Shown: in pieces, positions 1-64,000 of the stretch | How the letters are laid out: each line of letters opens with the position of its first letter | Position numbering within the stretch: the stretch's first letter is position 1 | Source of the DNA: Deltaproteobacteria bacterium | GTDB taxonomy: Bacteria; Myxococcota_A; UBA796; GCA-2862545 | Length of the DNA: 64,000 nt | Direction: 5' to 3' | NCBI GenBank assembly: GCA_006226595.1 | Contig: SBGP01000056.1 | Coordinates: 1 to 64,000, forward strand | Position numbers and translations under genes: made by a program | Notes under the pieces: generated by a model | The model's input: the letters and a program-made list of their open reading frames with translations, nothing else | Told to the model about the DNA's origin: nothing | Database searches by the model: none

Positions 1-108
1 TCGGTATCCGCGTCCGCATCGGTATCCGCGTCCGCATCGGTATCCGCGTCCGCATCGGTATCCGCGTCCGCGTCGGTATCCGCGTCCGCGTCGGTGTCCG
101 CGTCCGCG
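1..108. repeat. 18-bp tandem repeat, six units
   Basis: Six head-to-tail 18-bp units begin at 1, 19, 37, 55, 73 and 91. Units 1-3 are identical and the rest differ by one or two bases (last base a or g, and one t-to-g change). Each unit encodes one D-A-D-A-D-T hexapeptide on the minus strand, so the repeat is a coding minisatellite inside the lipoprotein gene. Near-identity at the DNA level suggests recent expansion, and copy number may vary between strains. Confidence 0.92.
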
Positions 109-209
109 TCGGTCTCGGACTGCGTGTCCGAGTCCAGCGGGGCATCGTCGGCGCCCTCACAGGCGGCGAGCAGCAGGACGAGGGCAAGGCGGGACGGGAA
201 GCTCGACAT
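1..209 (-). CDS. Lipoprotein with Asp-rich tandem-repeat tail (3' end outside window)
   Basis: Only the N-terminal 69 codons lie in the window. The ATG opens a short signal peptide ending in a lipobox-like LLAAC, so the product is probably acylated on that Cys and anchored in the envelope. After a short acidic linker the chain enters a repeat of D-A-D-A-D-T hexapeptides that runs off the window edge. Such Asp-rich spacers follow lipoprotein signals in many delta-proteobacterial surface proteins and usually tether a distal domain, which cannot be seen here. It lies 43 nt downstream of lipA on the same strand and may share its transcript. Function is unknown. Confidence 0.72.
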   Translation of the reverse strand, partial: MSSFPSRLALVLLLAACEGADDAPLDSDTQSETDADADTDADADTDADADTDADADTDADADTDADADT

Positions 210-252
210 CGCCGGAGTATGCGGCCGAGCCGGAGCCTCACGCAAGCGCGCT

Positions 253-1146
253 CTACGCGGAGTCGCGCTTCTCGAGGTACTCGTGGATGAAGTACTCGCC
301 AGCCTTGTAGCTGGAGCGCACGAGCGCACCGCTCGCCACGTAGAGGAAGCCCATCTCCAGACCGAGCGCCTCGTACGCGGCGAACTGGTCGGGATGCACG
401 AACTCCTCGATGTCGATGTGCTTCTTGGTCGGCTGCAGGTACTGGCCGATGGTCAGGAAGTCACAGCCCACCGCACGCAGGTCGCGCATGGTCTTCTCGA
501 CCTCGGCGGGGGTCTCGCCGAGTCCCACCATGATCGACGACTTGGTCATCCGGGTCGGGTCGATCTGCTTGGTGTGCTCGAGCACGTCGAGAGACTGCTT
601 GTAGCCGGCCTTGCGGTCGCGAACCGGGTAGGTCAGGCGCTCGACGGTCTCGACGTTGTGCGCGATGACGTCCGGCTGGGCCATGACCACCTTGAGCAGG
701 TGACCGACGTTGCCCGAGAAGTCCGGGATCAGGACCTCGACGCGCGTGCTCGGGTTGAGCCGACGGATCTCGCTGATGCAGCTCGCGAAGTGCTGCGCGC
801 CGCCGTCCTCGACGTCGTCACGGTCGACGGAGGTGACGACCACGTAGTCGAGCTCCATCTCCTTGATCGCGGTCGCGACGTTGAGCGGCTCGGTCGGGTC
901 GAGGGGCGCGGGACGCTTGAGCGTCTTCACGGCGCAGAAGCGGCAGCCGCGGGTGCAGGTGTCGCCCATGACCATGAAGGTGGCGGTGCCGCCACCCCAG
1001 CACTCCCCGATGTTCGGGCAGCGCGCCTCTTCGCACACGGTCGCCAGGGAGAGCTCGCGAGCGCGCTCCTTGATCTTGGCGTAGCGCGGCGAACCGGGCA
1101 TCTTCACCTTGAGCCAGCTGGGCTTGGCGCGGCGGCGAGGGTCCAT
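253..1146 (-). CDS. lipA: Lipoyl synthase (radical SAM)
   Basis: LipA inserts two sulfur atoms into octanoyl groups on lipoyl carrier proteins of the 2-oxoacid dehydrogenases and the glycine cleavage system, using two 4Fe-4S clusters. Both cluster motifs are present: Cys38, Cys43 and Cys49 (CX4CX5C, auxiliary cluster) and Cys64, Cys68 and Cys71 (CX3CX2C, radical SAM cluster). The C-terminal R-S-S-Y motif, whose serine ligates the auxiliary cluster in the family, is kept. The length of 297 aa is normal. The ATG at 1146 is preferred over an in-frame codon 13 residues upstream because GCAGGAGA sits at ribosome-binding distance. The enzyme is cytoplasmic. lipB is not adjacent. Confidence 0.97.
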   Translation of the reverse strand: MDPRRRAKPSWLKVKMPGSPRYAKIKERARELSLATVCEEARCPNIGECWGGGTATFMVMGDTCTRGCRFCAVKTLKRPAPLDPTEPLNVATAIKEMELDYVVVTSVDRDDVEDGGAQHFASCISEIRRLNPSTRVEVLIPDFSGNVGHLLKVVMAQPDVIAHNVETVERLTYPVRDRKAGYKQSLDVLEHTKQIDPTRMTKSSIMVGLGETPAEVEKTMRDLRAVGCDFLTIGQYLQPTKKHIDIEEFVHPDQFAAYEALGLEMGFLYVASGALVRSSYKAGEYFIHEYLEKRDSA

Positions 1147-1256
1147 GAGATTCTCCTGCGAAAGCGAGATCGCCAGGTAACCCACCGTCAGGAGTGGTCA
1201 CCGTCACTTTCCGCCAACAGCGTGGCGCTTAGCTTGCCCTCGTCACTGGAGGACTC

Positions 1257-1949
1257 GTGTTTCTCGACCCGCTCTACATGATCGTCATGGCCATCGGCGC
1301 CGTGCTCTCCTTCGGCGCACAAGCCTGGGTGAAGGCGGCGTTTGCCAAGTGGAGCCAGGTCCCGACGGGCCGGGGCATGACCGGTCGCGACGTGGCACAG
1401 GCCATCCTCGACGCCGAGGGCATTCGCGGCGTGCGCATCGAGCAGGTCGGCGGCATGCTCTCCGACCACTACGACCCGCGCGGCAAGGTGCTCCGCCTGT
1501 CCCCCGACGTATACGGCGGCCGCACCGTCGCTTCCGCGGGAATCGCCGCCCACGAGGTCGGCCACGCGCTCCAGGACGCCCACGGCTTCCTGCCGATGCG
1601 CTTTCGCCAGGTCATGGTGCCCGTGGCGAACCTCGGTACCCAGGCGGGTATCTGGCTCGTCATCCTCGGTGCCGTGATCGGCTGGAGCGGGCTCTCCACC
1701 CTCGGCGTACTCCTCTTCGGCGGCTTCGTGCTGTTCACCATCGTCACGCTTCCCGTCGAGCTTGACGCCAGCTGGCGTGCCCGCAAGGTCCTCGAGACCC
1801 ACCGCCTGCTCGACGGTCAGGAGCTGTCTGGCGTCACCCGCATCCTCACCGCTGCAGCCGCGACCTACCTGGCGGCGGCGACGACCGCGGTGCTCCAGCT
1901 CATCTACTGGGCCTACCGCGCCGGTCTCATCGGTGGCCGCCGCGACTGA
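1257..1949 (+). CDS. YugP-type membrane zinc metallopeptidase
   Basis: A 230-aa integral membrane protein with the organisation of the YugP family (PF04298). An N-terminal membrane helix (about 5-25) precedes a soluble segment with the zinc site HEVGH at 99-103. Two or three further hydrophobic segments follow, with a conserved acidic PVELDAS stretch that probably supplies the third zinc ligand. The GTG start is supported by GGAGG four bases upstream. The stop overlaps the next gene's ATG by one base (TGATG), so the two are probably translationally coupled. The gene is divergent from lipA across a 110-nt gap. Family substrates are poorly known, so a role in membrane protein turnover is inference. 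Confidence 0.88.
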   Translation: MFLDPLYMIVMAIGAVLSFGAQAWVKAAFAKWSQVPTGRGMTGRDVAQAILDAEGIRGVRIEQVGGMLSDHYDPRGKVLRLSPDVYGGRTVASAGIAAHEVGHALQDAHGFLPMRFRQVMVPVANLGTQAGIWLVILGAVIGWSGLSTLGVLLFGGFVLFTIVTLPVELDASWRARKVLETHRLLDGQELSGVTRILTAAAATYLAAATTAVLQLIYWAYRAGLIGGRRD

Positions 1950-2857
1950 TGGCCGAGTGGCACGCCGACACGTCGATCGACGTGGACCGGGCCAGGGACC
2001 TGCTCGCCAGGCACCTGCCCCGGTTCGCGGGCGCCGAGGTCCTGCCGTTCGGTGAGGGCTGGGACAACGCGGCCTTCCTCGTGGGCGGACAGTGGGTGTT
2101 CCGCTTTCCGCGCCGCAAGCTCGGCGGCGCCCTGATGCACGGCGAGCTCGCCGTACTCGCGCGACTTCCCGCCCTCGGCCTGCCCATCCCGCGGCCCGAG
2201 CACGTTGTCGCCGACCCGGACGACTACCCCTACCCGTTCGCCGGCTACCGCCTGCTTCCGGGCGTGTGCGGCGAGGAGGGCGCGCCCCCTCCGGCTTCGC
2301 GAACCATCGCCCGCGAACTCGGCGACTTCCTGGCCCGGCTGCACCGGTCGCCCCTCCCCGAGGGACTGCCCGCGGACACGCTGAACCGCGCCGACCTCGA
2401 GGGCCGCGCCGCGCGGCTTCGCGAGCGTCTGCCCGCGGCTCGCGCCCTGGCCCCGGACCTGCCGTGGACCCAGGCCGAGCGGCTCCTCGAGGGCATCGCC
2501 GACCATCCGCCTCCCGCGCTCCGCTGCGTCGTTCATGGCGATCTGTACCCGCGTCACGTGCTCGTCGAGCACGACCGGGTCACCGGCGTCATCGACTGGG
2601 GCGACGTGCATGGCGGCGATCCCAGCGGCGACCTGTCCATCGGCTGGACGTGGTTCGATGCCGCCGGCCGCACCGCCCTGTTCGCGGCCTACCGAGAGGC
2701 CGGAGGGCCCGTCGACCCCGCCCGGCTGGCCCCACGCGCGCGGTTCCGGGCGCTGCAGTACGGCGTATTCCTGCTTCCCTACGCCGAGGAGGCCGAAGAC
2801 CTCGGGATGCGGGCCATCGCGGTGCACGCCATCACCCAGTGCGCGATGCCTGGCTGA
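1949..2857 (+). CDS. APH-fold small-molecule kinase (aminoglycoside phosphotransferase family)
   Basis: A 302-aa protein with the protein-kinase-like APH fold (PF01636). The N-lobe shows G-E-G-W-D-N-A then W-V-F-R-F-P-R, where the first Arg of the second stretch takes the usual ATP-lysine region. The catalytic loop reads HGDLYPRH, with His where most members have Asn, and the metal-binding segment is VIDWGDV. An HGDLxxxH loop occurs in a recognised subgroup, so the protein is probably active. It is translationally coupled to the upstream zinc peptidase. Nothing in the context points to antibiotics, so a resistance role should not be assumed; choline, homoserine or sugar-like substrates are equally possible. 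Confidence 0.87.
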   Translation: MAEWHADTSIDVDRARDLLARHLPRFAGAEVLPFGEGWDNAAFLVGGQWVFRFPRRKLGGALMHGELAVLARLPALGLPIPRPEHVVADPDDYPYPFAGYRLLPGVCGEEGAPPPASRTIARELGDFLARLHRSPLPEGLPADTLNRADLEGRAARLRERLPAARALAPDLPWTQAERLLEGIADHPPPALRCVVHGDLYPRHVLVEHDRVTGVIDWGDVHGGDPSGDLSIGWTWFDAAGRTALFAAYREAGGPVDPARLAPRARFRALQYGVFLLPYAEEAEDLGMRAIAVHAITQCAMPG

Positions 2858-2916
2858 CAGGCCCGGAAGCTCCGAGGATCCGCTGGTATGCTCGCCCGCA
2901 GCACTTGGAGGTGCCC

Positions 2917-3582
2917 TTGCGTCGGATTTCCCTTGTCACCGCGGCCGCGGTGGTGACCTCGTTCCTCCTCGCGTGTGGGGGCGGCGGTCTGGGCAGCAGC
3001 GCCAGCCAGCGCGCACAGGACCTGTGTACGCACCTCAACGGCGAGCACGAGGGCAAGTGGAACCCCGGCGTCTCGTGCCAGGCCGTGGGTGTGGGTACCA
3101 AGCCCGTCGCCCAGGGCATCCAGGTCGAGGTCATCTCGGTGAAGAAGATCGTCGGCAAGGACAGCCTGCCGGAGATCCAGAACTCGACCGAGCGCGCCAA
3201 GTTCTCCAAGGTGAAGAACAACGCCCTCGCCATCGAGATCGAGTACACGAACACAACGCCGGTGAAGTCCGGGGTCGAGGCCCGAGTCGGCCTTCACACC
3301 GCGGGCGGCGACCTCGTGTTCACCTCGCCGTACAACTCGAAGACGCTCATCGCCGAGGCTGGCGACGGCTACGTCCACCTGTGGGACGACCCGAAGCTCG
3401 GACCCTCGCAGTCCAAGCGCAGCATCCACGTGATCGCGCTGCCCGCCGGCGACGAGGAGGGCAGCGTGCTCCAGGTCTTCGGCATGGAAGAGCGCGTGGA
3501 CGAGAAGGACCCGCGCGGCCGCAAGAAGGACTTCTACACGGACTTCTACATCCTGGATCTGCCGCCGATCGAGGGGCTGTAG
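2917..3582 (+). CDS. Putative lipoprotein of unknown function
   Basis: I do not recognise this protein. Of several possible starts, the TTG at 2917 is best because GGAGG lies five bases upstream. It yields 221 aa beginning MRRISLVTAAA, a hydrophobic core and a lipobox with Cys20 followed by a Gly run. The rest is a single soluble domain of about 190 residues with alternating hydrophobic strands, which suggests an Ig-like or DUF4352-like beta fold, but this is only an impression. A GTG at 2911 would be an alternative start. It ends three bases before the convergent LysR gene. Probably an envelope lipoprotein. Confidence 0.7.
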   Translation: MRRISLVTAAAVVTSFLLACGGGGLGSSASQRAQDLCTHLNGEHEGKWNPGVSCQAVGVGTKPVAQGIQVEVISVKKIVGKDSLPEIQNSTERAKFSKVKNNALAIEIEYTNTTPVKSGVEARVGLHTAGGDLVFTSPYNSKTLIAEAGDGYVHLWDDPKLGPSQSKRSIHVIALPAGDEEGSVLQVFGMEERVDEKDPRGRKKDFYTDFYILDLPPIEGL

Positions 3583-3585
3583 GCC

Positions 3586-4476
3586 TCAGCTCGCGAACGC
3601 GGCGAGGTGGTCGCGCAGCCAGCGGTGGGCGGGCTCCGCGTCCATGCGCTGGTGCCACACGAGGCTCACCGCAAACCCGGGCAGGTCCAGCGGCGGCTCG
3701 ACAATCGCGAGCTGTCCGCGGGTCTGCAGGGACTCGGCGACGCGCCGTGGCAGCGTGAGCACGAGGTCCGTGCCCTCGAGCAGCGAGGGTGCGGCGAGGA
3801 AGTAGCGCACCCGAGCCGCGACACGCCGAGAGCGACCGAGCTTGGCGAGCTCGTCGTCGACCACGCCAGTTCCGGAGCCCGTCGGCGAGATCAGCGCGTG
3901 GGGAAGCGCACAGTAGGCGTCGAGGTCGAGGGCCTCGCGGGCGGGGTGCGCGGCACACACCATGCACACGAAGTCGTCGCGGAACAGCGCCCGCGCGCGC
4001 AGGTCGGTGCGCGGCGGCGGCCGCACGTCGAGGGCGAGGTCGAGCTCACCGGTCTGCAGCACCTCGGCGAGGCGCCCCACCGGCACCGGTCGCACATCCA
4101 GATCCAGTCCGGGCGCCTGACTGCGCAGAACCCGGAGCAGACCCGGCATGACGATCATCGCGAAGGCGTCGGGCATGCCCAGGCTGAACGTGCCCGCGGC
4201 CGAGGAAGGCTCGAAGTCGGGCGCGGCCAGCGCGACCTCGAGGTCGTGGAGGGCCCGCCGCAGCGGAACCCGCAGGGCCTCGGCCCGAGGCGTCGGCTGC
4301 ATTCGACCTCCTGCGCGCACGAACAGCGGATCGTCCAGTGCCTCGCGCAGCCCTCGTAGGGTGTGGCTGAGTGCGGACTGGCTGACCGCGAGGCGCTCGG
4401 CGGTCCGGGTGACGCTTCCGAGCTCGAGCAGCAGGTCGAGCGCGCGCAGCTGATGCAGCGTGAGGTGGTCGAGCAT
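3586..4476 (-). CDS. LysR-family transcriptional regulator
   Basis: A 296-aa LysR-type regulator. The N-terminal winged helix (about 1-60) shows the typical LGSVTRTAERLAVSQSALSH segment and then a linker helix. The rest is a two-lobed periplasmic-binding-protein-like effector domain. The ATG at 4476 has AGGTGG five bases upstream; a GTG three codons further up is possible but lacks spacing. It is transcribed divergently from an NmrA-like reductase gene, the usual LysR arrangement, and a perfect inverted repeat lies in the gap. It probably controls that gene and itself. The effector cannot be deduced. Confidence 0.92.
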   Translation of the reverse strand: MLDHLTLHQLRALDLLLELGSVTRTAERLAVSQSALSHTLRGLREALDDPLFVRAGGRMQPTPRAEALRVPLRRALHDLEVALAAPDFEPSSAAGTFSLGMPDAFAMIVMPGLLRVLRSQAPGLDLDVRPVPVGRLAEVLQTGELDLALDVRPPPRTDLRARALFRDDFVCMVCAAHPAREALDLDAYCALPHALISPTGSGTGVVDDELAKLGRSRRVAARVRYFLAAPSLLEGTDLVLTLPRRVAESLQTRGQLAIVEPPLDLPGFAVSLVWHQRMDAEPAHRWLRDHLAAFAS

Positions 4477-4489
4477 GGGCTCCACCTAA

Positions 4490-4507
4490 CATGAGAACAG
4501 TCTCATG
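4490..4507. promoter_or_regulatory. Inverted-repeat operator candidate for the LysR regulator
   Basis: CATGAGA-ACAG-TCTCATG is a perfect 7-bp dyad with a 4-bp spacer, 13 bp upstream of the LysR start and 74 bp upstream of the NmrA-like gene. LysR regulators bind dyads in divergent promoters, so this is the natural site. The assignment is positional. Confidence 0.5.
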
Positions 4508-4580
4508 ACTGAATGAAAAAGGCCCATTGGGCTCATGAACGAGGCGTGGGTATTTCCTGGGCACCGAAAGGAGAAAGCCC

Positions 4581-5423
4581 ATGTCTTCCACCGTCCTCGT
4601 CCTCGCCTCCACCGGAACCACCGGCACCGCCACCGTGCGCCACCTGCTCGCCGCCGGCGCCACCGTGCGCGGCGCGACCCGCGACCCGAGCCGCGCCCCG
4701 AAGGACACCGTGCCCACGCTGTTCGACTGGGACGACCGCGGCACCTGGGGTCCCGCACTCGACGGCGTCGACGCGGTGTACCTCGTGAACCCCGCGTACC
4801 GACCCGACGAAGTCGCGCTGGCCACCGCGCTGGTCGATGCCGCCAAGGCTGCCGGCGTGCGCAAGATCGTGAAGCTGTCGGCGATGGGCGTCGAGCACTT
4901 CCCGGAGTCCACGCATCGCCAGGTCGAGCTGTACATCGAGAACAGTGGCCTGCAGTGGGTCCACCTGCGGCCGACCTTCTTCATGGAGAACTTCGCGACC
5001 TTCTACGGCGGTCCGATCAAGGCCGAGGGCGCGATCTACCTGCCCGCAGGCGACGGCAAGACCCCGTTCATCGCGAGCACCGACATCGGAGCCTCCGCGG
5101 CCAAGGCCCTGCTCGGCGACGACAGCGGCGAAGCCTGGACCCTGACCGGCCCCGAGCTGCTCGACCACGCCGAGGTCGCCGAGAAGCTGACCGACGCGCT
5201 TGGCAAGCCCGTCCGCTACATCGACGTGCCCGAGCAGGGCTGGGCAAGCAGCCTCCAGGAAGCCGGCATGCCCCCCCTCGCCATCGACGTGCTCGTCGGC
5301 CTGTACCAGGGCGTTCGCGCCCACGCCTTCGAGCAGGTCACCGACACCGTTCCCGCGGTGCTGGGCCGGTCGCCGGTCGGCTTCGACCAGTGGAGCCGCG
5401 ACCACAAGGACGCGTGGCAGTAG
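4581..5423 (+). CDS. NmrA-like NAD(P)-binding oxidoreductase (atypical SDR)
   Basis: A 280-aa Rossmann-fold protein of the NmrA/atypical short-chain dehydrogenase group. The N-terminal nucleotide-binding loop reads ASTGTTGTATV instead of the classical TGxxGxxG. It is followed by an R-D-P-S-R segment that would favour NADPH, and a middle V-K-L-S-A-M strand typical of the family. There is no YxxxK catalytic pair, as in NmrA-type members that act as reductases of quinone-like substrates or as redox sensors. AAGGAG lies at good distance from the ATG. Expression is probably governed by the divergent LysR gene, which suggests an inducible detoxification role (inference). Confidence 0.9.
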   Translation: MSSTVLVLASTGTTGTATVRHLLAAGATVRGATRDPSRAPKDTVPTLFDWDDRGTWGPALDGVDAVYLVNPAYRPDEVALATALVDAAKAAGVRKIVKLSAMGVEHFPESTHRQVELYIENSGLQWVHLRPTFFMENFATFYGGPIKAEGAIYLPAGDGKTPFIASTDIGASAAKALLGDDSGEAWTLTGPELLDHAEVAEKLTDALGKPVRYIDVPEQGWASSLQEAGMPPLAIDVLVGLYQGVRAHAFEQVTDTVPAVLGRSPVGFDQWSRDHKDAWQ

Positions 5424-6680
5424 TCACTCGGTGAGGTGCGTCGCCACGGCCCGGTCGGGTCCGAGGTGCGCGCGAAGCAGCGCCTCGACCTCGCCGATTG
5501 TCGCGGGCTCCTGCTCCGGCAGGTGACCGAGCTGACCGAAGTCGCGTCCCTCGCGACGCGCCCTTCCGTCCGCCTGCCACGAGGCGGACGCCAGCTGAGC
5601 CAAGCGCTGCCGGGCCCAGTCCCGATGCACCGCCTCGAGGTGGACCTCGACCGCCCGCTTTCTCGGCATCTTCCCGAGCAGGCGGGCGGTTCGCGCTTTG
5701 CGGCCACGAACCTCGCTTCGGCACACCAGCGTAGAGGCCGCGAGACCGAGCTCGATGGCGCACTCCGGGGCCAGTCGGCGCGAGCGCGCCAGCTCCCGCT
5801 CCACGACCACTCGCACGCCTTGCAGCGCCGCGGGTGAGGCCTGTCCGACACCCGGAAGGCTCCACGCCACGGCGACGCTCGTCGGATCGTCGACGGTGTC
5901 GCCGACCCAGCGATGCTCGGGCACGACCACCCGCGCCTGAACCTCCTCGGGCTCGGGGAGGGCCGCCGGCGCGCCGAACATCTCGGCGAACACGTCGACC
6001 ACCTGGTCGCGAGCGGACTCATCGAGGGCGCCGAGCACGACCGTTGCCGTGTTCGCGGGTCGGTACAGCTCACGCGCCGCCCCCCGGGCCTCGGCGAGGC
6101 TCACGGGCCGCAGCGGGCTCGGGTGCGCCGGGTGGCCCTCGGGGTACATCGCCGCCAGCACCGGCTGCGCCCACGTCTCGCCCGACTCCATCCGCACCCA
6201 GGGCACGTCCACCGCCTGGAGCAACTCCCACTCGCGGGCGCTGACCCGGCTCTCGGACGCGGTGAGCCGTGCCTGCTCCAGGGTGAGCAGCACTTCGAGG
6301 CTCGTCAGCGGGCCGACCGCGATGAACAGCGTGCCCTCGGGTCCGACGACGGCCTCGCTGGCTGCGCCGACCTGGCCGTAGGCATCGCGCACGCGGGTAC
6401 CGAAGCCGAGGTCGCGGGAGTACCAGAGCTCCGCCGCGGCAATCGACGCCGACGGCTCGCCCCCCGAGACCCAGCTCACCACGGTGATCGCGCCCTCGCC
6501 GGTGTCGCGGACGAGCAGGCGAAAGCCGTTGTCGAAGCTGGCTTCACGCGTGGCGACCTCGACCTCGTCGAAGCGAGGTGCCGAGTCCGGCGGGGGCTCG
6601 AAGGCGAGCGCGAGTGTGGCGAACAGCGTGAGGATGCGGCCTCCGGGCCTCTCAGTGCGCTGGCCCGACCCCGGGTTCAT
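5424..6680 (-). CDS. M16-like exported protein lacking the zinc-binding motif
   Basis: A 418-aa protein with an N-terminal Arg-rich stretch and hydrophobic segment (a signal peptide, cleavage after A-L-A). The body follows the M16 peptidase half-barrel: an FDNGFRLLVRD strand, a W-V-S-G-G strand, and later HPAHPSPLRPVSLAEAR and ELYRPANTATVVLGALD, which match the Y-x-P-x-N-A-T-x-V-V-G hallmark. Where HxxEH should stand, around residues 65-80, the sequence is A-A-A-E-L-W-Y-S-R-D, so zinc ligands are absent. It is therefore likely a non-catalytic partner subunit. M16 proteins often act as active/inactive pairs, but no active partner is adjacent. A GTG 19 codons upstream is an alternative start. 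Confidence 0.72.
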   Translation of the reverse strand: MNPGSGQRTERPGGRILTLFATLALAFEPPPDSAPRFDEVEVATREASFDNGFRLLVRDTGEGAITVVSWVSGGEPSASIAAAELWYSRDLGFGTRVRDAYGQVGAASEAVVGPEGTLFIAVGPLTSLEVLLTLEQARLTASESRVSAREWELLQAVDVPWVRMESGETWAQPVLAAMYPEGHPAHPSPLRPVSLAEARGAARELYRPANTATVVLGALDESARDQVVDVFAEMFGAPAALPEPEEVQARVVVPEHRWVGDTVDDPTSVAVAWSLPGVGQASPAALQGVRVVVERELARSRRLAPECAIELGLAASTLVCRSEVRGRKARTARLLGKMPRKRAVEVHLEAVHRDWARQRLAQLASASWQADGRARREGRDFGQLGHLPEQEPATIGEVEALLRAHLGPDRAVATHLTE

Positions 6681-6826
6681 AGCCTGCCACGCACAGCCTC
6701 CGCACAAGGGGGACAGCTTGTGACCCGGGTCCCGCACCGGCCGAGGATCCCGGTGAGGCCCTGCAATGCACGGCGCTGCCCATCGCCCCGTGCCCGCGTC
6801 TGTAGAATCCGCCCTGGGAGGAGCCC

Positions 6827-8029
6827 ATGCGTTGGCTGTTCACTGCCGACAGCGACCGGAGCGAGCGCAAGCGCCGAGAGGCCGTCGAAGCGCGCATCGC
6901 CACGCTGTGGGCCGCCTTCGCCGACGCGGCGGACCACCTCGCGCTCGTCGTCGACGGCAAGGATGCCTGGGATCCCACCGACTGGATGAATCAGCTGGTG
7001 TGGCCGATCGAGGCCGGCATCATCTGGGAGATCGGACGGCTTCCCAGCGGAGAGTGCGAGCTGGTTCTCACCGCCGAGGCCACGCACAGCCTTCGTCCGC
7101 TCATCGACTTCGTCGTGGCTCGGGCGCCGGCCATTCCCGGGTGGAAGATCGCCACGTGGCGCGAGCCCGCCACCGCCGCGAAGGCGAACCAGCTGTTCTC
7201 GGCCCGCGCGGGCTTCTCGCTCGACGAGCTGCGCTTCGAGGCGCGACCGGGCGACCACCGCCGGCTCGACCTGTCGTTCTACTGCGACAAGCTCACCCCC
7301 GGCGACGCCAAGCACGCGCGGCTCGCCGGGTTCGCCACCGAGCTGATGCTCGGCGAGCGCGAGTTCTACCGGTGGGTCGGCGACATCCGCATCGACGAAT
7401 CCGAGTCGGACGAACCGAGCTTCATCGGCCGCTTCTTCACGAAGAGCAGTCGCCAGGGACGCGCGATGTCCGAGCTCGGACGGGCCCTCGCGGCCCATCG
7501 AAACGACCAGCGTCAGCGGCGCGTCGAGCTCTCCAACCTGTGGAACCAGCCGTGGGCCGAGCGTGACTACCGCACCCAGGAAGCCGAGGACTACTCGGGC
7601 CACGCGGACATGTACGCGGCGAAGACGCCGCTGCCCGAGGTCTGGGACGCCGCCTACTCGCCCGAGCCGTTCTTCTCCGAGTGCTTCGCGTCCGCGCACT
7701 TCTGCTACCTGAAGGTCGACAACCAGGGCGACGCACGCAGCCAGCTGCAGTCCGCGGAAGCGATGGCCGGAGTCCTGCAGGAGACGCTCGCCATGCGAGG
7801 ACTCGGCGGCGTCACCGGCGTGGGCGAGGGACGGCGCTACCACTACGTGGACCTGGCGCTCGACGACGTGGCCAAGGGCATCGACGTGATTCGCGACCTG
7901 CTCCAGCCGGCAAACCCGCACCTGCGCAGCTGGCTGCTGTTCCACGACGCCGAGTGGGCCGACGAGTGGATTGGCCTGTTCGAGGAGTCGCCTCCGCCGC
8001 CCAGCTGGGCCGGCACGGTCGGCGGTTGA
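6827..8029 (+). CDS. Conserved hypothetical soluble protein
   Basis: I do not recognise this 400-aa protein. It has no signal peptide or membrane helix and should be cytoplasmic. The N-terminal 120 residues (D-W-M-N-Q-L-V-W-P, then A-P-A-I-P-G-W-K-I-A-T-W-R-E-P) resemble a segment I associate with uncharacterised proteins of the DUF695 neighbourhood, but this is weak recall. The second half is rich in Trp, Tyr and acidic residues. A strong GGGAGGAG lies before the ATG. The next gene starts 58 nt downstream on the same strand. No function is proposed. Confidence 0.75.
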   Translation: MRWLFTADSDRSERKRREAVEARIATLWAAFADAADHLALVVDGKDAWDPTDWMNQLVWPIEAGIIWEIGRLPSGECELVLTAEATHSLRPLIDFVVARAPAIPGWKIATWREPATAAKANQLFSARAGFSLDELRFEARPGDHRRLDLSFYCDKLTPGDAKHARLAGFATELMLGEREFYRWVGDIRIDESESDEPSFIGRFFTKSSRQGRAMSELGRALAAHRNDQRQRRVELSNLWNQPWAERDYRTQEAEDYSGHADMYAAKTPLPEVWDAAYSPEPFFSECFASAHFCYLKVDNQGDARSQLQSAEAMAGVLQETLAMRGLGGVTGVGEGRRYHYVDLALDDVAKGIDVIRDLLQPANPHLRSWLLFHDAEWADEWIGLFEESPPPPSWAGTVGG

Positions 8030-8087
8030 CCGGCGCTCGCCGCGTGAAAGCTCGGAGACAACCCGCGCGACGGGCTATGATCCGCTC

Positions 8088-8993
8088 GTGCCCGTAAGCG
8101 CTCTCCCCAAGCTCGCCGACCGTCTCGCCCTGTTCGCCCTCCGGCGGATGGGCTTTCGCCGTCGCTTCGTGGATACGAGCGTCGGCCCCATGCACGTCAT
8201 CGTCGGCAAGGGCGGTGGGCGCCTGCCGAAGATGCTGCTCCTGCATGGCTTCTCGAGCGCCGGCGTGCACTACCTGCCGCTGATCCGGCGCCTGCAGCCC
8301 GTCGTCGGCGGGCTGATCTGCCCGGACCTCGCGGGCCACGGCTTCTCGTCGACCCCTCAAGAGGGGCTGCACGCGGACAACCTCCGCGCCTCGCTGTTCG
8401 AGACGCTCGACGCCGTGATCGACGAGCCCGTGGTCGTGCTCGGCAACTCGATGGGCGGCCTCGCGGCCATCCACTACGCCAAGGAACGCCCCGAGAAGGT
8501 TCGAGGGCTCATCTTGCTGTCGCCGGGCGGCGCGATGATGGAGCACCACGAGATCGAAGAGCTCGGGCGCACCTTCGAGGTCTCGTCCCACGACGAGGCC
8601 CTCGAGTTCGTCGACCGCCTGCTCGCGAACAAGAGCCCCATCCGCTCACTCATCGCACTCGGCATCCGGGCGAGCTTCCACAAGCCCGCGCTGCAGCAGC
8701 TCATCCACTCGATCGAACAGGACGACCTGCTCACGCCCGAGGATCTCGCCGAGCTGCAGATGCCGGCCATCCTCATGTGGGGCAAGCACGACCGCATCCT
8801 GCCGCACTCGAGCTTCGCGTTCTTCCGCGAGCACCTGCCCGACCACATCAAGCTCGTCGAGCCCGACGGCTTCGGTCACTCCCCGTTCCTGGACGACCCC
8901 GACCGCCTGTTCCACATGGTGCTCGGCTTCCTCGCCGACATCGAGAGCCACACCGCGGGCGACTGGCGAGACTGGGAGCCGCTCACCGCCTGA
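8088..8993 (+). CDS. Alpha/beta hydrolase
   Basis: A 301-aa alpha/beta-hydrolase-fold enzyme. The oxyanion motif is LLHGFSSAG (about 51-59). The nucleophile elbow is GNSMGG with Ser121, and the acid and base are provided by WGKHDRIL and DGFGHSPF. The insertion between strand six and the acid residue (about 150-230) forms the usual helical cap. The GTG at 8088 opens M-P-V-S-A-L-P; no in-frame ATG fits better. Substrate cannot be told; epoxide hydrolase, haloalkane dehalogenase and C-C hydrolase subfamilies share this pattern, but the residue after the nucleophile is Met, which argues against a typical dehalogenase. Confidence 0.9.
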   Translation: MPVSALPKLADRLALFALRRMGFRRRFVDTSVGPMHVIVGKGGGRLPKMLLLHGFSSAGVHYLPLIRRLQPVVGGLICPDLAGHGFSSTPQEGLHADNLRASLFETLDAVIDEPVVVLGNSMGGLAAIHYAKERPEKVRGLILLSPGGAMMEHHEIEELGRTFEVSSHDEALEFVDRLLANKSPIRSLIALGIRASFHKPALQQLIHSIEQDDLLTPEDLAELQMPAILMWGKHDRILPHSSFAFFREHLPDHIKLVEPDGFGHSPFLDDPDRLFHMVLGFLADIESHTAGDWRDWEPLTA

Positions 8994-9015
8994 CCGGCGG
9001 CCCAGAAACGGGCAA

Positions 9016-9050
9016 AGCCCCCTGCCCCACGTGGAGAGGGACAGGAGGCT
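9016..9050. terminator. Bidirectional intrinsic terminator between hydrolase and amt
   Basis: A 14-15-bp stem with two wobble pairs (AGCCCCCTG... paired with ...CAGGAGGCT) is followed on the plus strand by TTTTT at 9059-9063. It sits in the gap between two convergent genes and can serve both. Confidence 0.7.
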
Positions 9051-9136
9051 GTGTACCCTTTTTCAGCGAGTCCGGTGCCAACCGGTCCGGGGAGAGTTTG
9101 AGTCGCGCCCCCGGCCCCGCGACATCGCGCCAAGCG

Positions 9137-10390
9137 CTACTTGGCGACGAGCTCCAGGGCGACCTCTCCGGTGGTGGAGGGACGGAACTCGTAGGCTCCC
9201 TGCCCGTGCTCGTGGTGATCGAGGCCCTGCTCCTCCTCCTCGGCCGTCACCCGAAGGCCGAGGGTCGCCTTGATGGCTCGGAAGAGCAGCGCCGAGGACG
9301 GCACACAGAAGGCGGCGGTGGCGAGTACACCGACCAGCTGCGCCCCGAAGGACTTGTCCGCCGCGAAGATGCCGACGGCGAGGGTTCCCCAGATGCCGCA
9401 TACGAGGTGCACGGGCACCGCGCTCACGACGTCGTCGACGCCGATGCGGTCCATGCCCTTGGTGGCGAGCAGCGCGAGCACGCCACTGATGGCGCCGATG
9501 AGCACCGCGTCCATCGGACCGACGACGTCGGCACCGGCGGTGACGCCGACGAGACCGGCGAGCGCACCGTTGAGCGCCATGGACAGGTCCGGCTTCTTGT
9601 CGACGATCCAGGAGGTGATGGCGCCGGCCATGACACCCGCCGCCGCGGCGAGCGAGGTGGTGACGACGACCAGGCTCACGGCCGCGGGGTCCGCGGAGAG
9701 CACGGAGCCGCCGTTGAAGCCGTACCAGCCGAACCACAGCAGGAGCACGCCGATGGCGGCGAGCGGCAAGCTGTGGGGGTTGGCCTCACCGCGCTGCTTG
9801 GCGAGGCGCGGCCCGAGGATGATCACGCCGACGAGCGCGGCCCAGCCACCGACCGAGTGCACCAGGGTCGACCCGGCGAAGTCGTGGAAGCCGTACTCCT
9901 TGAGCCAGCCGCCGCCCCAGTGCCACATGCCGACGATGGGGTAGACGGTGGCGACGTAGATCGACGCGAAGGTCAGGAAGGACTCGAGCTTGATCCGCTC
10001 GGCCACCGCGCCGGACACGATGGTGGCGGCGGTGGCGGCGAACATCGCCTGGAAGATGAAGTCGGTCCAGTAGGTGTAGTGGCCCTCGGCGTAGCCGATG
10101 CCGAGGCCCGCGGCGTCCGTGGAGATGCCGAAGCCCGCGAAGCCGAAGAAGCCGCCGGCGTACTCCGCTCCCGGGTACATGAGGTTGAACCCGACCGCGG
10201 CGTAGGTCAGCAGGCCGATCGACAGAACCGTGAGGTTCTTGAACAGCACGTTCACGGTGTTCTTGGACTGGGCGAGCCCGCTCTCGAGCACGGCGAAACC
10301 GAGATGCATCACGAACACCAGGAAGGCGGCGACAAGCATCCAGATGTTGTTCACCCAGAACAGGACCTCGGCAGACGAGGGATCGGACAT
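9137..10390 (-). CDS. amt: Ammonium transporter Amt/AmtB
   Basis: A 417-aa polytopic inner-membrane ammonium channel with eleven expected helices. The twin pore histidines are kept: His178 in FAGSTLVHSVGG and His328 in VPVHLVCGIWG. Other family marks are A-V-L-E-S-G in helix I and W-F-G-W-Y-G-F-N-G-G. There is no long signal peptide. The C-terminal cytosolic tail carries a run of Glu and a H-H-E-H stretch; the GlnK-docking part looks conventional but a glnK gene is not adjacent. ATG with GGAGG upstream. A sigma54 promoter lies 29-43 bp upstream, and the divergent neighbour encodes a sigma54 activator, so expression is presumably nitrogen-controlled. Confidence 0.97.
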   Translation of the reverse strand: MSDPSSAEVLFWVNNIWMLVAAFLVFVMHLGFAVLESGLAQSKNTVNVLFKNLTVLSIGLLTYAAVGFNLMYPGAEYAGGFFGFAGFGISTDAAGLGIGYAEGHYTYWTDFIFQAMFAATAATIVSGAVAERIKLESFLTFASIYVATVYPIVGMWHWGGGWLKEYGFHDFAGSTLVHSVGGWAALVGVIILGPRLAKQRGEANPHSLPLAAIGVLLLWFGWYGFNGGSVLSADPAAVSLVVVTTSLAAAAGVMAGAITSWIVDKKPDLSMALNGALAGLVGVTAGADVVGPMDAVLIGAISGVLALLATKGMDRIGVDDVVSAVPVHLVCGIWGTLAVGIFAADKSFGAQLVGVLATAAFCVPSSALLFRAIKATLGLRVTAEEEEQGLDHHEHGQGAYEFRPSTTGEVALELVAK

Positions 10391-10418
10391 AGGTACCTCC
10401 ACGTGGCCGGGCACCAAC

Positions 10419-10433
10419 GCAAGAGGCGTGCCA
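10419..10433 (-). promoter_or_regulatory. Sigma54 (RpoN) promoter of amt
   Basis: Read on the minus strand this is TGGCAC-GCCTC-TTGC, which matches the -24/-12 consensus TGGCACG-N4-TTGC at every position except the base after TGGCAC being counted in the spacer. The -12 element ends 29 bp from the amt ATG, leaving a short leader. The placement fits dependence on the divergent activator. Confidence 0.82.
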
Positions 10434-10555
10434 GCCCCCTGCTCCATCGCGAGACACCCGACGGAAGCCCGCGTGGCAGCGTGGCTTTCTCTGCGTGAGG
10501 ACCGGCGACGAGGACCACTCGTCACGCGAGCGACACTGAACAGCGCCTCATTTCC

Positions 10556-10598
10556 GACATTTTTGTAGCCGCATGCCCCTGGGACGACATTTATGTTG
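10556..10598. promoter_or_regulatory. Tandem ACA-N4-TGT dyads, putative enhancer sites for amt
   Basis: Two related sites, GACATTTTTGTAG (10556-10568) and GACATTTATGTTG (10586-10598), have centres 30 bp apart, i.e. on the same helical face. They lie about 125-165 bp upstream of the amt sigma54 promoter, a normal distance for an activator enhancer. The motif is not the NifA site TGT-N10-ACA. Confidence 0.58.
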
Positions 10599-10688
10599 GA
10601 AATGCACATCGCAGGACCGAAAAGCCCGACCACGGGCTACTTTTCATCCATCGTGAAGCGACCTCACCGGATTTCATCACTCTACGAC

Positions 10689-10702
10689 CTACATTTATGT
10701 AG
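10689..10702. promoter_or_regulatory. Third ACA-N4-TGT dyad, 9 bp before the activator gene
   Basis: CTACATTTATGTAG is a perfect dyad (6-bp arms, 2-bp spacer) and the best copy of the motif seen in the tandem pair. It ends nine bases before the activator's ATG, overlapping the ribosome-binding region. Binding there would fit autorepression of the activator gene. Confidence 0.58.
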
Positions 10703-10711
10703 GATGCACCC

Positions 10712-12187
<1,476 letters not shown>

Positions 12188-12237
12188 GACACGCCCCGAC
12201 CGAGGCCATGCGATAGCCTCGGGCCGCAGGAGCACGC

Positions 12238-14337
12238 GTGCAGAACCGCTGGGTCCACCCGCCGACCCTCCACATGCCGGGCAGTGGCCACCCACGACGC
12301 GTGGGATGGCTCGAGCTGTTCTACGACCTGATCTACGTCGCCACCATCCTGCAGCTCGGCACCACGCTGTCGGAGCGCGTGACCTTCGACGGCTTCCTCG
12401 CGTTCGCCGGGCTGTTCACCCCGCTGTGGTTGTCGTGGCGCAGCTTCACGCTGTACAGCAACCGCTTCGTCGTCGACGACCTGCGTCACCGAGCCATGGT
12501 GTTCACGCAGATGGCGGGCATCGGCATGATGGCGGTCACCGTGCCGCAGGTGCTCGAGGGCGAGCCGTCGGGCTTCGTCGCCGCGTATGGCCTCGTGCTC
12601 GTCATCCACTCGCTGTTCTACGTGCGCGTGTGGCGGACCGTGGACGAGGCCCGGGAGCTCGGGCAGCTCTACGCCTCGGTCCACGGCGTGCGGGCCGCGC
12701 TGTGGTGGGCTTCGCTGCTCGTACCCACCCCGTGGAACTACGCGATGTGGGTGCTCGCCGTCACCATCGGCATCGGCGCGACCTTCTCGCGCCAGGCCCG
12801 AGAGCTCGGCGGCCGCTTTCCCAACGACTTTATCCACCTCTCCGAGCGCTACGGCCTGCTGACGCTGATCGTGCTCGGCGAGTCGTTCATGAAGGTGCTC
12901 ACCGCCCTGTACGAGCAGGGGGTGGACTCCCAGAACGGACTGATGGCCGGCCTCGGACTGCTCGTCACCTGCGGCCTGTGGTGGCTGTACTTCGACGACA
13001 TCGCAGGCAGCCGGCTCAAGCGCACGCGACTCGCGTCCGTGGTGTGGACCTGGGCGCACCTGCCGCTGACCATCGGCATCACCGCCGTCGGTGTGTCGAT
13101 CAAGAAGGTCACCTTCTTCGAGCCCATGGAGCCGGCGAAGGCCGCGTACGGCTGGTTGTTCGCGGGCAGCGTGGCGCTGGTGTTCCTCACCGTCGGCGCG
13201 CTCGACAGCGTGACCGAGCGGCGGACCGGCGAGACCAGCGACCAGCAGCGCTCGCGGATGCGGCTGTTCTCGGCCCTGCTCGCCGGCCTGCTCGCCGCCG
13301 TCGCCCCGCAGATGAGCGCGCTCGTGTTCGTGTCGCTGATCGCCTTCCTGATGCTGGTGCAGGTGTTCTTCGACCTGTGGATGGCGCCTCTCGCCGACCC
13401 CGAGGCGGTGCACCACGAGGACCCGACCTTCTTCGCGGGTGCCCCCGCGTCCGCCGCCGCGCCCGAGCCCACCGCCAACCGCAAGCGGATGGCGATCAGC
13501 CTCGACCAGGCGGTGCGCAAGGGCGTGCCGAACGACCTGCGCAGCGACCTGTTCTACCTGTTCCTCGATCGGAGCTGGGGCGCGCTATTCACGGCGATGG
13601 TGGCCGCCTTCGTGCTCTCGAACGCGGTGTTCGCCGCCCTGTTCCTGCTCGAGCCCGAGGGCGTCACCGGCCTCGAGCGCGCGCAGTTCGTCGAGGCCTT
13701 CGCGTTCTCGGTCCAGACGATGACGACCATCGGCTACGGCGGGTTGTCCCCGGTGAGCACCTACGCGCACGTGCTCGTGTGGGTCGAGGCCTTCGCCGGC
13801 CTCGTCGGCACCGCCCTGTTCACGGGCCTCGCGCTCGCCAAGGCCGCACGCCCGAACATGAAGGCGCTGTTCAGCCGGGTGGCGGTGATTCGCCAGCTCG
13901 ACGGCAAGCGCACGCTGTGCTTCCGCGTGGGCAATGCTCGCGGAAACGAGATCGTCGAGGCCTCGATGAACGTCGCCGCGCTTGTCGACGTCGTCACCGA
14001 GGAGGGCGCCACCTTCCGTCGGCTGGTCGATCTGCCGCTGGTCCGTCGCTTCTCGCCCATGTTCGCCCTCACGTGGAGCGTGTTCCACGTCATCGACGAG
14101 GACAGTCCGCTCGCGCCGCTCACCGACGGCGAGATTCACGAGAGCCTCGCCGGCATCATCTGCACCATGACCGGCCACGACGGCACCTACGGCCAGACCG
14201 TGCACGCTCGCCACGTGTACCAGAGCGACGACATCCTCGATCAGCACGTGTTCGTCGACGTGATCAGCAGGCTGCCCGACGGTCGGCTCCAGGTCGACTT
14301 CACGCGCTTCCACGACGTCCGGCCGGAGACGGCGTGA
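12238..14337 (+). CDS. LtrA-KirBac fusion: low-temperature-requirement A domain plus inward-rectifier K+ channel
   Basis: One uninterrupted 699-aa frame with two membrane modules. Residues 20-390 match the LtrA family (PF06772): the W-L-E-L-F-Y-D-L motif at 24-31, LSERYGLLTLIVLGES at 201-216 and about ten hydrophobic helices. After a charged Ala/Pro linker (390-430), residues 435-540 form a two-helix pore with selectivity filter TTIGYGG (496-502). Residues 540-695 follow the KirBac cytoplasmic immunoglobulin-like domain (L-F-S-R-V-A-V-I, then F-R-V-G-N-A-R-G-N). The GTG start has AGGAG six bases upstream. The downstream gene overlaps by four bases. A K+ channel gated by, or coupled to, the LtrA part is inference; LtrA function is itself unclear. 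Confidence 0.85.
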   Translation: MQNRWVHPPTLHMPGSGHPRRVGWLELFYDLIYVATILQLGTTLSERVTFDGFLAFAGLFTPLWLSWRSFTLYSNRFVVDDLRHRAMVFTQMAGIGMMAVTVPQVLEGEPSGFVAAYGLVLVIHSLFYVRVWRTVDEARELGQLYASVHGVRAALWWASLLVPTPWNYAMWVLAVTIGIGATFSRQARELGGRFPNDFIHLSERYGLLTLIVLGESFMKVLTALYEQGVDSQNGLMAGLGLLVTCGLWWLYFDDIAGSRLKRTRLASVVWTWAHLPLTIGITAVGVSIKKVTFFEPMEPAKAAYGWLFAGSVALVFLTVGALDSVTERRTGETSDQQRSRMRLFSALLAGLLAAVAPQMSALVFVSLIAFLMLVQVFFDLWMAPLADPEAVHHEDPTFFAGAPASAAAPEPTANRKRMAISLDQAVRKGVPNDLRSDLFYLFLDRSWGALFTAMVAAFVLSNAVFAALFLLEPEGVTGLERAQFVEAFAFSVQTMTTIGYGGLSPVSTYAHVLVWVEAFAGLVGTALFTGLALAKAARPNMKALFSRVAVIRQLDGKRTLCFRVGNARGNEIVEASMNVAALVDVVTEEGATFRRLVDLPLVRRFSPMFALTWSVFHVIDEDSPLAPLTDGEIHESLAGIICTMTGHDGTYGQTVHARHVYQSDDILDQHVFVDVISRLPDGRLQVDFTRFHDVRPETA

Positions 14338-14750
14338 GCCTGGACGACGCCTTCGCCGCCCCCGAAGAGGTGGCCGAGGCTCCACTGCCGGTGGGCGTGC
14401 GCGTCGCCCAGGTCACCTTGCTCTTCGTGGGGCTGACCTACCTGACCTTCGCCATCGGACTCACGCCGATGATGGTGGCGATGCCGTTCTTCGACCCGGA
14501 GCTGAGTCGCGAACCCGACGAGCTCAAGTGGGCGTTTGGTGGCTTCATGGGCCTGTTCACCTTCGTGTGCACCGGGACCTACGCCCTGCTGCCCCTGCTT
14601 GGCGTGTTCGGGCTCCAGCGGCGCGCGATGTGGGGCTGGCTGATCGGCGTCATCCTCGGCGCCATGCTCACCCCCTCGGCGTGCGCCCCGTTCGGACTCG
14701 CCATCCTCTGGGGACTCTTCGTCGAGGACACCCGCAAGATCTACCTGTAG
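14334..14750 (+). CDS. Small integral membrane protein coupled to the LtrA-KirBac gene
   Basis: I do not recognise this 138-aa protein. Its GTG overlaps the stop of the channel gene (GTGA), so it is translationally coupled. After an acidic N-terminus (about 25 residues) there are three to four hydrophobic segments (roughly 28-52, 68-92 and 98-130) and a short basic C-terminus. The tight coupling suggests an accessory subunit or a membrane protein needed at the same stoichiometry as the channel (inference). It ends 19 nt before the convergent MORN gene. Confidence 0.7.
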   Translation: MSLDDAFAAPEEVAEAPLPVGVRVAQVTLLFVGLTYLTFAIGLTPMMVAMPFFDPELSREPDELKWAFGGFMGLFTFVCTGTYALLPLLGVFGLQRRAMWGWLIGVILGAMLTPSACAPFGLAILWGLFVEDTRKIYL

Positions 14751-14769
14751 GCATCCGCGAGACGGGCGC

Positions 14770-16599
14770 CTACTGGGCTTCGCAGGCGGCCTTGTCCCAG
14801 AACAGCCGCACGGGCCCCGCTTCTCCGGCTGCGACGCGGCGCTCGCCGAGCAGCCAGGTCACGCGGTCGGCCTCGGCGTCGCAGGTACGCGGACCACAGT
14901 CGAGGCCACACTCGCCGACCCGCCGAGGGGCGCGGGGCTTCTTGAACGTCGGCTCGGTGCCGGGGTCGTGGACCATCAGTCGAGCGCCCTCACACGCCTG
15001 GAAGCCACCGTCCCCACACTCGAGGTAGTCGGTGTCTTCGACGCAGGAAGCGACCTTCTCGGCGAGCCCCACCGTCCACGTCACGCCCTGCTCGTCGGCA
15101 AAGCCGATGCCGAGGTCGCGGGACACGGTACCGAGGCTGCTGTCGAGGGTGAGCCCGACGCCCGGACGCGCGGAGGCCTCGATGCAGCCGGCCTCTCCGC
15201 CGAACAGCTCCGCGGAGACCCAGCCGTTGCCGCCGTGCTCGGCGAGCGCCTTCACCGCCCCCGCCTCGGGGGTGAACCACGCCACGTCCTCGAGGTAGGA
15301 CGCCGGGTCCGGCGTCGAGACGCACGAGGTCTTCAGGCAGATGCCACTGTCGCAGTCCGAGTCGGCGAAGCACTGCCCGTCCGGCGGCGGAGTGCGGCGG
15401 ACGGACTCCTGCTCGGTGACCCACTGTCCGTCGCGGCGCGCGTGAATTACGGACTGGAGCCCGTCGAGCGGTCGGCGCTCCTCGACGAGGCGGCCGCCCT
15501 CGTAGCGGCGAACCCACAGGTTCGCGCCCATGCCGGCGACTCGATCCGCCTCGAGGTTCAGCTGGCCATCGGTCGACCAGCCTCGCTCGCTCTGCACACC
15601 GCCGTCCATGCGGTGCTGAATGCGGCCGGCCGGGGTGCCGTCCTCGTGCCAGCGCTCGGTGATGCCGACGGCGAGCCCCTCGAAGAAGGTCGCGCGCTCA
15701 CGCAGGCTGCCGTCGGGCCAGAACTCGCGCGCCTCGCCCTGTCGACGGCCGTTCAACGCCTCGCCAATCGACACGAGGCGCCACGGCTCGGGCTGGAAGC
15801 TGGCGACGAGCGCGTGGCTGCCCTCGTCATCCGACCACATGCAGGACTGGGTGATCAGTCCGCCGGACATGGTCTCGATCGTCGCCTCGCGTGGGCACGC
15901 AGCGAGCTCGGGCACCCGCCGGGCGATGCCTTCGTCGTCGACGACGGTGTGCGCCTCCCACGGGCCGGTCATGACGCGGATGCCGAGGTCGTAGGTCACG
16001 TTACGCGCGATCGGGTGACGGGCGGCGTGGCGCTCTTCCCACAGGCCGTCGCGCAGGCCCTTGTCGACGGGGCCGTAGTAGTCCACCGAGGTCGGCTTCG
16101 CCGAGCGCATCGCCTTGGGGACCTTGAGCACCGCGGGCTTCTTGAGTGCCGGAGCGCCGGTGACGACCGTGCTCCCCTCGCCCGCGGCCTGGGTGTAGTC
16201 GGTGGTCACGGTCGGCGCGACGTCGCCGTGTGCCAGCACCACACCCACCGACGACTCGCCCTGGGACAGCGCCACGACGCGGCTGACCGCGATGGGATGG
16301 CTCGCGCCGCGCACGCAGAGCATGCCGCTCTCGCAGGGCTCGGGCAGCTTGACGCCAGTGGCGGTCGCCACGAGGGGCTCGGGCGCACCGTCGAGCGACG
16401 GGCCGTCGAAGGCCACACGCGCCGCGCAGGTCGGCTCCTGGAGCGTGAGCGTCTCGTCGAGCGTGCACGCACCCTTCTTGCACGACAGCGTGGCCTCGTG
16501 GGAGGTGACCACGCAGCCCTCGATACGCGCGAGCTGTACGGTGGCGAGCCCAGCCGCGGGGTCCGCAGCCAGCGCGCTCGCGATCAGCCAGGTAATCAA
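14770..16599 (-). CDS. Exported MORN-repeat-like protein
   Basis: A 609-aa protein starting at a TTG, chosen because GGAGGAGG lies at ideal distance. A short hydrophobic leader ends in A-L-A-A, suggesting export. The middle (about 215-345) contains repeats of the MORN_2/YwqK type: G-R-R-Q-G-E-A-R-E-F-W-P-D-G-S-L-R-E, then W-H-E-D-G-T-P. The C-terminal part carries several Cys pairs (C-F-A-D-S-D-C-D-S-G-I-C, C-G-L-D-C-G), as in secreted proteins with disulfides. It overlaps the upstream sulfotransferase by four bases and ends a three-gene run. MORN repeats mark many myxobacterial envelope proteins; the function is unknown. Confidence 0.7.
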   Translation of the reverse strand: MITWLIASALAADPAAGLATVQLARIEGCVVTSHEATLSCKKGACTLDETLTLQEPTCAARVAFDGPSLDGAPEPLVATATGVKLPEPCESGMLCVRGASHPIAVSRVVALSQGESSVGVVLAHGDVAPTVTTDYTQAAGEGSTVVTGAPALKKPAVLKVPKAMRSAKPTSVDYYGPVDKGLRDGLWEERHAARHPIARNVTYDLGIRVMTGPWEAHTVVDDEGIARRVPELAACPREATIETMSGGLITQSCMWSDDEGSHALVASFQPEPWRLVSIGEALNGRRQGEAREFWPDGSLRERATFFEGLAVGITERWHEDGTPAGRIQHRMDGGVQSERGWSTDGQLNLEADRVAGMGANLWVRRYEGGRLVEERRPLDGLQSVIHARRDGQWVTEQESVRRTPPPDGQCFADSDCDSGICLKTSCVSTPDPASYLEDVAWFTPEAGAVKALAEHGGNGWVSAELFGGEAGCIEASARPGVGLTLDSSLGTVSRDLGIGFADEQGVTWTVGLAEKVASCVEDTDYLECGDGGFQACEGARLMVHDPGTEPTFKKPRAPRRVGECGLDCGPRTCDAEADRVTWLLGERRVAAGEAGPVRLFWDKAACEAQ

Positions 16600-17408
16600 G
16601 ACGCCTCCTCCGCCGTCCCCCTAACCGACGCCGCGGACGGCGCAGGGTCAGGAACGGGCGAATAGCCCAGCTGGGCCATGAGCGAGCCGCAAATCGCGGC
16701 AATCGATTCCTCGGGTACCTCGACGCGCGCGCCCGGAGGTGCGGGGTTCGCGCGCCCGGAGGCGTAGAGCGGGGCCGGGTCGTCGCACGGCGGAAGCTCG
16801 AGGAAGTCGAGCAGCTTCGCGAGCGTCGCGTCCCGCTGACCGACGTCCTCGGCAAACAGGTCCTCGTAGCGCAGGTGCAGGTAGCGCTCGGCGTTGGGAG
16901 CCAGCGCCAGGATCTGCTCGTTGCCGTAGCGCCAGCGCCAAAGCGCCTTGTGCACCTGGTCGGTGCCGAGCCAGCCCTCCGGTCGCGGCGTCGGATACGG
17001 GTTCGCCAGCGGCAGGAAGTCGATGACCGGCCGGAACCGACTCGATGCCTTGAACGTGCGGATGCTCTGCGTCCACGACCGCGGGTGCCGGGTCAGGTGC
17101 ACGAGCCGCAGCGGCTCGACCTCGGCGAGCAGATCGGTCACCGGCACGAGCATCGGGTTGACCTCGAGGTAGTGCGCCCCCGAGGGCACCTCGGCCAGTC
17201 GGCGCTCCAGCTCCAGGCGCCACTTCGCGCGAAGCAGGCGCGAGCCCCGGCCCACGAGGTTGCGGAGGTTTCCGGCGACCAGCGTGCTCCGCGAGCCCGG
17301 CGGCTCGTGGACCGCATGCAGCTGCGGATACAGCGCCGGCAGGCGCTCGGTGAGGAACACCGTGCCGGTGCGCCCCGAAGAGATCGCGAAGGTCCGGAGA
17401 TCAGCCAT
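16596..17408 (-). CDS. Sulfotransferase-like protein
   Basis: A 270-aa cytoplasmic protein with P-loop-like sulfotransferase motifs. The 5'-phosphosulfate loop is S-S-G-R-T-G-T-V-F-L at 10-19. The 3'-phosphate segment is L-T-R-H-P-R-S-W-T-Q-S in the middle, preceded by the strand L-R-L-V-H. The C-terminal half has R-Y-E-D-L-F-A-E-D, matching the family's LxYEDL. It therefore probably transfers sulfate from PAPS to a glycan or lipid. Its start overlaps the end of the upstream glycosyltransferase gene by eight bases and its end overlaps the MORN gene, so the three form one operon. A glycan acceptor made by the neighbour is a reasonable guess. Confidence 0.8.
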   Translation of the reverse strand: MADLRTFAISSGRTGTVFLTERLPALYPQLHAVHEPPGSRSTLVAGNLRNLVGRGSRLLRAKWRLELERRLAEVPSGAHYLEVNPMLVPVTDLLAEVEPLRLVHLTRHPRSWTQSIRTFKASSRFRPVIDFLPLANPYPTPRPEGWLGTDQVHKALWRWRYGNEQILALAPNAERYLHLRYEDLFAEDVGQRDATLAKLLDFLELPPCDDPAPLYASGRANPAPPGARVEVPEESIAAICGSLMAQLGYSPVPDPAPSAASVRGTAEEAS

Positions 17409-18402
17409 CGAACGGGCGAATCGAGGACATGCGCGTGTGGATGACCCGGGTCGGCGTGGACGCGATGTCGTGCTGCAAGAAGCTCAGGATGAGCTGGATG
17501 CCGAGCAGCACGGGCAGCGCCGCGAGCATGACCGTGCCGGCGGTGGACGCGTTCTCGGTCTGCAGCGCGACGCTCCACCGGGCGATGCCGAACAGCGAGC
17601 CGAACACGACCATGCCGAGGCCAGCCACGAGGTTCACGCTGGCCGGGCTGAAGTTGCGCAGGAAGTAGTTGAAGCCCAGGCGCTTCACGAAGTTCCGCGC
17701 GTGCAGGCCCGGGAAGGTCATCAGCGCCTGCATCTCGGAGAGGTGGCTCTCTTCGTCCCCGTACACCGCGACCAGCGGGATCTCGACGACGCGCGCGCGC
17801 AGCACGGCGAGCTGGTAGAGCATGTCCGACTCGAAGAAGTAGCGCTTGTGCACGCGATCCGCGGGGATCTCGCGGGCGACCTGGGCCTCGATGGCGGTGT
17901 AGCCGTTGGTCGGGTCGAAGAGGTCCCAGTACCCGGTCGAGAGCTTGGTGAGGAAGGACAGCCCGGCATTGCCCACGAGCCGCAGCATCGGCATCGCGCG
18001 GATGGTGCGGCCGGAGAAGAAGCGGTTGCCCTTCACGTAGTCGGCTTCGTGGTCGAGGATGGGGCGCACCAGGTCGGGGCCCACGCGGGGGTCCATCTGC
18101 CCGTCCCCGTCCATCTTCACGAGCACGTCGGCGCCGTCGGCGATGGCCGCGGCATAGCCGGTGAGCGTCGCCGCGCCTACGCCGCCATTGGCCTCGCGGC
18201 GCACCACGGTCACGCGCGGGTCGTCGATCTCCGCCTCGATGAAGTCGCCGGAGCCCTCGGGACAGCAGTCGTCCACGCAGTAGATGCGCTGGGCCCAGTC
18301 GCCGATGCCGTCGACCACGCCGACGATGGCGTGCTTCACCCGGTAGCAGGGAATGACCACCGCGACGACGGGGGCTTCGATCTTGGTCAGCGCAGTGTCC
18401 AG
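17401..18402 (-). CDS. Family 2 glycosyltransferase, polyprenyl-phosphate type (start uncertain)
   Basis: A GT-A-fold inverting glycosyltransferase with two C-terminal membrane helices (about 250-320), as in dolichyl-phosphate-mannose and undecaprenyl-glucosyl synthases. The first strand reads A-V-V-I-P-C-Y-R-V, then V-D-D-C-C and K-M-D-G-D-G-Q-M-D-P, the metal-binding DxD. No ATG, GTG or TTG lies near the expected start. A CTG at 18402 has GGAG six bases upstream and gives 333 aa; a GTG at 18360 (319 aa) starts at the edge of strand one without a ribosome site. It lies 68 nt downstream of the RamB-like regulator and overlaps the sulfotransferase. Confidence 0.83.
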   Translation of the reverse strand: MDTALTKIEAPVVAVVIPCYRVKHAIVGVVDGIGDWAQRIYCVDDCCPEGSGDFIEAEIDDPRVTVVRREANGGVGAATLTGYAAAIADGADVLVKMDGDGQMDPRVGPDLVRPILDHEADYVKGNRFFSGRTIRAMPMLRLVGNAGLSFLTKLSTGYWDLFDPTNGYTAIEAQVAREIPADRVHKRYFFESDMLYQLAVLRARVVEIPLVAVYGDEESHLSEMQALMTFPGLHARNFVKRLGFNYFLRNFSPASVNLVAGLGMVVFGSLFGIARWSVALQTENASTAGTVMLAALPVLLGIQLILSFLQHDIASTPTRVIHTRMSSIRPFDG

Positions 18403-18470
18403 GAGCGTCTCCGCCGCGGATGGTAGCCCGCTCGCCGCAGATCGCCTACCGATGCGCGGGCGCGACGCCC

Positions 18471-19910
18471 CTAGTCCTCGCTCGGCACCGCGTAGAACGA
18501 GAGGGCCCGGAGGTTCTCGTCCACGGACACGCCCTGCTCGACGCTGGGCATCACGCGTTCCGCGCACAGCGGACGCGCGCAGAGCCGGCAGGTGACGCCG
18601 ACGGGCACCGCGCGATCGGCGTTGTCGAGGTCGACGCCGGCGCTGTACACGAGCTCGGGCGCGTACTCCACGGGGCAGCCGAGCTCGATGATGTGCAGCG
18701 CGTGGCTCTGGTGGTAGCCAGCCTCGCCCTTGCGAAGCGTGCGGGCGATCGAGAAGTAGCGCTCGCCGCCGGGCATCTCGGAGACCTGGACGCGGATGTC
18801 GCCCGAGGAGCGCAGGGCGCCGAACACGTTCCACTTCGGGCACAGGCCGGAGTAGCGCGCGAAGCGGATGCCGCTGGCGGCGAACTTCTTGCTGATGTTG
18901 CCGGCGACGTCGGTACGCACGAGGTGGAACGGCACGCCCGTGGCGCCCGCCCGCTGCATCGTGGTCAGGCGGTGGCACACCTGCTCGAAGCTCACGCGGA
19001 AGCGGTGGCCGAGCAGCTCGATGTCGTAGCGCATGCTCCGCGCCGCCTCGAGGAACGGCTGGTAGGGCATGAGCACCGCGCCCGCGAAGTAGTTGGCGAG
19101 GGCGACGCGTGCGAGCTGGCGAGAGTCGTCCGAGGTCAGGCGCGGATCCGAGGACAGTCGATCCAGCAGGTCGTGCTGGGTGAGCAGCCCGATCATGTGT
19201 GCGAGCTGGAAGTGGCGAGAGCGCGGCGGAAGCACCTCGGAGATCTCGAGGACGCGGCGCTCGGGGTCGTAGCGACGCACGGTGGCGTTCGGCAGCGCAC
19301 CCGAGTGAAGGAAGCGCACGGTGACGCCCAGATCGTCCTCGAGCACGTTGACCAGCCCGTACTGGAGGGCATTGACCTCGAGTCCCGCGCGTCGCCACAG
19401 GGCTTCGGCCGCGGCCTCGAGCTCCGGGTAGTGGTTGCCGTGGCGCTGCAGCATGTCGCTGACTTCTTCGGAGGGCAGGCCGCCGTGTCCCTCCTCGGCG
19501 GCGAGCAGGCCGGTCTCCACCAGCTTCTCGGCGAGCGCGTCCGCCTTCTCGAGCTGGTGGCGGTAGGCGTCGTACAAGGTGTTCATCGCCTGGGCGATCC
19601 CGGGCAGTCCAGAGACGAACTCGCGCACGTCGCTATTGGCGATCGCGAAGGGCTCGAACAGGTCGTCGCCGAGCACCTCCATGATGTCGCTGAGAAGCCT
19701 GGCATCGTCATCTTCGGCGAGCTCGGTCAAGTCCAGGGACAGGATCGAGGCGAGCTTGATCAGCAGGTTCGCCGGCAGCGGGCGCTTGCCGTTCTCGATG
19801 AGGTTCAGGTAGCTCGGGCTCACCCCGAGCTGCTCGGCGAGGCGCTTCTGAGTCCAGCCTTCTCGCCGGCGAAGAACCTTGATTTTCGGCCCAAGCGGGA
19901 TGTTGGCCAT
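18471..19910 (-). CDS. RamB/ScfR-family regulator (XRE domain + degenerate ImmA/IrrE-like domain)
   Basis: A 479-aa regulator. Residues 8-65 are an XRE helix-turn-helix (W-T-Q-K-R-L-A-E-Q-L-G, then N-L-I-E-N-G-K-R). A long central region follows with the fold of the ImmA/IrrE group, but the metal motif is reduced to Q-L-A-H-M-I-G, so proteolysis is unlikely. The C-terminus is the short-chain-fatty-acyl regulator domain, ending in a Cys cluster (C-R-L-C-A-R-P-L-C). This architecture is that of RamB and MccR/ScfR proteins, which control acetate, propionyl-CoA or glyoxylate metabolism. It is divergent from aceB-aceA, exactly the genes RamB controls in corynebacteria, so regulation of the glyoxylate shunt is strongly implied. 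Confidence 0.92.
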   Translation of the reverse strand: MANIPLGPKIKVLRRREGWTQKRLAEQLGVSPSYLNLIENGKRPLPANLLIKLASILSLDLTELAEDDDARLLSDIMEVLGDDLFEPFAIANSDVREFVSGLPGIAQAMNTLYDAYRHQLEKADALAEKLVETGLLAAEEGHGGLPSEEVSDMLQRHGNHYPELEAAAEALWRRAGLEVNALQYGLVNVLEDDLGVTVRFLHSGALPNATVRRYDPERRVLEISEVLPPRSRHFQLAHMIGLLTQHDLLDRLSSDPRLTSDDSRQLARVALANYFAGAVLMPYQPFLEAARSMRYDIELLGHRFRVSFEQVCHRLTTMQRAGATGVPFHLVRTDVAGNISKKFAASGIRFARYSGLCPKWNVFGALRSSGDIRVQVSEMPGGERYFSIARTLRKGEAGYHQSHALHIIELGCPVEYAPELVYSAGVDLDNADRAVPVGVTCRLCARPLCAERVMPSVEQGVSVDENLRALSFYAVPSED

Positions 19911-20110
19911 GGCGGAATCTCACTCCGAGCCGGTCTACGGCGATCGATGGAGCAGGGTCAGTCAGGTGACGTAATTTACTCCATTGACAGATTGACTGCT
20001 ACACAGTGCAAGTCCTTTTCAAGGCTAACACCCTGACAGCAGCGGCATCGTTGCATCGAGCTCCGAGACCAGTGAATCTTTGACGAGACACTGAATCGGA
20101 GTTCACTCTC
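19911..20110. promoter_or_regulatory. Divergent ramB-like/aceB control region
   Basis: This 200-nt gap is AT-richer than its flanks. It has two TTGAC elements eight bases apart (19984 and 19992) and a short dyad CCTT-TTC-AAGG (20014-20024), but no convincing -10 box and no match to the corynebacterial RamB site that I can defend. GGAG precedes the aceB ATG at nine bases. Confidence 0.45.
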
Positions 20111-21721
<1,611 letters not shown>

Positions 21722-21725
21722 GCCC

Positions 21726-22988
21726 ATGTCCGTCGCACTCGACCAGCTCGCCGATCTCCACGCCCGTCGCTTCGAGGGCATCACCCGGCCGTACTCCCAG
21801 GAGGAGGTCGAAAAGCTCCGTGGCTCGGTGAAGATCGAGCATACGCTCGCCACCATGGGCGCCCGCCGCCTGTGGGAACTCCTCCACACCGAGGACTACA
21901 TCAACGCCCTCGGCGCGCTGACCGGCAACCAGGCCGTGCAGCAGGTGCGCGCCGGACTCAAGGCCATCTACCTCTCCGGGTGGCAGGTCGCGGCCGACGC
22001 CAACATGGCCGGCCAGATGTACCCCGACCAGTCGCTGTACCCGGCCAACTCCGTGCCGATGGTCGTGAAGAAGATCAACCAGGCGCTGCAGCGCGCCGAC
22101 CAGGTCGAGCACTCCGAGGGTGGGGCCCAGCGCTACTGGTTCGCGCCCATCGTCGCCGACGCCGAGGCCGGCTTCGGTGGCCCGCTCAACGCCTACGAGC
22201 TGATGAAGGGCATGATCGAGGCGGGCGCCTCGGGCGTGCACTTCGAGGATCAGGTCGCGGCCGAGAAGAAGTGTGGCCACCTCGGTGGCAAGGTGCTCGT
22301 GCCGACCTCGCAGTTCGTGAAGACCCTCATCGCCGCACGCCTCGCCGCCGACGTCATGGGCGTCCCGACGCTGCTCATCGCGCGCACCGACGCGAACGCC
22401 GCGAAGCTGCTCATGAGCGACATCGACGAGCGCGACCACGAGTTCATGACCGGTGAGCGCACGCCCGAGGGCTTCTACCGGACCACCGGCGGCCTCGACC
22501 AGGCCATCGCTCGCGGCCTCGCCTACGCGCCGTACGCGGACCTCGTGTGGTGCGAGACCGGCAAGCCGAACCTCGAGGAGGCCCGCCGCTTCGCCGAGGC
22601 CATCCACGCCGAGTTCCCCGGCAAGATGCTCGCCTACAACTGCAGCCCGTCCTTCAACTGGAAGAAGTACCTCTCCGACGAGGAGATCGCGACGTTCCAG
22701 GTGGAGCTCGGCAAGATGGGGTACAAGTTCCAGTTCGTGACGCTGGCCGGCTTCCACAGCCTGAACCACAGCATGTTCCAGCTCGCCAAGGGCTACAAGG
22801 AGCGCGGCATGGCGGCGTACTCCGAGCTGCAGGAGGCCGAGTTCGCCGCCGAGGTCGACGGCTACACCGCGACCCGCCACCAGCGCGAGGTCGGCACCGG
22901 CTACTTCGACGAGGTCAAGAACACCATCATGGGCGGCGAGGCCAGCACCCTCGCGCTCAAGGGCTCGACCGAGGCCGAGCAGTTCTGA
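21726..22988 (+). CDS. aceA: Isocitrate lyase
   Basis: A 420-aa enzyme cleaving isocitrate to glyoxylate and succinate. The active-site signature [11 protein letters not shown] is at 181-191 with catalytic Cys183. Further family marks are [10 protein letters not shown] near 85 and [10 protein letters not shown] near 310. Length is normal for the short bacterial isocitrate lyase. The neighbouring methylisocitrate lyase subfamily has a different loop (KRCGH), which argues for true isocitrate lyase. It is the second gene of the aceBA operon and is followed by a strong terminator hairpin. Confidence 0.98.
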
Positions 22989-23014
22989 TGCCCTAGGGAT
23001 CCGCTGGCAGGATC

Positions 23015-23046
23015 GAAGCCCTCGGCCCACACGGGTCGGGGGCTTC
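23015..23046. terminator. Terminator hairpin after aceA
   Basis: A 14-bp stem (GAAGCCCTCGGCCC paired with GGGTCGGGGGCTTC, two wobbles) with an ACAC loop lies in the gap between the convergent aceA and lipoprotein genes. There is no T-run, so it may rely on stem strength or Rho. Confidence 0.72.
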
Positions 23047-23051
23047 CTCGC

Positions 23052-24362
23052 TCAGGGCAACACGTGCCAGCTGATGCGGCTCACCTGCTCGGTGGAGCAG
23101 CGAACCAGGGTGAACAGTGCCTGGCCATCGGGGGACCACCCCAAGCGCTCCCCGGACGAGAAGCAGTCTTCTCGCGAAGCACTACCCGAGAACACCTCGT
23201 CACCATCGACGCCGAGCACGTGAACCGCGCCGCCGTAGCCCAGCGCGGCGAGCCGTCCACCATCCGGCGAGAACCCGAGAACCACCGGAGACCCGGAGAA
23301 GGACCACGACGTCCGCGAGTTCTGGAGGTTGGTGGGGTGGTAGCCGAGCTCGCCGTCGTCGGCGCCCACCACGGCGAGCCACCGCTGGTCGGGCGACAGC
23401 GCCATGGACTCGACCGAGAGCATGGGCATGGCCGGGTTCTCTTCGAGCAGCGTGGCCGCGGCCCCGTCGAGGTTCAGCCCCCAGCGCTGGATGACCGGAC
23501 CACGCATGTTGAGCAGCACCTGGCCGCGCCGCGGGTCGTAGGCGAGCTGCTCGACCGCGCCGTTGGGCACGTCGATCGCGAGCGTGTCGACCGTCATCGC
23601 CTCCCCATCGAGGATGCCGAGGGCCGGGGCCACGCCGGTGTCGTCCGTGAGGAACACCAGTCGCCCGTCCCCTGCCCAGGCCATGTCGACCACGGACCCA
23701 CCGGTGCTCGCCGTGGTCACCTGCGCCGTCGCCAGGTCGTAGCGGTAGACCAGGTCCTCGAGGGTGGACCAGGCGAAGAGCCTTCCGTGGAGCGGGTCCA
23801 CCACGAGGCCCGCCAGTCGGTCGCCGGCCGTGAACTCGCCCAGATCCACACCCGCCGCCACGTCCCGCCACACCACACGGTTGTTGGCCCAGTCGAGGTA
23901 GGCCACCTGGTCCGCACACACCGGGACCATGGCCGTGACCTGCCCCAGGTCGAGGTTTCCCGAGCTCGTCAGCGCCGCCGGTGCGCGGCAGAAGCCGGCA
24001 TCCGGGTCACACGCATCCCCGAGTCCGTCGCCGTCGCTGTCCACCTGGTCGGGGTTGGCGAAGCGGAAGCAGTTGTCCTGCCAGTCGCAGACGCCGTCGC
24101 GGTCGCTGTCGGCTCCCGCGCAGTCCTCACAGGCGTCGGGCACACCATCGCCGTCACCGTCGACCGCATCGTCCTCGCCGGGACACAGGTCGCAGTCATC
24201 GTTCACCCCGTCGCCATCGCTGTCGGCCACGGGGTCATCGGAGTAGGGGCAAGCGCAGAGCACCGGATCGGTACAAGGCTGCTCCTCCCCGCTGTCGTCC
24301 TGGAGCGTGCCCGGGCCGCCGCAGCCGAGCAGGGCCAGTGCGGCGAGCGCGTGAAGTCGCAT
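23052..24362 (-). CDS. Lipoprotein with thrombospondin-type-3-like repeats and a beta-propeller-like domain
   Basis: A 436-aa exported lipoprotein. The ATG at 24362 has GGAGG seven bases upstream and opens a signal peptide ending in L-L-G-C. Residues about 40-125 hold four Cys-bracketed Asp-rich loops such as D-S-D-G-D-G-V-N-D-D-C-D, the calcium-binding thrombospondin-type-3 pattern. The remaining 300 residues show repeated W-x-x-D or D-G-R-L-V-F strands, consistent with a WD40-like or lactonase-like beta-propeller. Such proteins sit on the outer membrane or cell surface. No operon partner is evident; it converges with aceA. The ligand is unknown. Confidence 0.85.
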   Translation of the reverse strand: MRLHALAALALLGCGGPGTLQDDSGEEQPCTDPVLCACPYSDDPVADSDGDGVNDDCDLCPGEDDAVDGDGDGVPDACEDCAGADSDRDGVCDWQDNCFRFANPDQVDSDGDGLGDACDPDAGFCRAPAALTSSGNLDLGQVTAMVPVCADQVAYLDWANNRVVWRDVAAGVDLGEFTAGDRLAGLVVDPLHGRLFAWSTLEDLVYRYDLATAQVTTASTGGSVVDMAWAGDGRLVFLTDDTGVAPALGILDGEAMTVDTLAIDVPNGAVEQLAYDPRRGQVLLNMRGPVIQRWGLNLDGAAATLLEENPAMPMLSVESMALSPDQRWLAVVGADDGELGYHPTNLQNSRTSWSFSGSPVVLGFSPDGGRLAALGYGGAVHVLGVDGDEVFSGSASREDCFSSGERLGWSPDGQALFTLVRCSTEQVSRISWHVLP

Positions 24363-24457
24363 GGTCAAACCTCCGAGCGCGCACCATGGTGCGCAAGGAC
24401 CCGGCTGGCAAGCGGCGATCTGCGAAGCCCGCCGCCACCCGGGTTCAGCGGGTGGAC

Positions 24458-24577
24458 GTGCCAGGCGTCATCCCCGGCGCGGTGGCAGGCGTCATCCCCA
24501 GCGCGGTGCCAGGCGTCATCCCCAGCACGGTGCCAGGCGTCATCCCCAGCACGGTGCCAGGCGTCATCCCCCGGCAA
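24458..24577. repeat. 24-bp tandem direct repeat, four units plus a partial fifth
   Basis: Units of the form GTGCCAGGCGTCATCCCCAG + CACG start at 24458, 24482, 24506, 24530 and 24554. Units 3 and 4 are identical, units 1 and 2 differ at one to three positions, and the fifth diverges after about 18 bases. There are no spacers, so this is not a CRISPR. It lies in the 271-nt gap between the TSP3-like lipoprotein and flippase genes, in their upstream and downstream regions respectively. All frames across it look non-coding. Confidence 0.9.
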
Positions 24578-24633
24578 CCCGCCAGGGGGAAGGCAGTACG
24601 CGGCCTGGGGGACGGCACGTCCCCCGCCTGGCG

Positions 24634-26082
24634 CTACCCGAAGCGCTTCGCGACCACCGCGCGCACCGAGTACACCAGGTCGCGGTAATCCAGGACGAGC
24701 AGCCCACCCGCGAAGGCAAGCCCAAGACCGATGCGTGAGGGCAGCGACGCTCCCGCACCCGCCTGCAGCACCGCGAACACCATCGCGAAGAGCACCACCG
24801 CGCGCACGTACTTGAACGGCACCGGACGCGCGAAGCGCGCCACCACCGCCGTGATCAACGCCGTGATCGCCCACGAGCAGCTCGTCGCCCACGCCGCTCC
24901 CGCCATGCCGTGCTCTGGGATCCACAGCGCGTTGAGCCAGCCATTGAGCAGGGCCGCGGGGATCGACACCGCCGCGACCCACTTCGCGAAGGCCTTGTTC
25001 GCGGTGAGCACCGTGAGGGCCACGGTGTAGTAGCTGCGAGCCAGCGCGCCGAGGGCGAGCACGGGCACCACACCCGCCGCCAGACTCCAGTCCGTGCCGC
25101 TGAACAACCCGGCAAGCCACACGAACTCCGGCGCCAGCAGTCCCACGCCCACCGCGCCGCAGGCGACGACGGAGACACTGAAGAACGACAGACGACGCAC
25201 CTGGCCCCAGCCACGCGTCTCCCGGTCGCGGTCGGCCTTGAGGAACAGCGGAGCCCAGGCCGTCTGCATGCCGGCGGCGAGCATGAACACCGCCGACGCG
25301 AGGTTCGCTCCGAGCGCGTAGATACCGGCAGTGCCGAGACCATGCGCGTCGTTCGCCGCGAGCAACACCTGGTCCGTGGCGACGAGCACCACCGTCGCGA
25401 CCATGTGCGGCACGAAGGCGACGCCGTAGCGCAGGCTCTCGCCGAGCTCGGGCCGATGCAGCGCGGGACGTCGACGACCCAGGGTCGCGCGCAGTCCCAG
25501 AGCGGCCACCGACGCGAAGGACAAGCCCATCGCGAGGAGGATGCCCACCGCGCCGAGCTCGAGCCCGACTACGAACACGAGCACACCGACGAGCAGGAAG
25601 CCCCACCGCGCGATCGACAGACGGGTGTGCTCCGCCGCGCGATGCTCGCTCTGCAGCCAGGTGAGCGAGAGGTTGAACAGCGCGCGGGTGGTCACCATCA
25701 GCAGGCCCGCGACGCCGAGAGGCCACAGCGGGAGCCCGATCCACTCGTCGAGCCAGGGCCACGCGAACGCCGCCCCCGCCGTCACCACCAGCGACCAGCC
25801 CGCGACCCACGCAACCGCCGTCTCGAGCAGCCGGTAGCGGTCCTTCGCGTCCACCGAGAGCCTGAGCAGCGAGTGTGTCTGGCCGAGCACCGCGAGCGGC
25901 ACGAGCACCGCGATGGTCCGCGACACGATGCTGTACCCGCCGTACTCTTCGGCGGTGAGCACCGCCGTGTACAGCGGAAGCAGCAGGAAGTTGCCCGCCC
26001 GCATCACGAACATGCCGGCCGTGTACAGCCCGCCCTCGCGGAACAGGCGCAGTCCCGCCGATCCCGGCTTGTCCTCCGTCAC
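24634..26082 (-). CDS. Polysaccharide flippase (Wzx-like, MATE/MVF superfamily)
   Basis: A 482-aa inner-membrane protein with about twelve to fourteen hydrophobic helices. It follows the oligosaccharide flippase pattern: an early F-R-E-G-G-L-Y-T-A-G-M-F helix, then L-L-P-L-Y-T-A-V-L-T-A-E-E-Y-G-G-Y, the typical first-loop motif. It probably moves undecaprenyl-linked glycan units to the periplasm. The GTG overlaps the stop of the upstream glycosyltransferase (GTGA), and it is the last gene of a three-gene operon with that enzyme and a DUF354 protein. A Wzy-type polymerase is not obvious, although the divergent operon encodes a large polytopic protein. Confidence 0.87.
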   Translation of the reverse strand: MTEDKPGSAGLRLFREGGLYTAGMFVMRAGNFLLLPLYTAVLTAEEYGGYSIVSRTIAVLVPLAVLGQTHSLLRLSVDAKDRYRLLETAVAWVAGWSLVVTAGAAFAWPWLDEWIGLPLWPLGVAGLLMVTTRALFNLSLTWLQSEHRAAEHTRLSIARWGFLLVGVLVFVVGLELGAVGILLAMGLSFASVAALGLRATLGRRRPALHRPELGESLRYGVAFVPHMVATVVLVATDQVLLAANDAHGLGTAGIYALGANLASAVFMLAAGMQTAWAPLFLKADRDRETRGWGQVRRLSFFSVSVVACGAVGVGLLAPEFVWLAGLFSGTDWSLAAGVVPVLALGALARSYYTVALTVLTANKAFAKWVAAVSIPAALLNGWLNALWIPEHGMAGAAWATSCSWAITALITAVVARFARPVPFKYVRAVVLFAMVFAVLQAGAGASLPSRIGLGLAFAGGLLVLDYRDLVYSVRAVVAKRFG

Positions 26083-26990
26083 AGCGCGCCCTCGAGCTCG
26101 GCGTCCGCGACGCGCCGTGCCGCCAGGTAGCGATGCGGGTTGGGCCGTCCCAGGCGCCCCTTCACGCTGGCCCACCACTCCCGCGGCCGCTGCTCGCGGT
26201 AGTAGGCCCGGACGTCCGCATCCGCGATGCGCTCCCCTCCCCGCTCGTCGAGGTAGCCGCGGAGCAGCGCCCTCGCCTCGGTGGCGCGACCGCCCGCGGT
26301 GATGCCGGCTGCTCGCACGAGGACCTGCCAGCCAGGTTGCCCGAGGTTCCACGCCCGTCGCCCGCGACTCGCCCAGCCGCTCTCGTCCGCCTCGCGGCTG
26401 TCCGTCGGCCGCACGCTGGCCGCGAGCAGCTCGGGAAGCAACTGGACCCGATACCCGCGAAGCCGCGCCTGCACCGTCATCACCGAGTCCCAGGCCCGCG
26501 AGCGCGCAAAGCCGCCCACCGCGCGGAACACCTCGCCGCTCACCAGCCGAAGCCCGCCACGGGGCAGGTCCACGCGCTGGCCGGGCTCGACCCGCCACTG
26601 GCCCTGGTCCTCGCTGCACAGCGCCCCGGAGGCGATGCCGGGGGCCACGTCGAGAACCGCGGCGAGTCGCGCGAAGTAGTCCGGTCCCACGCGAATGTCT
26701 GCATCGAGGATGCCGATGTAGTCGACGCCATCGAGGTCCCCGGCGGCGCGCTGCCCGGCCTGCAGCACCTCGGCGATGCGAAAGCCCATGTAGCCGCCGC
26801 GCGTGCCGGACGGGACCACCTCGATCGGCAGGTCTCCGGCCGCGTCGAGGAAGGCCTGGCCCGTGCCGTCCGTCGAGCGGTCGTCGATGACCACCCACCG
26901 ATCCGGGCGCAGCCGGCTCTCGCGCACGCAGCGGACCAGACCCTCGACGTTGTCGCGCTCGTTGTGGGCCGGGGTGAACAGCAGGAACAT
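26079..26990 (-). CDS. Family 2 glycosyltransferase
   Basis: A 303-aa GT-A-fold glycosyltransferase. The start F-L-L-F-T-P-A-H-N-E-R-D-N-V-E is the first family strand, followed by V-I-D-D-R-S-T-D-G-T and the DxD segment I-L-D-A-D-I-R-V-G-P. A later A-W-D-S-V-M-T segment gives the catalytic-base region. There are no membrane helices, so it acts at the inner face of the membrane on a lipid-linked acceptor. Its ATG overlaps the stop of the DUF354 gene (TGATG), and its own stop overlaps the flippase start, so translation is coupled through all three genes. Confidence 0.9.
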   Translation of the reverse strand: MFLLFTPAHNERDNVEGLVRCVRESRLRPDRWVVIDDRSTDGTGQAFLDAAGDLPIEVVPSGTRGGYMGFRIAEVLQAGQRAAGDLDGVDYIGILDADIRVGPDYFARLAAVLDVAPGIASGALCSEDQGQWRVEPGQRVDLPRGGLRLVSGEVFRAVGGFARSRAWDSVMTVQARLRGYRVQLLPELLAASVRPTDSREADESGWASRGRRAWNLGQPGWQVLVRAAGITAGGRATEARALLRGYLDERGGERIADADVRAYYREQRPREWWASVKGRLGRPNPHRYLAARRVADAELEGAL

Positions 26991-28018
26991 CAGCGGGCGT
27001 AGCTCTCGGCGAGCTCGACCATCCACGCGGTGACGTCGATGTTGTCCTCGACCAGGGCCTTGCCGCGGGCCACGCCGTCGGCCTTCAGGTCGGCCAGCGC
27101 GAGCAGTTCGTCGAGCCGCGCGAGCACCGCCTCTCCCTGGGTGTGGTCGAAGCAGTGCACGTTGCCGTAGCGCGCCTCCTGCTCGGTGTTCACGCCGCGC
27201 CCGGTCTTCGACACGAAGAACGCGTGGGTCCCCAGACAGGCCGCCTCCGACGCCATGGTCGACGACTCGCCGACGAGCAGGGTCGCGGCGGCGAGCACGT
27301 GGTGGATGTCGTGCACGTCGATGGCCAGGCGGTATGGCTCGAACTCGGCGGGCAGCGGGCTCTCGGAGGTGATCACCACCCGCCCCCGCTCGGACAGGCG
27401 GCGAACCAGCTCGCGCTTCACGTCCACCGAAAGCCCCGCCTCGCCGACGTCGTGAATCGACTCCCACGCGACGAAGCGCAGCACGAACAGGGGCTCGTCG
27501 CCGAGGCCGTAGCCGCGCACGACCCGCTCGTCCGGCGTGAACCAGTTCGGGTGCAGGTACGCCAGCTCGTGGTAGCCGCGGTAGCGCCGGTGGTTCGGCC
27601 CCGCGTCCTCGGTGTACGCCTCGGGCGTGCAGTACTGGTCGGCGAGCCGGTAGACCATGCGATTCACGCTCTTCGCCGACTCGTTGTCGTAGAAAGCCAC
27701 CGCCGGCGTGCGCAGCGGCTTGCTCGCGAGCGCGATGACCGGCGCCATGATGCCCATCATCACGTCGGGCTGGAAGCGACGCGCCTCGCGTACGAAGCGC
27801 GCGGTGCGCACCGCGAGCTCGGCGGCCAGCGACCCGAGGCCGGCGCGCTGCGTGGACAGCCGCACGTGGGGAATGCCGAAGGCATCGAGCAACTCGAGGG
27901 TGCAGTCCTTGTCCCGCGAGGTGACGAGCACCTCGTGCCCACGGGCGAGCATCTCTTCGCGGAAGTGCCGGAAGAAGTGGACGTGCGCGGGATGGAGGAT
28001 GTCGATGGCGACGCGCAT
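26990..28018 (-). CDS. DUF354-family glycosyltransferase-like protein
   Basis: A 342-aa protein of the DUF354 family (PF04007), a GT-B-like fold related to UDP-GlcNAc 2-epimerase and MurG. Typical marks are the start M-R-V-A-I-D-I-L-H-P-A-H-V-H-F-F-R, the central Y-L-H-P-N-W-F-T-P-D, and the C-terminal nucleotide region with L-V-G-E-S-S-T-M-A-S-E-A-A. Members occur in archaeal and bacterial surface-glycan loci; their exact sugar is unknown. It is the first gene of the minus-strand glycan operon and is separated by 147 nt from the divergent glycosyltransferase operon. Confidence 0.88.
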   Translation of the reverse strand: MRVAIDILHPAHVHFFRHFREEMLARGHEVLVTSRDKDCTLELLDAFGIPHVRLSTQRAGLGSLAAELAVRTARFVREARRFQPDVMMGIMAPVIALASKPLRTPAVAFYDNESAKSVNRMVYRLADQYCTPEAYTEDAGPNHRRYRGYHELAYLHPNWFTPDERVVRGYGLGDEPLFVLRFVAWESIHDVGEAGLSVDVKRELVRRLSERGRVVITSESPLPAEFEPYRLAIDVHDIHHVLAAATLLVGESSTMASEAACLGTHAFFVSKTGRGVNTEQEARYGNVHCFDHTQGEAVLARLDELLALADLKADGVARGKALVEDNIDVTAWMVELAESYAR

Positions 28019-28165
28019 GGGGCGGTGGATATCGCTGGGATGCAGCGCCGTCGACGCGATGTCCGGCTTCGGGGTTTGTCGGCTTGCAGCGGGCCGTCCT
28101 CCGTCGAGCACATGCCCCATCGGATCCGACGGGATAACCGGGCCCCACTGCGCGAAGGACCCGGC

Positions 28166-29203
28166 GTGAAGCTCATCATCCAGATTCCCTGCCTCAACGA
28201 GCGCGAGCACCTGCCCGCGACCTTCGCCGACCTGCCTCGCCACATCCCGGGCATCGACGAGATCGAAGTCCTCATCATCGATGACGGCTCCACGGACGGC
28301 ACCTCGGAGCTCGCGGCGGAGCTCGGCGTGCACCACATCGTGCGCTTTCCCCGCAACCGCGGGCTTGCCGCGGCACACGTCGCAGGGCTCGACGCGGCCC
28401 TGCGCCTCGGCGCCGACATCGTCGTCAACACCGACGCGGACAACCAGTACCCGGGCCACGCCATCGGCGAGCTCGTCGCGCCGATCCTCGCCGAGACCGC
28501 CGACATCGTGGTCGGCGACCGCCAGACCCACACCATCGCGCACTTCTCGCCCATCAAGCGACTCCTCCAGGGATGGGGCTCGCGCCTGGTCCGCGGCGTC
28601 AGCGGCACCAACGTGACCGACACCACCAGCGGCTTCCGCGCGATGAATCGCCGCGCCATCGAGAAGCTGTTCGTGCACAACCGGTTCACGTACACGCTCG
28701 AGACGCTGATCCAGGCCGGCAACCAGGGTCTGGTCACCGACAACGTCAAGATCACCACGAACGACAAGACCCGCGAGTCGCGCCTGTTCAAGTCCATCCC
28801 GGACTACCTCATGCGCAACGGGCCCGTGATCTTCCGCGCCTACGGCCTGTACCGTCCGCTGCAGACCTTCGGCGCCGTCGCCGTGCTGCTCTTCGCCGCG
28901 GGCGCCGCCCTGCTCGGCCGCTTCCTGGTCGCGTACCTCACCCCGCCCATCGGCGAGAGCGGCCTCATCCAGTCCCTGCAGATCGGCGTGGGCCTGGTGG
29001 TGCTCTCGTTCATCGTCGGGCTGATGGCCTACCTCGGCGAACTGCTCGCCACGAACCGCCGCCTGCTCGAGGAGCTACTCGAGCGCTCTCGTCGCATGGA
29101 CGCGCTGCTCTCAGCGCAGGCCCTGGACCAGGGCAACGAGCTCTCTCGCGTGCGCTCGACCGGGGCCGAGCCCTGGCGCGAGCCGAGGCGCGACTCGGCG
29201 TGA
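28166..29203 (+). CDS. Family 2 glycosyltransferase with C-terminal membrane anchor
   Basis: A 345-aa GT-A-fold enzyme starting at a GTG with AAGGA seven bases upstream. The N-terminus reads K-L-I-I-Q-I-P-C-L-N-E, then I-I-D-D-G-S-T-D-G-T and N-T-D-A-D-N-Q-Y (DxD). Later S-G-F-R-A-M-N-R-R is the acceptor-side motif of polyprenyl-phosphate glucose and mannose synthases. Two membrane helices (about 228-250 and 270-296) precede a basic coiled tail. It probably makes a polyprenyl-phosphate sugar used by the large polytopic protein next to it, whose GTG overlaps this gene's stop. That donor-user pairing is inference from order. Confidence 0.9.
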   Translation: MKLIIQIPCLNEREHLPATFADLPRHIPGIDEIEVLIIDDGSTDGTSELAAELGVHHIVRFPRNRGLAAAHVAGLDAALRLGADIVVNTDADNQYPGHAIGELVAPILAETADIVVGDRQTHTIAHFSPIKRLLQGWGSRLVRGVSGTNVTDTTSGFRAMNRRAIEKLFVHNRFTYTLETLIQAGNQGLVTDNVKITTNDKTRESRLFKSIPDYLMRNGPVIFRAYGLYRPLQTFGAVAVLLFAAGAALLGRFLVAYLTPPIGESGLIQSLQIGVGLVVLSFIVGLMAYLGELLATNRRLLEELLERSRRMDALLSAQALDQGNELSRVRSTGAEPWREPRRDSA

Positions 29204-31098
29204 GTGGCTGGCGCGACAAGCTGCGCGCCCTCGCCGACCGCGTGGAGACCGTCGCGGGCGGATGGGTCGTGCCTGGCCTGCTCATGGCCCTGGCGACCGC
29301 CGGCTACTCCGCGGCCTACTGGCTACACAAAGAGCTGCCCATCGCCGGGACCTACCCCGACCGAAACGGGTGGTGGACCCGCCACGACCCGCACAAGTAC
29401 CGGGAGCAGGCCGAGGCCATCTCGCGGTGGGCGCTGGACGGCGAGACCCATCACTACCCGATCGGCTACGCGCTGAGCGCCTCCCCGTTCGCCCTGTGGG
29501 ACCCACAGCACGCCTTCTTCGTCCCGAACCTGTTCTACGTCCTGGTGATGACCGCGGCCCTGTACGCGCTCGCGCGCCGGACCCTGCGGCCGCTGGAGTC
29601 GCTGCTCGTCGTCGCCGCGGCCACCTGGGCCTGCTCGTCGCTCCTCGACATCGCGCTGATCATCCCGCGCTCGACCATCGCCACCCACGCCGCCGGCTAC
29701 ACCATGCTCGCGCTGTTCGCGTGGCGCCCGCCGAGCCTCGCGCTCGTGTTCCAGCTGGTGTTCATCGACGGGCTCGTCTACCTCACACGGCCCGGGGACG
29801 CGGTGTTCCTCTCGCCGCTGCTCGTAATGGCGGTCCTGCAGCTGCCGACCTGGAAGGAGCGCGGCATCGGCGGCACCCTCGGTCCGGCGCTGCTGTCGCT
29901 GTTCCTGCTCGCGAACCGCACCCTGAACCACTCGATCGTGCGCACCGCCACGACCCACTACGAGGAGAAGCACACCAAGGGCTTCACCTTCGAGCGCATC
30001 TTCGAGACCTTCTACACGACGTACCTCGATGGTGGGCCGATCTACCGCTCCGAGGACGTGCCGCTGTTCTGGCGCATGCCGTGGCTGCTGCTGGTCGTGG
30101 TCGGCGTGATCTGGGCCTACCGTCGGGACGGCTGGCGCCAGCTCGGCGTATTCGGCACCGTCGTCGGATCGCTGTGCTTCTACCTGGTCTACCAGAACAT
30201 GGACCCGGTGAGCCTGTGGAACTTCCACCTGGTTCGCTACATCACCTGGGCCTTCCCGGTGCTGTTCGTGTACGCCTGGCTCGCGGTGCGCTTCGGGCTG
30301 TGGCGCATCGACAAGCGCCTCTCCGCCGCCCTGGTGCTCATCCCCGCCCTGTACTTCTGGACCCTGCGTCTGGAGGAGTCGAACCCGCTCGAGGTCGCGG
30401 TGCTCGAGGACGGCACCCTCCGCGCCGAAGGCGAAGCCCTGCCCGAAGGCTACGACCTCATCGTCGTGCGCGAGCCCTTGTCCGACGAGACGGCCCTCGT
30501 CACCGTGGACGGACGCAAGCTCCAGAACCCGCGCGAGATGCACAAGCGACGGTCGTTCCACAAAGAGACCAGCCTGCGCGGCGTGGTGCTCTACATCCAC
30601 GACAAGGTCGCGGTCGACCGCATCGGCCTCAACCCCGAGCTCGCTGGACGAGAGGTCGAGCTCCGTCAGCTCGTGCGCCGCTGGGTGGCCGTGCCGCCGC
30701 AGGTCCACAAGTGGTGGAACGAGGACCCCATGTGGGGCACGGACGACCTCTCGTTCTACGCGGTTGCCGGCGAGTTCCGCGACAGCGAAGTGACCGAGTC
30801 CACGAGCGGCGGACGGCGGGAGCTCGTTGCCCACTTCCAGGAGATGGGCCGCGGGCGCTACTACGTCAGCGTCACCGGCCAGGTCCAGGAGCCGACGCCA
30901 AGCACCCTCGTCGTGTACCGGGGCGACAAGGTGGTCGCCTACAAGGAAGTGCTGCTGCGCGAGCGCTACGGCGCCATCCTGCGGCAGACCTTCCGCTCCA
31001 AGCTGCAGATGCGGGATCTGCGCATCAGCCTGGCCTTCCCCGAGTCCGCGGGCGTCGAGATCGAGCAGATCCGCCTCGAGCCCTCGTCCATCGAGTAG
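29200..31098 (+). CDS. Polytopic membrane protein, probable GT-C-type glycosyltransferase
   Basis: A 632-aa protein that I do not place in a named family. The first 370 residues contain about ten hydrophobic helices, with a first periplasmic loop rich in Trp, Asp and His (G-W-W-T-R-H-D-P-H-K-Y), as in GT-C enzymes where an early-loop acidic residue is catalytic. The last 260 residues are a soluble beta-rich domain without Cys. It is translationally coupled (GTGA) to the polyprenyl-phosphate-type glycosyltransferase upstream. This fits an enzyme taking lipid-phosphate sugar on the periplasmic side, but the assignment rests on topology and neighbours only. Confidence 0.73.
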   Translation: MSGWRDKLRALADRVETVAGGWVVPGLLMALATAGYSAAYWLHKELPIAGTYPDRNGWWTRHDPHKYREQAEAISRWALDGETHHYPIGYALSASPFALWDPQHAFFVPNLFYVLVMTAALYALARRTLRPLESLLVVAAATWACSSLLDIALIIPRSTIATHAAGYTMLALFAWRPPSLALVFQLVFIDGLVYLTRPGDAVFLSPLLVMAVLQLPTWKERGIGGTLGPALLSLFLLANRTLNHSIVRTATTHYEEKHTKGFTFERIFETFYTTYLDGGPIYRSEDVPLFWRMPWLLLVVVGVIWAYRRDGWRQLGVFGTVVGSLCFYLVYQNMDPVSLWNFHLVRYITWAFPVLFVYAWLAVRFGLWRIDKRLSAALVLIPALYFWTLRLEESNPLEVAVLEDGTLRAEGEALPEGYDLIVVREPLSDETALVTVDGRKLQNPREMHKRRSFHKETSLRGVVLYIHDKVAVDRIGLNPELAGREVELRQLVRRWVAVPPQVHKWWNEDPMWGTDDLSFYAVAGEFRDSEVTESTSGGRRELVAHFQEMGRGRYYVSVTGQVQEPTPSTLVVYRGDKVVAYKEVLLRERYGAILRQTFRSKLQMRDLRISLAFPESAGVEIEQIRLEPSSIE

Positions 31099-31142
31099 CG
31101 CCCAGCAGGTGCCGTTCGGGTAGTCTCGCCGCGGAGGTCGCC

Positions 31143-31472
31143 ATGGACGGAGAGACGAACCTGCCGGCGACCATCTCGCTGGGGTCGGCCATCACCCTCG
31201 CCCTGCTGTGGGTGATCGGCATGTGCGTCGGCCTCATCCCGATCATCGGACTGGTCACGGTGGTGCTGTACCCGATCAACTGGCTGCTCGCGTTGACCGC
31301 GATGATCACGGGCTTCCTCGGCTATCGCCGCGCCCAGGAGCTCGACGGTCTGGGGCAGGCGCCCGCGCTGATCGGCGGCGTGCTCGGCGCCCTGTGGACC
31401 GCCCTCCAACTGCTCGCGTGGACCGCGATGTGCGCGCTGGTCATCGTCGCCATGCTCGCCGAGAACCTCTAG
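31143..31472 (+). CDS. Small membrane protein
   Basis: A 109-aa protein with GGAGG five bases before the ATG. Two close hydrophobic segments (about 15-60, with the pattern L-I-P-I-I-G-L-V-T-V-V-L-Y-P) and a third near the C-terminus make a helical hairpin plus one helix. There is a short Y-R-R-A-Q-E-L-D loop between them. The pattern recalls DUF4870/Tic20-like small membrane proteins, but I cannot confirm it. It follows the GT-C-like gene by 44 nt on the same strand and is followed within eight bases by another small membrane protein. Confidence 0.68.
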   Translation: MDGETNLPATISLGSAITLALLWVIGMCVGLIPIIGLVTVVLYPINWLLALTAMITGFLGYRRAQELDGLGQAPALIGGVLGALWTALQLLAWTAMCALVIVAMLAENL

Positions 31473-31480
31473 GAGTCGCC

Positions 31481-31798
31481 ATGAGCGAAGACAAGCCCTC
31501 CGCCTCGCTGATCCCCGTGTTCATCTGGCTCGGCCTGGGGGTGATCGCCGCGCTCGCGAGCCTGGTGTTCATCGGTCTGGGGGTCGCGGACAGCGAGAGC
31601 GCGGGGGTGATGGCCGCGGGCCTGTTCTGCCCGCTGACCTTCGCCGGCGGGGCCACGGTGCTCGGTGCACTGGTGTCGATCGCGTTCGGCAGTACGGTCG
31701 CCCGAGCAGTGGTGCCGCTGGTTGCCGGCATGCTCGGCGGCCTGTTCGGCGGCTTCGCGACGATGATGTTCTTCGCGGTGCTGTGGCCGATGATGTAG
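31481..31798 (+). CDS. Small membrane protein
   Basis: A 105-aa, Gly-rich hydrophobic protein with three to four predicted helices (about 10-35, 42-65 and 75-103) and only a short polar N-terminus. TAGGAG overlaps the preceding stop at ribosome-binding distance, so it is co-translated with the upstream small membrane gene. No motif is recognised. It ends six bases before the convergent kinase gene. Confidence 0.66.
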   Translation: MSEDKPSASLIPVFIWLGLGVIAALASLVFIGLGVADSESAGVMAAGLFCPLTFAGGATVLGALVSIAFGSTVARAVVPLVAGMLGGLFGGFATMMFFAVLWPMM

Positions 31799-31804
31799 CG
31801 CTCG

Positions 31805-34603
31805 CTAGACAGCGTCCTCGCGGAGTGACGCGCCGATCTCCGCGAGCCGACGGGCCACGTCCGCGGCCTCTTCGCGCATCGCCAGCCGCCGGGCGTGGCG
31901 AACGATGTCCGGATCCCGGTAGCCGACGTCGGCGAGGGTCGTTGCCGCCGCCTCGAGCGCGTTCACGTCCACGGCGTCACCGCGCTCGGCCTCGACGGTG
32001 ATGCGGAAGAGGTCGGTGAGCGCCTTCCACGTGCGGCCCTGCGCCGCGAGCTCGGTCCCGAGCGCCACCATGCGGGCGTGCGCTTCGTCGAGCTCGCCGA
32101 GCTCCCCGAGGCAGATGGCGAGACCGAGCTCGAAGCTGGCATCGCTGCGCGCCTCGCCCTGGGCCGCGAGCTCCACCGCATGGCGATAGTGGTGGAGGGC
32201 GCCGTGCAGATCGCCCTGAAAGCGGTGTGCATCCGCCAGCGCACGCGCGAGGTCGCCGTCGGCGGAGTGGTAGCCAGCGTCGTGCAGACCGCGACGTGCC
32301 GCCTCGAAGTGCGCGATGGCGCCGGGGTCTCCGAGGTGGCGCATCGCGATGCCGCGGGTGGCGGTCGCGGTAAGCCGCACATAGGGCTGATTCTGCTCCG
32401 TAGCCATCGCGATGCTGCGGTCGATGGCTCGCAGAGCCGCCACGGGCCGTCCCTGGGCCAGCCGCAGGTAGCAGAGGTCGTGGAACGAGGCCGGGTGCAC
32501 ATCGGGCTCGGCGAGCAGCCCCTCGAGCACGGGCTCGACCTCGCGCGGGAGCAGCATCAGGTTCACCAGCCAGCAGAAGTGGCCGTGGACACCGGACTTC
32601 ATGCCCGCCCACTCGGGATCGTCGAGGTGCTCGTCGATGAGGTTCATCAGCTCGCGCAGGCGCTCGCGACACGCGTCGAACCCGAGGTGCGTCGGCCCGA
32701 GCCGACTGATCGCCAGGCTCAGCCGCACGCGCACGAGGTCGTCGGCGGGGAGCCCCTCGTCGATCAGCATCTGCTCGGCACGGTGGAGCTGTGCGCCGGC
32801 CTGCACCATCTTCCCGGCGCCAGTGTAGTCGCGGCTCGCGTGGGTGAGGTCGGCAACGCCCTCGCTGAGCAGTCCGGCGGCGAGTCGGTGCACCCCTCGC
32901 TCCCAGCCATGCCAGAAGTCCGTGACCTCGATGCCCTCGGCCACTGTGGCGTGGTATCGCGCCGCATCCGCTGGCATGGCGACTTCGCGGGCCGCGGCCG
33001 ACGCCCAGTGCAGGGGTGTGCCCTCGCGCAGCAAGCCCGCCCGCACGAGCCACTCGAGGGACGCCGGGTCGCCGCCGAGCGCAGCATGGCGCGCTGGATC
33101 GACCTCCATGCCGAGGACCGCCGCCCAGCGCACCCCCTCGACCAGCGCTTCCGGGATGCCCGTGAGGACGGCCTCGAACCGCTCCCGATGCGACTGCGCG
33201 AGACGCAGCGACCCAGCCGCCTCGAGACCCCGCGGCCCCTGCACGAGCTGCCCCGAGGCGACGGCCTCGGTCACGGTCGCCAGGGCCAGCGCGAGGTCGC
33301 CGTCACAGCGGTCGGCGAGGTCCGAGACCTGGTCGCGGCGCAGGTGCACCCAGCGCGCGAGCACCCGTCGACAGAGCTCCGGATCGAACGGCGGCAGCTC
33401 GACCACCACGTCGGCGTCGACGGGCGCGGTCGTCACCTGGAGCACCGGACCGTCGACCACCGCCGGCGCCTGCTCGTCCAGCCAGACCACGCGCACCCGC
33501 GTCGCCTCCTCGGCGCCGGAAACCACGCAACCAGACTCGCCGGCGGCCTGCGCCAGGGCGCGTCCCAGACGCGTGCGGCCCGACCCCGCAGGTCCGTCGA
33601 TCCGCGCAATCAGGGGCTCTCCGCTGGCCTCGACCTGCCGCAGCGCCGCCCACAACGCATCCTGCTGCGGTCCGCGCGCCACGTACGGAGCCTCGAGGAG
33701 ATCGAGCAGCCCGAGACCGGCCTGACCCGGCTCGCGCGGGGCCGCACGGTCCGGCCAGCGAAGCGGCAGCGGTGCCGGATCCGGGGCGTCGGTCGCGACC
33801 TCCTCCCACACCTCGACGGGGACCTCGCCCGCAGGCCGCGTCGCCGTCCACAGACCTGAGCTCTGATCGGCGGTCGACACCACCGCCGCTCGCACCCGCG
33901 CCGCACTCCGCAACGCGTGGCGGGCATCCGCGGCGTGCTGGAACCTGGAGCCCGGCGGCTTCTCGAGCAACGTGTGCAGCCACTCGACGAGGCCGGCGGG
34001 GAGCGGGAACAGCGGCTCGATGCGTGGCTCGGTGGTCGCGTGGCTCCACGACATCGCCTGCCACGGCCCGGTCCCGAACGGCGGGTGGCCGCTGCACAGC
34101 GTCACCGCGAGGCAACCCACGCTGTACAGGTCGGTGGTGGGACGCGAGGCCGCACCGCCAAAGGCTTCAGGCGCCATGTACGCCGGAGTGCCGCCCGCGG
34201 AGGTGCCCGCGAGGCCGAAGTCCGAGAGCACCGCGGTGCCATCGGTGCGGACGAGGACGTTGCCGGGCTTGATGTCCCCGTGGATCACGCCCGCTGCATG
34301 GGCGGCCGAGAGCCCGCCCAGGACGGCATCGAGCGCGGCCACCCACTCGTCGACGCTCCGCGCCACGCCCAACGTGCCGGCGGCGCGCTCCATCGCGATC
34401 CACGCGCCTTCGGCGTCGGTTCCGGCATCGAAGATGCGGACCACGTGGGGGTGGTCCAGGCGGGCGATGATCGAGGCTTCGGCCAGATCGCCGCCTCGCA
34501 CGCGCTTGATCGCGGCGAGCAGCCCGAGCTCGGCATGGGTCGCTGCCCACACCCGGCCAGTGGCGCCTTCGCCGAGCACCTCTCCGAGGCGATAGCCCTT
34601 CAT
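31805..34603 (-). CDS. Ser/Thr kinase fused to ATPase-like and TPR domains
   Basis: A 932-aa signalling protein. Residues 1-240 form a compact Hanks-type kinase: glycine loop G-E-G-A-T-G at 11-16, ATP lysine Lys33, catalytic H-G-D-I-K-P-G-N at 108-115, D-F-G at 128-130 and A-P-E at 144-146. The Arg of HRD is Gly, so it is a non-RD kinase, and the N-lobe is shortened. Residues about 305-560 look like a STAND-type ATPase with Walker A GPAGSGRT at 337-344. From about 640 to the end are TPR-like helical repeats. No membrane helix is seen. It starts 33 bp from a divergent FHA/winged-helix gene, a likely phospho-dependent partner. Confidence 0.9.
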   Translation of the reverse strand: MKGYRLGEVLGEGATGRVWAATHAELGLLAAIKRVRGGDLAEASIIARLDHPHVVRIFDAGTDAEGAWIAMERAAGTLGVARSVDEWVAALDAVLGGLSAAHAAGVIHGDIKPGNVLVRTDGTAVLSDFGLAGTSAGGTPAYMAPEAFGGAASRPTTDLYSVGCLAVTLCSGHPPFGTGPWQAMSWSHATTEPRIEPLFPLPAGLVEWLHTLLEKPPGSRFQHAADARHALRSAARVRAAVVSTADQSSGLWTATRPAGEVPVEVWEEVATDAPDPAPLPLRWPDRAAPREPGQAGLGLLDLLEAPYVARGPQQDALWAALRQVEASGEPLIARIDGPAGSGRTRLGRALAQAAGESGCVVSGAEEATRVRVVWLDEQAPAVVDGPVLQVTTAPVDADVVVELPPFDPELCRRVLARWVHLRRDQVSDLADRCDGDLALALATVTEAVASGQLVQGPRGLEAAGSLRLAQSHRERFEAVLTGIPEALVEGVRWAAVLGMEVDPARHAALGGDPASLEWLVRAGLLREGTPLHWASAAAREVAMPADAARYHATVAEGIEVTDFWHGWERGVHRLAAGLLSEGVADLTHASRDYTGAGKMVQAGAQLHRAEQMLIDEGLPADDLVRVRLSLAISRLGPTHLGFDACRERLRELMNLIDEHLDDPEWAGMKSGVHGHFCWLVNLMLLPREVEPVLEGLLAEPDVHPASFHDLCYLRLAQGRPVAALRAIDRSIAMATEQNQPYVRLTATATRGIAMRHLGDPGAIAHFEAARRGLHDAGYHSADGDLARALADAHRFQGDLHGALHHYRHAVELAAQGEARSDASFELGLAICLGELGELDEAHARMVALGTELAAQGRTWKALTDLFRITVEAERGDAVDVNALEAAATTLADVGYRDPDIVRHARRLAMREEAADVARRLAEIGASLREDAV

Positions 34604-34636
34604 GCCGTCTCCACGCGCGAATGCTACCGTGAGGAC

Positions 34637-35485
34637 GTGAAGCTGCACGTCCTCCAACGCGGCACGGTGGTGTACACCGTCGACATCGGCGCGCGGTCCC
34701 TGACCATCGGGCGCGCACCCGACAACGACCTCATCCTGCGGGATCCGGACGTGTCGGGGCACCATGCCCTGCTGTACTGGGAAGCCGGCGAGCTGTGGGT
34801 CCGCGACCTCGGCAGTACCAACGGCACCTTCCACGCCGGGCAGCGCGTGAGCGTGATGCGCGTCGGTCCCGAAGACGAGCTGCGTCTCGGCGGGCTGCTG
34901 CTCCGGCTCGATGCCGGAGCCACGGCGGCCGCCGGCCTGGCGCTGCGCAAGGTCGGAGCCCCCGTCGCCGTGCCGGTCGAGAGCGGCTTCTCGCTGCCGG
35001 ACCATCCCGAGGCCGCGCTGTTCGTGGACACAGACGGGGTATGGCTGGACCTCGGCGCGGACCGACGGGCGCTGCCCATTGGCGAGCCCTTCGTCCTCGG
35101 CTCGGACCGCTTCGTGCTCGAGGAAGCCAGCGCGGTGGCGCCGACCGTACCGAAGGACGGCCTGTTTCCGTATGCGCTGCAAGTCGACCTGTCGGCCCCG
35201 CTCGCCGTATTGGGCGCACCGAGCCTCGAGCCCGTCGAGTACCGGTCCGAGGCGCGCGTGTCGCTGCTCTACGTGCTCTCCGAGACGCCGGGAACCTGGA
35301 TCGACAACGACGCCATCGGCCGCGGCGTCTGGGGACGCGACTGGGAGCGCCAGGGTGCGAACAACCTGAACGTCCTCGTGCATCGGGTTCGCAAGCAGGC
35401 CGAGGACCTGGGCTACGACCGACGCTTCATCGAGCGCGACCGCACGGCGATGCGCCTCGCCATCTCAGAGGCGCACCGCGACTAG
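34637..35485 (+). CDS. FHA-domain protein with C-terminal winged-helix-like domain
   Basis: A 282-aa protein. Residues 1-95 are a forkhead-associated domain, a phosphothreonine reader, with Gly-Arg at 25-26, Ser40-x-x-His43 and G-S-T-N-G at 59-63. The middle (100-200) is an unassigned beta-rich stretch. The last 75 residues (R-V-S-L-L-Y-V-L, then N-N-L-N-V-L-V-H-R-V-R-K-Q-A) resemble an OmpR-type winged helix, where the V-H-R-V-R-K run would be the recognition helix. It could thus turn a phospho-Thr signal into DNA binding. The GTG start has only GAGG three bases upstream. It is divergent from the kinase-ATPase-TPR gene. Confidence 0.85.
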   Translation: MKLHVLQRGTVVYTVDIGARSLTIGRAPDNDLILRDPDVSGHHALLYWEAGELWVRDLGSTNGTFHAGQRVSVMRVGPEDELRLGGLLLRLDAGATAAAGLALRKVGAPVAVPVESGFSLPDHPEAALFVDTDGVWLDLGADRRALPIGEPFVLGSDRFVLEEASAVAPTVPKDGLFPYALQVDLSAPLAVLGAPSLEPVEYRSEARVSLLYVLSETPGTWIDNDAIGRGVWGRDWERQGANNLNVLVHRVRKQAEDLGYDRRFIERDRTAMRLAISEAHRD

Positions 35486-35494
35486 GATCGCCGA

Positions 35495-36358
35495 CTAGGT
35501 CCGGGGAAGCACGCCCCCGAACTGCACGCGGTCGATGTCGAGGTCGTGGTGCTTCGACGCCGCGCGTCCACCGACGATGACCCGGCCCTCGGGAGCGGCC
35601 GCCTCGGCGATCTGCTTCACGTAGCTGACGAGGTCGAAGTTCTCGCGTTCGAGCACGATGCTGATCGCGACGAGCTCCGGACGTCGCTCGCGAACGAGTG
35701 CGAGGAGCTGATCCGTGGGCACGTCCGCGCCGAGGTACAGCAGGCGATAGCCGCGGTTGGCGAGGCGGAAGGCCACGCCGAGAAGCCCGAACTCGTGGTG
35801 CTCGCCAGCCGGCGTCGCGCAGATGGCCTCCGGTGCCGAAGCACCGCCGGGCTCCAGGCTGCGGGCCATCGCGAGGATCTGCTCGCGGCACCACGCGGAC
35901 ACGAAGTGCTCCTGGACGGTGCTCACCTCGCCGGCTTCCCAGCGATGCCCCGTCTCCTGGAGAACGGGGAGGAACAGCTCGTCGAGCAGCGTCTCGTACG
36001 GCAGGGTCACGAGTCGCTTGGTCACGCGCTCGGCACCGCGACGATCGTAGTCGAGCAGCGCCTCGAGGAGCACGTCACGCAGCCCCTCGATGCCCTCGGC
36101 GAGCGGCTGAGCCTGCTGCGCACCCTGAGTGGTGGGCACGCCCTCGTTGTTCACGATGGCGGCGGCCTCGGAGATTCGGTACCCGGCGGCCATCAGCTCC
36201 TGCACGCGGCGGAGCGTCGCGATGTCCTCGTCGGTGTACACGCGGTAGCCGGATCCCTCGGCGCGTTTCGGCTCGATGAGCCCATAGCGCCGCTCCCACG
36301 CGATGAGCGTGTTCTTCGGAATGCCGGTGATTTCGGAGACGGTCTTGATCCAGTACAT
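35495..36358 (-). CDS. carH: CarH/LitR-type B12-dependent photoreceptor repressor (MerR family)
   Basis: A 287-aa light-sensing repressor. Residues 1-70 are a MerR winged helix (A-W-E-R-R-Y-G-L-I-E-P, G-Y-R-V-Y-T). The four-helix cap carries the CarH photoreceptor motif W-x9-E-H as Trp140, Glu150 and His151. The Rossmann B12-binding domain has E-x-H-x-x-G (Glu186, His188, Gly191), His188 being the expected lower cobalt ligand. In the family, adenosylcobalamin-bound tetramers repress carotenoid genes in the dark and fall apart in light. It lies 22 nt after crtB as the last gene of the crtL-crtE-crtB operon, the same terminal position as in the Myxococcus carotenoid operon. Confidence 0.94.
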   Translation of the reverse strand: MYWIKTVSEITGIPKNTLIAWERRYGLIEPKRAEGSGYRVYTDEDIATLRRVQELMAAGYRISEAAAIVNNEGVPTTQGAQQAQPLAEGIEGLRDVLLEALLDYDRRGAERVTKRLVTLPYETLLDELFLPVLQETGHRWEAGEVSTVQEHFVSAWCREQILAMARSLEPGGASAPEAICATPAGEHHEFGLLGVAFRLANRGYRLLYLGADVPTDQLLALVRERRPELVAISIVLERENFDLVSYVKQIAEAAAPEGRVIVGGRAASKHHDLDIDRVQFGGVLPRT

Positions 36359-36380
36359 GTTCGCTAGCCTTTGGCCCGCA

Positions 36381-37349
36381 TCACGCGAAGACCCGCTCGC
36401 CCGCCGTCATCGGCAGGCGAGGAGCATTCGCGTGTGGCAGGCCACTCAGGGCGACGTGGAGGTTGGGGTCGTGGCTCGCGGGGGCGGTGAGCCCGAGGAC
36501 ATCCGGGCGGAACCACAGCGCGACGGCTCGGGTGGCCTCGAGGACCTTGCCCGAGAACGGGACGACGACGCGGCCCAGCAGGGCGTTGCCGTGGCGGTGC
36601 CGGAGCACCGTGCCGATACGCCGGTAGACGCGTGCCGCGACGAGAATCGCGAGCCGGGCGCGCCATGGGAGGTAGCGCATGCCGCGGAGCGCGGAGGCGT
36701 AGTAGGCGTCGGCGAGGTCGAGCAGGTCGAGCACCACGCTGCTCACCGCGTGGGGGTCGGCTTCGCCGAGGAGCAGGTCCTCGGGGAGCACGCCACGGGC
36801 GATGAGACGCTCGGCCGGCAGGTAGACACGGTTGTTGCCCGCATCCTCGAGCACATCGCGGCAGATGTTCGTGAGCTGCATCGCGATGCCGAGGTCGATG
36901 GCGAACGCGCGCGCCGCGCGGTCGCGTACGCCGAGCACGCCGCACATGAGCAGGCCCACGGTGCTCGCCACGCGGTAGCAGTAGCGAAGCAGATCCTGGT
37001 CCGTCCCCATGCGCACGCCACCGAGATCGCTCTCACAGCCATCGATGAGTGCCACGGCCGCGTTCAGGGAGAGACCGCACCGACGGTCCACGTCGAGCAG
37101 ACCCGCCACGTCGGGGCACGGGTCGAGCGCGCGGCGCACCTGCAGGCGAAGGTCGCGCAGCGCGATGCGTCGGGCCTCGACGGGCACCGACTCGTCGTCG
37201 GCGATGTCGTCGACCGTGCGACAGAAGGCATACACACGCGCCGCGTCGTCCCACTGCTCCTCGGTGAGGAAGCGAGCGGCGAACGCGAAGCTCCGCGAAC
37301 CCTTCGCGAGGGTCTGGCGCGCGTGAGCCACTGGGACGAGGGCGGTCAC
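36381..37349 (-). CDS. crtB: Phytoene synthase
   Basis: A 322-aa squalene/phytoene synthase-fold enzyme joining two geranylgeranyl diphosphates to phytoene. The first Asp motif is in Y-A-F-C-R-T-V-D-D-I-A-D-D (DDIAD at 47-51). The second region is QLTNICRDVLEDAGNNRVYL from 157, with the phytoene-synthase-type R-V-Y-L-P end. Squalene synthases would show two transmembrane segments at the C-terminus, which are absent. The GTG overlaps the stop of the prenyltransferase gene by four bases, so supply of GGPP and its use are translationally coupled. It is expected to be repressed in the dark by the co-transcribed CarH. Confidence 0.95.
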   Translation of the reverse strand: MTALVPVAHARQTLAKGSRSFAFAARFLTEEQWDDAARVYAFCRTVDDIADDESVPVEARRIALRDLRLQVRRALDPCPDVAGLLDVDRRCGLSLNAAVALIDGCESDLGGVRMGTDQDLLRYCYRVASTVGLLMCGVLGVRDRAARAFAIDLGIAMQLTNICRDVLEDAGNNRVYLPAERLIARGVLPEDLLLGEADPHAVSSVVLDLLDLADAYYASALRGMRYLPWRARLAILVAARVYRRIGTVLRHRHGNALLGRVVVPFSGKVLEATRAVALWFRPDVLGLTAPASHDPNLHVALSGLPHANAPRLPMTAGERVFA

Positions 37350-38401
37350 TTGGCTGCCGTGTCGGTGGGGAGCGAGGGCTCGAGGCGACGCACGCCGGCG
37401 AGCACCTTCTCCAGGGTCTCGATGGCCACCACGCGAAGCGCCGGCTCGGCATCGAGCACGGGCGAGGTGTACACGCGGGACGCGAGGTCGTAGATGCGGT
37501 CGAGCACCTCTTCGAGGGCGCCCCCGTCGCGGAAGCGGCGGATGACCTCGTCGACCTGCTCGTCGGTGGTCTCGTCGCGCGGGGTGGCCAGCACCTCCAT
37601 GAGCCAGGTCGCCTCTTCGGGGTAGAGCCGCATGTGCTCGACGACCAGGGCCGAGACCTTGCCCTCGCGGACGTCCGCTCCGACGGCCTCGCGACCCTTC
37701 TGGCCGTAGAGGTCGATGACGTCGTCCTGGATCTGGAAGATCGTGCCGATGGTCGCGAAGGCGTCGGCCACCGCGGTCGCCTGCGCCTCGCTGCGCCCGG
37801 CGAGCAGCGCCGAGCCGTAGATGGGCAGCGCGAAGAAGCCCGCGGTCTTGCCGTGCACGGCGCGCACGTAGTCGTCCCAGCCGAAGCGCCGGCTGTCGAG
37901 CAGGGTCATCTCCAGGCTCTGACCACGCACCGTGTCCGCCGCGTAGTGGGAGAGCGCACGCGAGAGCAGCCAGCGAACCCCGTGATCGCAGGTGAGCTCG
38001 TCGAGGGCGAGGGTCGGGAGCATGAGGAGCAGGTCGCCGGCGTTGATCGCCTGCGCCATGCCGTGCCGCACCCACAGGGTGGGCGCGTCGCGTCGCATCC
38101 GGTCGCCGTCCTGGAGGTCGTCGTGGATGAGCGAGGCGTTGTGCAGCAGCTCGCAAGCCGCCGCCCACGGCACCGCGTCGTCGTAGGACGCGCCCATCGA
38201 GAGCGCCGAGGCGATGGCCAGCTTGGCGCGGATGCGCTTGCCGCCGGTGGTGAGATGCTCGACCACCATGGCGCCGCAGCGCTCCAGCTTGTCGCCGGCC
38301 GCGAGCCGGATCATCAGCCGCTCGACCCGGTCGGTGGGTGCGGCGGGCTTCGACGCGGGAGGGGCGTCGGGGACCAGACGGATGTGGGGCTGTTGGGACA
38401 A
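37346..38401 (-). CDS. crtE: Polyprenyl diphosphate synthase, probably geranylgeranyl diphosphate synthase
   Basis: A 351-aa trans-prenyltransferase. The first Asp-rich motif is D-D-L-Q-D at 94-98 in L-I-H-D-D-L-Q-D-G-D, and the second is D-D-V-I-D at 226-230. G-G-K-R-I-R-A-K near 53-60 binds the diphosphate. The residues before the first motif (L-L-H-N-A-S) are small or medium, compatible with a C20 product, and the position between crtL and crtB makes GGPP the likely product; a longer chain is not excluded. The start is a TTG with GGAGG four bases upstream, which directly follows the crtL stop. Confidence 0.93.
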   Translation of the reverse strand: MSQQPHIRLVPDAPPASKPAAPTDRVERLMIRLAAGDKLERCGAMVVEHLTTGGKRIRAKLAIASALSMGASYDDAVPWAAACELLHNASLIHDDLQDGDRMRRDAPTLWVRHGMAQAINAGDLLLMLPTLALDELTCDHGVRWLLSRALSHYAADTVRGQSLEMTLLDSRRFGWDDYVRAVHGKTAGFFALPIYGSALLAGRSEAQATAVADAFATIGTIFQIQDDVIDLYGQKGREAVGADVREGKVSALVVEHMRLYPEEATWLMEVLATPRDETTDEQVDEVIRRFRDGGALEEVLDRIYDLASRVYTSPVLDAEPALRVVAIETLEKVLAGVRRLEPSLPTDTAAK

Positions 38402-38410
38402 GCGACCTCC

Positions 38411-39736
38411 TCAGGAAGCTTTCGGGGCCAGTGCGGCGCCGGTACCCGCCGGGGCGACGCCCAAGCGGTTCCCGGCGCCAGATGCGCTCCGGGACGGGTT
38501 CACGGATGCAGGGGCGGCGGCCCCGGCCCGGGCCGCAATGGACCGGGAAGTGAGAAGCGGACGAAGCAGCGTCACGGGCTGGCTGATCCCGGCGAGGACG
38601 AGCCACCAGCGGAGCCTGGTCGGCAAGAGCGCGAACATACGCAGCATTGCCCGGCAGGTGTCGGCGAGACCGCCGTCGTGCGCCAGGTAGGTTCGGGCGA
38701 GATCTGCAGGGAGCTGGAAGAAGGCGTCGAAGAAGGCGGCCTGATCCGCGTGCGGCAGTCCGGCGACGAAGCGCGCCCCGAACAGGCGAAGCTCGCGGAC
38801 GCGGCGGGCCTCGTCGGACCACAGCACGTCCCAGCATGCCCGCGCCGCCGTCTCGACCGGGTCGTCGAGCGTCTCCGCGAGGCGCGCGGCGAAGGGGCCG
38901 GCGAGCGCGAGGCTGGCAGCGAGCTGGTAGCCGGTGGCGGGGTGGACCATGCCGGCGGCGGCACCGAAGGCGAGCACCGGGCTGTCGAGGTCGGGAAGCG
39001 CCGAGTCCATCGGGATCACGCAGTGCTCGTGCACCTCGATCTCTCCCGTGAGTCCCAGAGACGCGAGGCGCGCACGAAGCCGCTGCTCGAGCAGGGACCA
39101 GGCGGGGGCGCGGTCGGTGATCAGCGCGGTCTCTTCGACGAAGAGCTCGTTCGCGGACACCGGCAAGGCGTAGAGGAAGGTGCCGTCCTGCGGACCCGAG
39201 AAGTCCATGAACAACGGCGTCTTCATGCCGTGGTCGCCGTGCAGGGTGGCCCCGAGCGCGACCTGGGCGTGGCGGGCGTCGGCGCGACCGAGCACCCGGC
39301 GGTGCCCCGAGCAGTCCACCACCCGACGCGCGACGAGGCGATCGCCCGTGTCGAGCACGACCTCGAAGGCCTTGCCCTGCTGGGTGACGCTCGTGACGCG
39401 GGCTCGCACCCACGCACACCCTTCGCACGCCGTTTGGAGCAGGCGATGCAAGATCCGGCTGTTCAGCCTCAGGTACTCGCGGTGGACCGCGCGCGTGCCG
39501 GCGCTGGTCGCAAAGCGCACGTGATCCCACTGACCGCACACCGCGGGCGCGAGATCCTCGGGGAGATCCTCGGCGAACAGCCCGAAGCTCGCCTCGAACT
39601 GATCGGGCGAGGGATCGACGATGCACACCCCCACGCCGCGGGACGTGAGCTCGGCCGCCAGACGAAGTCCCGCGGGACCTGCTCCGACGAGCAGGACCTC
39701 GATGCTTTCTGGCTTTTGGCGAAGGTCGGTGGACAT
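38411..39736 (-). CDS. crtL: Lycopene cyclase, CrtL type
   Basis: A 441-aa FAD/NAD(P)-binding-fold cyclase. The N-terminal dinucleotide motif is V-G-A-G-P-A-G-L near 19-26. CrtL-family marks are T-F-L-Y-A-L-P-V-S-A-N-E-L-F-V-E-E-T-A-L-I and G-A-A-A-G-M-V-H-P-A-T-G-Y, close to cyanobacterial and plant lycopene beta-cyclases and unlike the small CrtYc/CrtYd pair of well-known myxobacteria. The ATG at 39736 is preferred over an upstream in-frame ATG (39772) because that one lies inside the promoter/operator. It is the first gene of the crtL-crtE-crtB-carH operon. The last 40 residues are an Ala/Gly/Ser-rich tail. Confidence 0.93.
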   Translation of the reverse strand: MSTDLRQKPESIEVLLVGAGPAGLRLAAELTSRGVGVCIVDPSPDQFEASFGLFAEDLPEDLAPAVCGQWDHVRFATSAGTRAVHREYLRLNSRILHRLLQTACEGCAWVRARVTSVTQQGKAFEVVLDTGDRLVARRVVDCSGHRRVLGRADARHAQVALGATLHGDHGMKTPLFMDFSGPQDGTFLYALPVSANELFVEETALITDRAPAWSLLEQRLRARLASLGLTGEIEVHEHCVIPMDSALPDLDSPVLAFGAAAGMVHPATGYQLAASLALAGPFAARLAETLDDPVETAARACWDVLWSDEARRVRELRLFGARFVAGLPHADQAAFFDAFFQLPADLARTYLAHDGGLADTCRAMLRMFALLPTRLRWWLVLAGISQPVTLLRPLLTSRSIAARAGAAAPASVNPSRSASGAGNRLGVAPAGTGAALAPKAS

Positions 39737-39746
39737 TTGCAAACCC

Positions 39747-39796
39747 TGTGCATTGGTTGTATACCTATGCACAACCTTCCGTCAAGGGTGTGCACA
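39747..39796. promoter_or_regulatory. Putative CarH operator in the divergent crtL/crtC region
   Basis: A perfect 7-bp inverted repeat TGTGCAT-N13-ATGCACA (39747-39753 and 39767-39773) covers the crtL -10 region. A third half-site, the palindrome TGTGCACA, lies at 39789-39796, touching the crtC start. Similar half-sites placed over both divergent promoters are what a MerR-type repressor such as CarH would need. The link to CarH is inferred from gene context. Confidence 0.6.
39758..39785 (-). promoter_or_regulatory. Sigma70-type promoter of the crtL-crtE-crtB-carH operon
   Basis: On the minus strand TTGACG (39785-39780) and TATACA (39763-39758) are separated by 16 bp, with the transcript expected to start about 15 bases before the crtL ATG. 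The -10 element and spacer lie inside the putative CarH dyad. Confidence 0.65.
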
Positions 39797-40905
39797 TGCT
39801 TCGCATCACGAATCCTCAGGAAGCCCCGATGGCTGGCGCCCTCGCCGCCCGTGGCGGATTCTCCTGGTGGTACGCGGATCTCGTCGACGACGCGGGCAAC
39901 GGCGTCGTGCTCATCCCCTCGTGGGGCCTGCCGTTCCTTCCGGGCTACGCGTCCGCCGCGCGAAAGGGTGCCGCCCCCACCGCGGGAAGCCGGCCGTCGA
40001 TCGCGCTCTCCGTGTACGAGAACGGGCGTTGCGCCTACTACCTGCTCCAGGAGATCGCCCCGGATCAGGCCTCCCATCACGGGCACGCGCTGCGCTTCGG
40101 CAACAGTGTGTTCGACTTCGGCAACGGCGCGCTCGACGCCCGGCTGGACCTCGAAGCGCCGGGTGGAAAGCTCACGGGGACGATCCAGGTGAAGGGGGTG
40201 CCGCGCCGCGATGTCGAGGGCCGCCCGATCGACCACGAGACCCACGAGTGGTGCCCGCTCGCGGGACCGGCCACCGGACGCTGGTCGTTGTCCACGCCCG
40301 AGCGTCGCTTCGAGGGCGAGGGATCCGCGTACATCGATCGCAACGCGGGCCTCGCCGATCTCGAGTCCCTCGGCGTCGCCCGGTGGACGTGGACGAGAGT
40401 GGTGCTCCCGGACCGGCTTCGCATCGCCTACGCGCTGTGGGGAGAGGACGGCAGCTGCGAGGCCACCCTGGTCGACATCCACGAGGATGGCCGCACCGAG
40501 GCGCTCCCCGCGACCGTGCTCCCCTCCTCCGAGCGTCGGAACCTGTGGGGGCTGTCGTGGTGGCCGACCCTGCGTCTCGCGGCCGGCGAGCGTCAGATGA
40601 CCATCCGGGTAAGCCACCGCCCCGATGACGGCCCGTTCTACCAGCGCAGCGTGGTCCACGTGCGCACCGAGGTCGGCGAGGCCCACGGGATCTCCGAGGT
40701 CTGCGACAGCCGACGCATCGACCTCGGCTGGCAGCGCCCGCTGGTGCAGATGTGCGTGCACAAGCCGCACAGCCGCAACTCCATCTGGTTGCCCCTGTTC
40801 GCGGGCCCGCGCGAGGGCCGCGTGATGCGCCTGTTCGCCAACCTCTCCTCGCTCCTCGGTCTTCCCGGAAGCCGCCGCCCCGTGCGGCAGATCGGGGGTA
40901 CCTGA
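39796..40905 (+). CDS. crtC: CrtC-like carotenoid 1,2-hydratase
   Basis: A 369-aa protein of the CrtC/AttH lipocalin-like superfamily. Supporting segments are the N-terminal F-S-W-W-Y-A-D-L-V-D-D and a central F-E-G-E-G-S-A-Y-I-D-R-N-A-G followed by R-W-T-W-T-R-V, which corresponds to the G-Y-x-D-x-N-x-G...W-x-W-x-R core of carotenoid hydratases. These enzymes add water to the psi end of acyclic or monocyclic carotenoids. The ATG at 39796 has AAGGG at seven bases. Its stop overlaps the next ATG (TGATG), so it is coupled to the CrtD-like desaturase. There is no signal peptide. Similarity is moderate, so a related hydrolase-like role is possible. Confidence 0.78.
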   Translation: MLRITNPQEAPMAGALAARGGFSWWYADLVDDAGNGVVLIPSWGLPFLPGYASAARKGAAPTAGSRPSIALSVYENGRCAYYLLQEIAPDQASHHGHALRFGNSVFDFGNGALDARLDLEAPGGKLTGTIQVKGVPRRDVEGRPIDHETHEWCPLAGPATGRWSLSTPERRFEGEGSAYIDRNAGLADLESLGVARWTWTRVVLPDRLRIAYALWGEDGSCEATLVDIHEDGRTEALPATVLPSSERRNLWGLSWWPTLRLAAGERQMTIRVSHRPDDGPFYQRSVVHVRTEVGEAHGISEVCDSRRIDLGWQRPLVQMCVHKPHSRNSIWLPLFAGPREGRVMRLFANLSSLLGLPGSRRPVRQIGGT

Positions 40906-42377
40906 TGGGCGTCGTCGTCATCGGCGCCGGCATGGGCGGGCTCGCCGCCGCCATCGAGCTCGCGGCCACGGGCGTCGAGGTGGACCTGTTCGAGGCGGGT
41001 CCTCGCGTCGGTGGCAAGGCCGACGAAGTCCTCGTCGATGGCGTGGCCGTCGATACCGGACCGACCCTGCTCACCCTGCCGCACGTCGCCGCGGCCCTGT
41101 TCCGCGCCGGGGGACGCGACATCAGCGAGGCAGTCGACCTCGTTCGCCCGGATCCGGCCTTCCGCTACCACTACCCGGACCGCACCACCGTCGACGTCCA
41201 CCACGCCGTCGACGACACCCTGGCCTCGGTCGCCGCCTCCCTGGGCCCCGCCGCCGCCGAGCAGCTCGACGCCCACCTCGCGCGGGCACGTCGCATCTGG
41301 GAGGCCTCCTCGGACTACTTCGTGTTCGGGGCCGCTCCGACCTTCCAGCGCATCCTCACCCTCGGGCCCCGCGCATGGTGGAGCCTCGCGCGCATCGATG
41401 CCCACAAGACCCTGTGGGACGTGATCTGCGACGACGTCGAAGACGAGCGGCTCCGCTGGCTGCTCGCCCGCTACGCCACGTACAACGGGAGCGACGTGCG
41501 CACGGCCCCCGCGACGCTGGCATGCATCGCCTGGGTCGAGCTCGGGCTCGGCGCCTGGGGCATCCGCGGCGGCATGCACGCGCTCGCCACCGCCCTCGCC
41601 GACACGGCCCGCCAGCTCGGTGTCCGCATCCACCTCGACACGCCCGTCGAGCGCATCGAGGTCAACGCCGACCGCGCCGTGGCCGCCGTGCATGCCGGAC
41701 GACGCGTCGCGTGCGAAGCCGTGGTGTGCAACGCCGACGCCGCACACCTCTACGCAAGCCTGCTCCCCGAGTCCTCCCGCGACGCCGTCCGGGTGTCTCC
41801 GGACACCAGCACCTCGGGCTGGGTCGGCGTGTTCCGCGCGCGTCCCCAGGACGACCGGGTCGCGCACGAGGTCGTGTTCCCGGAGCACTACCTCGACGAG
41901 TTCGCCGACCTCTTCGGTCACCATCGCACACCGCGCGATCCCACGATCTACACCTGCGCACTGTCCCGCGCGCACGGCCGCGACACCTGGGACGACGGCG
42001 AGCCCGTGTTCGCGATGATCAACGCTCCTGCGCACGCGCCGGACGATCAGCCCGACTGGAAGGCCCTCGCGCGGCACCGCCTCGTGCGCTCGGGCCTGCT
42101 CGACCGCGACGACCGCCTGGTGTGGCAGCGCACACCGACCAGCCTGGCGCGGCGTTTTCCCGACACCGGCGGCGCGATCTACGGCGCCGCATCGAGCTCC
42201 CTGTTCTCGGCCTTCCGACGCCCCGCAAACCGTGTGCACAAGCTGCACGGCCTGTACCTGGCCGGCGGCAGCGCGCATCCGGGCGGAGGGGTGCCCCTGT
42301 GTCTGCAGTCCGGGCGGCAAGCCGCCTTCGAGCTCGTCTCCGACCTCGGTCTCTCTCACCAGCTGGTGGCCAAATGA
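40905..42377 (+). CDS. crtD: CrtI/CrtD-family carotenoid desaturase
   Basis: A 490-aa FAD-dependent phytoene-desaturase-family protein. The FAD loop is V-I-G-A-G-M-G-G-L-A-A-A at the N-terminus, then E-A-G-P-R-V-G-G-K-A. The C-terminal signature L-Y-L-A-G-G-S-A-H-P-G-G-G-V-P-L is typical of CrtI and CrtD proteins. Adjacency to CrtC, as in photosynthetic proteobacteria and Myxococcus, favours a 3,4-desaturase (CrtD) over the main phytoene desaturase, but the family fold alone cannot decide. It is coupled on both sides by overlapping stop-start codons (TGATG and ATGA). Confidence 0.88.
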   Translation: MGVVVIGAGMGGLAAAIELAATGVEVDLFEAGPRVGGKADEVLVDGVAVDTGPTLLTLPHVAAALFRAGGRDISEAVDLVRPDPAFRYHYPDRTTVDVHHAVDDTLASVAASLGPAAAEQLDAHLARARRIWEASSDYFVFGAAPTFQRILTLGPRAWWSLARIDAHKTLWDVICDDVEDERLRWLLARYATYNGSDVRTAPATLACIAWVELGLGAWGIRGGMHALATALADTARQLGVRIHLDTPVERIEVNADRAVAAVHAGRRVACEAVVCNADAAHLYASLLPESSRDAVRVSPDTSTSGWVGVFRARPQDDRVAHEVVFPEHYLDEFADLFGHHRTPRDPTIYTCALSRAHGRDTWDDGEPVFAMINAPAHAPDDQPDWKALARHRLVRSGLLDRDDRLVWQRTPTSLARRFPDTGGAIYGAASSSLFSAFRRPANRVHKLHGLYLAGGSAHPGGGVPLCLQSGRQAAFELVSDLGLSHQLVAK

Positions 42378-43021
42378 TCGCCCTGCTCCTCGCCTCCGCC
42401 TTCGGCGGTCAGTTCCTGCTCGAAATGGACACGGCCTCCGACGCCAAGGTGCCCGTGCTCGGCTGGCAGAAGTCCGTGACCCACACCCTCGCCCTGGTCG
42501 AGCTCACCGAGGACAACGAGTGGGTGCAGACCGTGTGCGACGTGGAGGTGCGCGACAAGGCGCCGCTCGCTCGCACCATCCTCCCCGATGCCTTCGTCAG
42601 CTCCCTGCCGGTGATCCGCGCGAAGATCGCCCTCGGAGAGGACCACTTCGAGGTCGACCTCGGCGTGTCGCGGGTGGGCTTCACCGAAGGCCCGATTCCC
42701 GAGACCGCGGACGCGCCCAACGTGATCGATCACGAGGGCGACGGCCGCCCTGGCGCCACGGTCCAGGTGATGATCATCGGCTTCGGCACCTACGGCCTCG
42801 ACGTCGTCCAGGAGTCGCGGGCCGTGCTCCACGGCAAGCGCGACGGCGACGGCTGGAGCGGCACCCTGGAGACGCAGCTGCTCGCCCAGCGCGTACTCTC
42901 CGCCGACCACCGGCTGCTGGCCGGGAGCCCCGAGCTGCGAACCGCCGACGAGCGCTCGTCGTTCACGCTCCACCCGACCACCGCGAAGTCCTGTGCCGAC
43001 CTGCCCAAGCTCGAGACCTGA
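42374..43021 (+). CDS. Secreted protein of unknown function at the end of the crtCD operon
   Basis: I do not recognise this 215-aa protein. Its ATG overlaps the desaturase stop (ATGA). The leader M-I-A-L-L-L-A-S-A-F-G-G is a short signal peptide without a lipobox. The mature part contains D-H-E-G-D-G-R-P-G, a calcium-loop-like segment common in secreted delta-proteobacterial proteins, in a beta-rich chain. Cys are few. Translational coupling to crtD suggests an envelope role related to carotenoid deposition, but this is only context. It is followed at once by the fold-back element. Confidence 0.72.
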   Translation: MIALLLASAFGGQFLLEMDTASDAKVPVLGWQKSVTHTLALVELTEDNEWVQTVCDVEVRDKAPLARTILPDAFVSSLPVIRAKIALGEDHFEVDLGVSRVGFTEGPIPETADAPNVIDHEGDGRPGATVQVMIIGFGTYGLDVVQESRAVLHGKRDGDGWSGTLETQLLAQRVLSADHRLLAGSPELRTADERSSFTLHPTTAKSCADLPKLET

Positions 43022-43024
43022 GGC

Positions 43025-43193
43025 CTAGTACCCACAACCAGAAGTGCTGTCCGGGATACCGCCGGTCCAGGTGCGTCGCCCGGGGTGGACGCGCCCGCGA
43101 AGCATGCTGGAGCATGTGCCAAGGGCCGGCCGGCGTGGGCGGCGTGCCTGGCTCGGCGCAAACCCGGACATGACCTCGGGGTGGGGGTACTAG
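43025..43193. repeat. Symmetric ~168-bp fold-back (long inverted repeat) element
   Basis: The gap between two convergent genes is one long imperfect inverted repeat. Ends read CTAGTACCC (43025) and GGGTACTAG (to 43193). Inner arms include TGTCCGGG pairing with CCCGGACA, and the exact centre is CATGCT-GG-AGCATG (43103-43116). Aligning the left arm with the reverse complement of the right arm by hand gives about 65-70% identity over 75 bp. The right end contains the TAG stop of the PDZ gene. No coding frame is credible. It could be a MITE-like element, a structured RNA or a large bidirectional terminator. Confidence 0.8.
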
Positions 43194-44170
43194 CCCTCTT
43201 CCTCGGGCATGGTCCGCCGCCGGATCTCGACCACCCGCTCGGGCTCGCCGGCGACGACGAGCTCGACCTCGGTGCCTTCGGGACCGAGCGCCCGCTCGAC
43301 GAACTCGCGCAGCGCGAGACCCGCGGTGGGCTCGCCGTCGATCTCGACGACGACGTCCCCCGGGCCGAGGCCGGCTTCGGCTGCGGCTCCGCCGTCGAGC
43401 ACCCGGGTGACCTCGATGCCATCGGGGTGTTCGCGGACCTCGGCGCCGAGGCCGGCGGTCTGGTAGGGCGGCAGGGCGAGGTCGGCGACGACGTCCTGTC
43501 CACGCTTGGGCGAGACCTCCACCGGCTCGGACCAGATGGTGAACACGCCATCCTTGCGGAACGCGCGCACCTGGCAGTCCGCGGGTGCGCGCGACTCGAG
43601 GTAGTAGCTGCCGTCGACGTCGGTCGCGACGCGGTTCCAGCAGCCCTGCACCCAGACCTTGCCGGCAGGACGCCCGTCCGCGTGGGTGACCATGCCAGTG
43701 ACTACGGCGGGGCCGCCCTCGAAGGACACGACCTCGTCGCAGGCGCCGTTGGAGAACGTGATCTGCGCCGCGCCGTAGCCGTCGAAGACGAGGCGGCCCG
43801 AAGTGACGCCGTCGGGGATGCGAAAGCGGACGGCATCCTCGTCGATACGGAGCTTGGCGCCCATACGGCCCGGGAACATCACGGCCCCCGAGGTTCCCGG
43901 GGGCACACCGGCCACCAGGCAGTTCACCCAACCCGGCTCGGCAGGCTCGATCTCGGGCTTCACGGGCTCGAGGAGCGGACGTTCCTCTCGCGGAGGACGG
44001 CGGCGACCGCGGACGATCTCGTCGCTCTGCACGGGAGCGACGACCACGGGCTCGGGACGCGCAAGCTCGCGCTCGACCACTTCGCCGCCTCGCTCAGGTG
44101 CGAGCAGCCACCACAGGCCGAGTGCGAGGAGCAGCCCGAGGGCCACGCCGGCTGGCACGCGCTTGTCCAC
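43190..44170 (-). CDS. Membrane-anchored PDZ-domain protein
   Basis: A 326-aa protein with one N-terminal membrane helix (A-G-V-A-L-G-L-L-L-A-L-G-L-W-W-L-L) and a periplasmic body. After a Pro/Arg/Glu-rich linker (about 30-70) comes a beta-rich region including a carboxypeptidase-regulatory-like segment (V-T-G-M-V-T-H-A-D-G-R-P-A-G, then D-V-D-G-S-Y-Y-L). The C-terminal 90 residues are a PDZ domain (G-A-A-A-E-A-G-L-G-P-G-D-V-V-V-E-I-D-G). No protease domain is present, so it probably acts as a binding or scaffold protein. The GTG start has GGAGG close by. Its stop codon lies inside the right end of the fold-back element. Confidence 0.82.
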   Translation of the reverse strand: MDKRVPAGVALGLLLALGLWWLLAPERGGEVVERELARPEPVVVAPVQSDEIVRGRRRPPREERPLLEPVKPEIEPAEPGWVNCLVAGVPPGTSGAVMFPGRMGAKLRIDEDAVRFRIPDGVTSGRLVFDGYGAAQITFSNGACDEVVSFEGGPAVVTGMVTHADGRPAGKVWVQGCWNRVATDVDGSYYLESRAPADCQVRAFRKDGVFTIWSEPVEVSPKRGQDVVADLALPPYQTAGLGAEVREHPDGIEVTRVLDGGAAAEAGLGPGDVVVEIDGEPTAGLALREFVERALGPEGTEVELVVAGEPERVVEIRRRTMPEEEG

Positions 44171-44261
44171 GGTCCTCCACCGAATCGCCCCTCCCCTATT
44201 GCGCTGTGGGGACCGCGGCCGTTCCCCTGACGGAAGCTGACCGACGGTGTAGGCTGACGCC

Positions 44262-45155
44262 GTGAAACGCATCCACCTCCCCAACAGCCGCGAAGCCCTC
44301 ACCTTCTCCGCCGACGTCCGGCGCCTGCCGGGCGAGGATCCGTGGCGCTGGGAAGGCGTGCTCCGACTCGGGGGCATGGCACTCGAGAGCGGGGCCAAGG
44401 CGGGCGCCTTCGCGTCGGCATGGATCGCGTGCCTTCCGTGGACCGACCGCAAGCACGAGCGCACCGAGGTGATCACGCTGTCGCTGATCACCGACCAGGC
44501 CCTGTCTCGCGAGCAGGTGGGTGCGTTGTGCCGACCGATCCTGCGCTCCGGGCGCCGGTGGTCCATGGACGGCGTGGTCACGCTGCCCACCGACGCCTTC
44601 CCCGCGCTCACCGCGAAGGACGAGCACATCTACCGCCTGTGGCGGCAGGACCGCCAGGGCCCCTACCGCCTGGCGCTGCGCAAGCTGGGGCCCCCGAGCG
44701 AGACCGAGCGACTCGACGAGGGCGCGCCGCCGGACGGACCCGAGGAGTATCTGAACGCCATCGCCGACACCGGAACCGACCCGGGAGACCGCTTCGATCG
44801 TGAGCGGCTCAAGCTCGCCTTCGCGACGCGCATCGCCCGCTCCATCGTCCAGGCGGACGGCGTGCTCGACGACCGCGAAGAACAGTACCTGCGCGAGAAC
44901 TTTGGCGGGGAGGTCCTCGCGAAGTTCGGACTCGACGAGGAAGCCAAGCTCGACCAGGCGATGGCCGAAGCCGAGGCCGAGCTGCCCGGCGCACTCGGCC
45001 ACCACGAGAAGCTCGCGCTGCTGTCGAGCTTCTTCGCCGCGTGCTGGGCCGACGGCAACGTCGACGTCCGCGAGCTGCGCGCACTCCGCGATGCCAGCGA
45101 GCTGCTCGGCCTGCACCCGCAAGAGGTCGCGGGCTACCTGCTCAAGGTGAAGTAG
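44262..45155 (+). CDS. TerB-like domain protein
   Basis: A 297-aa cytoplasmic protein. The first 180 residues are unassigned. Residues about 185-295 form a TerB-like helical bundle: I-A-R-S-I-V-Q-A-D-G-V-L-D-D-R-E-E-Q-Y-L and later F-F-A-A-C-W-A-D-G-N-V-D-V-R-E-L, two half-repeats each with the A-D-G-x-(L/V)-D-x-R-E acidic motif that binds metal in the tellurite-resistance TerB family. The GTG start lacks a strong ribosome site. It is divergent from the PDZ gene. No other ter genes are nearby, so a tellurite link should not be assumed. Confidence 0.82.
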   Translation: MKRIHLPNSREALTFSADVRRLPGEDPWRWEGVLRLGGMALESGAKAGAFASAWIACLPWTDRKHERTEVITLSLITDQALSREQVGALCRPILRSGRRWSMDGVVTLPTDAFPALTAKDEHIYRLWRQDRQGPYRLALRKLGPPSETERLDEGAPPDGPEEYLNAIADTGTDPGDRFDRERLKLAFATRIARSIVQADGVLDDREEQYLRENFGGEVLAKFGLDEEAKLDQAMAEAEAELPGALGHHEKLALLSSFFAACWADGNVDVRELRALRDASELLGLHPQEVAGYLLKVK

Positions 45156-45157
45156 CC

Positions 45158-45898
45158 CTACGGATAGGCGTGCAGGGCAAAGCGCGCGCCCTCCGGGTCG
45201 ACGCAGTGCGCGACGCGCTCGCCGTTCATCACGGTCATCACCTGGCCCGCCTGCCCCCCGAGCTCGACGACGCGCCCGAGGGCCGCCTCGAGATCGGCCA
45301 CGGTCACGTAGTACAGCCAGTGGCTGCTGCCGTCGGCCGACGCCTGCATACCGCCGAAGCCGCGGTCGCCCCGCTTCGCGCCGAAGATCAGATAGCGGCC
45401 GCTCGGCAAGCGCACGGTGTCCGCGTCGGTCCAGCCCATCAGGCGGAACCAGAAGCGCACCGACTGTTCGGGCTCGGTGGTCGCGAGCTCAGTCCAGGCA
45501 AAGCGCCCCACCGGCGAGGGTTCGTCGGGCTCGGGAGCCGAGCCATCGTCGGGCTGGAACAGGGCGAGGCTGGCCCCTGCCGGGTCGGCGATCACCGCGG
45601 CCCGTCCGACCCCAGCAATGGCAAAGGGCTCGCGGAGCACCTTGCCGCCGAGTACCCGCACCATGCCGACCGCCGTGTCGAGGTCCGCGACCGCGAGGTA
45701 GGCCAGCCAGTGCGCCGGCGCGCCATTCGCGGCGTCGATGCCGCCCACCGCAGTGCCGTCGGCCGCGACCCACATCGTGTACGAACCGCCCTCCCACGAC
45801 TCGGTCTTCCAGCCGGTGACGGCGGTGTAGAACGCGACGGCTGCGGGCTCGTCGGCGGTGCACAGGTCGAACCACACGAAGGGCGAAGGCTGGGACAA
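45158..45898 (-). CDS. Tandem VOC-domain (glyoxalase-fold) protein
   Basis: A 246-aa protein made of two vicinal-oxygen-chelate modules (about 1-120 and 128-246). Each has the beta-alpha-beta-beta-beta pattern: F-V-W-F-D-L-C-T-A-D-E-P-A-A-V-A-F-Y and F-A-W-T-E-L-A-T-T-E-P-E-Q-S-V-R-F-W, then D-P-A-G-A-S-L-A-L-F and D-P-E-G-A-R-F-A-L-H at the ends. This layout is typical of glyoxalase-like proteins with unknown substrate. The TTG start is chosen because GGAGG lies four bases upstream. It ends two bases from the convergent TerB gene. Confidence 0.87.
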   Translation of the reverse strand: MSQPSPFVWFDLCTADEPAAVAFYTAVTGWKTESWEGGSYTMWVAADGTAVGGIDAANGAPAHWLAYLAVADLDTAVGMVRVLGGKVLREPFAIAGVGRAAVIADPAGASLALFQPDDGSAPEPDEPSPVGRFAWTELATTEPEQSVRFWFRLMGWTDADTVRLPSGRYLIFGAKRGDRGFGGMQASADGSSHWLYYVTVADLEAALGRVVELGGQAGQVMTVMNGERVAHCVDPEGARFALHAYP

Positions 45899-45977
45899 GG
45901 GTCCTCCAAGACGACCGGACGGTAGCAGAGGTGGTCCGCGCGGAATGCCTCGCGGTACACCAGGGTCGGAGAGACCC

Positions 45978-47939
45978 ATGCTCGCGCTGCTCACCGCCAT
46001 CGCCACCGCTTCGACCCTCGCCGTGCTCCCGTTCGACGAGGGAAGCGCACCGGACGACCTCGACGGCTTCGGGCACGCGCTGTCGGCGATGCTCACCACG
46101 GACTTCACGCTGGTCGAGGGCATCACCGTCGTCGAGCGCGGACGGCTCGACGACATCCTCGCCGAGCTCGACCTGTCGAAGACCGAGTTCGTCGACAAGA
46201 AGACGGCGGTGAGCATGGGCAAGGGCCTGGCTGCGGACCACGTCGTCACCGGCGTGTACTCCGTCATCGGCGAAGACCTCGTGCTCGACGCCCGCATCAT
46301 CCACGTGGAGAGCGGCAAGGTCGCGCGGGCCGGACGGGCGCAGGGACCGCTGTCCGACTTCGTCGGCGTCGAGAAGAAGGTCGTCGACATCCTCGTCGAG
46401 GACCTGGCGCTGACCCTCACCGGCGCCGCGCACCGCAAGATCATCGGCCGCACCGAGACCGAGAACCTCGACGCCTTCTCGAAGTACGGCAAGGGCCTGC
46501 TCGAGCAGCGGGAGGGCGATGCGGCCGCTGCCAAGGCCGCATTCGAGGCAGCACTCGTCGCCGACCCGGCCTTCGCCGAGGCCAAGGAGGCGCTCGCCAG
46601 GGTCGAGGCACGCGTAGTCGCCTCGGTCGCGGGGCGGACCCAGGCGAAGCTCGACGCCAAGAAGCTCCACGACAAGCAGGCGCTGATGCAGAGCGTCGAC
46701 GAGCGCGACCGGAAGAAGTCCTTTCGCCACACCGAGGAGTCGGTGGCCGAGTGGCTGCTTCGCCTCGACGCGCTCAAGTCCACCGAGCAGCACTGCGTCC
46801 GCTACGAGGAGATGCTTGCGTACGCCCGGCGCGAGGGCCTGCCGGACGACCGCTACTCGTGGCCGGGGCTGCCCTCGGCCATCGCCCATCGCGGCGTGGC
46901 GATGGGGCGCTGGAAGCCGGACCCGGGCTGGGAGGAGACCTTCGCGCCGCAGCCTCCCGGGCATCATCCGCCGCCGCTGGACTGGGCCTTTGGCCAGGTA
47001 CCCTACGAGCTCGCACGCGTGGGGCGCCGTCCCGGCGAGTTCATCTGGGACATCTACGGCTGGGTCGGCGATCCCGCGGACATGGAGCGCGGCAAGTCCG
47101 ACGGCATCCTCGGTGCCCTGCACGGCTGCTACGAGGGCGACGAAGAGGTGCGTGCGCTGCGTGCGTTGATCGCGACCCTCGACGGCGATCCCGCGCTGGA
47201 TCGGCCCTACTCCGACTACGAGCACTTCTCGGTCGCGGATGGGCTGCGCGCCCACCTGGCGTCGACGATGGCGTGGAAGCAGGGACCGAGTGCCGAGGTC
47301 GAGGCCACCGCGGACTGGCTGCTCGCCGAGGCAGAGGCCTACAAGGGCACCGACGAGGAGTTCCACGCCCAGTCGCTGGCCCAGCGAATCGTCGGGTACG
47401 GCAAGCGCTGGACGACCCAGCAGGAGCGCTTGCGCGAAGACCAGGCCAAGGCCGAGATGTCGAAGCGCAAGCGCCTCGGCTACGACGAGCCCACCCTGGT
47501 CGGCATCCTCGAGGCCCTGGTCCGCCAGGATCCCGAGCGCATCGTGACCAGCGGACTGTGCGAGCACGTCGTCGGCACCAAGAGCAAGCAGGCCCAGTCC
47601 ATGCTCGATCGCCTGTCGGACTCGCTCGAGGACGGCCGAGACCCGAAGTGGGTCTACGACGAGGTGTGGCACACCATCGCCTCGACCCGGGACCTCGGCT
47701 GCCTCGCCGGCACCGACGGGCGCTTCTCGACCATCAGCGAGCTCTACGCCTTCGTCGACGCCGTGAAGCTGCCCGAGGAGCCCAGCCGCGACTGCCGCAC
47801 CTGGGTGCGCAACTATGCGGCGTACCAGAACCCCGGAGCCCGCATGGACCCCGAGCAGTTCCCGCAGCCAGCGACGATGTACGCCACCATGGCCCTCGAC
47901 GAGTACTACCGCCTCGAGCTCATGGGCTGCCTGGACTGA
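45978..47939 (+). CDS. Exported CsgG/FlgO-like domain protein with long C-terminal region
   Basis: A 653-aa protein. The short signal-like start M-L-A-L-L-T-A-I-A-T-A-S leads into L-A-V-L-P-F-D-E-G and V-V-E-R-G-R-L-D-D-I-L-A-E-L, followed by M-G-K-G-L-A-A-D-H-V-V-T-G and D-A-R-I-I-H-V-E-S-G-K-V. This is the order of motifs of CsgG/FlgO-type outer-membrane assembly proteins, within residues 12-125. A TPR-like helical stretch (165-205) follows. The last 420 residues are unassigned and rich in Trp, Tyr and charged residues. GGAGAG precedes the ATG. It ends one base from the convergent yqeY-like gene. Confidence 0.78.
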   Translation: MLALLTAIATASTLAVLPFDEGSAPDDLDGFGHALSAMLTTDFTLVEGITVVERGRLDDILAELDLSKTEFVDKKTAVSMGKGLAADHVVTGVYSVIGEDLVLDARIIHVESGKVARAGRAQGPLSDFVGVEKKVVDILVEDLALTLTGAAHRKIIGRTETENLDAFSKYGKGLLEQREGDAAAAKAAFEAALVADPAFAEAKEALARVEARVVASVAGRTQAKLDAKKLHDKQALMQSVDERDRKKSFRHTEESVAEWLLRLDALKSTEQHCVRYEEMLAYARREGLPDDRYSWPGLPSAIAHRGVAMGRWKPDPGWEETFAPQPPGHHPPPLDWAFGQVPYELARVGRRPGEFIWDIYGWVGDPADMERGKSDGILGALHGCYEGDEEVRALRALIATLDGDPALDRPYSDYEHFSVADGLRAHLASTMAWKQGPSAEVEATADWLLAEAEAYKGTDEEFHAQSLAQRIVGYGKRWTTQQERLREDQAKAEMSKRKRLGYDEPTLVGILEALVRQDPERIVTSGLCEHVVGTKSKQAQSMLDRLSDSLEDGRDPKWVYDEVWHTIASTRDLGCLAGTDGRFSTISELYAFVDAVKLPEEPSRDCRTWVRNYAAYQNPGARMDPEQFPQPATMYATMALDEYYRLELMGCLD

Positions 47940-48389
47940 TCAGCCCAGGAGTTCCTTGACCACGGTGTTCGCGAGCTTGCCGTCGAGCTCGTCGCGGTGG
48001 TTCTTCATGAGCACGCCCATGACCTTGCCCATGTCCCGCATGGAGCTGGCGCCGGTGGTGGCGATCGCCGCCTCGACCCACGCGCGCGTCTGTGCCTCGT
48101 CGGCGAGCTTGGGGAGGAACTCCTCGATCACGCCGAGCTCGGCGCGCTCCGCGGCGGCAAGCTCGTCACGGCCACCGGCGTCGTAGGCCTCGATGCTCTC
48201 GGCGCGCTGCTTCGCCAGCCGGCGAAGGACCGTGATCGCCGCGGCATCGTCGAGGTTCTCCGGCGCGTTCGCGGACTTCAGCTCGGCCAGGAACGCGGCC
48301 TTGATGTTGCGCAGCGCGCCAACCCGTGCGCTGTCCTTGGCACGCATCGCGGCCTTGAGCTGAACCGGGATCTCGTCGACAATGGGCAT
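47940..48389 (-). CDS. GatB/YqeY domain protein
   Basis: A 149-aa all-helical protein of the YqeY family, related to the tail domain of the GatB amidotransferase subunit. Typical features are the N-terminal L-K-A-A-M-R-A-K-D-S-A-R-V-G-A-L-R-N-I-K-A-A, the middle Q-R-A-E-S-I-E-A-Y-D-A-G-G-R and the C-terminal M-R-D-M-G-K-V-M-G-V-L. Free-standing members often lie near rpsU, dnaG or rpoD, which is not the case here. The ATG at 48389 has GGAGG at five bases. A role in tRNA-dependent processes is assumed from the family but unproven. Confidence 0.93.
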   Translation of the reverse strand: MPIVDEIPVQLKAAMRAKDSARVGALRNIKAAFLAELKSANAPENLDDAAAITVLRRLAKQRAESIEAYDAGGRDELAAAERAELGVIEEFLPKLADEAQTRAWVEAAIATTGASSMRDMGKVMGVLMKNHRDELDGKLANTVVKELLG

Positions 48390-48486
48390 GGATGCCTCCT
48401 CCGCCACGCGCTATCCGGCCACAAGCTCGGATGGCAAGCGCCCACTGATGCTAACGTGCCCCTCCTTTGGCGGAACCCCGAGATCC

Positions 48487-51147
48487 ATGAACGGACAAGA
48501 CCTCGCATCCTTGAAGGCAGCCGTCGAGCCCTCCCTCACCGGTGGGACCTTCGACGAGCTGTGGGCACAGTTCACGGCCGAGATCCCGTCGACCGAGCCC
48601 GACGACTTCGTGGCTTGGCTGCACGAGGGCGGCATGATCAGCACCGGCGCGTTCCGGAAGCTGCTGACGGACGGCACGCTCGCTCCAGACGAGCCGAAGC
48701 GTCCACCGCTCCCGCCGCCGCCGCCGAAGGTGCCCTCGCTGAACCCCACCATGAAGTTCAGCATGAGCGAGATCACGGCCGAGAACGCCGAAGATCCAGA
48801 GACGACCGACGTTCGTGCCCGCCGCCGCAACCTGCGCCGCAGCGGAGACGCCCCCCGGGCCCAGACCGACTCCGGCAGCCCCGCGCCCAGCCGGGACACC
48901 GACGGGCCGCGTGAGCCCCGTCGCCGCGGAACCGGCGAGCAGCGCGACCCCCGCCGCCGCACCGGCGAGCAGTCCGCGCCCCGCCGCCGACCGACCGAGG
49001 ACCAGCCGGCTCCCGGTGAGCGCCGTCGCCGTCAGCTTCGCAAGACCGGACGCCTCGACGAGCACCGCTCGCAGCAGCCCGGCAAGATCACCACCGGACG
49101 CTACGACTTCGTCGGGCACGTCGGCGAAGGCGCGATGGGCCAGGTCCTCCTCGCCGAGGACCTCGACCTGAACCGCAAGGTCGCGTTCAAGCAGATGAGC
49201 GAGGAGACCGCCAAGCAGCGGCAGCTCGCGGCGAAGTTCTACGCCGAAGCCCAGATCACGGCGCAGCTCGACCACCCGAACATCGTCCCGATCTACAGCC
49301 TCGAGCGCACCGAGGAAGGCGCCCTCGCCTACTCGATGAAGCTCATCCGCGGCAAGACCCTCGAGGACTTGATCCGCGAGACGATCGACCTGCACGTCAA
49401 CAAGCAACCGATCGACGACGAGCACTCCCTCGAGAAGCAGCTCGAACAGTTCCTCAAGGTGCTCGACGCCATGTCCTACTCGCACGATCGCGGCATCGTG
49501 CACCGGGACCTGAAGCCCGAGAACATCATGATCGGCGCCTATGGCGAGGTCTACGTGATGGACTGGGGCATCGCGCGTCGCATCAGCGGCTCCGTGCCAC
49601 AAGACCCCGTCATCCTCCAGGACGAGCCCGAAGAGGACGACGAGACGATCATCGGTACGCCGCAGTACATGTCGCCCGAGCAGGCGCACGGAAAGGTCAA
49701 CGAGCTCGACGGCCTCTCCGACCAGTACAGCCTCGGCCTCATCCTCTTCGAGCTCGTGTCGCTGACCCAGGCGGTCACCGGCAAGACGCCGATCAAGATC
49801 GTCATGCGCCAGCAGGACGGCGAGAAGGACCCGATGGTCCACGTCGCCGGCCAGGCCATCGATCCGGCCCTGCGCGCCATCGTGATGAAGGCGACCAACC
49901 GCAACAAGAGCGAGCGCTACGGCGACCTGCGTGACCTCGCCGCCGACATCCGCCGGTGGATGCGTGGCGAAGAGACCGCGGCCTACCCGGACAACTTCAA
50001 CCGCAAGCTGGGCCGCTGGGCCACTCGCAACCGCACCGCGGTGATGTTCTCGGTCATGGGCGTGCTCCTGCTCATGGCGGGCCTCACCACGACGACCCTC
50101 GGCTACAGCTACTACTCGCTGCAGCAGGCGGCTCAGCGCGAAGAGAGCCTGTCGCACATCATCACCACCGCCGGTCGTCAGGCGGGCCTCATCGACGGCG
50201 CGTTCACGCGCTACGAGGGCATCCTCACCTCGGTCGCCGCCACCGCGGCGCAGCGCCTCGACCAGCCCCCGGTCGAGTCGGACGAAGAGGTGTTCTACGC
50301 GGCGACCTTCGACCTCGCGGACCTCGACGACGCGCCCGAGCGCGGCCCATGGCCCGCGGACCTCGAGGTGGCCGAGGCCTACCAGGACCTGAAGATCAGC
50401 CTCGACTACCCCGCGGTCGTCATTCCGCCGGGCGTCACCCGCGACCGGGTCTCGTACAACATCGAGCGCCTCGCGCCGATGCGGTACGACTTCCGCCGGG
50501 CGCTGCTGCGCAGCAACACCGAAGAGGCCGTGACCTACACGCCCAAGCGCGCCCAGCGCCTGATCACCCAGACCGGCGTGCCCATCGCGTGGATCTACCT
50601 CGGCCTGCAGAGCGGCCTGTACTCGGGCTACCCGGGTCACGGCGGCTACCGCACCAAGTTCGATCCCCGCGAGGAGCCCTGGTACGTGCTCGCGAAGGGT
50701 CAGCGCGGCCCGGTGTGGGGCGCACCGCACATCGACACCTCGGGCCTCGGTCTGCTGCTGCCGTGCTCCATGGCGCTGTACGACAACGAAGAGCGCCTGC
50801 TCGGCGTGTCCGCCATCGAGGTCACCTTCACGTTCATCATCGACGAGCTGATGCTGTCCGAGGACTTCCCCGAGGGCAAGTACCAGGCCTACCTCCTCAA
50901 CGAGGAAGGCAAGATCATCATCGACTCGGCGAAGAAGGACATCGAGTTCAAGGCAATCGGCGGCCGTACCCGCGAGCACCGCACCCCGACCTTCGAGTTC
51001 GCCGAGGTCGTCGAGGCGGTCAAGCAGCACCGCGACGGCCACACCGAGGTCCGCAAGGACGGCGAGGACTACCTCGTCACCTACAACCGCATGAACTCGC
51101 TGGGCTGGTACTACGTGGTCATGGGCAAGACCGAGGACATGCTCTGA
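48487..51147 (+). CDS. Transmembrane Ser/Thr kinase with C-terminal extracytoplasmic Cache-like sensor
   Basis: An 886-aa receptor kinase. Residues 1-200 are an unassigned N-terminal region and an Arg/Pro-rich disordered linker with repeated R-R-R-x-T-G-E-Q. The kinase (about 205-495) has G-E-G-A-M-G at 213-218, Lys235, H-R-D-L-K-P-E-N at 339-346, D-W-G (for DFG) at 359-361 and S-P-E near 396-398. One membrane helix (about 517-540) follows. The rest (545-886) looks like a double Cache domain (P-R-E-E-P-W-Y-V-L-A-K-G, then G-V-S-A-I-E-V-T), expected in the periplasm. The sensor thus sits C-terminal to the kinase. A DUF1444-like gene follows after eight bases. Confidence 0.92.
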   Translation: MNGQDLASLKAAVEPSLTGGTFDELWAQFTAEIPSTEPDDFVAWLHEGGMISTGAFRKLLTDGTLAPDEPKRPPLPPPPPKVPSLNPTMKFSMSEITAENAEDPETTDVRARRRNLRRSGDAPRAQTDSGSPAPSRDTDGPREPRRRGTGEQRDPRRRTGEQSAPRRRPTEDQPAPGERRRRQLRKTGRLDEHRSQQPGKITTGRYDFVGHVGEGAMGQVLLAEDLDLNRKVAFKQMSEETAKQRQLAAKFYAEAQITAQLDHPNIVPIYSLERTEEGALAYSMKLIRGKTLEDLIRETIDLHVNKQPIDDEHSLEKQLEQFLKVLDAMSYSHDRGIVHRDLKPENIMIGAYGEVYVMDWGIARRISGSVPQDPVILQDEPEEDDETIIGTPQYMSPEQAHGKVNELDGLSDQYSLGLILFELVSLTQAVTGKTPIKIVMRQQDGEKDPMVHVAGQAIDPALRAIVMKATNRNKSERYGDLRDLAADIRRWMRGEETAAYPDNFNRKLGRWATRNRTAVMFSVMGVLLLMAGLTTTTLGYSYYSLQQAAQREESLSHIITTAGRQAGLIDGAFTRYEGILTSVAATAAQRLDQPPVESDEEVFYAATFDLADLDDAPERGPWPADLEVAEAYQDLKISLDYPAVVIPPGVTRDRVSYNIERLAPMRYDFRRALLRSNTEEAVTYTPKRAQRLITQTGVPIAWIYLGLQSGLYSGYPGHGGYRTKFDPREEPWYVLAKGQRGPVWGAPHIDTSGLGLLLPCSMALYDNEERLLGVSAIEVTFTFIIDELMLSEDFPEGKYQAYLLNEEGKIIIDSAKKDIEFKAIGGRTREHRTPTFEFAEVVEAVKQHRDGHTEVRKDGEDYLVTYNRMNSLGWYYVVMGKTEDML

Positions 51148-51155
51148 TCGAGGAG

Positions 51156-52070
51156 ATGCCCGCCTCGTGGGGCGAGGCGCGCGAGCGGCTACTCCCGGTG
51201 GTGCGCGGCATCTGCCGTCCGCCGGGTAGCCTGACGCGCCTCGAAGAAGACCCCCGCCACGCGCCGATCCGTCGGCCGGTGGCGCCGTTCCTGTCCGAGC
51301 TCGTGGTGTGGGACGGCGACGAGACGCGTCGCTACGTCACGCCCGAGCACCTCGAGCGCTGGGGCATCGACGGGCACCGAGCCTTCCACGCCGCACGGGC
51401 CAACCTCGCGCCCACGGAGGGCCTCACCCGCGACGGCCCGTTCTTTCGCCTCGACGCCGGCGACGGCTACGAGTCGTCGCGTCTGCTGTTGCCCGGCTGG
51501 CTGCGCGCCTTCGAGGACCTGGTGCCCGGACAGCCGCTGGCCGCTGCGCCCGACGCACGCACGCTGCTCGTGTGCGGGTCCGACGACGAGGACGCGGTGT
51601 CGCAGCTCGCCGAGTACGCGTTCCGCGCGTACCGCAACGCCGGCGACCCGGTCTCCCCGGGGCTGTACACCGAGCACGAGGGCCAGCTCGTGCCGTGGCT
51701 CGTGCATCACGGAAGCCTCGCGCCGGTCCTCCGTCGCAACCAGCTGGTGCTCGCCGGGCAGCAGTATCGGCTTCAGCAGCACGAGGTGACGAGCGACACG
51801 CACCTGGCGGACTTCTCGGTCTTCGTCGGACCGGAGTTCGCGGTGTCGCTGGCTCAGCTCCCGCCCGACCGGCCCGTACTGCTGCCGGTGGTCGACTTCA
51901 TCGTCGTGCTCGACCCGTCGGGGGAGTCGCGAACCGTGGCCTGGGAAGCCCTGATGGAACGCGCCGAGGTCGAGCCCGCGCTCGAGATGGTGCCGCCTCG
52001 CGTCGCCGTGCGCTCCCGGCCCCCCCTCGTGGACCTGCCCGAAGCGCCGATTCGCGTCACCCTGAAGTAG
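51156..52070 (+). CDS. DUF1444 (YtpQ)-like protein
   Basis: A 304-aa soluble protein. It resembles the DUF1444/YtpQ family: L-S-E-L-V-V-W-D-G-D-E-T-R-R-Y-V-T-P-E-H-L-E-R-W-G near 45-70, and a middle T-L-L-V-C-G-S-D-D-E-D-A-V-S-Q-L segment. The function of the family is unknown. The ATG at 51156 has GAGGAG directly before it, which is unusually close, so a CTG four codons upstream (51144) cannot be excluded. It follows the receptor kinase gene by eight bases and is probably co-transcribed, so it may be a partner or substrate. Confidence 0.8.
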   Translation: MPASWGEARERLLPVVRGICRPPGSLTRLEEDPRHAPIRRPVAPFLSELVVWDGDETRRYVTPEHLERWGIDGHRAFHAARANLAPTEGLTRDGPFFRLDAGDGYESSRLLLPGWLRAFEDLVPGQPLAAAPDARTLLVCGSDDEDAVSQLAEYAFRAYRNAGDPVSPGLYTEHEGQLVPWLVHHGSLAPVLRRNQLVLAGQQYRLQQHEVTSDTHLADFSVFVGPEFAVSLAQLPPDRPVLLPVVDFIVVLDPSGESRTVAWEALMERAEVEPALEMVPPRVAVRSRPPLVDLPEAPIRVTLK

Positions 52071-52076
52071 CGTCCC

Positions 52077-52358
52077 CTAGGCGACCGCCGCGGGACCCGC
52101 GAACATCACGCCGTAGCTGGGCATGAAGCAGGCGCGGATCACCTCGTCGTACAGCTCGTCTGCACGGAGGTCGTCCCCGATCTCGCGAAGCATGCGGGCG
52201 TAGGCGAGCGCCTCGAACAGCGACAGATCGCCCTCGAACAGCTCTACGCGGACGTCGTCGCCGATGCCCGCGGCGCGAAGCAGCGCGATCGCTACCTCGG
52301 GCGCGCCGGCCTCGATGCCGTCGCGAAGCGCGTGGAACACGTGCGCCAGGTTGCCCAT
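52077..52358 (-). CDS. Small conserved-looking hypothetical protein
   Basis: A 93-aa acidic, helical protein that I do not recognise. AGGGGG lies five bases before the ATG. The pattern L-F-E-A-L-A-Y-A-R-M-L-R-E-I-G-D-D-L-R-A-D-E-L-Y is TPR-like but too short for a full array. It ends six bases from the convergent DUF1444-like gene and is preceded by a 203-nt non-coding gap with a hairpin. The good ribosome site and codon bias support a real gene. Confidence 0.6.
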   Translation of the reverse strand: MGNLAHVFHALRDGIEAGAPEVAIALLRAAGIGDDVRVELFEGDLSLFEALAYARMLREIGDDLRADELYDEVIRACFMPSYGVMFAGPAAVA

Positions 52359-52372
52359 GAAATCCCCCTGAA

Positions 52373-52390
52373 GTCGCCTCCCCAGGCGAC
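52373..52390. other. Small perfect hairpin in a 203-nt non-coding gap
   Basis: GTCGCCT-CCCC-AGGCGAC forms a perfect 7-bp stem 15 bp upstream of the small hypothetical gene on the minus strand. The gap (52359-52561) is AT-richer than average and otherwise shows no gene. It could be the terminator of the upstream kinase gene or a leader structure of the small gene. Confidence 0.5.
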
Positions 52391-52561
52391 CGACCGGCGG
52401 AGAGAACGAGAACTGACCCGCCAGTCAGAAGAAGTGTACTCCCCTTTCCCGGGATCCGTCCAGAAGATTCTGACCGACAAGCCAGAACTCGGTACGATCG
52501 GTCCACCCGATGATCTCGAAAAACGTTGCACCCCGGCGCACGCCAGCCGCCAGACCCCGCG

Positions 52562-54394
52562 TCAGGGGTGAGCGAGCCGCAAGTCGAAGGCCTTGCCGCC
52601 GGCCTTGAGCTGCCAGCTGCCGACCAGGGCAGCCTCCGCGACCTTGCCCGAGAACACCATGCCTCCGCCGACCTCGGCGAGCGCGAAGCGGCCGCTCTGA
52701 TCGAGGGTGCCAGCCAGGTCCACGGTGCGCACGCTCGGCCCCTGCACGACCTCGGCCGTCCCGGTCAGCTGGGGCGGCCGGCTGTCGATGCGCAGCGTCA
52801 GCGGACGCCCACCCGCAGAGCCGACCCAGGTCCCGGCGATCGGTGCCCAGTGGACCACCGGCTCCGGCTGGTTGAGGGGCGGCGTCACCGCGATCGGCGC
52901 GGGCATGACCGGAGCTGCCACCGGCGGCTCGGTCACGGTCTCGCTCGGCACCGGTGACTCGACGACCGGCACCGAAAGGACCGGTGAAGGCGTCGGCGGT
53001 GCAAGCACCGGTGCAGGCGTCGAAGGCGGGGCGACCTGGGGCCTCGGAGGCGCCGCCACGGCCCGGGGGGGCGCGGACGCGACCGGCGCGACCTCTGGCG
53101 GAGCCGACGCCGGCACCGCTCGGGTCGGCGTGCTCGCGACGACGAGGCTCTGAACCTGTGGACCGTCGGGCTTCACGGGCTCGGGGGCGCTCTGGCCCAT
53201 CCACAGCACCAGTCCGAGTGCCGCCGCCGAGAGCGCCACCGCGACCAGAGCCAACGGCAGGGCCGCCGTGCGGCGCTGGGTCACGAACACAGCACCGCCA
53301 CTGCTTCCCGAGGACTGCGAAGGGACCGGGGTCGACACGTGCTGCGGAGCAGGGGGTGGCGTGGGTGCCAGGCGGTCCAGGGTGGTCAGCGGAAGCGGCG
53401 TGTAGCGAGCCGCCCCGGAGATCGCCTCCACCAGCGTGCCGGACGCCGGAACCGGCGCCTCACCGAGGGTCTCGGCGAGACGGGGCACCACGCGACGAGC
53501 GAAGGACTGCAGATCCTCGCCGGTCGCGCTTCGCGCGAGGTAGCGGAGCTGATCGGCAAGCTCGGTGGCCGTGGGACGGACCGTCGGATCCTCTGAGAGC
53601 GCGCGGGAAAGCAGCGGAACCAGCAGGCTGCCGGTGGGTCCGTCGCCAACGCGGGCCCGTACCTCGTCGATGCGCTCGCGCACCCAGGTGGCGTGTCCAG
53701 AGGTCGGCGAGCTGCCGAAGGTGCGACCGGTGAGCAGCTCCGCGAGCATCTTTGCCAGCGCGTACACGTCGCCGGCACAGTCGCCGCCGCCTCCGCGAAG
53801 CCGCTCGGGCCCCATGTAGCTGCGGGTGCCGAGCACGTGCCCGTCCGAGGCCGCCTCGCGGGTGGACAGGTCGCCCCAGGCCAGGCCGAAGTCGAGGACC
53901 TTGACGTCACCATCCGGCGTCAGCCGCACGTTCGAGGGCTTCACGTCGCGGTGGACGATGCCCAGTGCCTTGCCGGCGCCATCGGTCGCCTCCAGCGCAG
54001 CCTGGAGCGCCGCCGCAACCTCGGCGGCGATCTCGAGGGCGGCGGGTACCGGCGTCGCCTCGTTTCGCGTTCCGAGCGCCGCGGCGACCTGGGCGAGGTC
54101 TCCCCCGGGTACGTAGTCCATGATCACGGCCCAGCGATCCTCGATGTGCACGAGGTCGACCACGCTGACGACGGCGCGGTGATGGATGTGTCCGAGCAGG
54201 CGCGCCTCGTCGCGAATGCGCTGGGAGGCCTCGGCGTGGCGATGCTGCGGCTGGAGGAGCTTGATCGCGACCCGTCGCGAGAAACCCACCTCGGTGGAGC
54301 GCACCTCGGCGAGGAACACCTCCCCGAAGGCGCCGGCGCCGATGCGCTCGATGAGGTGGTAGGAACGCCGATCACTGGCTTCTTCAGCGGTCAT
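52562..54394 (-). CDS. Transmembrane Ser/Thr kinase with Pro-rich linker and beta-type C-terminal domain
   Basis: A 610-aa Hanks-type kinase. The cytoplasmic kinase (about 12-310) has G-A-G-A-F-G at 19-24, Lys45, H-R-D-V-K-P-S-N at 148-155 and D-F-G at 168-170; the activation segment ends in M-G-P-E-R. One membrane helix (about 383-405) follows a linker. A long Pro/Ala/Val-rich region (410-500) leads to a periplasmic 100-residue domain with W-A-P-I-A-G-T-W-V-G-S and L-V-G-S-W-Q-L-K, a small beta-barrel-like pattern. Its ATG overlaps the stop of an upstream exported protein gene (ATGA), so both are made together. Confidence 0.93.
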   Translation of the reverse strand: MTAEEASDRRSYHLIERIGAGAFGEVFLAEVRSTEVGFSRRVAIKLLQPQHRHAEASQRIRDEARLLGHIHHRAVVSVVDLVHIEDRWAVIMDYVPGGDLAQVAAALGTRNEATPVPAALEIAAEVAAALQAALEATDGAGKALGIVHRDVKPSNVRLTPDGDVKVLDFGLAWGDLSTREAASDGHVLGTRSYMGPERLRGGGGDCAGDVYALAKMLAELLTGRTFGSSPTSGHATWVRERIDEVRARVGDGPTGSLLVPLLSRALSEDPTVRPTATELADQLRYLARSATGEDLQSFARRVVPRLAETLGEAPVPASGTLVEAISGAARYTPLPLTTLDRLAPTPPPAPQHVSTPVPSQSSGSSGGAVFVTQRRTAALPLALVAVALSAAALGLVLWMGQSAPEPVKPDGPQVQSLVVASTPTRAVPASAPPEVAPVASAPPRAVAAPPRPQVAPPSTPAPVLAPPTPSPVLSVPVVESPVPSETVTEPPVAAPVMPAPIAVTPPLNQPEPVVHWAPIAGTWVGSAGGRPLTLRIDSRPPQLTGTAEVVQGPSVRTVDLAGTLDQSGRFALAEVGGGMVFSGKVAEAALVGSWQLKAGGKAFDLRLAHP

Positions 54395-55308
54395 CGGTCG
54401 CCGCCCGCGCGGAAGGTGCCGATACCGAAGCCCACCGTGAAGAAGTCCGCCGGGTTGTTCCGCCCGTACACGGTCCCGAGCACGCTCAGGTTCACGGTGG
54501 TGTTCGCCACGCTGCGGATCGCCAGCTTGCCGCCGGCCTTCACCGAGCTCACCGACAGGGAGGTGAAGCGATCCGGGTCATCGAGCCGGTCCTCGCTGAA
54601 GTCCAGGCCTCCGAGCGCGTGGAGCACGTCGTACGCGACACCCACCGACGCGTTGGGCGTCGGGTAGACGAGGAACTCGCCGCTCGAGCCCAGCTCGTCC
54701 GCGGGTACCTTCTGGCCGTCGATCTCGGTGGAGAGGAGCCGATGCCGGCCGAGCAGCTCGACGTAGGTCGCGTAGGACCAGCTACCGAGCGCCCCCTGTC
54801 GTCCCACCGATGCGAAGGCCGCGAGGTCGGTCTGCCCGTCGCCCAGGGCGGTGATCCGCATGCGCGTGTCGCGGGTGAAGTCGCCAAAGCGCAGCTCACC
54901 GCCTACCGCGGCGGTCAGCGGTGCGCCGCGCAGCTCGTCGGTGAGCCGCAGCTTGGTCCGCGCGGTGATCGGCGTGAGGCCGAGAGTGCTGTCGCACGCC
55001 CCCTCGAAGCTGCACACGGGCGCATCCTCGTTGCCGATGCCGGACCAGCCGACCCCGCCGCTCACCTCGACCTCGGCGCCGGGCAGCAGCCCGTAGGTGA
55101 TGCCGACCTGCAGATCCGAGCGCGTGACCGCTGCGGGCAGCTCGACCACGTCCCCGAAGGAGCCGTCCCCGCCCGCGAAGTGACGCCAGCGCGTGTAGCT
55201 CGCGCCGACATAGGTCGACATGTCGTCCCCGGAGAGCGTCCACGGTCCGGAGCCCGCGACAGCAGCCGGCGCGAGACCGAGGAGGAACAGGATCAGGGCG
55301 GTGCGCAT
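54391..55308 (-). CDS. Exported beta-rich protein, probable outer-membrane protein
   Basis: A 305-aa protein with a clean signal peptide (M-R-T-A-L-I-L-F-L-L-G-L-A-P-A-A-V-A). The mature part has about a dozen alternating amphipathic strands with Gly/Ser turns and ends near F-F-T-V-G-F-G-I-G-T-F. This resembles an outer-membrane beta-barrel, though the last residue is not the canonical Phe. GAGGT lies six bases before the ATG. It overlaps the kinase gene by four bases, so a sensor or transported ligand linked to that kinase is a plausible inference. I cannot name a family. Confidence 0.75.
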   Translation of the reverse strand: MRTALILFLLGLAPAAVAGSGPWTLSGDDMSTYVGASYTRWRHFAGGDGSFGDVVELPAAVTRSDLQVGITYGLLPGAEVEVSGGVGWSGIGNEDAPVCSFEGACDSTLGLTPITARTKLRLTDELRGAPLTAAVGGELRFGDFTRDTRMRITALGDGQTDLAAFASVGRQGALGSWSYATYVELLGRHRLLSTEIDGQKVPADELGSSGEFLVYPTPNASVGVAYDVLHALGGLDFSEDRLDDPDRFTSLSVSSVKAGGKLAIRSVANTTVNLSVLGTVYGRNNPADFFTVGFGIGTFRAGGDR

Positions 55309-55442
55309 GGACGACCTCGTGCGTGTGGGGTGCACTGCGGTCATCCGCGTCGGGTGTTCGTGACGCCCGGCCTTGTCTGGAGATGTCACCTGCCAGCGTG
55401 ATACACCGTCGCCCGCCGCGGCCACGCCGCCCAGGAGGATCG

Positions 55443-56267
55443 ATGACCCAGCTGTCCGCCCCCGAGACCTTTCCCAACGGCCTGGTGACCTGGCAGAGCG
55501 CCGATGGCGTGGCCCTGATCACCCTCTGCAACGCCCCGGCCAACGGCTACAGCTACGACATGATGCGCGACCTCGACGAGGCCATCCTCCGGGCGCGCTT
55601 CGACGACGACGTACACGTGGTCGTGCTCGCTGGCGCCGGCGAGAAGTTCTTCTGCGCGGGCGCCGACATCTCGATGCTCGATGGCGTGACCCCGCGGTTC
55701 AAGTACCAGTTCTGCCTGCATGCCAACGAGACGATGCTCCGCCTCGAGCACACCTCGAAGCTGGTGATTGCCGCCATCGACGGACACTGCGTCGGAGGCG
55801 GCCTCGAGGTCGCCCTCGCCTGTGACCTGCGCATCGCCCGCGCCGGCTCCGGAAAGTGCGGCCTGCCCGAGGTCAAGCTTGGTGTGCTCCCCGGCACCGG
55901 CGGTACCCAGCGTCTGTCCCGCATCCTCCCGAAGGATCGAGCCATCGAGCTCATGGCAAGCGGTCGCCTGCTCTCGTTCGACGAGGCGGAGCGCATCGGG
56001 CTCGTCACTCGCCTGATCGAGGCGGAGGCCGGCGAGGACTTCCTGTCCCAGGTGCTCGACTACGCCCGCGGCTTCTGCGCGCCGCAGACCGCGAGCAAGG
56101 CCGTCGGCCACATCAAGCGCGCGGTCCAGACCGGCTCCGAGCTTCCCCTCGAGGCCGGCCTGGCCCTCGAGCGCGAGCTGCAGCAGCGCCTGTTCGAGAG
56201 CGCGGACGCGGCCGAGGGCATCGGTGCCTTCGTCGCCAAGCGCAAGCCCGCGTTCACCGGGACCTGA
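55443..56267 (+). CDS. Enoyl-CoA hydratase (crotonase family)
   Basis: A 274-aa crotonase-fold enzyme hydrating trans-2-enoyl-CoA. Both catalytic glutamates expected for hydratases are present: Glu122 in G-H-C-V-G-G-G-L-E-V-A and Glu143 in G-L-P-E-V-K-L-G-V-L-P-G-T-G-G. The oxyanion loop is F-F-C-A-G-A-D-I-S. AGGAGG stands six bases before the ATG. The gene is monocistronic and divergent from the exported protein/kinase operon. With aceBA in the same region it fits a fatty-acid-using lifestyle, but acyl specificity cannot be read. Confidence 0.93.
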   Translation: MTQLSAPETFPNGLVTWQSADGVALITLCNAPANGYSYDMMRDLDEAILRARFDDDVHVVVLAGAGEKFFCAGADISMLDGVTPRFKYQFCLHANETMLRLEHTSKLVIAAIDGHCVGGGLEVALACDLRIARAGSGKCGLPEVKLGVLPGTGGTQRLSRILPKDRAIELMASGRLLSFDEAERIGLVTRLIEAEAGEDFLSQVLDYARGFCAPQTASKAVGHIKRAVQTGSELPLEAGLALERELQQRLFESADAAEGIGAFVAKRKPAFTGT

Positions 56268-56373
56268 TTCAGCAGCAAACCACCCTTTGGCCGGAAAATT
56301 GCCGTTCTGTGCCGCGGAAGGCATGCGAACGACCCGGTCAGCATGCTACCTGTTTGGGAATTCTGGAGCAGCC

Positions 56374-56892
<519 letters not shown>

Positions 56893-56901
56893 TCGACGTC
56901 C

Positions 56902-56927
56902 GGAAGCGCGACCTCGTCGCGCTTTCC
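56902..56927. terminator. Terminator hairpin after the repeat lipoprotein
   Basis: GGAAGCGCGAC and GTCGCGCTTTCC pair over 11 bp with one bulged base and a CTC loop, ten bases after the stop codon. No T-run follows. Confidence 0.6.
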
Positions 56928-57030
56928 ACGGGTGCAACCTCCAGAGGCATCAGCGGTCCTCCGCTCGGTGCGTAGCCTCGATGCAACGGGGAGCCGCACG
57001 CGGCGGCTTCCTCGCGCCTTCGGAGGCACC

Positions 57031-57459
57031 ATGAACAGCACCCTCACCCACACCGACGGCATGGCGTTCGACGTCGCCATCGGCGAGCACAGCTTCACGA
57101 TCGACGCGAAGCCCGAGCACGGCGGCCACGGAACCGGCCCGAACCCGAAGGCTCTGCTCCTCGCCAGCCTCGGGGGCTGCTCGGCAATGGACATCGTCAG
57201 CATCCTCGACAAGATGCGGCAGCCGTACACGAAGCTGGTGGTCAGCGTCGACGCCGAGATCACGACGCCGGACCACCCCAAGGTCTTCGACGACTTCACC
57301 GTGCACGTCGAGGTCGAGGGCGAGGTCGTCCCGAAGAAGCTGTGGAAGGCCGTGGCCCTCTCCCGGGACCGCTACTGCGGCGTGGCCGAGATGCTGCGCG
57401 CGCACGCGCCCGTGACCTTCAAGGTCGTGCTCAACGGCGAAGAGGTTCCTGAGCCCTGA
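57031..57459 (+). CDS. OsmC/Ohr-family protein
   Basis: A 142-aa OsmC-type peroxiredoxin-like protein. The two redox cysteines are present: Cys50 in A-S-L-G-G-C-S-A-M-D-I-V and Cys116 in S-R-D-R-Y-C-G-V-A-E-M-L. Gly-Pro-x-Pro-K at 36-40 is also typical. Such proteins reduce organic hydroperoxides using lipoyl or thiol donors. The fold and spacing fit the YhfA-like branch of OsmC more than Ohr. GGAGG precedes the ATG. Its last 29 bases overlap the end of the convergent patatin gene, so both coding ends are shared by opposite strands. Confidence 0.92.
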   Translation: MNSTLTHTDGMAFDVAIGEHSFTIDAKPEHGGHGTGPNPKALLLASLGGCSAMDIVSILDKMRQPYTKLVVSVDAEITTPDHPKVFDDFTVHVEVEGEVVPKKLWKAVALSRDRYCGVAEMLRAHAPVTFKVVLNGEEVPEP

Positions 57460-58873
57460 GCTGGTCGACGGCCGCGTCCAGCGCCCGGCGAATGCGGGTC
57501 TGGTCGCGGATCTGCGCGATCTTCGGCCACACGCTGCGCTGCCCCTCGCGGATGAACGCGGTGAGGTCGTCGCGCGACGGGTTCGACACGACCTTCTTGT
57601 ACAGCCGCCAGTGGAACTGCGGGTGCAGGTCGATGTCGCCGCGGTAGTCCTGGCTGACCAGCGCGTAGGCCTGGTCGGCCACCTGTCGCACGGGCGTCGG
57701 CGCCCGCCGCGTCGCACGGCGGGTCACGTCAGTGGCATACGCCCCGTACGAACGCACCGCCGCCGAGGTCAGGCCAGCGATCGCCGGTCGCAGGCCCTGC
57801 TGACCGTGGTGCCGGACGAAGGGCAGCACGTGCGGGTTGGTCTGCGAGACGATGAAGTGGTTCACGTTGTGCAGGCGCGCGAGCCGCAGCTTCGGCAGGT
57901 CCTCGTAGATTGAGCCATCGACCCACCGCTCCCCGGAGAGATGCGGCAGCTCGTCGCCCTCGCCCTCACGCTGGCGGAGCTCGACCGGCGGGAACAGGCC
58001 AGGCAGCGCACTCGACGCCATCACCGCGCTGATCACCGTCACGTCCGGCGCGGTGAGGTACGTGAGCAGCCGCGGCTTCTGGCGCAGCCGGGTCGGCGAG
58101 ACCGAGATGTTCAGCGTGCGCCCGCTGTGTGCGTGTGCCTCGGCGAAGGTCGCCGGGCCGATGTTGTGGCGGAGCACGGACTCGAGCTGTGCGGGCTCGA
58201 GCAGCGCGCCGCGCCGCAGACCCTCCACCGGTCCGACGGGCAGCAGGCCATCGAGGCGGATCTGGTCGGTGTCCGCGTACATCTCGGCGAGCTCTTCGTC
58301 GTTGCGCGCACACACACCCGCCGCGATCATCGCTCCGGTGCTCGCGCCGGAGAGGATCTCGGGGAGCAGGCCGAGCTCGAACAGGCCCTTCACCACCCCG
58401 AGGTGGTGAAAGCCGAGGGTCGCGCCACCCGAGAGCATGAGCGCGGTGCGTCCGTACACGCGCGCCGCGCGCACGAAGCCGTGCAGACGCTCGGCCTTCG
58501 GCACCGCTTCGGCGGCCGCCAGCCAGGCAATCGCGGCGGTGACCTCGTCGAGGTAGTCGGCGACGAAGTGCTTGGGCCCCGCGAGGGCGACCCCATACAA
58601 GTCGGGATCCGCGAGGTCCGAGCCGTGACGGTACAGGCTCTCCTGCAGCAGCGCGGCGAGCTTTCGCGGCTGGTTGGACTCCCGAAGCGAGCGCATCTGG
58701 CGAATGTCACGGCGTACCTGGGGCGCATCCACGTGGCTGGAGTCGTCATCGGCACGCCAGGCGTCCACCCCGGTGAACACGTCGTGGGCGAGCGCGGCCT
58801 CGTGCCACTGCTCGTAGCTGTTGGCCTCGTCGAGCGCGCGGTACAGCGCGCGGAGCTGGGATCGTCGCGACAT
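57431..58873 (-). CDS. Patatin-like phospholipase with N-terminal DUF3336-like region
   Basis: A 480-aa lipid acyl hydrolase. Residues 1-135 form an N-terminal helical region like DUF3336. The patatin domain follows with the oxyanion motif S-G-G-A-T-L-G at 148-154, the nucleophile elbow G-A-S-T-G with Ser178, and the catalytic dyad partner Asp319 in V-D-G-S-I. This is the layout of the eukaryotic and bacterial triacylglycerol-lipase-like patatins (Tgl3/SDP1 type). No signal peptide is found. The C-terminus overlaps the convergent OsmC gene by 29 bp. A role in membrane or storage lipid turnover is likely. Confidence 0.92.
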   Translation of the reverse strand: MSRRSQLRALYRALDEANSYEQWHEAALAHDVFTGVDAWRADDDSSHVDAPQVRRDIRQMRSLRESNQPRKLAALLQESLYRHGSDLADPDLYGVALAGPKHFVADYLDEVTAAIAWLAAAEAVPKAERLHGFVRAARVYGRTALMLSGGATLGFHHLGVVKGLFELGLLPEILSGASTGAMIAAGVCARNDEELAEMYADTDQIRLDGLLPVGPVEGLRRGALLEPAQLESVLRHNIGPATFAEAHAHSGRTLNISVSPTRLRQKPRLLTYLTAPDVTVISAVMASSALPGLFPPVELRQREGEGDELPHLSGERWVDGSIYEDLPKLRLARLHNVNHFIVSQTNPHVLPFVRHHGQQGLRPAIAGLTSAAVRSYGAYATDVTRRATRRAPTPVRQVADQAYALVSQDYRGDIDLHPQFHWRLYKKVVSNPSRDDLTAFIREGQRSVWPKIAQIRDQTRIRRALDAAVDQLRAQEPLRR

Positions 58874-58912
58874 CTCACGCCCCGTAGCGCGGCTCAGCAG
58901 GCCTCGGCAAAG

Positions 58913-59314
58913 TCAGTGACCATAGGTGGGCTCGGCGCCCTCCGGCAGCCAGCCGCCGCCGGTCCAGAAGAAGCGGCGACCGAGGACGGGATCGACCCGC
59001 TCGATGCCGCCGTCGTCGCGCAGGGTCCACGTCTCGTCGTCCGTTCCGTCGCCATCGACGTCGACCCGAACTCGATCCCCTTCGAGGACAACGCGCCAGG
59101 GTCCCGCGGGCGCCGCGGTCGGATCGCTGCGGCCGATGGCGGACAGGACCGCCTCGTCGACGAGCCTCGCGGGCTGTGTTGCCGCGTGGACCGGCAAAGG
59201 ACCCGTGCCTTCCGGTGCAATCACGATGGCGAGCAGCGAGGCACCGAACACGAGCAACGCCACGCCAATCACCCCACCAATCGCGAGATTCGCACTGCGC
59301 GTCGCCTCTGCCAC
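58913..59314 (-). CDS. Single-pass membrane protein of unknown function
   Basis: A 133-aa protein starting at a GTG with GGAGGGA upstream. One membrane helix (about 10-33) precedes a periplasmic region with V-D-V-D-G-D-G-T-D-D, a calcium-loop-like segment, then a Gly/Trp-rich end (F-F-W-T-G-G-G-W-L-P). No known domain is recognised. It precedes the patatin gene on the same strand by 39 nt and is divergent from the CBS-domain gene, with an inverted repeat between them. Confidence 0.7.
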   Translation of the reverse strand: MAEATRSANLAIGGVIGVALLVFGASLLAIVIAPEGTGPLPVHAATQPARLVDEAVLSAIGRSDPTAAPAGPWRVVLEGDRVRVDVDGDGTDDETWTLRDDGGIERVDPVLGRRFFWTGGGWLPEGAEPTYGH

Positions 59315-59343
59315 GGCTCCCTCCGGCCGCCCATGTAAGCACC

Positions 59344-59387
59344 CGTAACGTGCGCTTCCACCCCCCAAACCCCATATTGGCGTTACG
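59344..59387. promoter_or_regulatory. Inverted repeat in a divergent promoter region
   Basis: CGTAACG (59344-59350) and CGTTACG (59381-59387) are perfect 7-bp inverted copies 30 bp apart, between the single-pass membrane protein and CBS genes. Two well-separated half-sites could bind a dimer or loop. No regulator is encoded next to it. Confidence 0.35.
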
Positions 59388-59422
59388 AGCACAGCAATGA
59401 TGACGCGATTCTTGGAGGCACC

Positions 59423-59869
59423 TTGTCTGATGTCACTGCCGCCGATGTCATGACCCGTCAGGTCGTGACCTTGACCCCCACCACCCACATCTACGACGCG
59501 ATGGAGACGCTGCTTCGGCACCGCATCTCCGGCGCTCCCGTGATCGACGGCGGACGCCTCGTCGGCGTGCTCTCCGAGTACGACTGCATGAAGGTCGGCA
59601 GCGCGAGCTTGACCGACCTGTACGCGCCAGCCGGTGGTCCGGTCGCCCAGTTCATGTCGACCGAGGTGCTCACGACCCACGAGGACGCGCCGATCGGCGA
59701 CCTGATCGCGACCTTCCTGAGCCAGCGGGTGCGCCGCATGCCCGTCGTCGACGAGCACGGAACTCTCATCGGTCTCGTGAGTCGCCGTGACGTGCTGCGC
59801 GGGCTGCTTCAGAGCCAGGACGGCCGCTATACGCAGGTCGGCTACCCGGACTACCGCCGTCCACAGTGA
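59423..59869 (+). CDS. Tandem CBS-domain protein
   Basis: A 148-aa protein made of two CBS domains (about 5-60 and 72-132), which bind adenosine nucleotides between them. Both show the family end motifs: G-A-P-V-I-D-G-G-R-L-V-G-V-L-S and R-M-P-V-V-D-E-H-G-T-L-I-G-L-V-S. The TTG start is preferred because GGAGG lies four bases upstream. There is no other domain, so it may regulate a partner by energy or AMP/ATP status. It stands alone, with 61 nt to the next gene on the same strand. Confidence 0.93.
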   Translation: MSDVTAADVMTRQVVTLTPTTHIYDAMETLLRHRISGAPVIDGGRLVGVLSEYDCMKVGSASLTDLYAPAGGPVAQFMSTEVLTTHEDAPIGDLIATFLSQRVRRMPVVDEHGTLIGLVSRRDVLRGLLQSQDGRYTQVGYPDYRRPQ

Positions 59870-59930
59870 CGTTTCGGAAATCTGAGTGGCGGTTCACCTA
59901 CCCTGAAGTAAGTAGCGCCGTGGAGGTTCC

Positions 59931-60527
59931 ATGGCGCTTCTCGACGACTCCGGCCTGACGTACACCCTCATGCGCGAACACTTCGATGCGCTCGACGCCG
60001 CCGCGGCGTGGGCCGAGGTGCAGCGCTACGGCGGCAAGCAGCTCCGCCGCATGTACGAGCTCGCCATCGAGGCCGAGCCGATCACCATGGACCACTTCGT
60101 GCCGCCCGGGCTCGAAGAGGGCGTGATCGTCAACCACCGCGGCCGCAACTCGATCCCCCTGCCGCTGGACACGTTCCGCATGTTCAGCAAGCCGATGGTC
60201 AAGCTGGTGCAGCACCCCGGCGTGGTGTGCGGGTTCAACGACACCGCGACCACCGGCTCTATCGGCCCGGGCTTCTTCATCTGCCGCGAGTCCGATGCCG
60301 AGCACGCCGAGCGCGGCGCGTGGGTCGTCGACTACCTCCAGGTGCCCAGCGGCGACATGCCCGACGGTTGGCCGCGCCTCAAGCGCAATGAACAAGGTCT
60401 TCAGCGCTTTGTGTACGGCGGCACCCAGGACTACATGCGAAAGGTCGCAGATCGCGTCAGCATCGGCATGCCCTTCAAGGGAGCCAAGAGCCTCGGCATG
60501 CCCTTCGTGCTCATCCGGGAGGATTGA
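59931..60527 (+). CDS. Hypothetical soluble protein
   Basis: I do not recognise this 198-aa protein. GGAGG is placed four bases before the ATG. It has no signal peptide or membrane helix. Residues 75-115 (D-T-F-R-M-F-S-K-P-M-V-K-L, then F-N-D-T-A-T-T-G-S-I-G-P-G-F-F) suggest a compact alpha/beta domain, and the C-terminus repeats G-M-P-F twice. It is transcribed between the CBS gene and an exported nuclease-like gene, without overlap. No function is proposed. Confidence 0.72.
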   Translation: MALLDDSGLTYTLMREHFDALDAAAAWAEVQRYGGKQLRRMYELAIEAEPITMDHFVPPGLEEGVIVNHRGRNSIPLPLDTFRMFSKPMVKLVQHPGVVCGFNDTATTGSIGPGFFICRESDAEHAERGAWVVDYLQVPSGDMPDGWPRLKRNEQGLQRFVYGGTQDYMRKVADRVSIGMPFKGAKSLGMPFVLIRED

Positions 60528-60580
60528 GACGAGCGCGCTCGCCTTCGGCGATGTAAATTCGGCACCGATCCGAGGTGCAA

Positions 60581-61663
60581 ATGACACGCGTGCTTCCCCT
60601 CCTCCTCCTCGTGGCGTGCGGCGGCGAGTTCTCCGTGGCCACGTACAACGCCGGGCTGGCGGTGAACTTCGTGCCCGGCGCCAACGAGCGCACGCCCGCC
60701 ACGGCACAGGCCATCGCCGGCATCGATGCTGACGTGGTGTGCCTCCAGGAGGTCTGGCTTCCCGACCAGGTGAGCACGGTCGAGAGCGCCGCCAGCGCGT
60801 TCCCGCACCAGTACTTCCCGGAAGCGCAGCAGCTGGACTTCGCGGCCCCCGCCTGCGAAGAGGCCGATGCACAGGGTCTGATCGACTGTCTGCAGGACAA
60901 CTGCACCGACATCTGCGGTGACGAGCTCCCGGACTGCGTGCTGTCGAGCTGCGCGATTCCGTTCATCACGCTCGAGGACGACTGCAACCGCTGCATCCAG
61001 GCGAACGTCGACAAGGACCCGCAGGACGTGTTCGACCTGTGCACCACGGGTGGCACCGAGTACGCCTACGGCGGCTCCTTCGGCACCGGCATCCTCTCGA
61101 AGCACCCGATCGTCTCCACCGAGGAGCTGGTGTTCGAGAGCACCACCAACCGTCGCTCGGTCCTGCATGCGGTCATCGACGCCCCCAAGGGCGAGATGGA
61201 CTTCTACTGCACGCACCTCACCGCGGTGTTCTCGGTGATCCCGTACCCGCGCGCCGAGGGCTCGTGGGCCGAGGAGCAGGCCACCCAGATCTCGACGATG
61301 CTCTCGTGGATGGACGAGACCGGCACCCGCGAGTACCGGGTGCTCGCCGGCGACATGAACACCGGCCCCGAGGTCGGCGACTCGATCGCCGAGGTCCCCG
61401 ACAACTGGGACCTGCTCGCCGCCGCCGGCATGGACAACGCCTGGGTGTCGCAGGCTGGCGAGTGCACCTTCTGCCCCGACAACGACATCTCCAGCGTGGA
61501 CAGCGACGACGAAGGCGTGGTGATCGACCACATCTTCACGTCGGGCTTCAAGTCGGGCGAGGCCGAGCGCATCCTCGACGAGTCGGTCGAGATCGAGAGC
61601 TGCGGCGAGATGATCCCCGGCGCACACAGCGACCACTACGGCCTGCGCACCGTCCTCAAGTAG
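60581..61663 (+). CDS. Lipoprotein of the endonuclease/exonuclease/phosphatase family with Cys-rich insertion
   Basis: A 360-aa lipoprotein (lipobox L-V-A-C, Cys13). The EEP fold is complete: Asn in A-T-Y-N-A-G, Glu in V-C-L-Q-E-V, His in Y-C-T-H-L-T-A, Asp/Asn in A-G-D-M-N-T-G and the final S-D-H. It should be an active Mg-dependent phosphoesterase such as a nuclease, sphingomyelinase-like or inositol-phosphate phosphatase. Between the first Glu region and the central strand is an insertion (about 88-156) with nine Cys (92, 103, 108, 112, 119, 124, 135, 138, 154). GAGGT precedes the ATG. It overlaps the DUF3052 gene by one base. Confidence 0.9.
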   Translation: MTRVLPLLLLVACGGEFSVATYNAGLAVNFVPGANERTPATAQAIAGIDADVVCLQEVWLPDQVSTVESAASAFPHQYFPEAQQLDFAAPACEEADAQGLIDCLQDNCTDICGDELPDCVLSSCAIPFITLEDDCNRCIQANVDKDPQDVFDLCTTGGTEYAYGGSFGTGILSKHPIVSTEELVFESTTNRRSVLHAVIDAPKGEMDFYCTHLTAVFSVIPYPRAEGSWAEEQATQISTMLSWMDETGTREYRVLAGDMNTGPEVGDSIAEVPDNWDLLAAAGMDNAWVSQAGECTFCPDNDISSVDSDDEGVVIDHIFTSGFKSGEAERILDESVEIESCGEMIPGAHSDHYGLRTVLK

Positions 61664-62058
61664 TGACGGGCTACAGCGGCACCCCACTCGCCCGCAAGCT
61701 CGGCGTGAAGCCGGGCATGCGGGTGGCGGTGGTCGGTCGCGACGACTGGCACGCGCTGGTCGAGCCTCCCGAGATCACGCAGTGCGCTCTCTCGGACGGC
61801 GAGCTCGACCTCGTGCACGCATTCCACGACCGGGCCGAGGACCTTCGCGCCGCCTTCCCCACGTACAAGGCCGCGATCAGGAAGACCGGCATGCTGTGGG
61901 TGAGCTGGCCGAAGAAGGCGAGCAAGGTGCCCACGGACCTCACCGGCGACGTGGTGCGAGCCATCGCGCTCGACGGCGGCCTGGTCGACGTGAAGGTGTG
62001 CGCGGTCGATGCAGTGTGGAGCGGCCTGAAGATGATGTGGCGGGTAGCCGACCGCTGA
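61663..62058 (+). CDS. DUF3052-family protein
   Basis: A 131-aa soluble protein of the DUF3052 family. The N-terminus reads S-G-T-P-L-A-R-K-L-G-V-K-P-G-M-R-V-A-V, and the middle has D-L-V-H-A-F-H-D-R-A-E-D-L and the conserved G-M-L-W-V-S-W-P-K-K, all as in the family, which is widespread and uncharacterised. The GTG overlaps the stop of the upstream phosphoesterase gene (TAGTG), so they are probably coupled. A terminator hairpin follows within six bases. Confidence 0.9.
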   Translation: MTGYSGTPLARKLGVKPGMRVAVVGRDDWHALVEPPEITQCALSDGELDLVHAFHDRAEDLRAAFPTYKAAIRKTGMLWVSWPKKASKVPTDLTGDVVRAIALDGGLVDVKVCAVDAVWSGLKMMWRVADR

Positions 62059-62063
62059 GCAAC

Positions 62064-62093
62064 GAAGGCCCCGGTCGTGAGACCGAGGCCTTC
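62064..62093. terminator. Bidirectional hairpin between DUF3052 gene and tRNA
   Basis: GAAGGCCCCGGTC and GACCGAGGCCTTC pair over 13 positions with one C/A mismatch and a GTGA loop. It stands six bases after the DUF3052 stop and five bases from the tRNA 3' end on the other strand, so it can end both transcripts. Confidence 0.75.
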
Positions 62094-62097
62094 GAGA

Positions 62098-62173
62098 TGG
62101 AGCGGGCGACGAGACTCGAACTCGCGACACCGAGCTTGGGAAGCTCGTACTCTACCAACTGAGCTACGCCCGC
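62098..62173 (-). tRNA. tRNA-Gly, anticodon CCC
   Basis: On the minus strand the 76-nt sequence folds as a standard cloverleaf. The acceptor stem is GCGGGCG/CGCCCGC, D-arm GCTC...GAGT, anticodon stem CGAGC/GCTCG with loop TTCCCAA (anticodon CCC, reading GGG), and T-arm GCGAG/CTCGT with loop TTCGAGT. The discriminator base is U, as in tRNA-Gly, and CCA is encoded in the genome. Confidence 0.97.
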
Positions 62174-62243
62174 AGCCCGCAGAGCGTAACAACGGCGCAT
62201 GAGGGCGTCGAGGGCCAAAGTGAGGGCGCTGGCGATCGCCTCC

Positions 62244-62272
62244 TTGACACGTCCCTGACCGCCCGATACTCG
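62244..62272 (+). promoter_or_regulatory. Possible sigma70-type promoter for the HhH lipoprotein gene
   Basis: TTGACA (62244-62249) is followed after exactly 17 bp by TACTCG (62267-62272). The -35 box is perfect but the -10 box is poor, and the leader to the ATG would be about 140 nt. This lies in a 246-nt non-coding stretch (62174-62419) that shows nothing else I can name. Confidence 0.3.
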
Positions 62273-62419
62273 GCGGACCGCCTGGAGGATGCTCCAGGTT
62301 CGGTTGGCGTCGCCCTCCTGGGACGCCTCGATCCGCACAACCTCCCGAGCGTGTGCGGCCGACGACCACCGAAGCCTCCGTCGACACGAGTCGGCGGTTC
62401 ACCTTCGTTGGAGGTCGTC

Positions 62420-63118
62420 ATGCGTGCGATCGTTTCCGTCGTGGCCCTCGCGGCCTGTGCCCCCGTCTCCGAGCGTGCTCCCACCGCCGAGCTCGCTGCC
62501 AGCCGTGCTCCCCTCGCCATGTGCGATCTGCTCGGCGACACCGTGTCCGGCGTGTCCTTCTCGGACGAGGAGGCCACCAACACCCTCGACTTCGTGAACG
62601 GCGCCACCCCCGCCGAGCTCGATGCCGTGTACGGCATCGGCGCCGCGATTGCCGGCAACCTGGTCGCCTCGCGCCCGTTCGCGGACCTCACCGACCTCGA
62701 TGCGGTCGCCTACATCGGTCCCAGCGTGCTCACCTCGCTCCGCGACGAGACCGAGTCCGCGTGGTGTGCCCTCGACGACGGCCGCCAGAGCTGCTGCATC
62801 GACCTCGCGTGCGCGGGGCTGGGCGACACGCGCAGCGGCGTGGACTTCACCGACGCCGAGGCCCAGGCGGTGCTCGACTGGGCGAACCGCGCGACCACCG
62901 ACGAGCTCATGGCCGTGTGCCAGGTGGGTCCGGTCATCGCCGATGCCATCGAGAGCGCGCGTCCCCTGCCGAGCCTGGTCGCGCTGGACCTCGTGCCCTT
63001 CGTGAGCGGCTTCCACCTCGAGGAGATGCGCGGCACCGAGAGCAGCACCTGCCCCTTGCAGGGCAGCGTCCTCGACGAGTGGTGCGCCACCGACAGCGCG
63101 CACTGCGTCTGCGAGTAG
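62420..63118 (+). CDS. Lipoprotein with two helix-hairpin-helix repeats
   Basis: A 232-aa lipoprotein (L-A-A-C, Cys13) with GGAGG five bases before the ATG. The body consists of two copies of one module (about 45-108 and 139-206). Each begins S-G-V-x-F-(S/T)-D-x-E-A and contains V-N-G-A-T-P-A-E-L-D-A-V-Y-G-I-G or the diverged N-R-A-T-T-D-E-L-M-A-V-C-Q-V-G. This closely resembles ComEA-type helix-hairpin-helix units that bind DNA backbone. Cys-rich segments separate and close the modules. An outer-surface DNA-binding or scaffold role is possible; the second repeat has lost the G-I-G turn. Confidence 0.82.
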   Translation: MRAIVSVVALAACAPVSERAPTAELAASRAPLAMCDLLGDTVSGVSFSDEEATNTLDFVNGATPAELDAVYGIGAAIAGNLVASRPFADLTDLDAVAYIGPSVLTSLRDETESAWCALDDGRQSCCIDLACAGLGDTRSGVDFTDAEAQAVLDWANRATTDELMAVCQVGPVIADAIESARPLPSLVALDLVPFVSGFHLEEMRGTESSTCPLQGSVLDEWCATDSAHCVCE

Positions 63119-63121
63119 CGA

Positions 63122-63940
63122 CTAGAGCAGGCGGCGCCACACCGGCGACGTCGCGTAGAGCGCCGCGAACATCAGCGCTGGCCCCCGCTTCTTCTTGCTC
63201 CACAGGAACTTCGCCTGGCCCTTGAGGAAGGGCCTCGCGAGGAAGGAGTCGGCGACTCGCACGGATTCTTCGGCGTTCACCCGCAGCAGCTCTTCCTTCT
63301 CGGAGCCTCCGCGCAGCGTGCGCGGACGGCCCTCGGCCATCCAGGTCCTGGCCAGCGCCTTGGCCCGGTCCAGGAGCTCGGCGTGAGGCACCACCTCGTC
63401 CGCGAGCCCGAGCTCGACCGCGGCGGCGGCCGTGGGCTGCAGGCCCTCGGGACCGAGCATGCGCTGGGCGTTCTCCTCGCCCATGATGCGGGCGAAGTGC
63501 ACGCTGCTGCATCCCTCGGCGGCGACACCGAGGCGAGCGAAGGGCGTGGTGAACGTGGCCTTGTCGCTGGCAAGCAGCGCGTCGCACAGCGTCGCCGAGG
63601 TCACGGGCGCGCCGATGGCCGGGCCGTTGACCGCCGCGATGATCGGCTTCGGGAAGTTGAGGAACAGCTCGAACAGCGCCTGGTTGTGCGCCACGATGAA
63701 CGCGTGCAGCTTCTTGGGGTGGTCGAGCTTGAGCGTGCCGCCGAGGTTCACACCGGCCGAGTAGTACGGGTCGGTGCCGGTGATCACGAGCACCTTGGTG
63801 TCCTCGTCGGCCGCAGCCTCGGCGAAGGCCTCGGTCAGCGCCGGGATCATCTGCGTCGTCCACCCGTTCAGGCGACGGGGGTCGTTCATGCGCATGACGG
63901 TCACGCCGTCGGCCTTCTCCCACACGATCAGCTCAGCCAC
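63122..63940 (-). CDS. Crotonase-family protein, ECI2-type delta3,delta2-enoyl-CoA isomerase-like
   Basis: A 272-aa crotonase-fold protein. The first hydratase glutamate position is A-P-V (G-P-A-I-G-A-P-V-T), so it is not a hydratase. The second active segment reads A-A-E-G-C-S-S with Glu142, as in peroxisomal ECI2-type isomerases (P-E-G-C-S-S), where that Glu shifts the double bond. The oxyanion loop is Y-Y-S-A-G-V-N-L-G-G. GTG start with GGAGG four bases away. It would help degrade unsaturated fatty acids. It converges with the helix-hairpin-helix lipoprotein gene at three bases. Confidence 0.88.
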   Translation of the reverse strand: MAELIVWEKADGVTVMRMNDPRRLNGWTTQMIPALTEAFAEAAADEDTKVLVITGTDPYYSAGVNLGGTLKLDHPKKLHAFIVAHNQALFELFLNFPKPIIAAVNGPAIGAPVTSATLCDALLASDKATFTTPFARLGVAAEGCSSVHFARIMGEENAQRMLGPEGLQPTAAAAVELGLADEVVPHAELLDRAKALARTWMAEGRPRTLRGGSEKEELLRVNAEESVRVADSFLARPFLKGQAKFLWSKKKRGPALMFAALYATSPVWRRLL

Positions 63941-63969
63941 GAGGCCTCCAGGGAGGGGCTCATAGCCGC

Positions 63970-64000
63970 TCAGTCCGCGAGCAGCCCGAAGCGGACGCCG
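63970..64000 (-). CDS. C-terminal end of a gene running into the window from the right
   Basis: A minus-strand frame enters at the window edge and ends with the residues G-V-R-F-G-L-L-A-D before a TGA, 29 nt upstream of the isomerase gene. Only ten codons are visible, so nothing can be said about its product, and it may not be a gene at all. Confidence 0.3.
   Translation of the reverse strand, partial: GVRFGLLAD

Follow-up and report, generated by a model that had tools for sequence, protein, structure and literature searches.

Which regulator reads the palindrome that lies between an ammonium transporter gene and the gene of a sigma54-type activator, and what does it control there? The question is raised by the window (the whole 64,000-nucleotide stretch of deltaproteobacterial DNA analysed here, G000:C85:1-64000), in which amt and the activator gene are divergent and are separated by an intergenic region of 321 bp that carries three copies of the palindrome. 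The parent genome, G000, consists of 7,231,518 bases in 117 contigs and is 97.08% complete; the G+C content of the intergenic region is 59%, compared with 70% for the window. Since related activators of many distant bacterial phyla have this palindrome beside their own genes for ammonium uptake and assimilation, it is very probably bound by a nitrogen regulator that has been overlooked.

Table 1. Features of the amt/activator locus, in window coordinates
Feature	Position	Strand	Evidence or remark
amt, ammonium transporter gene	9137..10390	-	TIGR00836 401.8 bits (cut-off 343.3); PF00909
amt sigma54 -24/-12 promoter element TGGCACGCCTCTTGC	10419..10433 (reads 10433-10419)	-	exact match
Promoter-proximal dyad of amt enhancer (predicted) GACATTTTTGTA	10556-10567	.	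exact ACATTTWTGT; 122 bp from -24 element
Promoter-distal dyad of amt enhancer (predicted) GACATTTATGTT	10586-10597	.	exact ACATTTWTGT; 152 bp beyond promoter element
Self-site (putative), perfect dyad CCTACATTTATGTAGG	10688-10703	.	exact ACATTTWTGT; 8 bp before activator ATG at 10712
Activator gene, GAF - sigma54-AAA+ - Fis-type HTH, 491 aa	10712..12187	+	PF01590, PF00158, PF02954

The activator contains a GAF domain (residues 24-153), a sigma54-interaction AAA+ domain (PF00158, 246.6 bits) and a Fis-type helix-turn-helix (HTH; PF02954, 33.1 bits). The GAFTGA loop is present in its translation, and no receiver domain was found in the domain search. An AAA+ domain with GAFTGA, a Fis-type HTH, a target promoter of the -24/-12 type and upstream sites together identify the protein as a sigma54 enhancer-binding protein (bEBP). 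The gene that follows (window positions 12238-14337, + strand) encodes an unusual fusion of an LtrA domain to an inward-rectifier potassium channel (PF06772, PF01007, PF17655; TIGYG filter).

The first-pass annotation had placed two phased dyads upstream of amt and a third, perfect one before the activator start, and its coordinates and sequences proved right on re-checking. In their longer form the three intergenic dyads read TCCGACATTTTTGTAGCC, GACGACATTTATGTTGGA and CCTACATTTATGTAGG; the two on the amt side are spaced by exactly 30 bp. The self-site is an exact TAC-N6-GTA, and the amt-side dyads differ from it in their outer bases (GAC...GTA and GAC...GTT). As to whether the motif is abundant at random positions genome-wide, at strict stringency it is not: the exact core ACATTTWTGT, sought on both strands, is present in three copies in the 7,231,518 bases, all of them in this intergenic region, and when one mismatch was allowed the total rose to 15, compared with 5 for the reversed pattern. 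The loose motif CTACATNNATGTAG, with up to two mismatches, gave 31 sites in the genome and its reversed control 27, which amounts to noise, and thus the strict form alone is informative. Across the window TACATNNATGTA with up to two mismatches was weakly enriched (4 seen against a mean of 1.4 expected, with equally many in 6 of 100 shuffles), and no wider regulon was visible in G000 by motif scans. The promoter of amt, previously described as near-perfect, is exact: TGGCACGCCTCTTGC fits TGGCACG-N4-TTGC without a mismatch and is alone in the 64-kb window in doing so. When up to two mismatches were allowed, 19 matches were seen against 25.2 expected, which is not above chance.

Conservation was explored in 15 draft genomes, comprising G000 and 14 relatives. 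The strict 14-mer TACATWWATGTAGG, with at most one mismatch, had matches in 8 of the 15 and none in the other 7, while its reversed control matched none of the 15; among the matches listed, the scan with the loose motif CTACATNNATGTAG had places in 3 of the 15. Matches to the 14-mer lie at the activator/amt or activator/glnII locus in G000, G001, G012, G014, G015, G042 and G094; in G012 they are beside the activator only, which there extends to the contig end, and in G037 they lie upstream of glnII, on a different contig from the activator. The consensus operator is TCCTACATNNATGTAGGA. In the common layout two dyads 30 bp apart are located upstream of the sigma54 promoter of amt, glnII or glnA, and another dyad often stands just before the activator start. 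The activator gene is divergent from amt in G000 and G001, and from glnII (type II glutamine synthetase) in G042. It precedes amt in tandem, with the pair between the two genes, in G014, G015, G020, G094, G121 and G256, the last of which represents another family and has self-site, pair and sigma54 element all over again. In G147 the activator gene is followed in tandem by glnA (type I), upstream of which lie a dyad pair and a sigma54 pattern. The amt gene of G275 is equipped with three dyads, two of them paired and the third perfect, and with a sigma54 element, and no activator was found near it in the 5-kb stretch.

The possibility that the motif would be missing upstream of orthologous amt genes, raised in the first-pass annotation, is not borne out. 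Dyads paired at exactly 30 bp (both at least 7/10) are present at 7 of the 23 amt genes of the 15 genomes, all seven of which adjoin an activator gene, and an eighth pair, in G007, was recognized by weighted score only. The pair is followed by a sigma54-pattern match in seven of these eight genes, the one in G015 being without it; the remaining 15 of the 23 amt genes, second paralogues included, have no dyad pair. A self-site, in some cases a variant as judged by eye, is close to the activator start in 9 of the 15 orthologous loci (L009, L010, L011, L012, L014, L015, L016, L019 and L022) and absent at the own activator gene in 5 (L013, L017, L018, L020 and L021), the fifteenth, L024, holding a partial gene without a start.

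Other nitrogen genes had been named as places at which the motif might recur, notably glnA, glnK and nif. In G000 this expectation failed: nifH scored below cut-off, P-II was not found, and the sole glutamine-synthetase match, a weak one of 48.8 bits on contig C40, is without a dyad. In the relatives it succeeded, as glnII and glnA are targets by their dyads. Among the 25 glutamine-synthetase matches in the 15 genomes, only the glnII genes of G037 and G042 have dyad pairs; single dyads lie near glnII of G046, with a sigma54 element, and of G020, without one, and 8/10 dyad matches are scattered over the glutamine-synthetase loci of three further genomes. In G037 and G046 amt was not detected, and the operators precede glnII, away from the activator gene (G037:C6:364456-364495; L243 of G046, positions 1052-1150). 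The pair pattern ACA-N4-TGT, N20, ACA-N4-TGT matched 44 of 377 genomes of the phylum, many of the matches being tandem repeats, and about 28 genomes matched the reversed control; pattern matches were used only if they lay beside an activator or nitrogen gene (G000, G001, G037, G042, G094, G147, G256 and G275).

Related activators in other phyla were collected by a scan with an HTH alignment, from which the best 80 of 429 relatives were taken; these loci were chosen by HTH likeness, have shared ancestry and include five repeat contigs already among the relatives, and the motif had first been refined on the relatives' loci. They are labelled Spirochaetota, Verrucomicrobiota, Kiritimatiellota, Lentisphaerota, Planctomycetota, Acidobacteriota, Thermodesulfobacteriota, Gemmatimonadota, Omnitrophota and unplaced bacteria. 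In a tree that comprised the 80 relatives, the activator of the window and four other bEBPs of G000, made by a quick method and with several long branches, those four separate from all the rest. Over the 816,380 bases of these loci, TACATNNATGTA at 9/10 or better was found upstream of the activator in 14 of the 80 and downstream in 15, compared with at most 3 and 4 loci, respectively, for 29 permutations of the half-site. Pairs at 8/10, counted over whole loci, numbered 17 at a spacing of 30 bp and 8 at 31 bp against 14 for the remaining spacings between 12 and 65 bp together, and the 29 permuted half-sites yielded at most 2 pairs at 30 bp and 1 at 31 bp. A sigma54 element lies 40-150 bp outward from 14 of the 25 pairs, compared with 43 of 3200 random positions. 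The loci of 22 other bEBPs contained no dyad at 9/10 or better and no pair.

At 8/10, an upstream site was seen in 34 of the 80 loci, a downstream site in 39, a pair in 21 and any of these in 55, although so loose a threshold will admit some single sites by chance. The other 25 loci had no motif at 8/10, among them all four of the Syntrophobacteraceae/Desulfarculales branch; this branch and several near relatives are without the motif, so either the sites have diverged or the proteins have another specificity. In a base table of 46 paired sites from 20 loci the C and G are invariant, the adjoining A and T are kept at 99% and the outer T and A at 85%, and the inner and flanking bases are weaker; since the sites were picked by the motif, it is the flanks, not the core, that form the independent part of this table. 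A self-site before the activator start also occurs in distant phyla, and in three acidobacterial loci (L177, L178 and L203) the self-site TCCTACATTTTTGTA is kept near the activator start and nitrogen genes are absent nearby. At least one amt, P-II or glutamine-synthetase gene was identified in 46 of the 80 loci (BLAST, E 1e-6: Amt in 40, P-II in 36, GSI in 18 and GSII in 5, the GSII labels of L168, L172, L195 and L197 resting on 28-31% identity and possibly denoting another glutamine-synthetase type). The operator is not particular to this organism: GAF-AAA-Fis activators that form a clade across many phyla share it.

Two arrangements within these loci deserve separate mention. In L168, L172 and L195 (Verrucomicrobiota/Kiritimatiellota), about 4 kb before the activator, there are 31-bp pairs that each stand 98 bp before a TGGCATG-type sigma54 element, pair and element being near a gene that weakly resembles glutamine synthetase. 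In L167, L193, L202, L209, L210 and L220 the activator reading frame runs into the first dyad of the downstream pair, and the offset (-6) is identical in all six.

How does the activator relate to characterized regulators? Its best NCBIfam model is nifA (TIGR01817), at 470.4 bits against a cut-off of 528.85, and the ntrC model TIGR01818 gave 349.2 bits, under its cut-off of 558.6; the closest solved sequence is 9qq6_C, a chain named Nif-specific regulatory protein. At glnA, ammonium assimilation is served by NtrC, which acts upstream of a sigma54 promoter from paired sites spaced by about three turns, an arrangement that the amt locus resembles. NtrC differs, however, in having a receiver domain where the activator has GAF, and in its dyad. 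NifA shares the GAF-AAA-Fis layout of the activator, but differs in its nitrogenase targets, in a curated score that the activator does not reach and in its TGT-N10-ACA site (PMC7294313). Within the window TGT-N10-ACA occurs once, at 39758 and far from the module, which upholds the earlier statement that the motif is not that of NifA. A search of G000 for nitrogenase genes by way of nifH-type matches found none over cut-off (best 25.5 bits). Thus, the activator is not NifA by curated score, site or targets, and is not NtrC by domain.

AnfA of Rhodobacter capsulatus has the consensus site TAC-N6-GTA and binds two such sites upstream of a sigma54 promoter, both being required for full activity (PMC7294313). 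The present locus resembles that system in its TAC-N6-GTA dyad, its two sites and their position in an intergenic region beside the activator gene; AnfA differs in its target, which is anfH and not amt or gln, and in the tandem order of anfA and anfH, while the bases TCC...AT-AT...GGA and the self-site found here go beyond the AnfA consensus quoted in that text. VnfA1 of Azotobacter vinelandii recognizes GT(T/A)C-N6-GTAC, with two similarly spaced motifs at most promoters and a suggestion of cooperative binding, but its targets are the vanadium nitrogenase and metal transport and its dyad has an extra G/C at the outer side (PMC9542535). The idea that a NifA-like activator has here a new specificity therefore needs qualification: the site does differ from that of NifA, but the perfect copy equals the AnfA consensus and is close to that of VnfA. 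By its predicted site the activator is of the AnfA/VnfA kind, and by its target a nitrogen-assimilation regulator. The predicted regulon of DVU1949 from Desulfovibrio vulgaris appears to be the closest published counterpart by description: DVU1949 is, like the activator, a one-component bEBP with GAFTGA, it has a predicted regulon of nitrogen metabolism and transport operons, and autoregulation is proposed (PMC4641369). It differs in its setting, sharing a transcript with a hypothetical gene, and in some genomes with iorAB, and not standing beside amt. No published account of a TACAT-N2-ATGTA operator at amt or gln genes was found in searches of an open-access library, the accessible text of PMC12316311 included.

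We consider it highly likely that the locus is a self-contained nitrogen-uptake switch, in which the activator works amt through the dyad pair and controls itself, probably as a repressor, through the third dyad. The one-component bEBP would bind the dyad TCC-TAC-N6-GTA-GGA as a dimer via its C-terminal Fis-type HTH. The amt-side dyads, which a spacing of three helical turns puts on one face of the DNA, would serve as the enhancer of divergent amt and seed an oligomer, and DNA looping would then allow the AAA+ ring to meet the sigma54 holoenzyme at the -24/-12 promoter, leading to opening under nitrogen shortage. The third and best dyad would limit synthesis of the activator itself. The two-site action of AnfA, in which both sites are needed, makes such a mechanism concrete (PMC7294313). 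The dyad sequences, their rarity, spacing and conservation, and their association with activator and nitrogen genes are observed; from these we infer the binding of the activator to the dyads, the activation of amt, the sign of autoregulation and the role of GAF as signal carrier.

The first-pass annotation had proposed that the same protein activates amt and autoregulates; the sigma54/bEBP module, the pair as enhancer and the third copy as a self-site are supported, but autoregulation is more likely to be repression than activation. It could be argued that the self-site activates the activator gene, since some bEBPs increase their own expression and the amt pair, which shares one intergenic region with the self-site, could act on the activator promoter too. 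Such positive autoregulation is unlikely, however, as the intergenic region has no sigma54 element directed at the activator gene, even when up to two mismatches are allowed, and the self-site, only 8 bp from the start codon, falls in the place expected of RNA polymerase or the ribosome. It is considerably less probable that a different regulator encoded elsewhere, such as a dimeric repressor, binds the dyads and controls both divergent genes while the activator uses other sites. Short perfect dyads over start regions are common among classical repressors, and binding by the activator is itself a prediction from sequence; the dyad, however, stays with the activator gene when its neighbours change and from phylum to phylum, and the pairs hold a spacing of 30-31 bp and are followed by sigma54 elements, a constancy that fits an enhancer-binding protein. 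An RNA hairpin in place of a DNA operator ahead of the activator start is highly improbable: the transcript could fold CCUAC-UUUA-type stem-loops over AGGA and so mask the ribosome-binding site, but the folding is no better than that of shuffles (z -0.46) and the same dyads lie upstream of sigma54 promoters, outside any leader.

The reading of the locus as a nitrogen-uptake switch leads to the signal. P-II (PF00543) was not found in the 97%-complete genome G000 at E 0.001, and a P-II match was absent in 9 of the 15 genomes (G000 and 8 others). Neither GlnD nor NtrC scored above cut-off in G000 or in any of the 15, all of which are drafts; the GlnD model also misses its cut-off in 12 of 14 control genomes, and thus the absence of GlnD alone says little. 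If P-II is truly absent, the simplest guess is that the GAF domain of the activator may sense nitrogen status directly. In Rhodopseudomonas palustris P-II proteins control AnfA, with the GAF domain potentially involved (PMC12093980). Tentatively, we propose a broader picture in which an unnamed stand-alone nitrogen regulator spanning phyla, whose operator code is TACAT-N2-ATGTA in pairs spaced by 30-31 bp, fills the role of NtrBC; in the lineage of the window, where P-II, GlnD and above-cut-off NtrC were not found, its GAF domain would read nitrogen status directly, in a P-II-independent one-component circuit for ammonium uptake.

This locus raises the question of how nitrogen is sensed in a bacterium without detectable P-II and GlnD. 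It also suggests that the use of AnfA/VnfA-type recognition (TAC-N6-GTA) extends far beyond nitrogen fixation, to the uptake and assimilation of ammonium. The operator code can be searched for in any genome, and may thus lead to nitrogen regulons in phyla with few characterized regulators, such as Spirochaetota, Verrucomicrobiota, Planctomycetota, Lentisphaerota and others.

Follow-up and report, generated by a model that had tools for sequence, protein, structure and literature searches.

The window analysed here, a 64,000-nucleotide stretch of contig SBGP01000056.1 from a deltaproteobacterium, contains a gene that joins an LtrA domain to a complete KirBac-type potassium channel in one chain. 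This fusion is a real, conserved channel architecture and is apparently undescribed in the literature that we searched. The source bacterium is presumably a soil or water dweller. The gene lies on the forward strand at 12238–14337, starts with GTG and encodes 699 amino acids plus a stop, with no internal stop in the frame; an AGGAG sequence is found at 12228–12232, five bases 5' of the start codon. An initial annotation, made from the sequence alone, had read LtrA and a complete KirBac channel in this one continuous frame, and indeed Pfam finds both halves, with profile matches in the regions assigned to LtrA (residues 20–390) and to Kir (435–695). The motifs that it named were also located, WLELFYDL at residues 24–31, LSERYGL at 201–207 and TIGYG at 497–501.

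By profile, the N-terminal half is LtrA (PF06772). The match covers residues 21–374 with E = 2.3e-73 and 247.9 bits against a cut-off of 31.9, and spans positions 1–353 of the 356 in the model, that is, essentially its full length. All core charged and aromatic residues of the family are kept in the fusion. LtrA is widespread in bacteria and archaea, and a typical member is a stand-alone protein of about 390–400 amino acids, whereas the fused clade stands apart in the tree and has invariant residues of its own (F217, D254 and D323, in 25/25). The name goes back to a reported requirement for LtrA during low-temperature growth in Listeria (cited in PMC5491136); this cold-growth phenotype and expression data are all that the searched open-access literature holds on the family. 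In six proteins from Acidobacteria and Acidimicrobiales MAGs (L058, L059, L090, L094, L096 and L114), which form one starred clade, the C-terminal end of LtrA is joined to a zf-UBP zinc finger (PF02148, with E values as low as 4e-12). The Kir and zf-UBP fusions are alike in having LtrA as an N-terminal membrane module that is followed by a cytoplasmic partner.

Every sequence feature that we tested places the C-terminal half in the KirBac family, and channel activity is predicted for it. The slide helix, TM1, pore loop and TM2 occupy residues 436–539 (13543–13854), followed by the immunoglobulin-like cytoplasmic domain of Kir channels at residues 544–694 (13867–14319). Pfam assigned Ion_trans_2 to residues 464–530 (E = 5e-9), the IRK transmembrane profile to 436–539 (E = 1.5e-6) and IRK_C (PF17655) to 544–694 (E = 1.1e-20), and a sequence search of solved proteins returned KirBac1.1 (387–696, E = 2.7e-61) and KirBac3.1 (436–695, E about 1e-57) as the best relatives. 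In structural comparisons, the membrane part scored Z 22–23 to KirBac3.1 and the cytoplasmic domain Z of about 20 to the cytoplasmic domains of Kir2.1 and GIRK1. The NirBac paper describes modular changes to the Kir pore loop, and neither an N-terminal nor any other extra domain came up in a text search of it. With KirBac1.1 and KirBac3.1 the fused Kir half shares about 38–39% identity in structural alignment, the slide helix, the TM1–P-loop–TM2 arrangement with a T-x-G-Y/F-G filter and the C-terminal IRK_C domain, but these two channels stand alone, whereas in the fusion the slide helix is preceded by 385 residues of a second polytopic domain and a linker. The filter itself, TIGYG at residues 497–501 (13726–13740), is intact as [TS][IVL]G[YF]G in 25/25 fused relatives, and the pore helix reads SVQT, a sequence shared with most of the sampled relatives that stand alone. 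In two fused channels, L010 and L039, GFG replaces GYG (TVGFG and TIGFG, respectively).

The WLELFYD motif of LtrA (residues 24–30; 12307–12327) is one that we take to resemble the pore-helix motif RLEAFSD of TMEM175 (PF06736), the Parkinson-linked protein that forms lysosomal and bacterial K+/H+ channels, and we therefore tested whether LtrA shares the TMEM175 fold. AlphaFold2 modelled LtrA alone with a pLDDT of 94.3 and a pTM of 0.92 (62 sequences), as two successive groups of six long helices. This model aligned to human TMEM175 with Z 26.5 and an rmsd of 3.9 over about 340 residues; ten human TMEM175 entries scored Z 20–26.5, while the first unrelated chain scored Z 9.7, and the bacterial MtTMEM175, which has one repeat, reached up to Z 12.7. 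Foldseek gave the same pairing with E 4e-4, probability 1.0 and TM about 0.6. The whole-protein model (mean pLDDT 89.9, pTM 0.66, 68 sequences) fell below a pLDDT of 50 at residues 389–418 only, and in it residues 22–383 matched human TMEM175 (6w8n) with Z 25.6 and rmsd 3.7 over 329 residues, and residues 436–699 matched KirBac3.1 with Z 23. As modelled, then, the LtrA domain (residues 21–383; 12298–13386), with its 12 predicted transmembrane helices (2 x 6), has the TMEM175 fold, including the two six-helix repeats of the human protein. Lysine and arginine make up 18% of its predicted cytoplasmic loops versus 2.6% of the periplasmic loops across the 25 fusions, a bias that puts both LtrA ends in the cytoplasm, the placement that the Kir slide helix calls for.

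In sequence, the two families do not find each other. PF06736 was unmatched by the fusion protein to E 1 and unmatched anywhere in its genome, the LtrA profile had no match among the sequences of solved structures to E 10, and hhalign detected no similarity of LtrA to TMEM175, whether 7 or 28 TMEM175 sequences were used. Likewise, comparing the profiles of the two halves of LtrA did not detect an internal repeat, although the order of the helices shows one. Since the fold match comes without a sequence match, we limit our claim to a shared fold; common descent of LtrA and TMEM175 is likely.

The structural alignments begin at LtrA residues 22/23 opposite human TMEM175 residues 33/34, which places W24–D30 opposite R35–D41, in register with RMLSFSD (35–41) of the human protein. 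Among 62 LtrA sequences (25 fused and 37 stand-alone), W24, E26, D30, W67, D80, R85, H200, R204, W248, W249, Y251 and H274 are invariant in 62/62. In MtTMEM175, the Asp of the FSD motif touches a helix-2 Trp as well as the motif Arg from a neighbouring subunit (PMC7176437). LtrA has in common with TMEM175 the register of the pore-helix motif with its invariant Asp, the invariant TM2 Trp (W67) and, in repeat II, the motif Arg, where invariant R204 aligns with human R260. However, in TMEM175 each repeat opens with a helix that carries an R-x3-FSD motif, and this was absent from LtrA, where the motif is split: WLELFYD in repeat I keeps the Phe and Asp and lacks the Arg and Ser, and repeat II keeps Arg204 and lacks F-S-D. 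The loss of Arg from repeat I and of Asp from repeat II would fit retention of just one Arg–Asp contact per repeat pair.

The gate of human TMEM175 consists of Ile46 and Ile271 (PMC7141809), and by the motif register this isoleucine gate is absent from TM1 and TM7 of LtrA. The Ile46 position is occupied by Ala35 in 24/25 fusions and by Val or Ala in stand-alone LtrA. The Ile271 position, in the TM7 motif R204...G214-E215-S-F-x-K219 (12847–12894), is Glu215 in 60/62 sequences, the register in repeat II being a motif alignment, not a residue-level superposition. A Lys four residues on completes an E215–K219 pair in 22/25 fusions compared to 11/37 stand-alone LtrA sequences. Two diverged fused LtrA domains, L014 and L048, have lost E215 (Ala and Ser, respectively); L048 also lacks K219, and its LtrA core may be non-functional. 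On the model, the LtrA core is charged where that of TMEM175 is hydrophobic, and with Ala and Glu replacing the isoleucine gate LtrA probably gates otherwise than TMEM175. Because most of the TMEM175 pore residues are lost, conduction by LtrA is doubtful, and as LtrA departs from TMEM175 in sequence, FSD motif and gate, we would not assign it to that family.

A fusion in a single draft genome, here one of 117 contigs, could stem from misassembly or be a gene on its way to decay into two unrelated parts, and we examined its recurrence. A whole-protein search of 94 related genomes found full-length fusions in 12 genomes beyond the window's own, all from the same order or class, and partial fusions at contig ends; identity to the window protein over the whole length is 70% in the congener and 37–52% in the other genomes. 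A wider collection of named genomes (MAGs) added 12 further distinct full-length fusions, for a total of 25. By record title the hosts are Myxococcota (Polyangia, Polyangiaceae, Kofleriaceae), and MAGs labelled by their depositors as Acidobacteriota, Holophagae, Verrucomicrobia and Bdellovibrionales. Both halves are complete across the 25 proteins, and the gap between the LtrA and Kir profile matches is 31–47 amino acids in all relatives. Both halves are under purifying selection in the comparison of the window gene with its congener (dN/dS 0.36 for LtrA and 0.33 for Kir). The recurrence of the same fusion in independent assemblies thus refutes an origin by chance, misassembly or decay, to which we give practically no credence, and the purifying selection and the grouping of each half into one clade argue against it as well.

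In a tree of 62 LtrA domains, a single branch (SH-aLRT 97, starred) separates the 25 fused ones from the rest, and the 25 fused Kir domains form one group (99, starred) in a tree of 52 Kir domains that takes in stand-alone Kir genes of the same genomes and KirBac1.1; both trees were built by a quick method, and each drew one long-branch warning. Pairwise distances of the LtrA and Kir halves correlate (r = 0.68). With one clade in each half's own tree, there was probably a single old fusion followed by joint inheritance, and transfer of the fusion between phyla is possible. The distribution is patchy, with the LtrA part in 15/71 genomes sampled from the class, and the fused gene was the sole IRK_C gene found in 9/10 named genomes checked. 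The window's own genome has a second, stand-alone Kir gene (L162, at G000 contig C29:12134-12934), whose product is 41% identical to the fused one.

Lastly, we looked at the genes around the fusion. The initial annotation had proposed a coupled 138-amino-acid membrane protein as a third part of the system. The ORF exists (14334–14750, overlapping the fusion stop by four nucleotides, GTGA), but no relative was found at any other fusion locus, the congener's included, and we rejected it as a component: diverged copies of the family occur in 15/94 relatives elsewhere in the genome, as in G001, where the 138-amino-acid relative is on contig C123 and the fusion on C38. A second copy of this family, which is of unknown function, is present in the window's own genome (C109). 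Directly upstream of the fusion is a gene for a GAF and sigma-54 activator protein with an HTH_8 domain (10712–12187, forward strand), and as other fusion loci lack a close relative it was also dismissed as a linked regulator. It adjoins a divergent ammonium transporter gene (9137–10633, minus strand), which it possibly regulates. No gene family recurred at the fusion loci beyond one close sister pair, and in the absence of a conserved neighbour the fusion looks like a self-contained unit. A survey of up to 8 kb around 57 LtrA genes that stand alone found no unfused Kir gene, so that neighbourhood offers no independent functional link between the two domains.

How might such a protein work? 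The explanation that we prefer, with about even credence, is a KirBac K+ pore whose flux is tuned by a covalently tethered TMEM175-fold LtrA domain that senses or moves protons or other cations. The protein would be a single inner-membrane protein with the LtrA module placed on the cytoplasmic N-terminus of the channel, so that LtrA, with both ends predicted to be cytoplasmic, would hand its C-terminus to the Kir slide helix. The Kir part would tetramerise to form one K+ pore, and four LtrA domains, most likely as two TMEM175-like dimers, would surround it. The charged TM1/TM7 core of LtrA (E215, K219, D30, R204) might respond to or conduct protons or another cation, and this response would tune or accompany K+ flux through the Kir pore. 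The cytoplasmic linker (residues 384–435; 13387–13542), with about 40–50 predicted disordered residues (pLDDT <50 at 389–418) that vary in sequence among the fusions, makes rigid mechanical coupling unlikely; coupling would instead act by proximity, by local ion or voltage changes or through contacts with the slide helix. Whether LtrA helices pack on the pore was a point raised by the initial annotation, and the structure prediction that it called for was run: with a pTM of 0.66 for the whole protein as against 0.92 for LtrA alone, the monomer model gives no confident packing. Our data are compatible with its suggestion of LtrA as a sensor, a transporter or a subunit that regulates K+ flux, which the TMEM175 fold sharpens into a role that we still infer. 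By analogy, in the KATP channel (Kir6 with SUR) a Kir tetramer is likewise combined with a large polytopic membrane partner, but SUR is an ABC protein in its own right and has an unrelated fold, whereas here the partner is covalently attached and its regulatory role putative.

The pH determines whether TMEM175 passes K+ or H+ (PMC11792109), and the main rival to tuning is therefore a paired H+/K+ path, in which an LtrA dimer would conduct protons or cations while K+ flows the other way through Kir, as a charge-balanced shunt with no gating of Kir by LtrA. We regard this as a minority possibility. The predicted TMEM175 fold and the pH-dependent conduction of TMEM175 (PMC11792109) speak for it, as do the acidic residue in a pore-lining helix, E215 in 60/62 sequences, which could carry protons, and the disordered linker, which fits co-localisation better than mechanical gating. 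However, the Ile46/Ile271 gate that sets the K+ selectivity of TMEM175 is replaced by Ala/Val and Glu, changes of the human gate residues to Ala, Val, Leu or Phe are non-functional (PMC7141809), and E215–K219 pairing, seen in 22/25 fusions, may close the core. The disordered, variable linker and the low confidence in the relative placement of the domains would also be consistent with LtrA serving as a passive membrane anchor or as an assembly or trafficking module of an otherwise ordinary KirBac channel. We consider this rather unlikely, since the core residues of LtrA, none of which an inert anchor would need, are as conserved in the fusions as in stand-alone LtrA, and dN/dS is similar for the two halves.

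The initial annotation knew of no description of this combination, and the searched literature bears it out: we found nothing that links KirBac to LtrA and no paper that deals with TMEM175 and LtrA together in the open-access literature, and no open-access paper with the Pfam or COG numbers of LtrA and TMEM175 together. Again, the structures and literature examined held no TMEM175 fused to a P-loop channel. A bolder reading, to which we give somewhat less than even odds, is that LtrA proteins are a large unrecognised branch of the TMEM175 fold with a charged core, one of them fused here to KirBac as a single-chain proton- or cation-controlled K+ channel. If true, two unrelated K+-channel architectures are combined in one chain, and the known ways to build K+ channels would grow to include a P-loop channel joined to a channel-type fold without a P-loop. 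Of greater weight than the fusion may be the LtrA fold itself, which opens an old question to testing: a family with a name but no known mechanism would receive its first concrete biochemical hypothesis, as an H+/cation channel, transporter or sensor, with the Kir half as a built-in readout of what the LtrA half does. For TMEM175, LtrA would represent a distant variant from nature whose gate differs.

Follow-up and report, generated by a model that had tools for sequence, protein, structure and literature searches.

A 161-bp imperfect palindrome between two convergent genes is probably a decayed MITE-like element of a CTAG-targeting family

The window analysed here comprises 64,000 nucleotides of contig SBGP01000056.1 of a deltaproteobacterial genome (assembly GCA_006226595.1). 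Self-complementarity analysis of the window confirmed a fold-back sequence that spans 43025-43193 with its axis at 43109 and is situated between two convergent genes. Its parts and the flanking genes are as follows.

42374-43021, plus strand: convergent left neighbour, encoding a protein of 215 aa that has no Pfam match; its start codon (ATG at 42374) is our choice, and its TGA stop (43019-43021) is located just outside the element, three bases ahead of the left CTAG
43025-43028, no strand: left CTAG, read as one copy of a 4-bp target duplication (from the sequence, and from the 10 of 14 copies with CTAG at both ends, a partly circular count)
43025-43065, plus strand: left arm, type B, identical at 37 of 41 positions to the B arm of copy L004
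43029-43189, no strand: element proper, an imperfect palindrome of 161 bp and the longest copy found of the family named F1 here (from complementarity, folding and copies)
43153-43193, minus strand: right arm, type A, identical at 28 of 29 positions to the A arm of copy L004
43190-43193, no strand: right CTAG, read as the other target copy (the same CTAG ends the PDZ ortholog of the congener G001, without an element)
43190-44629, minus strand: gene for a 479-aa PDZ-domain protein (Pfam PF00595, E 7.7e-11), convergent right neighbour

As pointed out in the initial annotation, the TAG stop of the PDZ gene, which is encoded on the minus strand and appears as CTA at 43190-43192, lies within the right end of the element. 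The reading frames passing through the 161 bp are overhangs of the flanking ORFs, and the element is too short to encode a transposase.

Among 127,664 centres scored in the window, the palindrome at axis 43109 obtained the top score (0.61, compared to a mean of 0.29 with a standard deviation of 0.057), and it is the sole inverted repeat of at least 40 nt within 500 bp in the window. Its ends CTAGTACCC and GGGTACTAG, the inner pair TGTCCGGG and CCCGGACA and the centre CATGCTGGAGCATG at 43103-43116 were all found as initially described. The complementarity of 65-70% given there holds if G-T pairs are included (60 of 87 positions about the axis, 69%) or in the outer 62 nt of the arms (76%), but not for strict pairing, which amounts to 53 of 87 positions (61%). 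The midpoint of the central hexamer pair lies at 43109.5 and deviates from the main axis by half a base. Folded as RNA, the window copy is predicted to be far more stable than shuffled sequences on both strands, with -120.5 kcal/mol (z -6.8) on the plus strand and -107.8 kcal/mol (z -5.0) on the minus strand, and in each case none of 200 shuffles was as low. The two arms of the window copy, A and B, agree at 31 of 41 positions. Since each of them is closer to its counterpart in L004 than to the other arm, the palindrome owes much of its imperfection, judged from the arm sequences, to inheritance and not to erosion in place of a formerly perfect one.

When the own genome (7.23 Mb in 117 contigs) was searched at the DNA level, eight loci were recovered at E < 1e-3, the window locus among them. 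With R1, a sequence-only profile derived from 11 arms, 29 matches were obtained at E <= 10, and those at E <= 0.01 correspond to 10 loci, referred to as strict copies. R1 matches the left arm of the window at 43025-43064 (E 1e-9) and the right arm at 43154-43193 (E 2.7e-10), both arms being part of the model. Four weaker copies (E 0.03, 0.05, 0.55, and 0.65) were accepted by eye, resulting in about 14 diverged F1 copies in total, among which the two arm types A and B recur. The weak matches L052, L055, L056, and L065 were inspected and rejected, and L057, L060-L064, and L066 are outside the F1 count.

F1 was not found in the 20 other genomes searched in the taxonomic family (21 including the own genome). 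Single R1 matches in G002 and G029 were rejected as F1 due to their appearance as coding sequence. A DNA search over 29 genomes, again including the own one, gave elsewhere only short and weak matches; the best of these (G015, L031, E 6e-5) reads as coding sequence as well and was not accepted as a copy. Scanning genome_contigs for the 18-base core AAGTCATGTCCGGGTTTG returned five records, none with a second arm, which were taken as chance matches in genes. Viral contigs yielded nothing when searched with the carotenoid gene situated to the left of the element. F1 is thus apparently limited to the species. Of the outcomes named in the initial annotation as speaking against a genuine element, the lack of similar sequence in relatives was indeed observed, but the palindrome has many copies in its own genome and folds far better than shuffled sequence.

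Among the 10 strict copies, CTAG is present at both ends in seven, one end is altered by a single base in two (L006 and L008), and one copy (L050) has no right end. CTAG is palindromic and reads as a TAG stop on both strands, and direct and inverted duplications of it are therefore indistinguishable. For all 14 copies, the number with CTAG at both ends is 10, yet the R1 profile contains the CTAG positions and the four weak copies were accepted partly on account of their CTAG ends, so that counts over 14 copies are partly circular and those over the strict copies less affected. The altered ends are CTCG in L006, GTAG in L008, and CAAG in L051, one end each. In case of the truncated copies L002 and L005, the remaining arm directly abuts a CTAG; this counts against an insertion, as it needs a deletion that ended exactly at CTAG.

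Gene stops were scored by a codon-position rule of our own and not by a gene caller. By this rule, in all 14 copies at least one end coincides with the TAG stop of a gene, and in eight of the 14 both ends do so, seven of these having CTAG at both ends. The gene left of L005 failed the rule, but the translation of its frame looks like a plausible protein.

The genomic background of CTAG was determined in a 400-kb sample (stretches L104-L123 of G000), where the tetranucleotide was seen 97 times compared to 1113 occurrences expected from base composition, an approximately 11-fold depletion. After sites near stretch ends were set aside, 85 were left, of which 43 are gene stops, five are located inside genes, and 37 are unclassified; at eight of the 85, a subset of the 43 stops, one CTAG serves as the stop of two convergent genes, which is possible because CTAG reads TAG on both strands. 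Sites of this shared type are enriched among F1 copies, with 5 of 10 strict copies (p 0.004) and 7 of all 14 (p 0.0008) compared to 8 of 85 in the background. With the rule relaxed to a gene stop no farther than 120 bp away on both sides, 10 of 13 F1 copies and 23 of 85 background sites qualified (p 0.0008). Among 145 convergent pairs from the sample and the window, a list containing many long gaps that are probably wrong calls, eight have one common CTAG, and in four CTAG occurs at both stops, the gap measuring 0 to 42 bp.

Some further observations concern the same contexts. By far the commonest context of TAG stops in the 400-kb sample is GTAG (184, compared to 52 for CTAG). At 35482-35498 of the window, two convergent stops are separated by CTAG, 9 bp, and CTAG, perhaps what is left of an almost completely erased element of this class. 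Around 18272 of L120, two convergent genes meet without a gap at CTAGCTAG, as though nothing but the duplicated target were left. Around 12325 of L107, GGGGGGTACTAG, which is similar to the last 12 bases of F1, occurs just ahead of the stop of a convergent gene.

Element-free sites were observed in the congener G001. The best match of the PDZ protein in G001 is 54% identical. The CTAG at which its gene terminates is at the same time the end of a convergent gene whose sequence resembles a short-chain dehydrogenase, and no element is present there. The first bases to the right of this CTAG, CTAGCCCTC, match the window. Due to the lack of the window's left gene at this locus, the comparison covers the right flank only. 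For the right gene of L006, the G001 match (80%) terminates in CTAG, and the sequence beyond it reads as the end of a convergent gene; the G012 match likewise ends in CTAG. In G001, the stop of the gene matching the left gene of L008 is not part of a CTAG, in agreement with the GTAG left end of this copy; the right CTAG alone would then be the target. No pair of alleles with and without the element and with both flanks alike was found, each of the two G001 loci (PDZ and L006) sharing one flanking gene.

Taking these observations together, the palindrome in the window is, in our view, likely the longest found copy of F1 and F1 a decayed, non-autonomous, palindromic MITE-like family with CTAG as the target that it duplicates. 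The initial annotation had proposed a decayed MITE, a structured non-coding RNA or an oversized bidirectional terminator; the first of these is supported by the dispersed copies (10 loci at E <= 0.01), by terminal inverted repeats without coding capacity, by the CTAG on both sides, by the empty, pre-existing CTAG at two gene ends of G001, and by internal deletions. The position of the PDZ stop within the right end had been attributed to insertion or co-option; insertion into a CTAG that already served as a stop, as in the G001 ortholog, explains it better than co-option.

Between the boundary tetranucleotides, F1 measures 161 bp at most and 18 bp at least, and internal deletions with both ends retained are evident from the alignment. 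Unlike the window copy, short copies have little or no folding advantage over shuffles. When L002, L003, and L004 were compared to the window structure in three pairwise comparisons, two pairs had changed on both sides in a compensatory manner, six one-sided changes kept the pair and 11 broke it. Hence pairing is not maintained by compensatory change between F1 copies, which argues, for these few sequences, against selection for RNA structure. In addition, Rfam at gathering scores detected only a tRNA in the window and nothing at the palindrome, and the reading as a structured non-coding RNA is not supported.

Irrespective of its origin, the element might be retained because it terminates transcription, or acts as a roadblock to it, in both directions between convergent genes. 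The very stable hairpin of the window copy and the location of 10 of 13 copies between convergent genes under the 120-bp rule, compared to 23 of 85 background CTAG sites, agree with this possibility. We nevertheless consider it improbable: between 42700 and 43600, no site with a G+C-rich stem followed by a T run, as in intrinsic terminators, was found, leaving the suggested oversized terminator without positive evidence; copies erode to lengths at which the hairpin is no better than shuffles; broken pairs outnumber compensatory ones; and none of the relatives retained the element at the orthologous gene ends examined.

A second MITE-like family, F2, is present in the same genome, e.g., at L072, L075, L080, and L089. 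Its pattern CTAGCAGGCTGCTGAAA with up to two mismatches matched 62 times in the own genome, while the reversed control gave no match. Both ends were visible in nine F2 elements, most of which measure about 185 or 235 bp and one 63 bp. Eight of them have CTAG at both ends and one has CCAG, and in eight of nine a gene stop is located within 120 bp on both sides. F1 and F2 share an imperfect palindrome over the whole length, CTAG ends and stop-codon sites, but F2 differs by its ends CAGGCTGCTGAAA, its many more copies and a higher mean pairwise identity (0.90 over six copies, compared to 0.72 over nine F1 copies), making F2 the younger family. With one mismatch, the F2 pattern is present in 4 of the 20 other genomes searched in the taxonomic family. 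Several contigs of the own genome end within F2 repeats, so that the assembly may lack an autonomous copy. In a plasmid search with F2, only short parts of 20 records matched, two of which were inspected: a plasmid of Paracoccus versutus, a distant lineage, carries an F2-like end pair about 165 bp apart (L165, 2505-2670), and a Bradyrhizobium record a single F2 end. Viral contigs gave eight stretches, with single F2 ends only.

No transposase of F1 was found, as neither PF01609 nor NF033551 has a match in the own genome. In the order, 5 of 30 IS1182-type loci have matching terminal repeats directly inside two CTAGs, as F1 does, and the others display no matching end pair at two CTAGs within the stretches examined. 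Different from F1, IS1182 elements encode a transposase, and their end sequences appear distinct: the ends of L170, CAGCCTGTGCTGCAAA, resemble F2, but the F1 ends are not obviously similar, and the F1 terminal repeat matches neither F2 nor any IS1182 end observed. For ISPse1 of the IS1182 family, 16/16 repeats and a 4-bp duplication are given (PMC3281130). We count the common CTAG target of F1, the younger F2 and the relatives' IS1182-type elements in favour of the MITE reading.

MITEPsy1 of Pseudomonas syringae pv. phaseolicola is likewise short and non-coding, carries terminal inverted repeats and inserts into CTAG or YTAA, which it duplicates; it is 100 nt long with repeats of 18 nt, was shown to move and is attributed to ISPsy2 of the IS5 family (PMC3189936). 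Unlike MITEPsy1, F1 has a full length of 161 bp in the window, is palindromic throughout, has other ends and is known from diverged copies only.

Copies L051 and L053 are chimeras in which an F2 left end is joined to an F1 right arm, and the left end of L004 is F2-like. One mobile element could have replaced another at the same gene end, for which IS1272, an IS1182-family member, provides a precedent: like F1 it is associated with hairpins at gene ends, but it swaps such stem-loops without target duplication (PMC5678879, PMC4923244). In contrast to IS1272, F1 and F2 are flanked by CTAG on both sides in most of their copies, and the two G001 sites are bare CTAGs without stem-loops. A nested insertion followed by deletion accounts for the chimeras equally well and is the reading we regard as best, so that replacement seems very unlikely.

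REP/BIME repeats moved by RAYT transposases are dispersed intergenic palindromes, as is F1, and the genome contains three Y1_Tnp genes above cut-off (L219, L220, and L221), but no F1 was found near them (9,918 bases searched, best E 0.69, no core motif) and CTAG at both ends is not known as a feature of REPs, which leaves a REP-like origin of F1 with hardly any probability.

For the decayed MITE-like family, a plausible course of events can be outlined. A transposase, presumably supplied in trans, would have inserted F1 into a CTAG and duplicated these 4 bp, the second CTAG being the presumed product of insertion. As CTAG is rare, about half of its sites are TAG stops and some of these are shared, such an insertion would leave each neighbouring gene with an intact stop, at little cost. 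Later, point changes and internal deletions would have eroded the copies, while the boundary stop codons would be kept, presumably by selection on the stops themselves.

Going one step further, it is tempting to speculate, with somewhat less than even confidence, that the shared CTAG stops of convergent genes represent a safe harbour for CTAG-targeting elements. One shared stop would be converted into two private stops, overlapping gene pairs would be separated again and again, and CTAG...CTAG gaps would be left as fossils, down to the CTAGCTAG of L120. In the portions of the literature on CTAG, stop codons, convergent genes, MITE, and IS1182 that were available, no statement of this idea was found, which does not show that it is unpublished.

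A striking hairpin is thus explained by an ordinary process. The kind of element is already known, but the stop-codon logic may be worth following. A preference for CTAG, a tetranucleotide rare in genes and frequent at TAG stops, can render insertion nearly harmless, and hairpins can end up between convergent genes without selection for termination. A cheap genome-wide test suggests itself, in which the CTAG...CTAG convergent gaps of this genome are compared to shared CTAG stops at the orthologous places in relatives.
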